Assembly (NCBI GenBank): GCA_024226555.1 | Contig: JAAELO010000363.1 | Span: 1 to 33,658 of the forward strand | Length of the DNA stretch: 33,658 nucleotides | Direction: 5' to 3' | Origin: Desulfobacterales bacterium | GTDB taxonomy: Bacteria; Desulfobacterota; Desulfobacteria; Desulfobacterales; JAAELO01 | Part shown: positions 1 to 33,658 of the stretch, one piece after another | Numbering within the stretch: the first letter of the stretch is position 1 | How the letters are laid out: each line of letters begins with the position of its first letter | Notes under the pieces: model-generated | The model's database searches: none | The model's input: the letters and a program-made list of their open reading frames with translations, nothing else | Told to the model about the DNA's origin: nothing | Made by a program: the position numbers and the translations under genes

Positions 1-1746
1 AGTTGAATCTTCGTTGAATTGCATATTGTAAAGCTTAAAGTATTCACCCTTTTTTTCAAGAAGTTCTTTGTGGGTTCCCTCTTCAATTATATTTCCATTA
101 ACAATCACAATAATTCTGTTTGCGTAGGCTATTGTTGAAAGTCTGTGAGCAATAACAAATGTTGTTCTTCCCCTCATAAGATTTTCAAGCGCTTTCTGAA
201 CAACCTTTTCCGCTTCGGAATCAAGTGCTGATGTGGCTTCATCAAGAATAAGAATAGGTGCATCTTTGATCAATGCCCTTGCTATGGAAAGTCTTTGTTT
301 TTGTCCACCTGAAAGTCTACTCCCGGATTCACCAATTACAGTATCAAACTTATCTGGAAGTTCCTGTATGAAATCATATGCATAAGCTGCTTTTGAAGCT
401 TCTTCTATCTCTTCAATTGTAGCATCTCTTTTTCCATACATGATGTTATTTTTAATTGAGTCATTAAAGAGAATCGGTTCCTGAGTTACGATAGCAATCT
501 GTTTTCTTAAAGATTTGATTGAAGCTTCTTTAACATCAAGCCCATCAATCAGTACAGATCCTGTTGCCACATCATAAAACCTTGGAATTAAATTTATAAG
601 TGTGGATTTTCCGCCACCACTCATTCCAACAAGAGCTATAACTTCACCAGTATCAACTCTTATATTTATATCGTTTAAAACGGTCTCTTCATCATTATAT
701 CTGAAAGACACATCTTTAAACTCAACTCTGTGTGGTTCAAGTTTTATATCAACCGGGTTTTCACACTCATCAATATCGGTATCAAGTTCTATAATATCAA
801 AAACTCTGTCAACAGCAGACATACCTTCCTGAACTACATTATTTACCTTGCTCAGTTTTTTTATTGGTTCATAAAGCATCATAACAGCAGTTAGAAATGA
901 GAAAAAATTACCTGCTGTGGAGTATCCATTCATAACGGCAAAACCACCATACCAGATTACAAAAGCTATGGCACCTCCTCCCATAAACTCCATAAGTGGT
1001 GATGTCATTGCATTTGTAACAACTACTTTCATCTCAAGTTTGAATACATTGTTCGTTTGATCTTCAAACCTTTTCTTCTCGTAGCTTTCCATTCCAAATG
1101 CTTTTACAATCTTGTTACCTGATAGAGTTTCGAAAAGGAAAGCACCTAGAGAGGCATTTGCTTCCTGGGTCTTTGTACTCACCCTTCTGATTCTTTGTCC
1201 AAATTTTATTACAGGGTAGAAAACCATCGGAAGAATGACAAGGGCCACTATAGCCAACTGCCAGTCTCTGTAAAAAACAACAATTATTAATGCAAGAACT
1301 GTGAAAACATCTCTTAAGGTTCCTGTTACAGCAGATGAGACCATCCCTGTTATTAGAGTGATGTCATTTGTAATCCTTGACATTAATGCACCAGTGGTTT
1401 CTTTATAGAAAAAGGAAAGAGACTGATCCTGAATATGGCTATATAGTTTGTTCCGAAGTTTTAATATAATGCTTTTACCCACATAGACCATGAAATACTC
1501 CTGCCCATACATGGATATTCCTCTGATGAAGTAAAGACTTACTATGAGTATAGGTAGAAGTTTGAGCATTGTAACATTGTTTGTAACAAATATGTCATCT
1601 ATGAGTGGCTTAACAAGGAAAGCAACACCTGCATTTGTGGTTGCCATAATAAGCATGAAAAAGATAGCAAGGAGAAAACTAAATTTTTTTTCTCCAATAA
1701 GTGTAAATATATATTTATGTCTGTCTTTTATAATATTATTTTTCAT
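1..1746 (-). CDS. msbA: MsbA-like lipid A / lipid-linked ABC exporter, 3' end cut by window
   Basis: Type IV ABC exporter half-transporter that most likely flips lipid A-core across the inner membrane. I translated it from the minus strand: it starts MKNNIIKDRHKYIF and stays open for 582 codons to the window edge, where the family's usual length (about 580) is nearly reached, so only a few residues are missing. The N-terminal ~320 residues are hydrophobic with the ABC membrane-domain pattern. The ATPase domain shows Walker A GMSGGGKST (~373-381), signature LSGGQKQ (~475-481), Walker B ILILDEATSALD (~495-506) and the H-loop histidine in VIAHRLST. The ATG lies 4 bp after the lpxA stop and AGGGGAA within the lpxA end can serve as ribosome site, so it is the last visible gene of the envelope operon. 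The lpxA/fabZ/bamA context favours MsbA over a drug exporter. Confidence 0.88.
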   Translation of the reverse strand, partial: MKNNIIKDRHKYIFTLIGEKKFSFLLAIFFMLIMATTNAGVAFLVKPLIDDIFVTNNVTMLKLLPILIVSLYFIRGISMYGQEYFMVYVGKSIILKLRNKLYSHIQDQSLSFFYKETTGALMSRITNDITLITGMVSSAVTGTLRDVFTVLALIIVVFYRDWQLAIVALVILPMVFYPVIKFGQRIRRVSTKTQEANASLGAFLFETLSGNKIVKAFGMESYEKKRFEDQTNNVFKLEMKVVVTNAMTSPLMEFMGGGAIAFVIWYGGFAVMNGYSTAGNFFSFLTAVMMLYEPIKKLSKVNNVVQEGMSAVDRVFDIIELDTDIDECENPVDIKLEPHRVEFKDVSFRYNDEETVLNDINIRVDTGEVIALVGMSGGGKSTLINLIPRFYDVATGSVLIDGLDVKEASIKSLRKQIAIVTQEPILFNDSIKNNIMYGKRDATIEEIEEASKAAYAYDFIQELPDKFDTVIGESGSRLSGGQKQRLSIARALIKDAPILILDEATSALDSEAEKVVQKALENLMRGRTTFVIAHRLSTIAYANRIIVIVNGNIIEEGTHKELLEKKGEYFKLYNMQFNEDST

Positions 1747-1750
1747 TTGA

Positions 1751-2518
1751 TTAACGCGTAATTCCCCTACCGGAAGATTCTATGAAACTTACAAAATTAT
1801 CAACTTCAGGAAAGGAGCTATCTGATTTAGCTTTTTCTATAGCCTCATTAAGGGTAAGACCTGTTCTAAAAACTGTTTTATAGGCTTTTTTCAGGGCTAA
1901 AATGGTTTCATCTGAGAAGTTATGTCTACTTAAGCCCACATTATTTAATCCGTGTAGTTTAGCTCTGTCTCCAACAGCTATAACATATGGAGGAACATCC
2001 TTTACTATTGCTGATTTTCCACCAATAAATGCATAATCACCAATTTTAACGAATTGATGAACACCTACCATTCCACCAATTGTAGCATAATTTCCAACTG
2101 TAACATGTCCTGCAAGAGTCGCATTATTAGCAAGGATAACATTATCACCGGTTTTACAATCATGGGCAACATGGGAATATGCCATTAGAAAATTATTTTC
2201 ACCGAGTTCAGTTATTCCTCCACCTAAGCCGGTACCTTTATTTACTGTGGCAAACTCTCTTATCACTGTCCCTTTTCCAATCTTTAGAAAAGAGGTTTCA
2301 CCTTCGAATTTCAGATCCTGAGGGGCACCACCAATGGATGCAAACTGAAAAATTTCACACCCTTTTTCAATAGTCACATTCTCTTCAATAACAACATGGG
2401 AACCAATTACAGTCCCACTTAGAATCTTTGCATTGCCTTTTATAATTGAGTAAGGTCCTACACTAACTCCCTCATCAATTTCGGCCTTTGAATCTATAAC
2501 AGCTGTTGGATGTATCAT
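1751..2518 (-). CDS. lpxA: UDP-N-acetylglucosamine O-acyltransferase LpxA
   Basis: Catalyses the first step of lipid A synthesis: transfer of a 3-hydroxyacyl chain from acyl-ACP to UDP-GlcNAc in the cytoplasm. The 255-residue protein has the left-handed beta-helix hexapeptide pattern from its first residues (MIHPTAVIDS, VSVGPYSIIKG). It keeps the catalytic block SHVAHDC, with His119 matching E. coli His125, then ANNATLAGHV and VHQF. Gly167 aligns with E. coli Gly173, the chain-length ruler position; glycine there is known to permit longer (about C14) acyl chains, so a long-chain lipid A is inferred. The helical C-terminal domain ends in GRGITR, like the E. coli end. It lies 2 bp after fabZ and 4 bp before msbA. 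Unlike the E. coli cluster, no lpxD or lpxB is seen here. Confidence 0.97.
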   Translation of the reverse strand: MIHPTAVIDSKAEIDEGVSVGPYSIIKGNAKILSGTVIGSHVVIEENVTIEKGCEIFQFASIGGAPQDLKFEGETSFLKIGKGTVIREFATVNKGTGLGGGITELGENNFLMAYSHVAHDCKTGDNVILANNATLAGHVTVGNYATIGGMVGVHQFVKIGDYAFIGGKSAIVKDVPPYVIAVGDRAKLHGLNNVGLSRHNFSDETILALKKAYKTVFRTGLTLNEAIEKAKSDSSFPEVDNFVSFIESSGRGITR

Positions 2519-2520
2519 TC

Positions 2521-2964
2521 TTATATCTCTCCTGTGGATGCCATAAGAACTGCTTCAGCTACAATGTTATTATCAACTAATGCCCGACCTTCCATTTTTA
2601 TAATTTTAGATTTTAATTTTAAAATATTAAGTTCAAGAAACAACTGATCTCCGGGAAGTACCATTTTTCTAAATTTTACCTTATCAAGACTTGCAAGATA
2701 TACTACATTTTTACCCTCTTTCAGATCCCAGGTTTTTGCAGCCAGGATTGAACCAGCCTGTGCCAAAGCTTCAATAATTAAAACTCCTGGCATTACTGGC
2801 TGACCTGGAAAGTGACCTTGAAAAAAAGGTTCATTTATTGTTACATTTTTTAATGCTTTAATGCTTTTACCGATCTCCAAATCAAAGATCCTGTCCACAA
2901 GTAAAAAAGGATATCTGTGTTGTAGAAGGGTAAATATTTTTTGTATATCTTCTATTTTATCCAT
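2521..2964 (-). CDS. fabZ: 3-hydroxyacyl-ACP dehydratase FabZ
   Basis: Dehydrates 3-hydroxyacyl-ACP in fatty acid elongation and so competes with LpxA/LpxC for the same acyl pool. The hot-dog fold motifs are clear: HRYPFLLVDRI near the N-terminus and the active-site stretch GHFPGQPVMPGVLIIEALAQ, whose His and Glu (His51 and Glu65 counted from the chosen ATG) are catalytic. I start at the ATG at 2964 (MDKIEDI, 147 residues). The frame also offers a TTG three codons upstream (2973), but neither start has a convincing Shine-Dalgarno. It is followed after 2 bp by lpxA, the usual partner in LPS clusters. There is nothing unusual in the catalytic residues. Confidence 0.95.
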   Translation of the reverse strand: MDKIEDIQKIFTLLQHRYPFLLVDRIFDLEIGKSIKALKNVTINEPFFQGHFPGQPVMPGVLIIEALAQAGSILAAKTWDLKEGKNVVYLASLDKVKFRKMVLPGDQLFLELNILKLKSKIIKMEGRALVDNNIVAEAVLMASTGEI

Positions 2965-3019
2965 TATTATCAATATATTAAATTTGTATTAATAAGCAAA
3001 CACCTTTTATTTGTATTGC

Positions 3020-3580
3020 TTAATTTGATTTAGCTTTTTTTGCAGCTGCAGCTTTTTGCTTTGCGAAAACAGCATTATATTTTTTGATAACTTTGTCTGT
3101 GATATCTATCTGTTTAGGAGCATATAAAACACCAGCTTGCGCTTTTCCTACAATAAGAAGAAATCCCTCTTGTTTACCAATTTTTTTAACAATTTTTTGT
3201 ATTTCAATTTCTATTATTCTTGTATTCTTATTGTTAAGGTTTTGGATAGCACGATTAAATTTTACGTTAAGTTGTTTTAATTGATAAACCATTTTTTGGT
3301 AATCAATCATTTTTTTTCTTTTTGCTTCATCACTAACAACAAGGGCTTCCCTTTCCATCTGCTCTTTTTTAGCCTGTAACTCTTTTTGTTTTCCCATAAG
3401 TTGTTTTTTACGTAACTGAACTTCACTCTTTAGGATTTCACTAACTTTTTTTCCACCTTCAGAAACAGCTAATATCTTTTGGAAATCCACTATACCTATT
3501 TTAGCTACATCAGCTGAAAAAACAGAACCTGTTAGTGCAAAAATTAAAAGAGTTGTTACAATTCCTAATTTCAGTTTCAT
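3020..3580 (-). CDS. skp: Periplasmic chaperone of the Skp/OmpH family
   Basis: Holds unfolded outer-membrane proteins on their way to the Bam complex. The 186-residue protein begins with a signal peptide (lysines, then LGIVTTLLIFALTGSVFSA, cleavage likely after Ala23) and the mature start VAKIGIVDFQKIL, typical of OmpH. Residues ~45-110 are a charged, Lys/Gln/Glu-rich segment that should form the long coiled-coil tentacles, and the C-terminal strand ILLIVGKAQAGVLYA closes the small beta domain. It ends in an Ala/Lys-rich tail. GGGGGTA about 5 bases upstream of the ATG is a strong ribosome site. It lies directly downstream of bamA, as in many proteobacteria, which supports the call; sequence in this family is otherwise poorly conserved. 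Confidence 0.9.
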   Translation of the reverse strand: MKLKLGIVTTLLIFALTGSVFSADVAKIGIVDFQKILAVSEGGKKVSEILKSEVQLRKKQLMGKQKELQAKKEQMEREALVVSDEAKRKKMIDYQKMVYQLKQLNVKFNRAIQNLNNKNTRIIEIEIQKIVKKIGKQEGFLLIVGKAQAGVLYAPKQIDITDKVIKKYNAVFAKQKAAAAKKAKSN

Positions 3581-3629
3581 TATTCTACCCCCGGTTAATT
3601 ATTGTTTTACCGTAAAAAAAACGATTTTT

Positions 3630-6287
3630 TTAAAAAAGTGATCCAATTGAGAAATTAAAGACAGATGTTTCGTCTCCAGGCTCGTTTTCAAGTGTATAAC
3701 CCCACTCAAAACGCATTGGACCCATTGGTGACATCCATCTGATTCCCCAACCAGCCGTTTGTCTCAAATCACCAAATTCGATAGGATCTCCGACATCAAA
3801 TACATTACCTGTATCATAGAAAAAGACTCCATAAAGTCCTGCTTTTTTATATAGTGGAAACATTATTTCTGCATTAAAAAGAACATACTTATTACCACCA
3901 ATAGAATCTCCGTTAGCTTCTGTTATATTAACAGTACCCGATTTATGCCCCCTTAGAGTTCTTCCACCAAGGCTGAATTTTTCATAATCCGGCATAAGAT
4001 CATCACCATAATTTTGTTCAATGTATCCGGTCTTACCATGGAGCAGACCTATAAAGTTCCAACCTAAAGGAAAATAAACGCCGGATTCAGCAATATATTT
4101 TCTGAACCCAATTGTTCCACCTAACTCTCCACCTGCGTACTCCATACTTAATTTATGCTTGAACCCTTCAGTTGGAGTGAATCTGCTATCTGTAGAGTCA
4201 TAAACAAAAGTTGGGCTTAAACTTCTGGTAGTATTATTACCTCTTATCTCTTTAATATCATCTGATGCAACGGTTTCACTGGTAATCTCAACAAAGGATT
4301 CTTCATTTTTGAACGAAATATATCCCCTTGCATCCTCAAACAGAGTGTAACCCATCGAAATACTGCCACCATCAGACTCAATTTCGTAACCATAGGTATC
4401 TGAGTAATCATTCTCCTTTTTGTAAAGAGAAAAACCCGTGGAAAGTGGAATATCAAACATCCAGGGTTCTTTAAAATTGATGGAGTATTTTGTATTTGTT
4501 GAAGAAACATCAATGGCAAAATTTAAGGTTTGTCCTCTGCCAAAAAGGTTTTCTTTCTGTACCTTTATCTGTCCGGTCAGCTTACTTTCAGTGCTGTAAC
4601 CACCACCAATAATAAATGCACCGGTTCTTTTTTCTTTGACATCGAGTTCTAAAATCATAGAATCCGGGGTATTTCCCTTAATGGTATCAACCTTAACGTC
4701 TTCAAAGTACCCTAATTTGTAAAGATTTCGTACACTTCTTTTTAGTTTTTTTCCGTTAAAAAGCTCCTGTTCAAAAACCTTTAACTCTCTTCTTATTACT
4801 TTATCTCTTGTAACTGTATTACCTTTAATAACAATTTTCTCAAAAAATACTTTCGGGCCCTTTCTACACATCAAAGTAAGGTCAATCTCTTTTGTTTTCG
4901 GATTTTTCTTAATTTGTGGATATATGCTTGCATAGGCATGGCCTTCATTTGAGTAGAGATCATTTATAGCTACAATATCCTGTTGAAGGGAGGCTCTGCT
5001 GAAAGGTTTATCTTTCTCAATTTTCATCTCCCCCATCATCTCATCTTTAGACCGGATCAGCTCTCCTTTAAAATCTACTGATTTTAGCTTATATTTTAAG
5101 CCTTCCTGTATTTTTATTGTTATGTAGATCCATCCATCTTTGAATGTTATTTCAGGTTCACCAACCTTTGCATCAATGAATCCGTTATTTTTATAATCTT
5201 CTGTTATTTTAATGATATCGTTAGAAAGTTCATCAGGGTCGAGTTCATTACCAGAGGATAACCATGACCAAAAGCCTTTCTCTGTTGTTTCCATAAGATC
5301 AAGGAGATCATCTTTATTGTAGACTCTGTTACCGATAAAGGTGATTGTTTTAATCTCAATTTTTTCACCCTCATCAATAATAAACTCAAGATTTGCCTGA
5401 TTGTTCTTTTCCAGCGGATGGATTTTGTAATTTACTTTTATATTATGATAATTTTTCTTTTTATAAAAATCTTTTATCTGATTAATGTTTTTATTTATAT
5501 TGTAAATATTTAGAATGGAACCCGCACTTAATGTAAGAAGTTCCCTTATCTTTTCAGGGGAAAAATTATCTAAGCCTTTAAGTTCGACCTCTCTTAAAGT
5601 AGGTTTCTCTTTAATAGTGAATGTTACTGTTTTACCAGTTATCCCCTCTTTTTTTCTGTCATCCACTTCTACAACAATGTTTGCAAAATAACCCATTGAG
5701 TAGATATTTTTCAGATCCTGAGCCAGAGTTTTTTTGTTGTAGATCGCACCTGTTCTTGAATCTATAACCCTTAAGATGGCATCCGATTCGATTCTAACAT
5801 TACCTTTAATAACGATATCATTAATTTTCTCCCTCTTAAACATTGTGTTTCCTAATTTAAAAGAGAGATCATTGACAGTTTTTAAGAAATTTTCAATTCC
5901 TTTCCCACTTGCAAATACAACAACAGGTGCTTTCTGATTCTTTGTCTGAATAATGTTTGAAGTCAGATTGATCTTGTTATTTTCCCACCTTGCTGTTCCC
6001 CAGACAATATAATCCGCTTTGTTCTTCTTTCCAAGAGTTATGATTCTTCTTAGATTTCCATTATCCCTGAAATTTTTAAAGGAATCTTTTTTGATAATGT
6101 TAGCACCGCTTTTTGAAAGATTTCTTGATATCATTTCAGGTATTTCAGTGCTCAGATATTTCATATCCTCTTTAGCTATGATTTTAAAAGGAAGAACTAT
6201 AACCTTTTTCTCTTGAGAATAAGCATTTCCTGCAAAAAATAAAATTACAAATAAAACAGCAATAATCTTTTTATACTTAACAAACAT
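3630..6287 (-). CDS. bamA: Outer-membrane protein assembly factor BamA with an extra N-terminal domain
   Basis: Central Omp85 component that folds and inserts beta-barrel proteins into the outer membrane. The 885-residue precursor has a signal peptide (cleavage near NAYSQ, residue ~25). Five POTRA-like units run from about 155 to 560 (first: DIVIKGNVRIESDAILRVID), followed by a 16-strand-type barrel from GGGYSTESKLTG (~559) to the C-terminal aromatic end FNFSIGSLF. The L6-loop motif appears as GGRTLRGHKSG (~772), a variant of the common VRGF/Y. The protein is about 75 residues longer than E. coli BamA. The excess is a domain at ~27-150 (KKVIVLPFKI, then LSTEIPEMISRNLSKSG) that resembles the TolB/CsgG-type N-terminal alpha/beta fold. 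GAGGA lies 8 bases upstream of the ATG. It sits between lolD and skp. Confidence 0.95.
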   Translation of the reverse strand: MFVKYKKIIAVLFVILFFAGNAYSQEKKVIVLPFKIIAKEDMKYLSTEIPEMISRNLSKSGANIIKKDSFKNFRDNGNLRRIITLGKKNKADYIVWGTARWENNKINLTSNIIQTKNQKAPVVVFASGKGIENFLKTVNDLSFKLGNTMFKREKINDIVIKGNVRIESDAILRVIDSRTGAIYNKKTLAQDLKNIYSMGYFANIVVEVDDRKKEGITGKTVTFTIKEKPTLREVELKGLDNFSPEKIRELLTLSAGSILNIYNINKNINQIKDFYKKKNYHNIKVNYKIHPLEKNNQANLEFIIDEGEKIEIKTITFIGNRVYNKDDLLDLMETTEKGFWSWLSSGNELDPDELSNDIIKITEDYKNNGFIDAKVGEPEITFKDGWIYITIKIQEGLKYKLKSVDFKGELIRSKDEMMGEMKIEKDKPFSRASLQQDIVAINDLYSNEGHAYASIYPQIKKNPKTKEIDLTLMCRKGPKVFFEKIVIKGNTVTRDKVIRRELKVFEQELFNGKKLKRSVRNLYKLGYFEDVKVDTIKGNTPDSMILELDVKEKRTGAFIIGGGYSTESKLTGQIKVQKENLFGRGQTLNFAIDVSSTNTKYSINFKEPWMFDIPLSTGFSLYKKENDYSDTYGYEIESDGGSISMGYTLFEDARGYISFKNEESFVEITSETVASDDIKEIRGNNTTRSLSPTFVYDSTDSRFTPTEGFKHKLSMEYAGGELGGTIGFRKYIAESGVYFPLGWNFIGLLHGKTGYIEQNYGDDLMPDYEKFSLGGRTLRGHKSGTVNITEANGDSIGGNKYVLFNAEIMFPLYKKAGLYGVFFYDTGNVFDVGDPIEFGDLRQTAGWGIRWMSPMGPMRFEWGYTLENEPGDETSVFNFSIGSLF

Positions 6288-6301
6288 ACTCGATAAATCC
6301 T

Positions 6302-7081
6302 CTATATCTCTTTAATCTGACCGTCTGAAAGGGTAACTTTACGCTTCATAACAGAAGCAAGATCAGGATTATGGGTAACAACAACAATTGTCATATTAAG
6401 GTCCTGATTAAGTTCATCCAGAAGAGCATGAATTTTTTCACTTGTTTTAATATCCAAATTTCCAGTGGGCTCATCTGCAAGGAGAATCGAAGGTTTTTTT
6501 ATAATAGCCCTTGCTATGGCAACCCTTTGCTGCTCCCCGCCTGAAAGCTCACCAGGCATATGCATTAATCTATGCTTTAAACCAACCTTTTCAAGAATTT
6601 CAATGGCAAAATCTTTTGAATCCTTAATTACTTGTTTTGAAAAGGGATCTTTAATTTTTCTTGTTATATTTTGTAAAAAACTACCCCTGTTTTCTTTAGA
6701 ACTACCAATTAAAAGGGGCATCATAGTATTTTCAAGAGCTGTAAATTCTGGTAGCAGATGGTGGAATTGAAAAACAAACCCTATATTACTATTTCTAAAT
6801 TCAGCTAGTTTTTTATCCTGAAGCTGATTATTTGATACATTTTTGAATTTTGTTGCATGAACAATGGTTTTGCCTGCTATCTCAACAATACCTTCATCCG
6901 GGTGATCAAGAGTTCCTAACATATGGAGAAGTGTAGATTTTCCTATTCCTGAAGTGCCAACAACAGCAACTGATTCACCTTTTTCTATATTGAAATTAAG
7001 ATCATTTAAAATATTAAAGTGATCATTTCCAATATTAAATCCTTTAACAATTCCTCTAAGTGATGCTGCTTTATCATCCAT
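6302..7081 (-). CDS. lolD: Lipoprotein-releasing system ATPase LolD
   Basis: ATPase of the LolCDE-type machine that extracts lipoproteins from the inner membrane and passes them to LolA. Visible motifs: Walker A GTSGIGKST (42-50), the Q-loop with the Lol/MacB-type FVFQFHHLLPEFTALEN, signature LSGGEQQRVAIARA (179-192) and Walker B ILLADEPTGNLD (199-210). At 259 residues it is longer than E. coli LolD (233). Most of the excess is a basic insert of about 30 residues at ~127-156 in the helical subdomain, where the ATPase contacts the permease. The start overlaps the permease gene by 8 bp, which ties the two together by translational coupling. FtsE- and MacB-type ATPases share these motifs, but the neighbouring permease and the FHHLLPEFTALEN stretch favour LolD. 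Confidence 0.92.
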   Translation of the reverse strand: MDDKAASLRGIVKGFNIGNDHFNILNDLNFNIEKGESVAVVGTSGIGKSTLLHMLGTLDHPDEGIVEIAGKTIVHATKFKNVSNNQLQDKKLAEFRNSNIGFVFQFHHLLPEFTALENTMMPLLIGSSKENRGSFLQNITRKIKDPFSKQVIKDSKDFAIEILEKVGLKHRLMHMPGELSGGEQQRVAIARAIIKKPSILLADEPTGNLDIKTSEKIHALLDELNQDLNMTIVVVTHNPDLASVMKRKVTLSDGQIKEI

Positions 7082-8288
7082 AACGAATAGCCTCCACAGG
7101 GTTTTGTTTTGATGCCTGGTATGAGGGGTATAGTGTTGAAAGAAAACTTATTGCTATAGAGGAAAGAGCAACACTCAAAATATCAAAAAGTTCAAGTTTT
7201 ACCGGAAGAGTTGTAAAAGGATATGCTTTTGGAAGATCTATATGTAAATAGTTTTTCAGGAGATAACATGTTATTATTCCCAGGACAACCCCTGACAATG
7301 TTCCAAGAAGACCAATAACCATTCCCTGAGCGATAAAAATTCTTCTGATGGAACTGGTATTTGCACCCATTGTCTTTAAAATTGCAATATCTTTGGTTTT
7401 ATCCATAACCATCATAATCAGTGTACTTGCAATATTGAATGCAGCAACAATAACAATAAGTATCAGTATGATATTCATCGCTACTTTTTCAAGTTTGAGT
7501 GCTGCAAAAAGACTACTGTTCCTCTGCTTCCAATCCCTTGACCAGTATGGGAAACTAATTTTCTTAAATATATCGGATTTGACCTTCTCAACATCGTTGA
7601 TCTCATCTACCCATACTCCAATTGCATTGACTTTGTTTCCCAATCCAAAAAAACTCTGTGCATTTTCAAGGTTTATATAAGCAAGAGAACTGTCATATTC
7701 ATTCATCCCGGTTGTGAAAGTTCCTTTAACTATAAACCTTCTAATGGATGGACTATGCCCGATTGGCAGAAGCATTCCCTGGGGAGAAATTATGTAGAGT
7801 TTATCCCCATCAATAACATTGAGAGATTTTGCAAGCTCTTCTCCAAGTATAATTCCGGCACTTGCTCCTTTACCATCTAACTTTTTTACTAAACTCTCTT
7901 TTTTTATATCTTTTATAAAGGTAGATGAAACAGAGGGATCAATACCCCTCAGTATTATCCCCTTAACTCTTTTAGATGTACGAATCATTACCTGATTTGA
8001 AATGTATGGGGTAACATTGTTAACACCCTTTGTTTCAGATATGGTTTTAATAAGTTCGGGATCATTATTTAATCTGCCACCTGCATGGAGAATTGTAAGG
8101 TGGGATTCTACTCCAAGAATTTTAGAGCGAAAATCAGCCTCTGCGCCTGTCATTACTGCCATTACTGCGATTAAAGCAGTGACTCCAATAGCAATTCCAA
8201 AAATAGAAAGGATTGAGATAAGAGAGATGAACTTTTCTTTTCGTTTGGCCTTTAGATATCTGCCAGCAATAAAATTTTCAAATGACAT
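7074..8288 (-). CDS. Lipoprotein-releasing permease, LolC/LolE family
   Basis: Inner-membrane permease partner of LolD. The 404-residue protein opens with the family hallmark FENFIAGRYLKAKRKEKFIS just before transmembrane helix 1 (~22-45). It then has a large periplasmic MacB-type domain (~46-270) and three more helices: ~275-300 (MNIILILIVIVAAFNIAS), ~322-345 and ~368-390 (FtsX domain). KDIAILKTMGA after helix 2 is the coupling segment. The C-terminus YPSYQASKQNPVEAIRYG is the typical end. Only one LolC/E-type gene is in the window, so it may work as a homodimer (LolF-like), or a second copy may lie elsewhere. I therefore do not choose between lolC and lolE. Its last 8 bp overlap lolD. I see no clear ribosome site before the ATG. 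Confidence 0.9.
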   Translation of the reverse strand: MSFENFIAGRYLKAKRKEKFISLISILSIFGIAIGVTALIAVMAVMTGAEADFRSKILGVESHLTILHAGGRLNNDPELIKTISETKGVNNVTPYISNQVMIRTSKRVKGIILRGIDPSVSSTFIKDIKKESLVKKLDGKGASAGIILGEELAKSLNVIDGDKLYIISPQGMLLPIGHSPSIRRFIVKGTFTTGMNEYDSSLAYINLENAQSFFGLGNKVNAIGVWVDEINDVEKVKSDIFKKISFPYWSRDWKQRNSSLFAALKLEKVAMNIILILIVIVAAFNIASTLIMMVMDKTKDIAILKTMGANTSSIRRIFIAQGMVIGLLGTLSGVVLGIITCYLLKNYLHIDLPKAYPFTTLPVKLELFDILSVALSSIAISFLSTLYPSYQASKQNPVEAIRYG

Positions 8289-8329
8289 ATTTTTTTAAGA
8301 GTAAAAAACTGTTCTCTTAGGCTCCTGTT

Positions 8330-9817
8330 TTAATTTTGATGCTTCATTAAAGGAAATAGAATAACTTCCCTTATTGATGTTACATCAGTAAGCAGCATTG
8401 CAAGTCTGTCGATCCCAATTCCTTCGCCTGCAGTTGGTGGCATACCATACTCAAGCGCTTCTATATAATCTGTATCCATGGGGTGTGCTTCATCATTACC
8501 GGATTTTTTGTCTTCAACCTGCTGTTCAAAACGACCTCTTTGGTCTACAGGATCATTAAGCTCAGAAAAACCATTTGCGATCTCTCTTCCTGCGATAAAC
8601 AGTTCAAAACGTTCAGTAAATTCCGGATCTTTATCATTTCTTCTTGACAAAGGAGACACTTCAACAGGGTAACCAGTTATAAATGTTGGTTGTACGAGTT
8701 TTGGCTCAACAAGGTCATCAAAAAGTTTTGTCAATATTTTGCCAATCTTCTCTTTTTTGGTAATTTTAACACCCTTTTCTTCACCAAACTTCAGAAGTCC
8801 TTCTTTGTCTTCAAGAAGTGCTCTATCAAGTCCCCCAATCTCAACCAGTGACTCTATCAAATTGATTCTTTTCCAACTTGTTCCAAAATCAATTATCTCC
8901 CCCTGGTAAGTTATCTTAGAAGAACCTGTAACCTCTTTTGCGATGTATGCAAACATCTCTTCTGTTAGGTCCATTAAATCTTCATAATTCGCATATGCCT
9001 GATAAAACTCAACCATAGTAAATTCAGGATTATGTCTTGTTGAAATTCCCTCATTTCTGAAGTTTCTGTTAATTTCAAAAACCCTTTCAAAACCTCCAAC
9101 AACAAGTCTTTTAAGGAAAAGTTCAGGTGCAATTCTTAAATATAGCTCCATATCAAGAGCTTTATGATGAGTAACAAATGGAGTTGCTTCTGCTCCACCG
9201 GCAATGGGCTGCATCATGGGTGTTTCAACTTCAAGAAAATCAAGTTTCATTAAAAATGTTCTTAAAGCCTGTACTATTTTACTTCTTTTTATAAATATCT
9301 CTCTTACCTCCTGACTCATGGTAAGATCCACATATCTTCTTCTATATCTTTTTTCAGGGTCTGTTAACCCTTTAAATTTCTCTGGCAGAGGTCTTGTTGA
9401 TTTTGCAACAAGCTCAAATGATTTTGCAAGGATTGTCCATTCACCGGTTCTTGTCTTGAACATTCCTCCCTTTATGCCTACAAAATCACCAATATCAAGT
9501 TTTTTGAAAAGGTTGTTGTATATATCTGCACCGATTTCATCCCTTGCAACATAGACCTGAATGATTCCGGTTCTGTCTTTAATTCTGATGAATGAAGCCT
9601 TACCCATTTTATTAACAGCCATCATTCTTCCGGCAACAACAAATAAGGGTTTATCCTTATCAAGAGTTTCAGGGGCATTTTCTATTATTTCGTTAATCTC
9701 TTTAACAGTGTTTTCCACCCTGAAATCATTAGGAAAAAGGTTTACACCATTTTTTCTAAGTTCCTCATTTTTTTGCTTTCGTTGTCCCAGTATGTCTGTT
9801 GTTTTTTCCATCTTCAT
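8330..9817 (-). CDS. lysS: Lysyl-tRNA synthetase, class II
   Basis: Charges tRNA-Lys with lysine. The 495-residue protein has the N-terminal OB-fold anticodon-binding domain (~55-160, including VVAGRMMAVNKMGKASFIRI). The class II core follows: motif 2 FRNEGISTRHNPEFTMVEFY (~252-271), the lysine-site loop RFELFIAGREIANGFSELND, and motif 3 GEGIGIDRLAMLL (~464-476). Length and order fit bacterial LysS. I start at the first ATG (9817), with GAAAG a few bases upstream; Met3 is an alternative. It is the promoter-proximal gene of the envelope operon, with the LolC/E-type gene 41 bp downstream, an arrangement that links translation with lipoprotein and outer-membrane biogenesis. Confidence 0.97.
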   Translation of the reverse strand: MKMEKTTDILGQRKQKNEELRKNGVNLFPNDFRVENTVKEINEIIENAPETLDKDKPLFVVAGRMMAVNKMGKASFIRIKDRTGIIQVYVARDEIGADIYNNLFKKLDIGDFVGIKGGMFKTRTGEWTILAKSFELVAKSTRPLPEKFKGLTDPEKRYRRRYVDLTMSQEVREIFIKRSKIVQALRTFLMKLDFLEVETPMMQPIAGGAEATPFVTHHKALDMELYLRIAPELFLKRLVVGGFERVFEINRNFRNEGISTRHNPEFTMVEFYQAYANYEDLMDLTEEMFAYIAKEVTGSSKITYQGEIIDFGTSWKRINLIESLVEIGGLDRALLEDKEGLLKFGEEKGVKITKKEKIGKILTKLFDDLVEPKLVQPTFITGYPVEVSPLSRRNDKDPEFTERFELFIAGREIANGFSELNDPVDQRGRFEQQVEDKKSGNDEAHPMDTDYIEALEYGMPPTAGEGIGIDRLAMLLTDVTSIREVILFPLMKHQN

Positions 9818-9922
9818 TCTTTCATAATTGTTTTTAATTTATGGTCGTTTTCTTTTTTAGCACCCTATTAACAAGGAGGAGCAAGTAAAAAACTACCTTT
9901 CAAAAATTCGTTAAGTGCAACT

Positions 9923-9951
9923 AATTAACCTATTTATACATCATGTGTCAA
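9923..9951 (-). promoter_or_regulatory. Candidate sigma-70-type promoter for the lysS-lol-bam-lpx operon
   Basis: Reading the minus strand, a perfect -35 TTGACA (9951-9946) is followed after 17 bases by TTAATT (9928-9923), a weak -10. It lies about 105 bases upstream of the lysS ATG in the only non-coding gap before this operon. It is a pattern match only; the -10 has 3 of 6 consensus bases. Confidence 0.35.
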
Positions 9952-9983
9952 GAATTACAAAAAAGGTTTAAATACTATAATGT

Positions 9984-10112
9984 GGGAACCTCTAATAATC
10001 GTCTTTTAACTGAACTACTGCGTTATTACGAAAAAAAATTGTTGTAAAACCGGTTCGTTATTTTTTCTTAAACCTTGTATTTCAATCAAAATTCTTTTTA
10101 TTAGAGGCTCCC
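9984..10112 (+). repeat. 129-bp inverted-repeat element, intact copy 1
   Basis: Intact member of the family described in the findings. The left end GGGAACCTCTAATAAT is answered by the right end TTTTTATTAGAGGCTCCC. The interior holds the family landmarks CGTTATTACGAAAA, CCGGTTCGTTATTTTTTC and CCTTGTATTTCAATCAAAAT. It fills most of the 300-bp gap between scpB and lysS. Read in the direction of scpB transcription, it begins 5 bases after the scpB stop, so an scpB transcript would enter it at once. It contains no ORF of note and has no obvious target-site duplication. Confidence 0.85.
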
Positions 10113-10117
10113 ATTAA

Positions 10118-10693
10118 TCAATTGGTTTCGTCATCAGGCATTTCAGGTGTTGATTCATTCAGTTCACCACTTTTTTTATCAAGATTTTTAATCTCATCCG
10201 GAGGTGGTAAATCTTTCAAAGATTTCAGATTAAAGAGTTCCAGAAAGTATCTTGAAGTCGAGTATATCATAGGTCTACCTGCTATTTCCTTTCTTCCTGA
10301 AACACGGATCAGTTTTTTTTCAAGGAGATAGCGAACCACACCCCCTGAATCCACACCTCTGATATATTCAATATCACTTCTAATAACAGGTTGTCTGTAA
10401 GCAATAATTGAAAGAGTCTCAAGGGAAGCTTTGGATAATTTTAGATTTTCAGGCCCTTTTTTAAGAATTTTAACCCATTTCTTATATTGTGATCTGGTTC
10501 TAAACTGGTAGCCACCTGCAACATTTTCAAGAAAAAAGGCACCATCTCTTTTTTCATACTCACTTTGAAGTTCTAAAATATTATCTCTAATAAGTTGGGT
10601 TTCACAAAGGAGAATTGTTTTAAATTTCTCAATTGTTAATGGACTTTCGGAAACAAAAAGAAGGGTTTCAATAATATTTTTTATATCGTGCAT
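10118..10693 (-). CDS. scpB: Segregation and condensation protein B (ScpB)
   Basis: Non-SMC subunit of the SMC-ScpAB condensin that compacts and segregates the chromosome. The 191-residue protein shows two winged-helix units: IIETLLFVSESPLTIEKFK at the start, and the diagnostic second block LSKASLETLSIIAYRQPV (~84-101) with RGVDSGGVVRYLLEKKLI and GRKEIAGRPMIYSTS. The last ~30 residues are acidic and probably unstructured. Its ATG overlaps the scpA stop as TAATG, so the two are translationally coupled. An inverted-repeat element starts 5 bp past its stop codon. Confidence 0.95.
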   Translation of the reverse strand: MHDIKNIIETLLFVSESPLTIEKFKTILLCETQLIRDNILELQSEYEKRDGAFFLENVAGGYQFRTRSQYKKWVKILKKGPENLKLSKASLETLSIIAYRQPVIRSDIEYIRGVDSGGVVRYLLEKKLIRVSGRKEIAGRPMIYSTSRYFLELFNLKSLKDLPPPDEIKNLDKKSGELNESTPEMPDDETN

Positions 10694-11433
10694 TATTTGA
10701 ATGCAAGCTCCCTTACATCCTGATTTTCATAAGCTGCTTCAGGTGGACCTATATAAAACACACGAATTGTACCAGATGGCATCTGTGATATTTCAAGAAA
10801 CTCCATCTTTGCCATCTCGAGTATTGCTAAGAAAATAACAACTTTTTTTCTGTATGGAGCATTTTCAGAAAAGAGGTCCGTAAAAACCACCGATGGTTTC
10901 TCAAAAAAGATAGCTGTAATTTCAGATATCATATCGAGTATAGAAAACTCTTCAACAGAATCGTCTACCTTATGATCATCATAGCAATTTTCCATCATCC
11001 TGTTGAATGCATCAACAAGCTCAAAAAGCCCTATTTTCATACCATCCTCTTCATCATGGAATGAAAAGTTTACAGAGGGCCTTTTAAAAACCGAATCACC
11101 TAAAATATCTCTTTTTAAAAGTTTTTCACCAGCAGATTTTATTTCAATATACTCAAGAAGTGGGCGCACAATATCTAATCTTGGGTCCTCCTCCTCAGTA
11201 TTGTAATAAGGAAGAAGCATTTTTGATTTAATATGGGACAATGTTGATGCCATAAGAAGAAAATCTCCTGCAAAATCAATATTGAGCATTTGCAGGATTT
11301 TTATGTAATCAAGATACTGTTTTGTTATAAAAGCGATGGGTATATTATAGATATCGAGGTCATTCTTCTTCACGAGATGAACAAGAAGATCCATTGGTCC
11401 TTCAAATATATCGATCTCTATCTTATAATCCAT
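10693..11433 (-). CDS. scpA: Segregation and condensation protein A (ScpA)
   Basis: Kleisin subunit that bridges the SMC heads. The 246-residue protein starts with the family signature YKIEIDIFEGPMDLLVHLVK, followed by DLDIYNIPIAFITKQYLDYI and the helix FAGDFLLMASTLSHIKSKML. The middle is variable and acidic, and the C-terminal winged helix is recognisable in VVIFLAILEMAKMEFLEISQ. GAGGT about 10 bases before the ATG is the ribosome site. The gene begins 15 bp after trpS and ends inside the scpB start (TAATG). Confidence 0.95.
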   Translation of the reverse strand: MDYKIEIDIFEGPMDLLVHLVKKNDLDIYNIPIAFITKQYLDYIKILQMLNIDFAGDFLLMASTLSHIKSKMLLPYYNTEEEDPRLDIVRPLLEYIEIKSAGEKLLKRDILGDSVFKRPSVNFSFHDEEDGMKIGLFELVDAFNRMMENCYDDHKVDDSVEEFSILDMISEITAIFFEKPSVVFTDLFSENAPYRKKVVIFLAILEMAKMEFLEISQMPSGTIRVFYIGPPEAAYENQDVRELAFK

Positions 11434-11448
11434 CTTTTATTACCTCAA

Positions 11449-12471
11449 TTAACCAATAGCCTGAATTCCAACAGCTGTCCGAACTTTTGAAAGAAAAGGA
11501 ACACTGTAATTTCTGGCTCTTTCAGCGCCCTTCTTAAGAACCTCTTCGATATACCCCTTATCATTCATCAATTTTTCATATTCAATTCTTGATTCTTTCA
11601 GGTGATCGTTCAGGTATTCAAACAAAAACTGTTTCATCTCACCCCAGGCTATACCATCTTCATATCTCTTAGTAAGATCTTTAACATCGCTCTCTTCTGC
11701 AAATGCTTTATAAATAGCAAATAGCGTACAGTCTGAAGGGTCTTTAGGGACACCAGGTTCAAGAGAGTTTGTTTTTATCTTCATAATAAGTTTTCTAAAT
11801 CTTTTTTCAGGCTCAAAAAGAGGAATTGTATTACCATAACTCTTACTCATTTTCCTTCCATCAAGACCTTTTAGAACAGCAGTTGATTCTTCAACAACAG
11901 CTTCCGGCAATGTGAAAAGTTTTTTGTAAGTATGGTTGAAGGAACCTGCAATATCTCTTGCCATCTCAAGGTGCTGCGTCTGGTCTTTACCAACCGGTAC
12001 TTTGTGTGCATTAAACATTAAAATATCAGCAGCCATAAGAACCGGGTAGCTAAAAAGCCCCATGTTTATGCCCTTGTCGTTATCTTTATCATCATCAGAA
12101 CTGCCTTTATCCACATTTTCCTGAACAGCTGCTTTATATGCATGGGCTCTGTTAAGAAGTCCTTTTCCAGCCATACATGTTAGAATCCATGTTAGTTCTG
12201 GTATTTCAGGAATATCTGACTGCCTGTAAAATGTTGAGTTTTCAACATCAAGTCCAAGAGCGAGCCATGTGGCTGCAAGCTCTAAACTGGATTGTTTTAC
12301 AATTTTCGGATCATGGCACTTAACAAGTGCATGATAGTCTGCAAGAAAGTAATATGATATTTTTGATTCATCCTTACTTGCTTCAACAGAAGGCCTTATC
12401 GCTCCCACATAGTTTCCAAGGTGCGGGGTCCCTGTTGTTGTTATTCCTGTTAGAAAGATCTCTTTTCCCAT
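11449..12471 (-). CDS. trpS: Tryptophanyl-tRNA synthetase
   Basis: Class I synthetase charging tRNA-Trp. From the chosen start MGKEIFLTGITTTG the protein is 340 residues, with the HIGH-equivalent TPHLGNYVG (~15-23), a GKDQTQHLEMARDIA block and KMSKS at 207-211. A TTG 11 codons upstream keeps the frame open and would overlap the M50 gene. I prefer the ATG at 12471 because AAAAGGA lies at the right distance before it and homologues begin just ahead of the HIGH motif. The gene is packed between the M50 protease (start 22 bp after its stop) and scpA. Confidence 0.96.
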   Translation of the reverse strand: MGKEIFLTGITTTGTPHLGNYVGAIRPSVEASKDESKISYYFLADYHALVKCHDPKIVKQSSLELAATWLALGLDVENSTFYRQSDIPEIPELTWILTCMAGKGLLNRAHAYKAAVQENVDKGSSDDDKDNDKGINMGLFSYPVLMAADILMFNAHKVPVGKDQTQHLEMARDIAGSFNHTYKKLFTLPEAVVEESTAVLKGLDGRKMSKSYGNTIPLFEPEKRFRKLIMKIKTNSLEPGVPKDPSDCTLFAIYKAFAEESDVKDLTKRYEDGIAWGEMKQFLFEYLNDHLKESRIEYEKLMNDKGYIEEVLKKGAERARNYSVPFLSKVRTAVGIQAIG

Positions 12472-12493
12472 TATTCTTATCCTTTTCAAATAC

Positions 12494-13120
12494 TTATAGA
12501 GCAACTCCGGTTGATAAAACTATAAGAGGTTTTACAAAAAATGCAATGAGATTATCCAGAGCTCCTACAATAATCAAGAAAATAATCAGGAACATGCCAA
12601 ATCTTTCAAAATAAGCATATTTTATTCGAAACCTTTCAGGTAATAAAGCAAGGATAATCTTGCTTCCATCAAGGGGTGGTATTGGAATCATATTGAAAAC
12701 AGCAAGGACACTATTTATTACACAACTATAATATAGAAGAACAAATAGTTCTTGCTGACTGGTACCTATTAACCTTATCAGTATACCTGATATGATAAGA
12801 ATAAAAATATTTGATAATGGCCCGGCAATGGCAACAACTATTGTACCAATTTTAAAATCTTTTAATCTGAAAAAATTCACAGGGACGGGTTTGGCATATC
12901 CAAACAGCACTGGTGAACCTGATAATTTCAGCATTATAGGCAGTAGAACAGAACCAATTGGGTCAAGGTGTTTGACAGGATTAAGCGTTAATCTACCTGC
13001 ATCTTTTGCAGTGGTATCCCCAAAAAGGTATGCTGCATATCCGTGTGAAAACTCATGAACTGTTACTGCAAGAATGAGGGGTATAATCATTAAAGTGAAT
13101 TGTATTATATTTTCATACAT
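12494..13120 (-). CDS. Site-2-type metalloprotease, peptidase family M50B
   Basis: Integral-membrane zinc protease. The 208-residue protein has the HExxH motif HEFSH (His22, Glu23, His26) in its first helix, GDTTAKDAGRLTLNP after it, and the third ligand motif NMIPIPPLDG (Asp151) near helix 4; about five hydrophobic segments are visible. There is no PDZ domain, so it is the small rhomboid-sized subfamily (often annotated YwhC/FtsH-independent S2P), not RseP. The substrate is unknown. Its start overlaps the end of the DHH-CBS-nucleotidyltransferase gene by 8 bp. This protease regularly sits beside trpS, scpA and scpB in related phyla (known context), but I infer no functional link from that. 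Confidence 0.92.
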   Translation of the reverse strand: MYENIIQFTLMIIPLILAVTVHEFSHGYAAYLFGDTTAKDAGRLTLNPVKHLDPIGSVLLPIMLKLSGSPVLFGYAKPVPVNFFRLKDFKIGTIVVAIAGPLSNIFILIISGILIRLIGTSQQELFVLLYYSCVINSVLAVFNMIPIPPLDGSKIILALLPERFRIKYAYFERFGMFLIIFLIIVGALDNLIAFFVKPLIVLSTGVAL

Positions 13121-15755
13121 ATTTTTTTATAAACCTAAGTTCATCCTCTCTTGTTTTTAGCTTGCCATCGAGTTGCGCATAAAGAACATCCTGCATAATA
13201 TCTTTAAAAAGAGGCCCGGGTTTTATTCCCAAATTTTGTATATCAAGCCCTCTGATCTTAACTTTAACCTGCCTTAGTTTATTATAATAAAATGATATAA
13301 GCCTTTTAACTGATTCATTTTCAGTCACAGCCATCATAAACAGAATTGTTTCGGTACTAAAACCTGTAAGCTTTTTATAAAGATTACTGTTTTCAATATT
13401 AAGGTTGTTTTCGAGATAAAGCATTGTTTCATATGTTTTGAAACGCTCATTTACAATCAGTTTTTCGTGCTTTGGAGGGATTTTGAACTTTTTACAGATA
13501 TCCTTTGATTCTGACCATGTGCATTTATCTATAAGAAGCATAAAAGGAATAACCCATTTCATACATGGAGCATCAAGAAAGAGAAGCTCATGCCATGCCG
13601 TCACTTTTTCAACAGAGTCGAGAAGCTCAAACAGTTTTTTACTTTTCCTGATTTTAGGGTGAATTATTTTTGTTAGATTATAATCAAAAAGCCTTGTAAC
13701 AGTTGAAACTGAATTCTCCTCAAGCAGGGTCTTTATTTCACTTAATACTCTGGGGCCACTCAGATCTTTGAAAAAATCCATTTTTACAGCATTTTCAATA
13801 AGGTTTGCAGTAAGTTTACCTATTTTAAAACCAAACCTCTGCTCGAAACGTATTGCCCTGAATACCCTGGTTGGATCTTCGACAAAGCTCATGTTATGAA
13901 TTATTCTAATGGATTTATCCTTAAGATCTTTTTGTGCTGCAAAGAAATCTATAAGTGTTCCAAAATTACCGGGATTTAAGTTGATTGCAAGGGTGTTAAT
14001 CGTAAAATCCCGTCTAAAGAGATCAAGCTTTATTGAGCTCATTTCAACTGTGGGAAGTGCTGCAGGGAATTTATAAAATTCAGTCCTGGCAGATGCCACA
14101 TCAATTTTGAAACCATTTGTAAGTACAATTACTGCGGTTCCAAACTTCTCATAGGTGTTAACCCTTGCACCATTTAATCTTGCATATTTCTTAGCAAAAT
14201 TAATCCCATTCCCTTCAATAACAATATCGATATCATCATTATCTCTGTATAACATGAGATCTCTGACAAAGCCCCCGACAACATATGAAGAAAATCCCAT
14301 ATTGTATGCAACTTCACCTATATCTGTAAGGAGTTCAATAATCTCGGTTGATAATCTCTCCTCAATAAATCTATTAATATTACGGGTTCTTGTCAGGACT
14401 GATTTTTTGAGAGGGGAAGCAAATTTAGTTTTACCATTTTTAAGCATCAGATGATCAAGTATATCTGTTTTTGTAATAACACCCTCTATTTTTCCTTTTT
14501 CAATAACCGGAACCAAAGATTGTTTATTCTCAAACACTATCTCCTGAATATCTGTTAATTTTGCATTGAAAGAAACTGTTTCAAACTCTGTGTTCATGTA
14601 CTCTTTTATCTTGATATTCTCCAGCTTATGATAAAGAGCTTTTTCTATTATCCTTCTTGAGATATAACCACAAATTTTATTCTCTTTCGATACAACAGGG
14701 GCTGAATTAATGTTATATTTTGTCAAAAGACTACTTGTTTCTTTACAGGTGGTGTCTTGATTTATTGTTACTGCTGGAAAAGACATTACTTTTTTTGCAA
14801 CCTGAACCTGTTTAACTCTTCTATGAAGACTGGCAAGTAAAAGTTGCTCCGCCTGAGCCAGGGTTTTATCTTTAATTGTCGCTGCTGCAGCATCTGTGTG
14901 TCCGCCGCCACCTAAATCGGTCGCTATTTCTCCCACATCTATTTCAGGGATTTTATTTCTTGCGATAAAAAAGATTTTATTATCAACTCTCACCAGAACA
15001 AAAAGAGTATCAATGCTCTCCATTCTGGCCATTTTTACTACAAGTGATGCTAAATTATGGACATAGTTTGATGTTGTAACATTTGTTGTGACCACCTCAA
15101 GTCCATTTATATTATGTACCACTGCTGATTGAATCATATCATTTAAAAGAGCAATGCCCTGGGGGTTTATCTCTTTTGATATGAGACTTGATATTGTATC
15201 TAAATTTGCTCCCTTTGATAGAAGGTATGAAGCAGCCAGAAAATCTTCTTCTGTTGTTGATGGGAATGTGAAAGAACCTGTATCTTCATATATTCCAAGA
15301 CACATTATGGTTGCTTCTTCAGGAGTTATTTCAATTTTTTTCTCTTTAATTTTCTGCGTAAGAATAGTTATTGTTGCTCCAACTAATCTTGTTTCTTCTA
15401 AATCACCTTTTATATCATCCTTTCTTTCAGGGTGATGGTCATATATATGAACAGTAAGATCTTTGTTTTTTAGAATTTCTGAAGCTTTGCCTATTCTGTT
15501 TCGATTTTTTGTATCAACAATTATCAGCTTATTAACATTTTTTGCATCTATCTCATCAATATTTTGCAGATTATACATATAAGCTACAGAACTTATAAAA
15601 AAATTTCTAAGATTTTTTTCATTCGATCCTGGAAAAACTACAGACGCATCAGGATATAGTTTTTGAGCGGCAAACATTGAGGCAATTGCATCAAAATCTG
15701 CATTTATATGAGTTGTAATAACTGAGATTTTTTTATTTTTTTTCTGTTTACCCAA
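13113..15755 (-). CDS. DHH phosphoesterase / CBS pair / tRNA nucleotidyltransferase (poly(A) polymerase family) fusion
   Basis: Three-module RNA-processing protein of 880 residues. Module 1 (~10-315) is a DHH/DHHA1 phosphoesterase: THINADFDA (His16, Asp20, Asp22), Asp81 in VDTKNRN, DHH at 106-108 and GGGGHTDAAAA. Module 2 (~318-430) is a CBS pair (MSFPAVTINQD, YMNTEFETVSF), a likely nucleotide sensor. Module 3 (~465-880) is a class II nucleotidyltransferase: GGFVRD (~489), DIDIVIEG (~504), RRDFTINTLAI and EDPTRVFRAIRFEQRFGF. Such fusions are known in Aquificae, Deferribacterota and Geobacter-like bacteria, where they act as A- or CC-adding enzymes or poly(A) polymerases; sequence alone does not tell me which. 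The start is a TTG with AGGGG six bases upstream. It is the first gene of the operon that runs through the M50 gene and trpS to scpB. Confidence 0.9.
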   Translation of the reverse strand: MGKQKKNKKISVITTHINADFDAIASMFAAQKLYPDASVVFPGSNEKNLRNFFISSVAYMYNLQNIDEIDAKNVNKLIIVDTKNRNRIGKASEILKNKDLTVHIYDHHPERKDDIKGDLEETRLVGATITILTQKIKEKKIEITPEEATIMCLGIYEDTGSFTFPSTTEEDFLAASYLLSKGANLDTISSLISKEINPQGIALLNDMIQSAVVHNINGLEVVTTNVTTSNYVHNLASLVVKMARMESIDTLFVLVRVDNKIFFIARNKIPEIDVGEIATDLGGGGHTDAAAATIKDKTLAQAEQLLLASLHRRVKQVQVAKKVMSFPAVTINQDTTCKETSSLLTKYNINSAPVVSKENKICGYISRRIIEKALYHKLENIKIKEYMNTEFETVSFNAKLTDIQEIVFENKQSLVPVIEKGKIEGVITKTDILDHLMLKNGKTKFASPLKKSVLTRTRNINRFIEERLSTEIIELLTDIGEVAYNMGFSSYVVGGFVRDLMLYRDNDDIDIVIEGNGINFAKKYARLNGARVNTYEKFGTAVIVLTNGFKIDVASARTEFYKFPAALPTVEMSSIKLDLFRRDFTINTLAINLNPGNFGTLIDFFAAQKDLKDKSIRIIHNMSFVEDPTRVFRAIRFEQRFGFKIGKLTANLIENAVKMDFFKDLSGPRVLSEIKTLLEENSVSTVTRLFDYNLTKIIHPKIRKSKKLFELLDSVEKVTAWHELLFLDAPCMKWVIPFMLLIDKCTWSESKDICKKFKIPPKHEKLIVNERFKTYETMLYLENNLNIENSNLYKKLTGFSTETILFMMAVTENESVKRLISFYYNKLRQVKVKIRGLDIQNLGIKPGPLFKDIMQDVLYAQLDGKLKTREDELRFIKKYV

Positions 15756-16183
15756 GTATGCCCCTAAACATTAAATTGGTTCTTCACTTATTGATCTTTT
15801 TGGTTCCCTTAAAATAAATATCGAATCTACTCGAAACCAATACTGACACATTCGTCAATGGTTTTCAAGTAAAGGGCTTCTCTCGACCCGTCATTTAAAT
15901 TATTATCCCTTTGTTTGAAAATATTTATTTTTTTTTGCAACAAAAATCCAAAGTCAGTTTGTTATTTAAAGACCATCGCCTTTACAATTTTTTTTTATAC
16001 TGATAATAAAAAATAAGGTGGAGGACTATAAAAAATAGTTGTACTCAGTTAAAGCTCCATAATCCCCTTGCTTTTTTTACATTTGGCTGAAAGAATGTTT
16101 TTACTTGAAAATTGTGTTTATGGATAAAAGTTAGTAGTAGGCTATCCAGAATTTTGATCCGATTGAAGAACCAGTGTAGTTTT
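15756..16183. other. Divergent intergenic region, no gene seen
   Basis: Separates the minus-strand nucleotidyltransferase-scp operon from the plus-strand hydantoinase/deacetylase pair and must hold both promoters. It is strongly A/T-rich with long T runs. I find no ORF with a credible start, no tRNA, and no copy of the inverted-repeat family, apart from a weak GGTTCCCTTA echo near 15799. I could not pick a convincing -35/-10 pair for either direction. Confidence 0.5.
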
Positions 16184-16205
16184 GGTTTAAAATATATTTA
16201 AAACC
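16184..16205. promoter_or_regulatory. 22-bp near-perfect palindrome before the hydantoinase gene
   Basis: GGTTTAAAATA/TATTTAAAACC reads the same on both strands except for one mismatched pair (6 versus 17). It ends 19 bases before the ATG, just upstream of the GGAG ribosome site. Position and symmetry suit an operator for a dimeric repressor, or a chance product of A/T-rich sequence. Confidence 0.3.
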
Positions 16206-16224
16206 GTAAACCCTTGGAGTAAGC

Positions 16225-17892
16225 ATGATTATTGGATTAGACGTAGGTGGTACCCATACTGATGTTGTTCTGTTAGAAAAAAGTGGGCCTGTTAAAAATG
16301 TTAAAGTTCCCACAGACACTTCTGATCTGTTCAGTACTGTCCTTAAAGGATTTGAAAAGATAACTGAAGGCATTGATCCAAAGAAAATTAAAAGAGCTGT
16401 TCTAAGTACCACACTTACAACGAATGCCATTGTTCAAAGTACAGTTCAAACTGTTGGAATGATTGTTATTGGTGGACCTGGTATTGATCCTGAACTATTT
16501 AAAACCAATGACCATTACTATTCTGTTAAAGGTTATATAGATCATAGAGGTCGTGAGGCCGAATCTATTGACGAAACACAGATTAAAGAGATCTCCCGAA
16601 AACTAAAGAAAGATGGTATTTTACATGTTGGAGTTGTGGGCAAATTCTCAGCGCGAAATCCCTCCCAGGAAAACAGAGTTTATGAAATTTTAAATAATAA
16701 TTTTGAAAAAATATTTCTGGGGCATCAGATATCCGGTAATCTGAATTTCCCAAGACGAATAGCGACAACTTACCTTAATGCAGCGGTGTATCCAATTCAC
16801 AAAGATTTTTTTGAAGCTGTACGAAGTTCCCTCAAAACTAAAGGGTTAAATGTTCCAATCCATATATTAAAAGCAGATGGAGGTACTATGAGTTTTGAGT
16901 CCTCCATTGATTACCCTGCTCAAACCATCTTTTCAGGTCCGGCGGCAAGTGTTATGGGAGCAATTGCCACAGCTCCGGACAGTGATGTTATAGTGCTTGA
17001 TATTGGTGGGACCACAACTGATATTGCAATGCTTATAGATGGGGCACCTGTTTTAGAGCCACTTGGAATAGCTCTTGGTGGATATAAGACCTTGATAAGG
17101 TCGCTTAAGACAAAATCGATAGGTATTGGCGGGGATAGTCATGTTAGAGTTGAAAAGGGTGAAATAAAGATAGGCCCTGAAAGACTTGGCCGTGCTATGG
17201 CTTATGGAGGACCAGTTCCAACAACAACCGATGCAATTTTTGTCCTTAATGAAGATAACTCCAATGAATTTGAAAAAGCAAAAATTGCTGTGGAGAGTAT
17301 AGCAAAAGAGTTGAAAATTTCTCCAATTGATGCTGCACAAAAAATATTTGATAAAGCATGTGATGTTATTTTAGAAGAGGTTGAAAAAACTGTGAGACAG
17401 ATAAATAGTCAACCTGTTTACACAATCCATGAGCTTTTAGATGGTTATAAAGTTAAACCTACAACAATAATGGTTTTAGGAGGCCCTGCAAAGGAGTTCG
17501 CAATACATCTTGAGAAGATGTCTAATTATTCAGTTGGAATTGTTCATGAATGGAAAGTTGCAAATGCAATTGGAGCCGGCCTTGCAAGAACAACATGCGA
17601 GGTTATGCTCTTTGCCGATACACAACATAATATAATAGCTGCACCGGAAGAGAATTTTAGCGAACCTGTTGGAAGCCACTATACAAAAAATGATGCTATA
17701 ATGCAGGCAACAGACCTGCTGAAAGAAAAAGCTCTGAAAAATGGTTCAAGTTCAGAAGACTTTGAGGTGGAGATAATCGAAGATCTTGAGTTCAATATGG
17801 TTAGGGGATTTAGTACTGTTGGAAAGAATATTCGTGTAAAGGTACAGGTGAAACCAGGCCTTATACATGGATATGACCCGATTGGTGCATAA
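16225..17892 (+). CDS. Hydantoinase/oxoprolinase-family protein (HyuA-type, no HyuB)
   Basis: ATP-dependent cyclic-amide hydrolase family, which includes N-methylhydantoinase A, 5-oxoprolinase and acetone carboxylase subunits. The 555-residue protein begins with the ASKHA-type phosphate loop IGLDVGGTHTDVVLLE (residues 3-18) and has STTLTTNAIVQ (~70). The second nucleotide motif VLDIGGTTTDIAML lies at ~257-270 after FSGPAASVMGA, followed by SIGIGGDSHVRVEKGEIKIG. It covers the Hydant_A_N and Hydantoinase_A domains but is shorter than typical HyuA (about 650-700), lacking most of the C-terminal domain. No HyuB-like subunit follows. The ribosome site is TTGGAGTAAGC before the ATG. The deacetylase-fold gene follows 60 bp downstream in the same direction, so a two-gene operon is likely. 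The substrate cannot be read from the sequence. Confidence 0.85.
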   Translation: MIIGLDVGGTHTDVVLLEKSGPVKNVKVPTDTSDLFSTVLKGFEKITEGIDPKKIKRAVLSTTLTTNAIVQSTVQTVGMIVIGGPGIDPELFKTNDHYYSVKGYIDHRGREAESIDETQIKEISRKLKKDGILHVGVVGKFSARNPSQENRVYEILNNNFEKIFLGHQISGNLNFPRRIATTYLNAAVYPIHKDFFEAVRSSLKTKGLNVPIHILKADGGTMSFESSIDYPAQTIFSGPAASVMGAIATAPDSDVIVLDIGGTTTDIAMLIDGAPVLEPLGIALGGYKTLIRSLKTKSIGIGGDSHVRVEKGEIKIGPERLGRAMAYGGPVPTTTDAIFVLNEDNSNEFEKAKIAVESIAKELKISPIDAAQKIFDKACDVILEEVEKTVRQINSQPVYTIHELLDGYKVKPTTIMVLGGPAKEFAIHLEKMSNYSVGIVHEWKVANAIGAGLARTTCEVMLFADTQHNIIAAPEENFSEPVGSHYTKNDAIMQATDLLKEKALKNGSSSEDFEVEIIEDLEFNMVRGFSTVGKNIRVKVQVKPGLIHGYDPIGA

Positions 17893-17952
17893 TTATAGAG
17901 TATTTGTTGTACGAAAAGGTTTAAAATTTGATATTTTGGAGATGATCTTTTT

Positions 17953-19263
17953 ATGTTACGAGCAAAAAATAAAACCGGATTGGTTTTCTTCCCGGCATTT
18001 GACTGGGCTATAGACCCAACACACCCTGAAAGAGAAGAACGACTTTTATATACACAGGATCAGGTCTTTGAAGAGGGACTTTTTGATATTGATGGAATTA
18101 CAGAGTATAAACCGGATCTCGTAACTGAAAAAGATGTCCAAAGAGTACATATGTGTGTCCCCGATGTTAAGAGAGTTACAACAAATTCTCATTTTATTAG
18201 TGCCGGTGGTGCAAAAACTATTGGTAGAGCTGTAATGGAAAAAGAGATCGATTGTGGTTTTGCGCTTGTCAGACCTCCGGGGCACCATGCCATGCGTGTT
18301 GTTCATGGGGGCAGAGGTTTTTGTAATATAAATATTGAAGCCATAATGGTCGAATTCCTTAGGAAAGAGTATGGTATAAAGAAAGTCGCCATTATTGATA
18401 CTGATTGTCATCACGGTGATGGAACTCAGGATATTTACTGGCATGATCCAAATACACTTTTTGTATCTGTTCATCAGGATGGAAGAACTCTATATCCTGG
18501 TTCAGGATTTCTCAATGAGTTTGGTGGACCAAATGCAGCAGGAACAACACTGAATATTCCACTTCCGCCAAACACTTCAGATGAAGGTTACCTGTATACT
18601 GTTGAAAATGCGATTTTACCAATTCTTGATGAATTTAAACCGGATATAATAATAAATTCAGCCGGTCAGGATAATCATTTTTCCGATCCGTTAACAAATA
18701 TGAATTTTTCTGCAAAGGGTTATGCTGATTTAACATCTCTTTTAAAGCCTGATATTGCAGTTCTTGAAGGAGGGTATTCCATTGAAGGAGCCTTGCCATA
18801 TGTGAATATGGGAATTATTTTAGCAATGGCAGGTCTTGACTACAGCAATATAAAAGAACCCAATTATGACCCATCAAGACTTTCCCAATCATCATCTGTT
18901 TCAGGAAGTATAAAGGATATTTGCAAAGATGTTCTGAATGTCTGGAACAATAGAGATGCTCTAAGGGATAAAATCAGGGGTGATGGTAAGTTCCATGAAA
19001 GAGCCCGTAACATAATGTACGATACCGATAATATTTATGAGATGCAGAAAGAGAAAATAATGATTTGCGATGATTGTGCAGGTTCCATTAGAATAGAATC
19101 CTCTTCTGACACAGGCCATAACCTGTTTGGAGTTCATATACCGGTTGATGCCTGTAATAAATGCAAAGAGGTTGGTTATGAATGGTTTGAGACTGGCAAG
19201 TCTGGTAGTTTCAAAAATACCCTTTTACAGGATAGAAGTGAAGACAACTATTTAACATCATAG
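17953..19263 (+). CDS. Histone-deacetylase-fold amidohydrolase with C-terminal zinc ribbon
   Basis: Zn-dependent deacylase of the arginase/deacetylase superfamily, in the group of AcuC and acetylpolyamine amidohydrolases. Key residues are present: PGHHA (His111-His112), IDTDCHHGDG with metal ligands Asp151 and His153 and the charge-relay Asp149, third ligand Asp240 in SAGQD, and the transition-state Tyr275 in LEGGYS. The enzyme should therefore be active. After the ~310-residue catalytic domain comes a tail with CxxC pairs at 372/375 and 401/404, which should bind a structural zinc. GGAGA lies 12 bases before the ATG. It follows the hydantoinase-type gene, and the pair ends at a hairpin terminator. 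Deacylation of an N-acyl small molecule is more likely than of a histone, but the substrate is unknown. Confidence 0.88.
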   Translation: MLRAKNKTGLVFFPAFDWAIDPTHPEREERLLYTQDQVFEEGLFDIDGITEYKPDLVTEKDVQRVHMCVPDVKRVTTNSHFISAGGAKTIGRAVMEKEIDCGFALVRPPGHHAMRVVHGGRGFCNINIEAIMVEFLRKEYGIKKVAIIDTDCHHGDGTQDIYWHDPNTLFVSVHQDGRTLYPGSGFLNEFGGPNAAGTTLNIPLPPNTSDEGYLYTVENAILPILDEFKPDIIINSAGQDNHFSDPLTNMNFSAKGYADLTSLLKPDIAVLEGGYSIEGALPYVNMGIILAMAGLDYSNIKEPNYDPSRLSQSSSVSGSIKDICKDVLNVWNNRDALRDKIRGDGKFHERARNIMYDTDNIYEMQKEKIMICDDCAGSIRIESSSDTGHNLFGVHIPVDACNKCKEVGYEWFETGKSGSFKNTLLQDRSEDNYLTS

Positions 19264-19300
19264 AGATCTCAAATAGCTCTGTTTACGTTTCTTTTAAAAG

Positions 19301-19322
19301 GAGAAAGGCACAAGCCTTTCTC
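19301..19322. terminator. Bidirectional hairpin terminator between convergent genes
   Basis: A perfect 9-bp stem GAGAAAGGC / GCCTTTCTC closes a 4-base loop ACAA, and further A/T pairs extend it outward. It lies 37 bases after the deacetylase stop on the plus strand and just past the UspA stop on the minus strand, so it can end both convergent transcripts. The T-run is short on either side (TCTCTTTC, and CCTTTTAAAAG in reverse). Confidence 0.75.
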
Positions 19323-19338
19323 TTTCAATGGTAAAAAA

Positions 19339-19833
19339 TCAAGTATACTTTTTTATCCTTTTTAGTAATTTATTTGCGTGTCCTTCTGGCCTGAAAGAAA
19401 CAACAGGTATAGGCGATTTTCTGAAAATTTTATCAGCAACAGATCCAATAAAGACATGTTCCAGATTCGTGTGACCCTTAACACCTAAAACAATCATATC
19501 AATTGACTCATCAACTATTGCTGAAAGAATTTCATCTGTGGGGTTCCCAATTTTATAAACTGTTTTTACTTTCTCTTTCGGGAATTTTGAATTCTTAATA
19601 ATACCTTCTAAAAGTTCATTTCTCTCTTTTTTGATATCTTCTGTATAGTGCTCACTATCGATATTGTAACCCATAGTTGCAACAGACTCTATGGCTTCCA
19701 CATCCCTTGAATTAATAACGCTGATCGCGACAATTTCGGAACTGAATTTTTCAGCAAATCCTGCTGCATAATCAAATATTGCCTGGGCATTTTTTGTGAA
19801 AGCAAGGGCTACCATAATTTTTTTTATTTCCAT
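19339..19833 (-). CDS. Universal stress protein (UspA family)
   Basis: Small cytoplasmic nucleotide-binding protein. The 164 residues carry the Usp fold start KKIMVALAFTKNAQAIFDYA and the ATP-binding signature GVKGHTNLEHVFIGSVADKI (G-x2-G-x9-GS, ~118-137), followed by SPIPVVSFRP. It should therefore bind ATP rather than belong to the non-binding subgroup. It lies 26 bp after the fused TRAP permease on the same strand. UspA-TRAP pairing is a known arrangement (for example TeaD with TeaABC), where the Usp tunes transport. That role here is inferred from context. Confidence 0.92.
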   Translation of the reverse strand: MEIKKIMVALAFTKNAQAIFDYAAGFAEKFSSEIVAISVINSRDVEAIESVATMGYNIDSEHYTEDIKKERNELLEGIIKNSKFPKEKVKTVYKIGNPTDEILSAIVDESIDMIVLGVKGHTNLEHVFIGSVADKIFRKSPIPVVSFRPEGHANKLLKRIKKYT

Positions 19834-19859
19834 CTTTTATCTCCCTCTTTTTAGAAAAT

Positions 19860-21959
19860 CTAATCCTGTTTTGCTCTTAATCTCTGTACTATATACAATG
19901 TTAAGTAAAGACCAAGACCGATTAAATAAGTCCAGTATCTTTGATCATGTGGCATCCCCAACCATTTTGCAATTTGGTCTGGTCTCATTAGAATAAACGT
20001 TACACAAAGGAAAAATGGAATTTCATAAAATTTATTTTTTGTAATAAACCAACCCTGGGTAGCAGAAGCAAAGGCAAAGTTACCAAGACAGGCCATAACA
20101 AATATTAGAATTCCCTGGGACCAGCTGAAAACATTATGTAAAATAAGGTCGCTGTTGAATATAAACATAAACGGTAGTATCGCCGTTCTGATATCATACA
20201 TAAATCCCTGTAAACCTGTAGGTATTGGTGGAGATTTTGCAATTGCAGCAGCAGCATAGGCTGCCAATCCCACAGGAGGTGTGTCATCTGCAAGAATTCC
20301 AAAGTAAAAGCAAAATAAGTGAGCTGACATAAGAGGTACTATGAAGTTAAGGTTAGCACCAATAATGACAATTGCCGGAGCAGTAAGAGAAGCCATAACT
20401 ATATAGGTGGCTGTTGTTGGAAGGCCCATGCCAATCAAAAGACTTGCACCAGCTGTTATTATGAGCATAAGATAAATATTACCCATGGATATCGTGTCTA
20501 TTATCTGTGTAATTAATCCACCAAGCCCCATTGCCACAACTCCAACGATTATACCAGCAGCAGCTGTAGCAAGTGCCACTGAAACCATATTTCGACCACC
20601 AGTTGCCAGGGCTTCAAAAATTGAGCTCACGCCCTTTTTGAAAGCAGGCTTTATAGGTTTTTTATCTAAATATGCTTTTATTGGGTCCTGAACCAGCATT
20701 ACTATTGCTAATACCCAGATTGCATTGAAAGCTGCCAGTTCCGGTGAGTGTCTTTTTACAATTAATTCATAAAGAAGTAATAGAAGCGGTAATAAGTAGT
20801 GTATTCCACCAATAAATGTTTTGAAAAATGGAGGAAGTTCCTTTCTTGGTATGCCTTTTAATCCTAGTTTGCTTGCTTCTATATGTGTGATATAAAATAG
20901 TGCTGCATATGAAGCAAAGGCCGGAATTGCTGCAGCTTTCACAACATCTATATATGGAACATTTACATACTCAGCTATGATAAATGCAGCCGCCCCCATA
21001 ATAGGTGGAGCTAATTGCCCATCAGTACTTGCGGCAACTTCAATAGCGGCCGCTTTTGTAGCCGGATATCCCACTTTTTTCATCATTGGGATTGTGAAAG
21101 TTCCTGTGGTAACGATGTTTGCGATACTTGAACCTGAAACAAGTCCGGTAAAGCCACTTCCCATTACAGCAGCTTTTGCAGGGCCACCTTTAAAACCACC
21201 AAGTAAACTAAGTGCCATCTGGATAAAGTAGTGTCCACCTCCTGCTTTATCCAGCATTGCGCCAAAAAGAACATAGAGAAAAACTATTTTAGCAGAAACA
21301 TCCAAAGGGACACCGTAAATACCCTCTGTTGAAATAGTCATTTGGCCTATGAATCTGTTAAGGGAGATCCCCTTAAATGCGATTAAATCTGGCATATATG
21401 GACCAAGGAAAGAGTATACACAAAACATTATAGCTATAATAGGAAGAGCAGGTCCAATAACCCTTCGTGAAGCCTCTAATAACATGACTACAAGAATTAT
21501 TCCAATGACAATATCACGGGTAAGAGGGCTACCGCTTCTGAGTGAAATACCTGTATAATCGATTGCAAGGTATAGTGCAGATAAACATGCGACAATTGCA
21601 ATCAAATAATCAATTACAGGAATTTTGTCTTTTGCAGAGAGAAACTTAAAACCTCGGATTGGCTTATGTAACATTGGATAGTTCAGAAAAACAATTAACA
21701 TTGCAAAACCAAGGTGAATTGACCTTGTGTATGTTGAATCCAAAGCACCAAAATTAAATGAAATTTGAAACAGATCAAAAACATTAATGTTGATGGAATA
21801 AGTTTTTACAATTGCGAGTTGAAAAATACTCCAAATTGCTGCGATGGTTGGGATAATGTATTTTGAAAAACCTTTAGGTCTTCTTCCAATTCCGGATTCC
21901 TCATCAGCCATTTTTTGGGCAAGTTCTAAACCTTCATCCTTATCTTTTTCGATATCCAT
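19860..21959 (-). CDS. TRAP transporter permease, fused 4TM/12TM (DctQM) type
   Basis: Secondary transporter taking up organic acids or related solutes with a Na+ or H+ gradient. The 699-residue protein is hydrophobic throughout. A cytoplasmic N-terminus (~35 residues, acidic) leads into the DctQ-like segment (~35-165). The DctM part follows, with the conserved GSGFTGLVSGSSIANIVTTG (~260-280), AASTDGQLAPPIMGAAAFII, GMGLPTTATYIVMASLTAPA and ADDTPPVGLAAYAAAAIAKS. Fused DctQM permeases are usually paired with a TAXI-type solute-binding protein; none is encoded here, so the binding protein must lie elsewhere or be lost. UspA follows. The 5' region contains a cluster of inverted-repeat elements, the nearest ending about 150 bp from the start codon. 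Confidence 0.93.
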   Translation of the reverse strand: MDIEKDKDEGLELAQKMADEESGIGRRPKGFSKYIIPTIAAIWSIFQLAIVKTYSININVFDLFQISFNFGALDSTYTRSIHLGFAMLIVFLNYPMLHKPIRGFKFLSAKDKIPVIDYLIAIVACLSALYLAIDYTGISLRSGSPLTRDIVIGIILVVMLLEASRRVIGPALPIIAIMFCVYSFLGPYMPDLIAFKGISLNRFIGQMTISTEGIYGVPLDVSAKIVFLYVLFGAMLDKAGGGHYFIQMALSLLGGFKGGPAKAAVMGSGFTGLVSGSSIANIVTTGTFTIPMMKKVGYPATKAAAIEVAASTDGQLAPPIMGAAAFIIAEYVNVPYIDVVKAAAIPAFASYAALFYITHIEASKLGLKGIPRKELPPFFKTFIGGIHYLLPLLLLLYELIVKRHSPELAAFNAIWVLAIVMLVQDPIKAYLDKKPIKPAFKKGVSSIFEALATGGRNMVSVALATAAAGIIVGVVAMGLGGLITQIIDTISMGNIYLMLIITAGASLLIGMGLPTTATYIVMASLTAPAIVIIGANLNFIVPLMSAHLFCFYFGILADDTPPVGLAAYAAAAIAKSPPIPTGLQGFMYDIRTAILPFMFIFNSDLILHNVFSWSQGILIFVMACLGNFAFASATQGWFITKNKFYEIPFFLCVTFILMRPDQIAKWLGMPHDQRYWTYLIGLGLYLTLYIVQRLRAKQD

Positions 21960-22024
21960 AAAAGGCCCTTATTTTTTAAATAATATAAATTACGTAATAA
22001 TTTCTTATTAATTTGTAGGATTGA

Positions 22025-22110
22025 CAAAGTATAACTACTTTTTTCAAAAAAAACGGTTGAATTTTCTCAAATATTTATTTCAACCATAATTCTAATAATC
22101 AGTGGTTCCC
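22025..22110 (+). repeat. Decayed copy of the inverted-repeat element
   Basis: ACTACTTTTTTCAAAAAAAAC matches the middle of the intact copy at 32180, with two bases fewer agreeing than between intact copies. After a deletion of roughly 20 bases it continues with GTTGAATTTTCTCAA, TATTTCAACCATAATTCTAA and the right end AATCAGTGGTTCCC. The left terminus is not recognisable. The overall order of landmarks, not any single match, is the evidence. Confidence 0.55.
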
Positions 22111-22180
22111 ATTAACTGTTTGAATGATTAATAATTTAAACATAAATAATACCCATTATCAATAGCTGATATAAATTTTA

Positions 22181-22309
22181 GGGAATCTCTAATAACTGCC
22201 TTTTGATCGAACTAAAGCGTTGTTCGTAAAATATAACTGTTTTAAAATCAGCTCGTTACATTTTTCTCACCTTGTATTTCAAACAAAATTCCAGATATTA
22301 GAGGTTCCC
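22181..22309 (+). repeat. 129-bp inverted-repeat element, intact copy 2
   Basis: Left end GGGAATCTCTAATAACTG, right end AGATATTAGAGGTTCCC, with the interior landmarks AGCGTTGTTCGTAAA, CAGCTCGTTACATTTTTCTC and CCTTGTATTTCAAACAAAAT. It is exactly as long as copies 1 and 5. It lies between the divergent TRAP and rep genes, not directly behind a stop codon. Confidence 0.85.
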
Positions 22310-22313
22310 CTAA

Positions 22314-22337
22314 AAACAAAAGGCTTTAGTTTTGTTT
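22314..22337. repeat. Type-A nested hairpin
   Basis: Perfect 8-bp arms AAACAAAA / TTTTGTTT around the loop GGCTTTAG (reverse complement CTAAAGCC). The same module occurs inverted at 23787-23811. Confidence 0.7.
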
Positions 22338-22378
22338 GTTTTGATCAATCTACATCTTTATTTTTCCCATGCAGAAAT

Positions 22379-22404
22379 TTTATAAAACTTAAAGCTTTTA
22401 TAAT
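22379..22404. repeat. Type-B nested hairpin
   Basis: Arms TTTATAAAA / TTTTATAAT (8 of 9 pairs) around CTTAAAGC, inserted after CATGC in the truncated element at 22310-22442. Confidence 0.65.
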
Positions 22405-22450
22405 CTGAATTTCAATCAAAATTCTAATTATTAGAGATTCCCTATATATA

Positions 22451-22470
22451 GACTCATAATTAGAGGTTCT
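22451..22470 (+). repeat. Solo right terminus of the element family
   Basis: CTCATAATTAGAGGTTCTCA matches the right end ATTATTAGAGGTTCCC with two differences. It stands 8 bases after a complete right end, so it is probably the remnant of a further copy. Confidence 0.5.
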
Positions 22471-22584
22471 CATTATCTTAATTTATTCTTAAACAGCTTC
22501 ATATTATCCAATATTTTTGTTCAGGAGAAAATTTACTATTTATAAAATGAGTAACTATGTGGTATATGCTTCTTAACATGTTTC

Positions 22585-23598
22585 TTGTTTAAAAATAATT
22601 TGGGAATTCGTAATGAAAACAAAAACTATATCGCAACTATAAAAATGACATTTTCGAATATGTTTGATTCAGCAAAATTATCACAGGTAGAAACAAAGAC
22701 TTTTAAATATAATCACTATAGATTATTACATATTTTCTTTTGGAAATATAAATCTTTAGGTAAAGATCATAGTTCATATCCTTTAAAATTGTCAGATCTG
22801 AAATCCTATCTTGGAGTTAAAGAGAATAAACAGATAGTTGATTTGGTACAGAAACTTTCCAAATCATATATAAAATTCAGCGATAACGAAGACCAGAATT
22901 TAGGTTTTTGTAGTGTTGTCTCCAATGAGGTATACATCGAAAATGATACCCTTTATTTTAATTTGCCAGAGCATTTAAAGGTTCTTATCGATTCAGAAAG
23001 AGTTCAAAGTGAACTCTGCTTCAACGGAACATTAATGTTTAAAAATAAATTTGCAAAGGATCTTTATTTTTTAACTAAAGAAACATCTGAAGATGAAACT
23101 GAATGGATCGATGTTGAAGATTTCAAAGAATTTCTTGCTGTTCCGGACAAAAAAACCTACCAAAATTTTAAAAATGTTGGGAGCAAAATAATCTCCCCAA
23201 GTATCTCTGAAATTAATACCTTATCTGACCTAAATCTTGTAGTTGAATATATCGCTGATGATAATGGTATAAAATCGGTTCGTTTCAAAATCGAGAAAAA
23301 AGATCCCGAAATAATTTCACAACTTGTTACATGGGAAAAGCCTGAAGTTGAAGAAAACTCAGTAAAAAATGATGATGATGAAACAGAGAACGGCGATTCT
23401 CTAATTGAAGCAAAGTTATTTCTGGGTGATGTTGATGATGAATCTCTATCATCTTACAAAAATGGTTTTATCGAGATGATTAAAAATAAGAAAATGGTTT
23501 ACCAGAGATTTCAAAAATATGGCTACAATGATGTTTTGATTAAAAATGTATTTCTTCAGTATATAAGAGATAATGTACTAAGTAAGGCCGCGTCATAA
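22585..23598 (+). CDS. Plasmid-type replication initiator, Rep_3 (RepB/RepE) family
   Basis: DNA-binding initiator of the two-winged-helix Rep_3 type. The N-terminal winged helix is at ~45-105 (YNHYRLLHIFFWKYKS, LKLSDLKSYLGVKENKQ). The second is at ~150-235: LMFKNKFAKDLYFLTKET, WIDVEDFKEFLAVPDKKTY, then the diagnostic IISPSISEINTLSDLNLVVE and VRFKIEKK. An acidic linker (~245-270) leads to a ~60-residue C-terminal helix-rich tail. The frame is open only from 22555. The first usable start is the TTG at 22585 and the first ATG is codon 21 (22645); neither has a clear ribosome site, so the N-terminus is uncertain. No partition, iteron or mobilisation genes adjoin it; lpxC follows 265 bp downstream. 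The family call rests on domain pattern; a chromosomal role, plasmid remnant or regulator all remain possible. Confidence 0.75.
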   Translation: MFKNNLGIRNENKNYIATIKMTFSNMFDSAKLSQVETKTFKYNHYRLLHIFFWKYKSLGKDHSSYPLKLSDLKSYLGVKENKQIVDLVQKLSKSYIKFSDNEDQNLGFCSVVSNEVYIENDTLYFNLPEHLKVLIDSERVQSELCFNGTLMFKNKFAKDLYFLTKETSEDETEWIDVEDFKEFLAVPDKKTYQNFKNVGSKIISPSISEINTLSDLNLVVEYIADDNGIKSVRFKIEKKDPEIISQLVTWEKPEVEENSVKNDDDETENGDSLIEAKLFLGDVDDESLSSYKNGFIEMIKNKKMVYQRFQKYGYNDVLIKNVFLQYIRDNVLSKAAS

Positions 23599-23683
23599 AT
23601 ACCCAATCCTGATGGCTAACAATTAAAAAAGCAGTTACTGACAAATAGATTAATTTGTTATATAATCATTCATTTTAAATAAA

Positions 23684-23834
23684 GGGAATCTCTAATAATT
23701 AGAATTTTGATTGAAATACAAGGCATTAGAAAAAATAATGGGCTGACTTTATTACAGTTCTTTTTTCGTAACGCAGTAGTTCGGTCAAAACAAACTAAAG
23801 CCTTTTGTTTTATAGGCAGTTATTATAGATTCCC
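23684..23834 (-). repeat. 151-bp inverted-repeat element, inverted copy with type-A hairpin
   Basis: On the plus strand it reads GGGAATCTCTAATAATTAGA, then TTTTGATTGAAATACAAGGC, and ends GTTATTATAGATTCCC, so the family's right half comes first. The extra ~22 bases over 129 are accounted for by the hairpin at 23787-23811, near the family's left end. It fills the gap between the rep gene and lpxC and ends 29 bases before the lpxC ATG, so it probably lies in the lpxC leader. Confidence 0.85.
23787..23811. repeat. Type-A nested hairpin, inverted copy
   Basis: Arms AAAACAAA / TTTGTTTT around CTAAAGCCT. It sits at the same element position as the copy at 22314-22337, when both are read in the element's own orientation. 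Confidence 0.7.
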
Positions 23835-23863
23835 TGAAACTCAAACATAAAGCTTTGTAAAAA

Positions 23864-24736
23864 ATGAACAATTATATATGCCAGAAAACGATTGAAAAAG
23901 CGGTGTCCTGTTCAGGAACAGGAGCCCACTCTGGAAAAAAGGTCAATCTTACATTAAAACCAGCCCCGGTTAATAATGGTATAAAGTTTGTTCGCACAGA
24001 CCTGCCCAATTCCCCTGAGGTTAAGGGACTTTTTAATAAAGTTGTTGATACAAGTATGGCAACAGTAATAGGTCATGATGGGGTTATAGTCTCAACTATT
24101 GAACATCTGATGGCAAGTTTTGCTGGTTTTGGTATCGATAATGTAATTGTTGAACTTGATAACTATGAACTTCCAATTCTTGATGGAAGTGCTGAACTCT
24201 ACGCTTCAATTCTTGAAGAAGCCGGTATAAAAGATCTTGAAACACCACGATGCTTTTTCGTTGTGAATGAAAAAATTGAACTGTGTGAAGGTGAAAAAAA
24301 AGTTACAGTTTATCCTTCAGATGTTTATAAATTAACATGCATGATAGATTTCTCACATCCAATGATTGGAAGACAGGAGATCGATGTTGAAATTACCAGT
24401 GAAAATTTCAGAAAAGAGATTGCAAGTGCCAGAACTTTTGGTTTTTTCCAGGACCTCGAATACCTGAAAATGTATGGTCTGGCAAGGGGTGTAACATTAG
24501 ACAGCGGGATAGCTTTTGATAATGAGGGTGGCATTTTAAATGAGAGTGGTTTAAGGTTTGAAAATGAGTGCGTACGGCACAAACTGCTTGATTGTCTTGG
24601 TGATTTCTCCCTGATTGGTATGCCAATTTTAGGACATATTGTAACAGAAAAATCCGGGCATGATTTCAATTACCAGTTTATCAAGAAGTTCTTTAATCAA
24701 AGAAAGGCCTGGGGTACTTGTGAAGTAAAAATATAA
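23864..24736 (+). CDS. lpxC: UDP-3-O-acyl-N-acetylglucosamine deacetylase LpxC
   Basis: Zn-dependent amidase for the committed step of lipid A synthesis. The 290-residue protein has TIEHLMAS (Glu80 as base, ligand His81), the second and third ligands in VRHKLLDCLGD (His239, Asp243) and the acidic-loop histidine His266 in SGHDFNY. GTGAHSGKKV near the start and SARTFGFFQDLEYLKMYGLA complete the family pattern. The length fits the shorter LpxC form without the C-terminal extension that E. coli LpxC uses for FtsH degradation, so control by that route is doubtful. It is separated from lpxA and fabZ by 20 kb. Repeat elements sit 29 bp before its ATG and directly after its stop codon. The ribosome site is weak (AAAG, about 12 bases upstream). 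Confidence 0.97.
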   Translation: MNNYICQKTIEKAVSCSGTGAHSGKKVNLTLKPAPVNNGIKFVRTDLPNSPEVKGLFNKVVDTSMATVIGHDGVIVSTIEHLMASFAGFGIDNVIVELDNYELPILDGSAELYASILEEAGIKDLETPRCFFVVNEKIELCEGEKKVTVYPSDVYKLTCMIDFSHPMIGRQEIDVEITSENFRKEIASARTFGFFQDLEYLKMYGLARGVTLDSGIAFDNEGGILNESGLRFENECVRHKLLDCLGDFSLIGMPILGHIVTEKSGHDFNYQFIKKFFNQRKAWGTCEVKI

Positions 24737-24738
24737 AC

Positions 24739-24764
24739 TTTATAAAATAAAAGCTTTTTATAAA
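24739..24764. repeat. Type-B nested hairpin (site I)
   Basis: Perfect 9-bp arms TTTATAAAA / TTTTATAAA around TAAAAGCT. It begins 2 bases after the lpxC stop codon, where it could also act in transcript ending. Confidence 0.65.
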
Positions 24765-24798
24765 CGAATCATCTCGTTATTTTTTGTTATGCAGAGAT

Positions 24799-24824
24799 TT
24801 TATAAAACTAAAAGATTTTATAAA
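24799..24824. repeat. Type-B nested hairpin (site II)
   Basis: Perfect 9-bp arms TTTATAAAA / TTTTATAAA around CTAAAAGA, inserted between TATGC and the TGTATTTCA landmark with the flank AGAGA on its left and CG on its right. Confidence 0.7.
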
Positions 24825-24899
24825 CGCTGTATTTCATCAAAAATCCTAATTATTAGAGGTTCCCTATAGGTAATCCTTTCATTAATGATCACATAGGCG

Positions 24900-24928
24900 T
24901 TGAATTTGAACTAAACATCAAATTATCT
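24900..24928 (+). promoter_or_regulatory. Candidate promoter for the DUF4390-ntrYX operon
   Basis: TTGAAT, a 17-base spacer, then TTATCT. It lies about 100 bases upstream of the DUF4390 ATG, in the stretch 24865-25028 that holds no repeat or gene. It is a motif match only. Confidence 0.3.
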
Positions 24929-25028
24929 TGCCATTTCGGCATCATTCAACTATAAAATTACTATTCACAGAATCTATGGGAACTATATGGGTAGAAATTC
25001 TTTTAAATTAGAACAGGTATATAAATAA

Positions 25029-25586
25029 ATGGTTAGAAAGACATTTCTTTTCCTTATAATAGTAGCACTGATAATTACTTCAAAGGCATTTGCCAAAGAC
25101 CCTGAACTTTCAAATATAATAGTTACAAATACCAGAGATGATCTTTTAATTTTTTTAAAGGTTGATAATGCTTTTAATAAAAAACTGATGGATGAAATCA
25201 AAAGTGGTCTTCCAACATCTTTTACTTATCTTGTGAACCTTGACAGAGTTCGTTCTCTATGGATGGACAAAAATATAGTTGAGCTAACTTTTAAACATAC
25301 AATAAAATGGGATAGCCTTAAAAACGAATATACTGTCATAAGATCATGGGAGAACAACAAAAAAAGAAAAACCAGATCTTTTATAGAAGCTGCAAAACTT
25401 ATGACAGAAGTTGACAGTTTAAAAGTAGCTTCTCTTGCAACTCTTGAAAAAGGTGAGCTTTATAAAATCCGTGCAAAATCTGAATTAAGAATAGTGAGAC
25501 TTCCTCTTCGAATGGACTACGTATTGTTTTTCGTATCATACTGGGATTTTGAAACAGACTGGCACGCTGTCGAATTTATTTATTAG
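25029..25586 (+). CDS. DUF4390 family exported protein
   Basis: Function unknown. The 185-residue protein has a signal peptide (MVRKTFLFLIIVALIITSKAFA, cleavage near residue 22) and a mature part rich in alternating strands (DLLIFLKVDNAF, GLPTSFTYLVNLDR, ENNKKRKTRSFIEAAKLM). It ends with the family-typical block RLPLRMDYVLFFVSYWDFET and the aromatic C-terminus WHAVEFIY. DUF4390 genes are commonly found directly before an NtrY-like kinase, and here the kinase gene starts 22 bp downstream, so an envelope-sensing accessory role is plausible but unproven. ACAGG about 11 bases before the ATG may be the ribosome site. Confidence 0.82.
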   Translation: MVRKTFLFLIIVALIITSKAFAKDPELSNIIVTNTRDDLLIFLKVDNAFNKKLMDEIKSGLPTSFTYLVNLDRVRSLWMDKNIVELTFKHTIKWDSLKNEYTVIRSWENNKKRKTRSFIEAAKLMTEVDSLKVASLATLEKGELYKIRAKSELRIVRLPLRMDYVLFFVSYWDFETDWHAVEFIY

Positions 25587-25608
25587 TACAATTTAAAATT
25601 AAAAAATT

Positions 25609-27840
25609 ATGAATAAGGGACAACATCATAAATTACCAACATCCTTGACTCCTCAGGAACAGAGACGTAGGAAGAGAGAGGGTATTTCAATTATTCTGAT
25701 AATTGTGGTTGTTGCTTTGATCTCTTTTTCAGAATCCCAGATTTCAAGATTAGGTGGTAATTTCCCTGTTTCAAACACTGTGATGATGTTTGTTTTGATA
25801 AACATCAATCTACTTTTACTGCTTACACTAATCTTTCTTGTTTTAAGGAACCTTGTAAAGCTTTATTACGACAGAAAGCATAAGGTACTGGGCGCAAAAC
25901 TCAGAACCAAGCTTCTTGTAGCATTTCTTTCACTAACTCTACTGCCAACAATTGTGCTTTTCTTTTTTTCAATTCAGTTTATATCAAGTAGTATTGAATA
26001 CTGGTTTAACGCACCAATGGGCAATGCTCTTGAAAATTCACTAAATGTGGGCAGGCAGTTTTATATACATGCAGATCAATCCAACAGTTTCTTTTGCGAA
26101 AGGATATCCTATCAGATAGATAAAAAGGACTATCTTGAGAAGAACAAGCTAAAAGCTCTTGAACATTATATTTTAGTCAGTAGGAAAGAGTTTAATATAC
26201 ATGCCATAGAAGTATATGATAAAAATTATAAGAGATTAAGTTTTACAACCTATGACACAATTAGCAGTGCAACATTTAATTTTGTTGCGGCTGATGATCT
26301 GCAAAAGAATATGGGGAACAGAAAAACCCGAACCATTACTGAAAGTAATACTGGTGGTGGGGAGCTGATTCGTACAATATCAACTATCCCGTTCGGTGTT
26401 AAGCAGGAGGAAGCAAAAGGGTTTGTTGTAATATCCTTTTATGTAACACCCTATTTGATTGAGAATATAGAAACCATAAAAAAAGGTATTGAGTCCTATA
26501 GGCAAAATATACTCTATAAACCAACTGTACAGTCCACTTACTACATAGCGCTTTCCATTGTTGGTTTGCTGGTGGTTTTTTGTGCTGTCTGGTTTGCTTT
26601 TTACCTTGCAAAAACAATTACAATTCCAATTATGGAACTTGTTGAAGGAACAAAAAGAGTTGCCGATGGTGACCTTGGTTTTCATATTGATAAGACTTCA
26701 TCAGATGAAATTGGCAGCCTTGTTGATTCTTTTAACCTTATGACCCGTGATATAGCAATAAGTCGGGAACAGCTTTCACTATCAGCAAGAATGCTTCGTC
26801 AGCAGAATATTGAGATTGAAGAAAGACGCCTTTATATGGAGGTTGTTTTAAAAAATATATCAGCAGGCGTTATCTCAATTGACTCAAATGGTATAATAAC
26901 AACTATTAATAAAGCAGCAGAAAAACTTCTCAATCTGAAGATAGAAAATGTTCTTCAAAGAAACTACAGAACTCTTTTGGGAGATCAGGAGAAGAATCTG
27001 ATTGAGGAGATTAGTAGTAAGGTTCAGAATGCAGAGGACCTGGAATTTAGACAGACTGTAACTGTTGATGGTGAGAAAAAAAGTTTTATCGTGAATTTTA
27101 ATGTTTTAAAGGATGATAGTGGAAATGTTCTTGGAAATGTTATGGTTTTTGATGATCTAACTGAACTTGAAAAAGCACAGAGACAGGCTGCGTGGAGAGA
27201 GGTCGCGAGAAGGGTGGCACATGAGGTTAAAAATCCATTAACACCGATTTCACTATCAGCCCAGAGATTAAAAAGGAAATACTCAAAAAGAATTAATGAA
27301 CCTGTCTTTGACGAATGTACAAGAATGATAATTGATCATGTGGAATTGATCAGAAACCTTGCAAATACTTTTGCCACCTTTGCCAAGTTCCCCACTGCAA
27401 ATCCTGTGAAATGCAGTTTACAGGGCATTATTGATGAAACTGTTGTATTGTATAAGGAGAGCCATGAGGCAATAGATTTTCAAATTGATTTTGGAGATGA
27501 CATCCCTGAACTAAATCTGGACAGACAGCAAATAAAGCAGGCTATGATCAACCTTATTGATAATGCAATCTCCTCAATAAAAACAGAAGGAACAATTGGG
27601 ATTAAACTTAGCTTCTCAGAAAACAAAAATTTTGTTAGACTAAGCATTGTTGATTCTGGTGAAGGGATTCCAACAGATGTTAAAGCAAGATTATTTGAAC
27701 CTTATTTTTCAACGAAAAGAGCGGGAACAGGCTTAGGTCTTGCAATTGTAAATTCAATTGTTTCCGACCATAATGCAACCATTACAGTAACAGATAATTA
27801 CCCAAAGGGAGCGAGATTTATAATTGAGTTTCCGGTATAA
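25609..27840 (+). CDS. NtrY-like membrane sensor histidine kinase
   Basis: Sensor kinase of 743 residues. Three hydrophobic segments lie in the first ~130 residues (~28-45, ~58-85, ~103-125), then a periplasmic sensory part to ~305, a fourth helix (~308-335) and a HAMP domain (~335-388). A PAS domain (~405-510, MEVVLKNISAGVISIDSNGI) leads to the dimerisation helix with phospho-acceptor His538 in HEVKNPLTPISLSAQRLKRK. The ATPase shows N-box INLIDNAISS, G1 VDSGEGIP, F-box LFEPYFSTK and G2 GTGLGLAIV. The HEVKNPLTPI motif is characteristic of NtrY. The response-regulator gene follows after 23 bp. The signal is unknown; nitrogen control is traditional for the family, but redox and envelope roles are also reported. 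Confidence 0.93.
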   Translation: MNKGQHHKLPTSLTPQEQRRRKREGISIILIIVVVALISFSESQISRLGGNFPVSNTVMMFVLININLLLLLTLIFLVLRNLVKLYYDRKHKVLGAKLRTKLLVAFLSLTLLPTIVLFFFSIQFISSSIEYWFNAPMGNALENSLNVGRQFYIHADQSNSFFCERISYQIDKKDYLEKNKLKALEHYILVSRKEFNIHAIEVYDKNYKRLSFTTYDTISSATFNFVAADDLQKNMGNRKTRTITESNTGGGELIRTISTIPFGVKQEEAKGFVVISFYVTPYLIENIETIKKGIESYRQNILYKPTVQSTYYIALSIVGLLVVFCAVWFAFYLAKTITIPIMELVEGTKRVADGDLGFHIDKTSSDEIGSLVDSFNLMTRDIAISREQLSLSARMLRQQNIEIEERRLYMEVVLKNISAGVISIDSNGIITTINKAAEKLLNLKIENVLQRNYRTLLGDQEKNLIEEISSKVQNAEDLEFRQTVTVDGEKKSFIVNFNVLKDDSGNVLGNVMVFDDLTELEKAQRQAAWREVARRVAHEVKNPLTPISLSAQRLKRKYSKRINEPVFDECTRMIIDHVELIRNLANTFATFAKFPTANPVKCSLQGIIDETVVLYKESHEAIDFQIDFGDDIPELNLDRQQIKQAMINLIDNAISSIKTEGTIGIKLSFSENKNFVRLSIVDSGEGIPTDVKARLFEPYFSTKRAGTGLGLAIVNSIVSDHNATITVTDNYPKGARFIIEFPV

Positions 27841-27863
27841 TTTATAAAGAAGGATTTTTTAAG

Positions 27864-29210
27864 ATGTTTCCAACAATACTGATAGTCGATGATGAACCTT
27901 CAATTAGAGAGTCTTTAAAGGGTATTCTTTCTGATGAGGGGTTTGAAGTTTTAACAGCACCTAATGGCTACGAGGGTTTAAAAGTTATAGAGGCTGAAAT
28001 GCCGGACCTGGTCCTTTTGGATATATGGATGCCAGGTATTGATGGGCTTGAAACTCTTAAAGAGATTAAAAAAGATAACCCTTTCCTTCCGGTTATTATG
28101 ATAACAGGCCACGGGACGATAGAAACAGCAGTAGACTCCACAAAACAAGGGGCCTATGACTTTATCGAAAAACCACTTTCAATAGATAAAGTTATTGTAA
28201 CTATAAATAATGCTTTGAATTTCAGACGCCTTGAAGAGGAAAATAAATTTCTTAGAAAGAAAACCATTGAAAAAAACTCAATAGAGGGGAAAAGCTCAAA
28301 AATACTTGAACTAAGACAGGAAATTATGGCTGCAGCCCCATCTGATGCTTCAATTCTCATAACCGGAGAAAATGGAACAGGAAAAGAGCTTGTTGCAAGA
28401 ACCCTTCACCAACTAAGTATTCGTGCAGATTATCCACTTATTAAACTAAATTGCGCAACAATACCGGAAGAACTTGTAGAAAGTGAACTTTTCGGTCATG
28501 AAAAGGGAGCTTTTACAGGTGCAACGTCAAAAAGTCTAGGTAGCTTTGAACTTGCTGCTGGTGGAACACTCTTCCTTGACGAAATAGGAGAGATGAGTGT
28601 TAAGAATCAGGGGAAACTTCTTGAAGTTATCGAATCAAAACAGTTTAGAAGAGTTGGTGGAGAAAGAGTAATTCAGGCAGATATCAGAATCATAGTTGCT
28701 ACAAATAAACCTCTTCCTGAAGAGATAAAAAAAGGTAATTTCAGAGAGGACCTTTACTTCCGTTTAAAAGTTGTACCTATCAAAGTTCCAAAACTTTCTG
28801 AAAGAATTGAAGACTTACCCCTGCTTGCAAAAACATTTCTAAACAAAAATGCAAGGAAATATGAAAGCACTGAAAAAGAGATAACAGAAGAAGCCCTTAA
28901 CATTTTAAGCAAATATAACTGGCCGGGGAATATTCGCGAGTTTAAAAACCTTCTGGAACGTCTTATGATTGTAGTGGATGCAGAGACAATTACAGCTGAT
29001 GACATTCCGGTTCATTATAAAGAAAATGTTGATAATGATAATTACCTCAACTTTAAAACATTTGATGATGCAAAAAAAGCATTTGAGATAAGTTTTATCG
29101 AGAAAAAACTTATTCAAAATAATGGTAACGTAAAAGGTACAGCCAAGGCTATGGGTATTAGTGTTTCCACCTTAAAACGAAAAATGAAAGCGAACAAAAA
29201 AAGCAAGTGA
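27864..29210 (+). CDS. NtrX/NtrC-type sigma-54-dependent response regulator
   Basis: Partner of the upstream kinase. The 448-residue protein has a receiver domain with phospho-acceptor Asp53 (VLLDIWMPGIDG), conserved Thr81 and Lys103. The AAA+ domain shows Walker A GENGTGKE (168-175), the sigma-54 contact loop GAFTGA (215-220), Walker B GGTLFLDE (233-240) and the arginine-finger region FREDLYFRL. The C-terminal Fis-type helix-turn-helix is at ~415-445 (NVKGTAKAMGISVSTLKRKM). It should therefore activate sigma-54 promoters; I saw no clear GG-N10-GC site in the window's intergenic regions. The stop codon overlaps the rsmD start (GTGA). Confidence 0.94.
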   Translation: MFPTILIVDDEPSIRESLKGILSDEGFEVLTAPNGYEGLKVIEAEMPDLVLLDIWMPGIDGLETLKEIKKDNPFLPVIMITGHGTIETAVDSTKQGAYDFIEKPLSIDKVIVTINNALNFRRLEEENKFLRKKTIEKNSIEGKSSKILELRQEIMAAAPSDASILITGENGTGKELVARTLHQLSIRADYPLIKLNCATIPEELVESELFGHEKGAFTGATSKSLGSFELAAGGTLFLDEIGEMSVKNQGKLLEVIESKQFRRVGGERVIQADIRIIVATNKPLPEEIKKGNFREDLYFRLKVVPIKVPKLSERIEDLPLLAKTFLNKNARKYESTEKEITEEALNILSKYNWPGNIREFKNLLERLMIVVDAETITADDIPVHYKENVDNDNYLNFKTFDDAKKAFEISFIEKKLIQNNGNVKGTAKAMGISVSTLKRKMKANKKSK

Positions 29211-29761
29211 GAATTATAGGTGGAAAACATAAACGTAGAAAACTTTTTTCTGTACCCGGTTTAGGAACCAGACCCACAACAGATAGGGTTCGGGAGACGC
29301 TTTTTAATATTATCTCCTTTGAAATCCAGGACGCGTATGTTTTGGATCTTTTCGCAGGAACAGGAGCTTTTGGTTTGGAGTCCCTTAGTCGCGGAGCAAA
29401 ATTTTCTGTATTTGCAGATAATAATAAACAAGCCTTGTCAGTTATAAAAAAAAATATAGAGTGTTTAAAAGAGCTTAAAAACTCGAAAGTTGTTAAGTGT
29501 GATATTACAAAAAATCTAACCCCTCTTTTAATCTCTGAATTTAAATTTAATCTTGTGTTTCTTGATCCTCCATATGAAAAAGGTATGGTAAAAAAAACTC
29601 TTATTAATTTAGGAAACAGTAAGTTACTTGCAAATAATGCTAAAATTATAGTAGAACATTCAAAATCTGAAAAGATTGAACAAATAGAGTTATTAAGTCT
29701 GAATGATGAAAGAGTTTATGGCAGAACGAAAGTTTCTTTTTTAAATTATAATAATGATTAA
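29207..29761 (+). CDS. rsmD: 16S rRNA (guanine966-N2)-methyltransferase RsmD
   Basis: Methylates G966 of 16S rRNA using SAM. The 184-residue protein shows the N-terminal family signature RIIGGKHKRRKL with GTRPTTDRVRETLFNI, SAM motif I VLDLFAGTGAFGLESLSRG (~45-63) and the catalytic DPPY (120-123). It begins with GTG inside the end of the ntrX gene (GTGA overlap), so it is translationally coupled to a transcription factor gene with no obvious functional link. It is followed by coaD, its common neighbour across bacteria. Confidence 0.95.
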   Translation: MRIIGGKHKRRKLFSVPGLGTRPTTDRVRETLFNIISFEIQDAYVLDLFAGTGAFGLESLSRGAKFSVFADNNKQALSVIKKNIECLKELKNSKVVKCDITKNLTPLLISEFKFNLVFLDPPYEKGMVKKTLINLGNSKLLANNAKIIVEHSKSEKIEQIELLSLNDERVYGRTKVSFLNYNND

Positions 29762-29773
29762 CAGGTGAAAATA

Positions 29774-30250
29774 ATGGGAAAAATTGCAATTTACCCTGGT
29801 TCTTTCGACCCTATTACAAATGGTCATGTGGATATTATTGAGAGAGCTCAAAAACTTTTTGATAATGTTATTGTTAGTATTTTACATAACCCAGCCAAAA
29901 ATGCCCTTTTTACAGTTGAAGAACGTATTGATCTCATTGAGACAAGCTTAAAAGGTATGAAAAATGTAACTGTACAGTCTTTCAATGGTCTTTTAGTAGA
30001 TTTTGCCGAGCAGGTTAATGCTGATGTAATAATAAGAGGTATGCGTGCTGTTTCAGATTTTGATAATGAATTTCATATGGCGATGATGAATAGAAGATTA
30101 AACAGAAAAATTCAGACAGTTTTTTTAATGACCGGTATGCGCTGGGTTTTCACAAGTTCTTCAGGTATTAAAGAGGTTGCAGCTTTTGGTGGAAGTGTTG
30201 AAGGAATTGTCCCTCCCTATGTTGAGCAAAAATTAAAAGAAAAATACTAG
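29774..30250 (+). CDS. coaD: Phosphopantetheine adenylyltransferase CoaD
   Basis: Penultimate enzyme of coenzyme A synthesis. From the chosen ATG the protein is 158 residues, with the nucleotidyltransferase motif YPGSFDPITNGHVDII (His18 as in E. coli), RGMRAVSDFDNEFHMAMMNR and a late SSSGIKEVAAFGG block matching the family's SSSxVKE. An upstream GTG (29765) is in frame, but AGGTG then sits at the correct spacing for the ATG, so I take the ATG. It starts 12 bp after rsmD. Its TAG stop lies inside a stretch resembling a repeat terminus (see 30248-30259). Confidence 0.95.
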   Translation: MGKIAIYPGSFDPITNGHVDIIERAQKLFDNVIVSILHNPAKNALFTVEERIDLIETSLKGMKNVTVQSFNGLLVDFAEQVNADVIIRGMRAVSDFDNEFHMAMMNRRLNRKIQTVFLMTGMRWVFTSSSGIKEVAAFGGSVEGIVPPYVEQKLKEKY

Positions 30251-30259
30251 AGGTTTCCC
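30248..30259 (+). repeat. Possible solo element terminus at the coaD stop / lysR ribosome site
   Basis: TAGAGGTTTCCC, followed by TAT, differs from the family right end TTAGAGGTTCCC(TAT) by one extra T. It supplies both the coaD TAG stop and the AGAGG that precedes the LysR ATG by 9 bases. Chance is possible for so short a match. Confidence 0.3.
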
Positions 30260-30260
30260 T

Positions 30261-31190
30261 ATGGATCTTTGGCAAATGAAAGTATTCACCAAAGTGGTGG
30301 AATGTAAAAGTTTTTCAAAAGGTGGTAAAGAAGTGTACCTTTCCCAACCCACTGTTAGCAGCCATATAAAAGATCTTGAAGAGCATGTGGGTTGCACACT
30401 CTTAGATAGAATGGGAAAAGAGGTTGTTCCTACAGAAGCAGGTTTAATCCTATATGAATATTCAATAAAATTATTGAAATTAAGGGATGAAACCGAAGAA
30501 GTGCTCTCAAAGTTTCTTGGAAAAATTCATGGGAAAATCAATTGCGGTGGAAGTACTATTCCCGGTGGATATATTCTACCCAAAATTATAAGTGAATTTG
30601 TAAAAAAGTATAAAGACGTTACAATCAATCTCGGCATTAAGGATACAACAGAGATAATTGAAGAGATTGAATCGGGTAAACTTGAATATGGAGTTGTTGG
30701 AGCAAAGGCTACAAATAAAAACATTACCCAGCATAAATTAATTTCAGACAAGCTTTGCCTGGTCGTTGCTAATGACCATAAATGGAATGATAAAAAGAGT
30801 ATATCTGTTGAACAGATTTTTGAAGAACCTTTCATTTCAAGAGAGCAGGGTTCAGGCACTTTAAAGTCTATATCACTGAGTCTTATAAAAGCAGGCTATG
30901 ATATTAAAAAACTAAAAGTAATTGCTGAAATGGGTAATACTGTGTCTGTTTGTCAGGCTGTAAAAAACAATGCCGGAATCTCAATACTCTCCCCAATAGC
31001 TGTTGCAGATGAATTAAAATACGGAACGCTTAAAGCTCTCGATATTACAGGGATTGACCTTTCTCGTAATTTTTATCTTACAAAACACAAGTACAAAACT
31101 CTATCTCCCACAGGAGAACTGTTTTTGAACTTTATTAAAGATCAAACAAAAGAACTGTTTTCAGATATTGGGAAACAGGAAGAAAAATAA
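30261..31190 (+). CDS. LysR-family transcriptional regulator
   Basis: Tetrameric activator/repressor type. In the 309 residues the N-terminal winged helix-turn-helix (~1-60) reads MDLWQMKVFTKVVECKSFSK and VYLSQPTVSSHIKDLEEHVG, and a linker helix reaches ~88. The effector-binding domain (~90-300) has the CysB/CbbR-like start GKINCGGSTIPGGYILPKII. No ligand can be predicted. Unusually for LysR genes, it is not divergent from a target but runs inside a string of co-oriented genes: 10 bp after coaD and 19 bp before the DUF368 gene. DUF368 or a distant locus could be its target. Confidence 0.9.
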   Translation: MDLWQMKVFTKVVECKSFSKGGKEVYLSQPTVSSHIKDLEEHVGCTLLDRMGKEVVPTEAGLILYEYSIKLLKLRDETEEVLSKFLGKIHGKINCGGSTIPGGYILPKIISEFVKKYKDVTINLGIKDTTEIIEEIESGKLEYGVVGAKATNKNITQHKLISDKLCLVVANDHKWNDKKSISVEQIFEEPFISREQGSGTLKSISLSLIKAGYDIKKLKVIAEMGNTVSVCQAVKNNAGISILSPIAVADELKYGTLKALDITGIDLSRNFYLTKHKYKTLSPTGELFLNFIKDQTKELFSDIGKQEEK

Positions 31191-31209
31191 AAGGTTTATA
31201 AAATAATAA

Positions 31210-32178
31210 TTGCATAAATTAATAGAAGCATTTCAAAATAGTTCCGGCCCACGTGGGTTTTATGAATCTTTGTCACTAATCCTTAAAAGTTTTTTTATGG
31301 GAGCTGCCAATGTTATTCCCGGTGTTTCGGGTGGCACAATTGCACTTATCACAGGAATATATGAGCCCCTTTTAAACTCTTTGAAATCAGTAAATTCAAA
31401 TGTTGTTAAGAGTTTACTCAGGTTTGATTTTTATAACGCAATAAAAACTATGCATACAAAGTTCCTTTTCTATCTTTTTATTGGAACAATATTGTCAATT
31501 ATATCACTGGCAAAGGTTACTCGTTACTGCCTTGAATATTATCCTGAATTTACATGCTCTTTGTTCCTGGGTTTAATTTTAGCTTCTGTTCTTCTTGTTG
31601 GAAAAGATATTAAAAACTGGATTGGAAGTGCTGGTATCTCACTCCTGTTTTTTGGAATTCTTGCTTACATAATAGTCGGACTTATCCCTGTTAATACACC
31701 CGAGGCTCTCTGGTTTATTTTTTTTGCAGGAGTCATTTCCATAAGTGCAATGATACTGCCAGGTTTATCAGGGGCTTTTATTTTACTTCTTCTTGGAAAA
31801 TACTCTTTTATAATGGGGGCCGTTCAAAAACCATTCCTATTATCAAATTTAATCATTCTATCTGTCTTTGCACTCGGCTGTCTTGTCGGGCTTGCAGGAT
31901 TTTCAAGAATTTTAAGCTATTTTATGGACCGCTATAGCAATGTTACACTTGCTGCTCTAACAGGGCTAATGTTAGGCTCTTTGCGAAAAATATGGCCGTT
32001 TAAAGAAGTAATTGAAAGTAAATTTATAAATAATAAGCTTGTTGTTATAAGTGAAAAAAATATTTTCCCTGAACAACTGGATACAACGTTATTTGTCTCT
32101 TTATTGCTTTGTATTACTGGTTTTGCAATAATAATTCTTCTCGAAAAATTTGCGGTAAAAGAAAATATCACAGAATAA
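31210..32178 (+). CDS. DUF368 membrane protein (PopT-like undecaprenyl-phosphate translocase family)
   Basis: Polytopic inner-membrane protein of 322 residues with roughly 8-9 hydrophobic segments. It opens with the DUF368 hallmark SFFMGAANVIPGVSGGTIAL (~27-46), and a second, inverted-repeat-like half carries SISAMILPGLSGAFILLLLG (~177-196). Members of this family (PopT) have been shown to recycle undecaprenyl phosphate to the cytoplasmic face for wall and envelope polymer synthesis; that role is transferred from the family. The start is a TTG with AAAGG about 15 bases upstream; the ATG at codon 30 would cut the hallmark and is unlikely. An intact inverted-repeat element begins 1 base after its stop. 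Confidence 0.85.
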   Translation: MHKLIEAFQNSSGPRGFYESLSLILKSFFMGAANVIPGVSGGTIALITGIYEPLLNSLKSVNSNVVKSLLRFDFYNAIKTMHTKFLFYLFIGTILSIISLAKVTRYCLEYYPEFTCSLFLGLILASVLLVGKDIKNWIGSAGISLLFFGILAYIIVGLIPVNTPEALWFIFFAGVISISAMILPGLSGAFILLLLGKYSFIMGAVQKPFLLSNLIILSVFALGCLVGLAGFSRILSYFMDRYSNVTLAALTGLMLGSLRKIWPFKEVIESKFINNKLVVISEKNIFPEQLDTTLFVSLLLCITGFAIIILLEKFAVKENITE

Positions 32179-32179
32179 A

Positions 32180-32308
32180 GGGAACCTCTAATAACTGATC
32201 TTTTTGCGAAATACTGCTTTTTCAAAAAAAACAACTGTAGTAAAATCAACCCGTTGTTTTTTTCTCAGCCTTGTATTTCATCGAAAATTCTAATTATTAG
32301 AGATTCCC
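32180..32308 (+). repeat. 129-bp inverted-repeat element, intact copy 5
   Basis: Left end GGGAACCTCTAATAACTG, right end TAATTATTAGAGATTCCC, with landmarks AACCCGTTGTTTTTTTCTCA and CCTTGTATTTCATC. It starts 1 base after the DUF368 stop codon. It is the same length as copies 1 and 2, although interior bases have diverged. Confidence 0.85.
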
Positions 32309-32408
32309 TTTAGTTAATATTCCAGTTATAAGCACCATAAGATTTTGCTTTATTTTTAATTTGTGACAGCACTTGTATATCCAACATACTGATATCAGCA
32401 CTATTATT

Positions 32409-32437
32409 TTGATTTTTCAATACTTTAATGATAAAAT
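32409..32437 (+). promoter_or_regulatory. Candidate sigma-70-type promoter for the zinc-ribbon/TerB gene
   Basis: TTGATT, a 17-base spacer, then TAAAAT (5 of 6 consensus bases). It lies about 70 bases upstream of the ATG at 32505 and outside the repeat element. The rest of 32309-32504 shows nothing else I can name. Confidence 0.4.
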
Positions 32438-32504
32438 GTACATTTTGATCTCTATTATAATTGTATCTGCTACTGTAAACTATTAACTGGAGCGAAGAGA
32501 AATT

Positions 32505-33119
32505 ATGATTATCTTCGGTACAAAAGGTGTTACAACAACACCATCAACTGGTGAATTTCACTGTCCCACATGTAACTCATTACAAAGTTATGGTTTAAAA
32601 AGAGTTAGAAATTTTTTTACATTGTATTTTATTCCACTCATACCCCTTAATAAAATTGGTGAATATATTGAATGTAAAAAATGCAGGGATGCGTATAATT
32701 TAAGTGTTTTGGATATGCCTGTTGAAAACTCCGTTGATATGGAAGCGGAATATAATTCAGGAATAAAAAAGGCTATGATCCATGTTCTGTTAGCTGATGG
32801 GGTTATTGATGATGCTGAAGTTAAAACAGCTCAGGATATCTATAATAAAGTTACGGGAAATAATCTGGATGCGACAAAACTAAGAGAAGAGATTGATCAT
32901 ATTCAAATGAACAATGAAAAGCTTTCCGACCTTTCAAAACTTCAGGGATGCTTAAATGATGAAGGAAAAGAGCTTGTAATTCAGGCTTCTTACTTCGTTG
33001 CAATGGCAGATGGTGATTTGCATAGAGAAGAACTCGCTCTGATTGTTAAAATCGGTAAAAAACTTGGGATGACAGACGCGCATATTAATGGGGTTCTCAG
33101 TAGCCTAGCAGAAGAATAA
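32505..33119 (+). CDS. Zinc-ribbon / TerB-like domain protein of unknown function
   Basis: Two-domain protein of 204 residues. Residues ~1-65 form a zinc ribbon with CPTC (20-23) and CKKC (~57-60) around a hydrophobic stretch FFTLYFIPLIPL, the layout of the 'zinc-ribbon 15' type that may dock at a membrane. Residues ~80-204 are all-helical with two TerB-like units. The second has the acidic metal-binding-like motif VAMADGDLHREELALIVKIG, and an echo of it (LLADGVIDDAEVKTAQDIY) lies in the first. TerB domains are linked to tellurite resistance and stress responses, but no ter genes are nearby and I infer no function. It stands alone between two repeat elements, with its own promoter candidate and GGAG 14 bases before the ATG. 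Confidence 0.8.
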   Translation: MIIFGTKGVTTTPSTGEFHCPTCNSLQSYGLKRVRNFFTLYFIPLIPLNKIGEYIECKKCRDAYNLSVLDMPVENSVDMEAEYNSGIKKAMIHVLLADGVIDDAEVKTAQDIYNKVTGNNLDATKLREEIDHIQMNNEKLSDLSKLQGCLNDEGKELVIQASYFVAMADGDLHREELALIVKIGKKLGMTDAHINGVLSSLAEE

Positions 33120-33189
33120 TTTTTTATGGAAGTCTTTTTGATTAATTGCTTCGTTACGCTTCAAGTTTTCCCCCTAGAAATATTAACTA

Positions 33190-33349
33190 TGGAACCTCTA
33201 ATAATTGCTCTTTTTCCGAAATACTTCGTTATATCCAAAAAAAAACTGTTGTAATGTTTATAAATTAAAACGTTTTATAAACGAACCGGCTCGTTATTTT
33301 TTGTCATGCCTTGTATTTCATTAAAAATTTCGAATTATTAGAGGTTCCA
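33190..33349 (+). repeat. 160-bp inverted-repeat element with type-B hairpin
   Basis: Left end TGGAACCTCTAATAAT, right end ATTATTAGAGGTTCCA: the terminal G/C is changed to T/A on both sides, so the arms still pair. Landmarks: GAAATACTTCGTTATA, CCGGCTCGTTATTTTTTG, CCTTGTATTTCATT. The extra ~30 bases are the hairpin at 33256-33282. It begins 70 bases after the TerB-like gene. Confidence 0.85.
33256..33282. repeat. Type-B nested hairpin (site I)
   Basis: Perfect 9-bp arms GTTTATAAA / TTTATAAAC around TTAAAACGT, inserted between CTGTTGTAA and GAACCGGCTCGTT. Copy 1 (9984) shows the empty site as TTGTTGTAAAACCGGTTCGTT. Confidence 0.75.
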
Positions 33350-33378
33350 TATTCCTGCGGGTCAAAACTCTCGCGGGC

Positions 33379-33449
33379 AGAGATTTTATAAAACTAAAGC
33401 TTTTATAAACGTTGCAATTAAAACAAAATTCCAAATCATAAAAACCTGA
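33379..33449 (+). repeat. Truncated element right half with type-B hairpin
   Basis: AGAGA, then the hairpin (arms TTTATAAAA / TTTTATAAA at 33385-33393 and 33401-33409, loop CTAAAGC), then CGTTGCAATTAAAACAAAAT and TCCAAATCATAAAAACC. This is the family's right half with hairpin at site II and a decayed terminus. The sequence from here to 33600 holds no ORF or repeat I recognise. Confidence 0.6.
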
Positions 33450-33603
33450 TCTAATTAGAAAGTCCGAAAATACTTAAAAATAAAAAAAACAAAACGTCAT
33501 TTTCTTATTTCATAATACTCAAAAAGCCAACGGGCAATCGCATATACAAGTTGAAGAATTTCAATTTGTATATTGCATAAAATAAAATAGTCGCTCAGCT
33601 GGT

Positions 33604-33656
33604 CGTCATTCCAGAACCTGATTAAAGCTTGTTCTTAATCAGGTATCAGGAATCCA
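33604..33656. repeat. Palindromic REP-like repeat at the right edge
   Basis: CGTCATTCC on the left and GGAATCCAG on the right enclose a perfect 9-bp hairpin CCTGATTAA / TTAATCAGG (33617-33625 and 33635-33643). The outer GTCATTCC...GGAATCCAG frame is a layout I recognise from dispersed palindromic repeats in many proteobacterial genomes. It is unrelated to the 129-bp family and runs close to the window end, so it may be the first unit of something longer. Confidence 0.55.
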
Positions 33657-33658
33657 GA

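Follow-up and report, generated by a model that had tools for sequence, protein, structure and literature searches.

A divergent Rep_3 initiator gene without iterons beside lpxC in a Desulfobacterales genome, a possible plasmid remnant

What is a plasmid-type replication initiator gene doing among housekeeping genes, and does it still serve replication? In the 33,658-nucleotide stretch of Desulfobacterales DNA analyzed here (the window), an open reading frame resembling a Rep_3 initiator lies between a TRAP permease gene and lpxC. The original prediction offered three readings of this gene: a relic of an integrated plasmid, a domesticated regulator, or an auxiliary chromosomal initiator. We confirm the observation and find partial support for its interpretation. 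With a probability of about 0.57, we favor a plasmid-derived orphan Rep_3 gene that was stranded in the chromosome by rearrangement and has lost its replicon function. The features of the locus are listed below.

19860 to 21959, minus strand: TRAP (DctM) permease, the other flank of the rep gene, identified by family match
22181 to 22442, no strand assigned: two MITE-like copies 5' of the rep gene (22181 to 22309, 23% diverged from the consensus; 22310 to 22442, partial), which are not iterons
22585 to 23598, plus strand: Rep_3 gene, longest open reading frame, TTG to TAA; 337 aa from the TTG, 317 aa from the likelier ATG at 22645
22675 to 23073, plus strand: WH1 (Rep3_N), residues 31 to 163 of the 337-aa reading, weak yet over the cut-off
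23113 to 23292, plus strand: WH2 (Rep3_C), residues 177 to 236, the DNA-binding and better-kept half, placed identically by Pfam and by the genome search
23317 to 23595, plus strand: acidic linker and helical tail, coding-like in composition
23638 to 23666, plus strand: promoter-like site between rep and lpxC, matching 11 of 12 consensus bases
23684 to 23834, no strand assigned: MITE-like copy 3' of the rep gene, in the lpxC spacer, member of a genome-wide family
23864 to 24736, plus strand: lpxC, identified by family match, the start of a conserved lpxC-DUF4390-ntrY block whose usual upstream neighbor, yifB, lies elsewhere in this genome

The window protein is a divergent member of the Rep_3 family. 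Both of its predicted winged-helix halves were recovered over their Pfam cut-offs, in the order WH1 then WH2 that is typical of the family: PF01051 (Rep3_N) scored 28.5 bits against a cut-off of 22.4, and PF21205 (Rep3_C) scored 42.6 bits against 21.1. A PHROG annotated as "replication initiation protein" also matched (E = 1e-8), and the sole NCBIfam match, RepM, was sub-threshold. The family assignment stands, with a weak WH1: eight compared Rep_3 proteins in which this domain was detected scored 44.5 to 95.5 bits. WH1 was not detected by Pfam in a ninth compared protein (L049), and another protein in the same comparison (L048) is truncated at its N terminus. In the whole-genome family search, the window gene was missed with PF01051 and caught with PF21205, and the genome-wide look with PF01051 is therefore lossy.

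The span given in the original prediction begins at TTG 22585, which is merely the most upstream start. Residue 31 is where the family match sets in, and the true start is more likely ATG 22645 or ATG 22660. A Shine-Dalgarno-like motif was absent at all three candidate starts, as it was at 11 of the 25 other window genes tested likewise. The acidic linker and tail matched no Pfam family over cut-off, as had been proposed, but they are no special feature, since tails that are not conserved and vary widely in length also occur in the compared relatives (total protein length, 271 to 708 aa). The longest of these is a 708-aa Rep_3 protein with a long repeated tail, encoded beside a secreted-looking 1,681-aa open reading frame (L022, 6660 to 8786, G143:C235); a ParA-like gene was not found by search in the 17 kb fetched at that locus.

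The predicted structure points to the same family. A single-sequence search of solved structures with the window protein gave no match. Profiles of the protein together with its relatives matched RepE of mini-F and pi of R6K in the WH2 half, and a profile built with the window protein matched RepE at E = 4e-8, in the WH2 half of RepE. An AlphaFold model from a four-sequence alignment had a mean pLDDT of 58.8, which is low confidence, with values of 73 to 86 in blocks over WH2. The top Foldseek matches to this model were RepE54 entries (E = 2e-4 to 1e-3), and a second structural comparison placed RepE first (Z = 12.5, rmsd 10.5 over 168 residues, model residues 24 to 220). All of the top 44 rows were RepE or pi entries, with Z scores from 12.5 to 9.2, and the first unrelated row had a Z score of 6.8. 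The low-confidence model is thus closest to RepE and has a RepE/pi-like fold at an rmsd of about 10 Å, a large value that may come from a wrong angle between the two halves of the model.

The surroundings of the gene are chromosomal. All 25 of the other window genes scanned belong to ordinary chromosomal families, whose short gene names are partly our reading of the matches: LpxA, FabZ, OmpH, BamA, LolD, LolC, LysRS, ScpB, ScpA, TrpRS, M50 protease, CBS/DHH/poly-A polymerase, hydantoinase, histone deacetylase, Usp, and the TRAP permease; and LpxC, DUF4390, NtrY, NtrX, RsmD, CoaD, LysR, DUF368, and TerB from lpxC rightward. A 26th gene, cut by the window start, appears by eye to be an ABC exporter, and nothing notable was seen past 33119. 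The 25 scanned genes include no partition, mobilization/relaxase, or integrase gene of the kind expected near a plasmid or integrative element, and the window contains no tRNA and no Rfam match. Family matches bear out the predicted placement between a minus-strand DctM/TRAP permease and a plus-strand lpxC. The description of a housekeeping region lacking iterons, par, and mob genes is supported too. The promoter scan that found the site between rep and lpxC returned 14 sites in total, compared to an average of 12.3 in shuffles.

The lpxC locus is widely conserved in relatives, and the rep gene is not part of it. We surveyed 40 genomes including the host's own; 33 others had an lpxC match, and 29 of their loci were fetched with flanks of about 1.5 kb (one flank was just 41 bases). 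DUF4390 accompanied lpxC in 25 of these 29 relatives and ntrY in 21 (strict threshold), and yifB lay upstream of and divergent to lpxC in 23. Within those flanks, neither the rep gene nor the TRAP permease was present at any of the 29 loci. In the host genome, yifB is on a separate contig (C380) among unrelated chromosomal-looking genes, with no pointer to a plasmid around it by eye. Because yifB normally adjoins lpxC, has moved here, and none of these relatives carries rep at this place, the rep locus marks a lineage-specific break. Conservation beside lpxC, which an auxiliary chromosomal initiator should show, was thus seen in none of the 29 relatives. The original prediction was to fall if no Rep_3 profile matched, or if dN/dS was near neutral and the gene missing from all relatives; the profile match stands against such a rejection, and the gene is absent from the 29 lpxC loci examined.

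Relatives of the protein are few and distant. Rep3_C was found in 14 of 389 genomes of the order (24 matches, the host genome being counted in both figures), and a search of the order with the window protein itself found 6 of 389 genomes including the host, the others at 23 to 34% identity. A profile search of a class sample found 12 of 389 genomes, namely the host and 11 others, all of the same order; in a phylum sample, the window protein matched the host alone out of 395. In a plasmid collection, 572 records matched, none over 80% of the window protein. No relative was found in viral contigs or genome contigs, with the protein or pattern A3 as query, nor in phages, the 57 other genomes of the relatives search (all from the host's order, but none from its genus or family), or the 394 other genomes of the phylum sample. 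Distant relatives can escape pattern scans, which rely on conserved peptide stretches; patterns A1 and A4 gave three viral loci. Among 31 Rep_3 proteins placed in a tree, that of the window sits on an end branch of 2.0 (median, 0.76). It falls outside a group of 19 rows that includes the plasmid rep of the host genome (support, 99/98), with no firm place otherwise; the tree tool warns that long rows may be wrongly shut out of groups.

Among the other Rep_3 genes in megabase contigs of the order, two stood out. One, in a contig of 5.0 Mb (L049, 5635 to 6813, G292:C1, after groEL), is Rep_3-like but very diverged, with only WH2 recognizable, and is surrounded by small open reading frames of unknown function. 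The other, in a contig of 5.1 Mb (L048, 6729 to 7355, G357:C1), is truncated at its N terminus and has an integrase nearby; it is probably a remnant of an integrated element. A tie between the window protein and L049 was considered and rejected: the tree joins them (78/78), the join was flagged as two long branches meeting, and L049 was not among the pairwise search matches.

Rep_3 initiators such as RepE and pi bind iterons as monomers and open the origin, and as dimers they bind an operator and repress rep. Iteron plasmids, according to a passage of PMC4980987, have an origin with repeated Rep sites of 17 to 22 bp. Three scans of the window found no such sites: Tandem Repeats Finder gave no array near the rep gene, a search for repeated 18-mers beside it returned just repeat-element pieces at shuffle level, and a period-aware scan of 700 bp on each side found no array over shuffles. 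The period-aware scan covered 22 Rep_3 genes, that of the window and 21 others, omitting contig-edge copies in L020, the L060 copy, a 42-aa fragment in G339, the viral loci, and three extra plasmid loci. Under the rule of at least three copies above shuffles, 14 of the 21 others passed, and two were set aside by eye (L056, an array within a repeat-coding open reading frame; L022, a low-complexity run). Regular 5' arrays thus accompany 12 of the 21 (L008, L020, L023, L050, L051, L053, L054, L055, L057, L058, L059, and L061). One of these, L008, belongs to a contig of the host genome itself, C261, and its array has a period of 36, 4.5 copies, and 97% matches. Since the same scan finds arrays beside other Rep_3 genes, the window truly differs in having no iterons, and blindness of the scan does not account for the result.

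Iteron absence alone is no proof of lost function, because the plasmid-type genes L019 and L052 (both near parA) and both genes of plasmid pPRO1 (L047) also lack arrays. The scan likewise found none at the megabase-contig orphans L021, L048, and L049. For L047, L019, and L021, this call depends on the stricter period-aware rule: the looser 18-mer scan gave repeats, left uncounted here, with 7 copies for L047 (2 in shuffles), 3 for L019 (2 in shuffles), and 7 for L021 (3 in shuffles). The chance that the window gene and the three orphans would all lack arrays was put at 0.029, a figure calculated after sorting and on few loci. DnaA-box-like sites with at most one mismatch number 23 in the window, and the one perfect site, at 12107, is inside trpS. 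No cluster lies near the rep gene, where the single site within 1 kb, at 24322, is mismatched. Because iterons, a DnaA-box cluster, and partition and transfer genes were all not found, the protein would have no origin to start, and its replicon function is probably lost.

Contig C261 provides an internal comparison with a replicon of the same genome, which totals 7.69 Mb in 904 contigs and includes dnaA. It is 33.6 kb long, of which 29.6 kb was read (loci L008 and L024), and it encodes Rep_3, ParA, ParB, an integrase, a coupling protein, an actin-like protein, SSB, and an F-type TraN; judging by this gene content, it is a conjugative plasmid or element. ParA-like genes were found by search in the fetched stretches of L008, L019, L023, L052, L055, and L058.

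Repeat elements mark the DNA around the window gene as chromosomal. The MITE-like family consists of short inverted-repeat elements of about 130 bp with ends GGGAAYCTCTAATAA; copies in the window lie at 9984 to 10112, 22181 to 22309, 22310 to 22442, 23684 to 23834, 32180 to 32308, and 33190 to 33349. Exact ends occur 605 and 612 times in the genome, against 0 for the reversed pattern. Allowing at most two mismatches, 209 ends were counted in 23 stretches outside C261, including the window (461,660 bases). The 29.6 kb of C261 contains 0 ends with at most one mismatch and 1 with at most two. Because these ends abound outside C261 and are nearly absent from it, the rep gene lies in chromosome-marked DNA. 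A composite transposon formed by the two flanking repeat groups was considered and rejected, given the genome-wide abundance of exact ends; in addition, the subtype flanking rep also occurs elsewhere, and end pairs flank ordinary genes in several spots of a 400-kb sample. No transposase was recognized between paired ends in that sample, in which open reading frames of at least 200 aa were listed.

Composition evidence points both ways. At third codon positions, the G+C content of the rep gene (0.252) is that of chromosomal genes (0.254, n = 25), compared to 0.202 for C261 open reading frames (n = 28, mechanical and uncurated). Its codon score exceeds those of 27 of the 28 plasmid frames and 5 of the 25 chromosomal genes, which fits the low end of the chromosome. 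The correct frame is also the best fit to chromosomal codon use among the three forward frames, and both the winged-helix part and the tail have coding-frame base composition. In contrast, overall G+C is plasmid-like (29.9%, against 28.6% [SD, 3.6] for plasmid frames and 34.8% [SD, 2.2] for chromosomal genes), which is what a plasmid origin would leave.

Taken together, these data suggest that a plasmid-borne Rep_3 ancestor was integrated or captured into the chromosome, that the remaining plasmid parts were then lost, and that the rep gene was left at a lineage-specific rearrangement between the TRAP permease and lpxC. In favor are the two Rep_3 domains over cut-off, the diverged WH1, the long branch, the chromosomal neighbors, and the lack of iterons. 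The idea of an integrated plasmid holds as an account of origin, given the family and the lack of the gene at the lpxC loci of relatives; because no further plasmid gene was found in the window, integration itself is a step that we infer. If the protein still acts, it would do so by binding DNA through WH2, the better-kept half, and would at most repress its own gene, not initiate replication. Against a relic, a frame of at least 317 codons has stayed open, the tail is coding-like, and the codons are chromosome-like, and a dead relic should decay. The intact frame had been taken as a sign of continued function; the frame is indeed intact, but the argument is weak because no close relative was found for measuring selection.

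The same evidence bears on the chief alternative, which we hold to be possible at somewhat less than half the weight of the relic: that the host has kept the protein as a two-winged-helix DNA-binding regulator under new constraint, with its own promoter, lpxC, or other sites as targets. This would explain why the frame shows no damage despite a very long branch, why codon choice and third-position G+C are chromosome-like, and why WH2 is better kept than WH1. The left MITE-like copy is 23% diverged from the consensus (mean, 14%; range, 6 to 42%; 41 copies), which hints at an old spacer, and if the rep gene predates this copy, its intact frame would speak for selection. However, repeat age does not date the gene, no relative was found with the gene at the same place, overall G+C is plasmid-like, and no candidate start has a Shine-Dalgarno-like motif. 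A more specific version, somewhat more tentative still, is that the origin-less plasmid initiator now works as such a regulator with WH2 kept and WH1 drifting, on its own promoter and perhaps on other sites, the repeat-rich spacers nearby among them. If a regulatory role were shown, the protein would exemplify the recruitment of a replication initiator as a host factor and would let one examine which half becomes dispensable after origin loss.

We consider it improbable that a plasmid or foreign fragment was falsely joined into the contig at the MITE-like repeats. The draft state of the genome, the repeat copies on both sides of the gene, and its plasmid-like overall G+C would all allow this; however, the flanking copies differ from each other (the best paired arms share 45 nt at 93%), which would make a false join unlikely, and codon choice is closer to the chromosome than to C261. 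Slightly less credible is a still-active initiator, either serving a cryptic element integrated here or working in trans at another origin, in the way that SGI1 uses its rep after excision. Rep genes are known in integrative elements, and that of SGI1 is functional in the account given in a passage of PMC7826253. In the window, however, the 25 scanned genes include neither an integrase nor a relaxase, and no iterons accompany the rep gene; C261, moreover, has its own Rep_3 and iterons, with a motif unmatched in the window at up to three mismatches. Least credible is an auxiliary initiator with a second chromosomal origin at the rep locus, since dnaA is present, neither iterons nor a cluster of DnaA boxes were found, and the strand pattern that might suggest it (most genes left of the locus run left, all examined rightward run right, and skew turns positive across it) largely follows gene orientation, skew turning likewise at 16225 to 19263 and third-position skew being near zero around the gene.

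Plasmid-derived Rep_3 genes outside plasmids are a case of a known kind, because rep genes in integrated elements and the movement of plasmid genes into chromosomes have already been described. A passage of PMC7846284 reports that plasmid genes moved into the chromosomes of Chlamydiae over the long term. SGI1 and other integrative elements resemble the window in having a plasmid-type rep within a chromosome; in a passage of PMC7826253, the SGI1 rep is functional together with an oriV that SGI1 itself carries, and Rep_3-type proteins are also mentioned for integrative elements. An integrase, a transfer origin, and an oriV containing iteron-like repeats are all present in SGI1 but were not found at the window locus. 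Among the literature matches listed, no study treats an orphan chromosomal Rep_3 gene as a regulator, which is no proof that none exists. Rep_3 genes serve as plasmid markers (in a passage of PMC10645730), and used in this way the window gene would cause a plain chromosomal contig to be miscalled.

With RepE of mini-F, the best structural match, and pi of R6K, the window protein has two winged-helix domains in common at about 12% identity; unlike these systems, it has a long tail, and no iterons, partition genes, or plasmid were found with it. Of the best 20 of the 572 plasmid records, the second rep of pPRO1 from Pelobacter propionicus (PPRO_RS18830) had the best E value (3e-8), with 25% identity over residues 48 to 240. 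That gene belongs to a plasmid of 202 kb that also carries parA, parM, and another rep, and its protein keeps an N-terminal motif that is not recognizable in the window protein. The C261 Rep_3 shares family and genome with the window gene but lies beside parA/parB, an integrase, conjugation genes, and a 36-bp iteron array, and it was not among the pairwise search matches listed for the window protein. The orphans of the same order in G114, G357, and G292 are also Rep_3 genes and lie in megabase contigs without a regular iteron array by the period-aware scan, although each is in a different genome and place and that of G357 is truncated and near an integrase. What is unusual in the present case is how bare and how diverged the orphan rep gene is.
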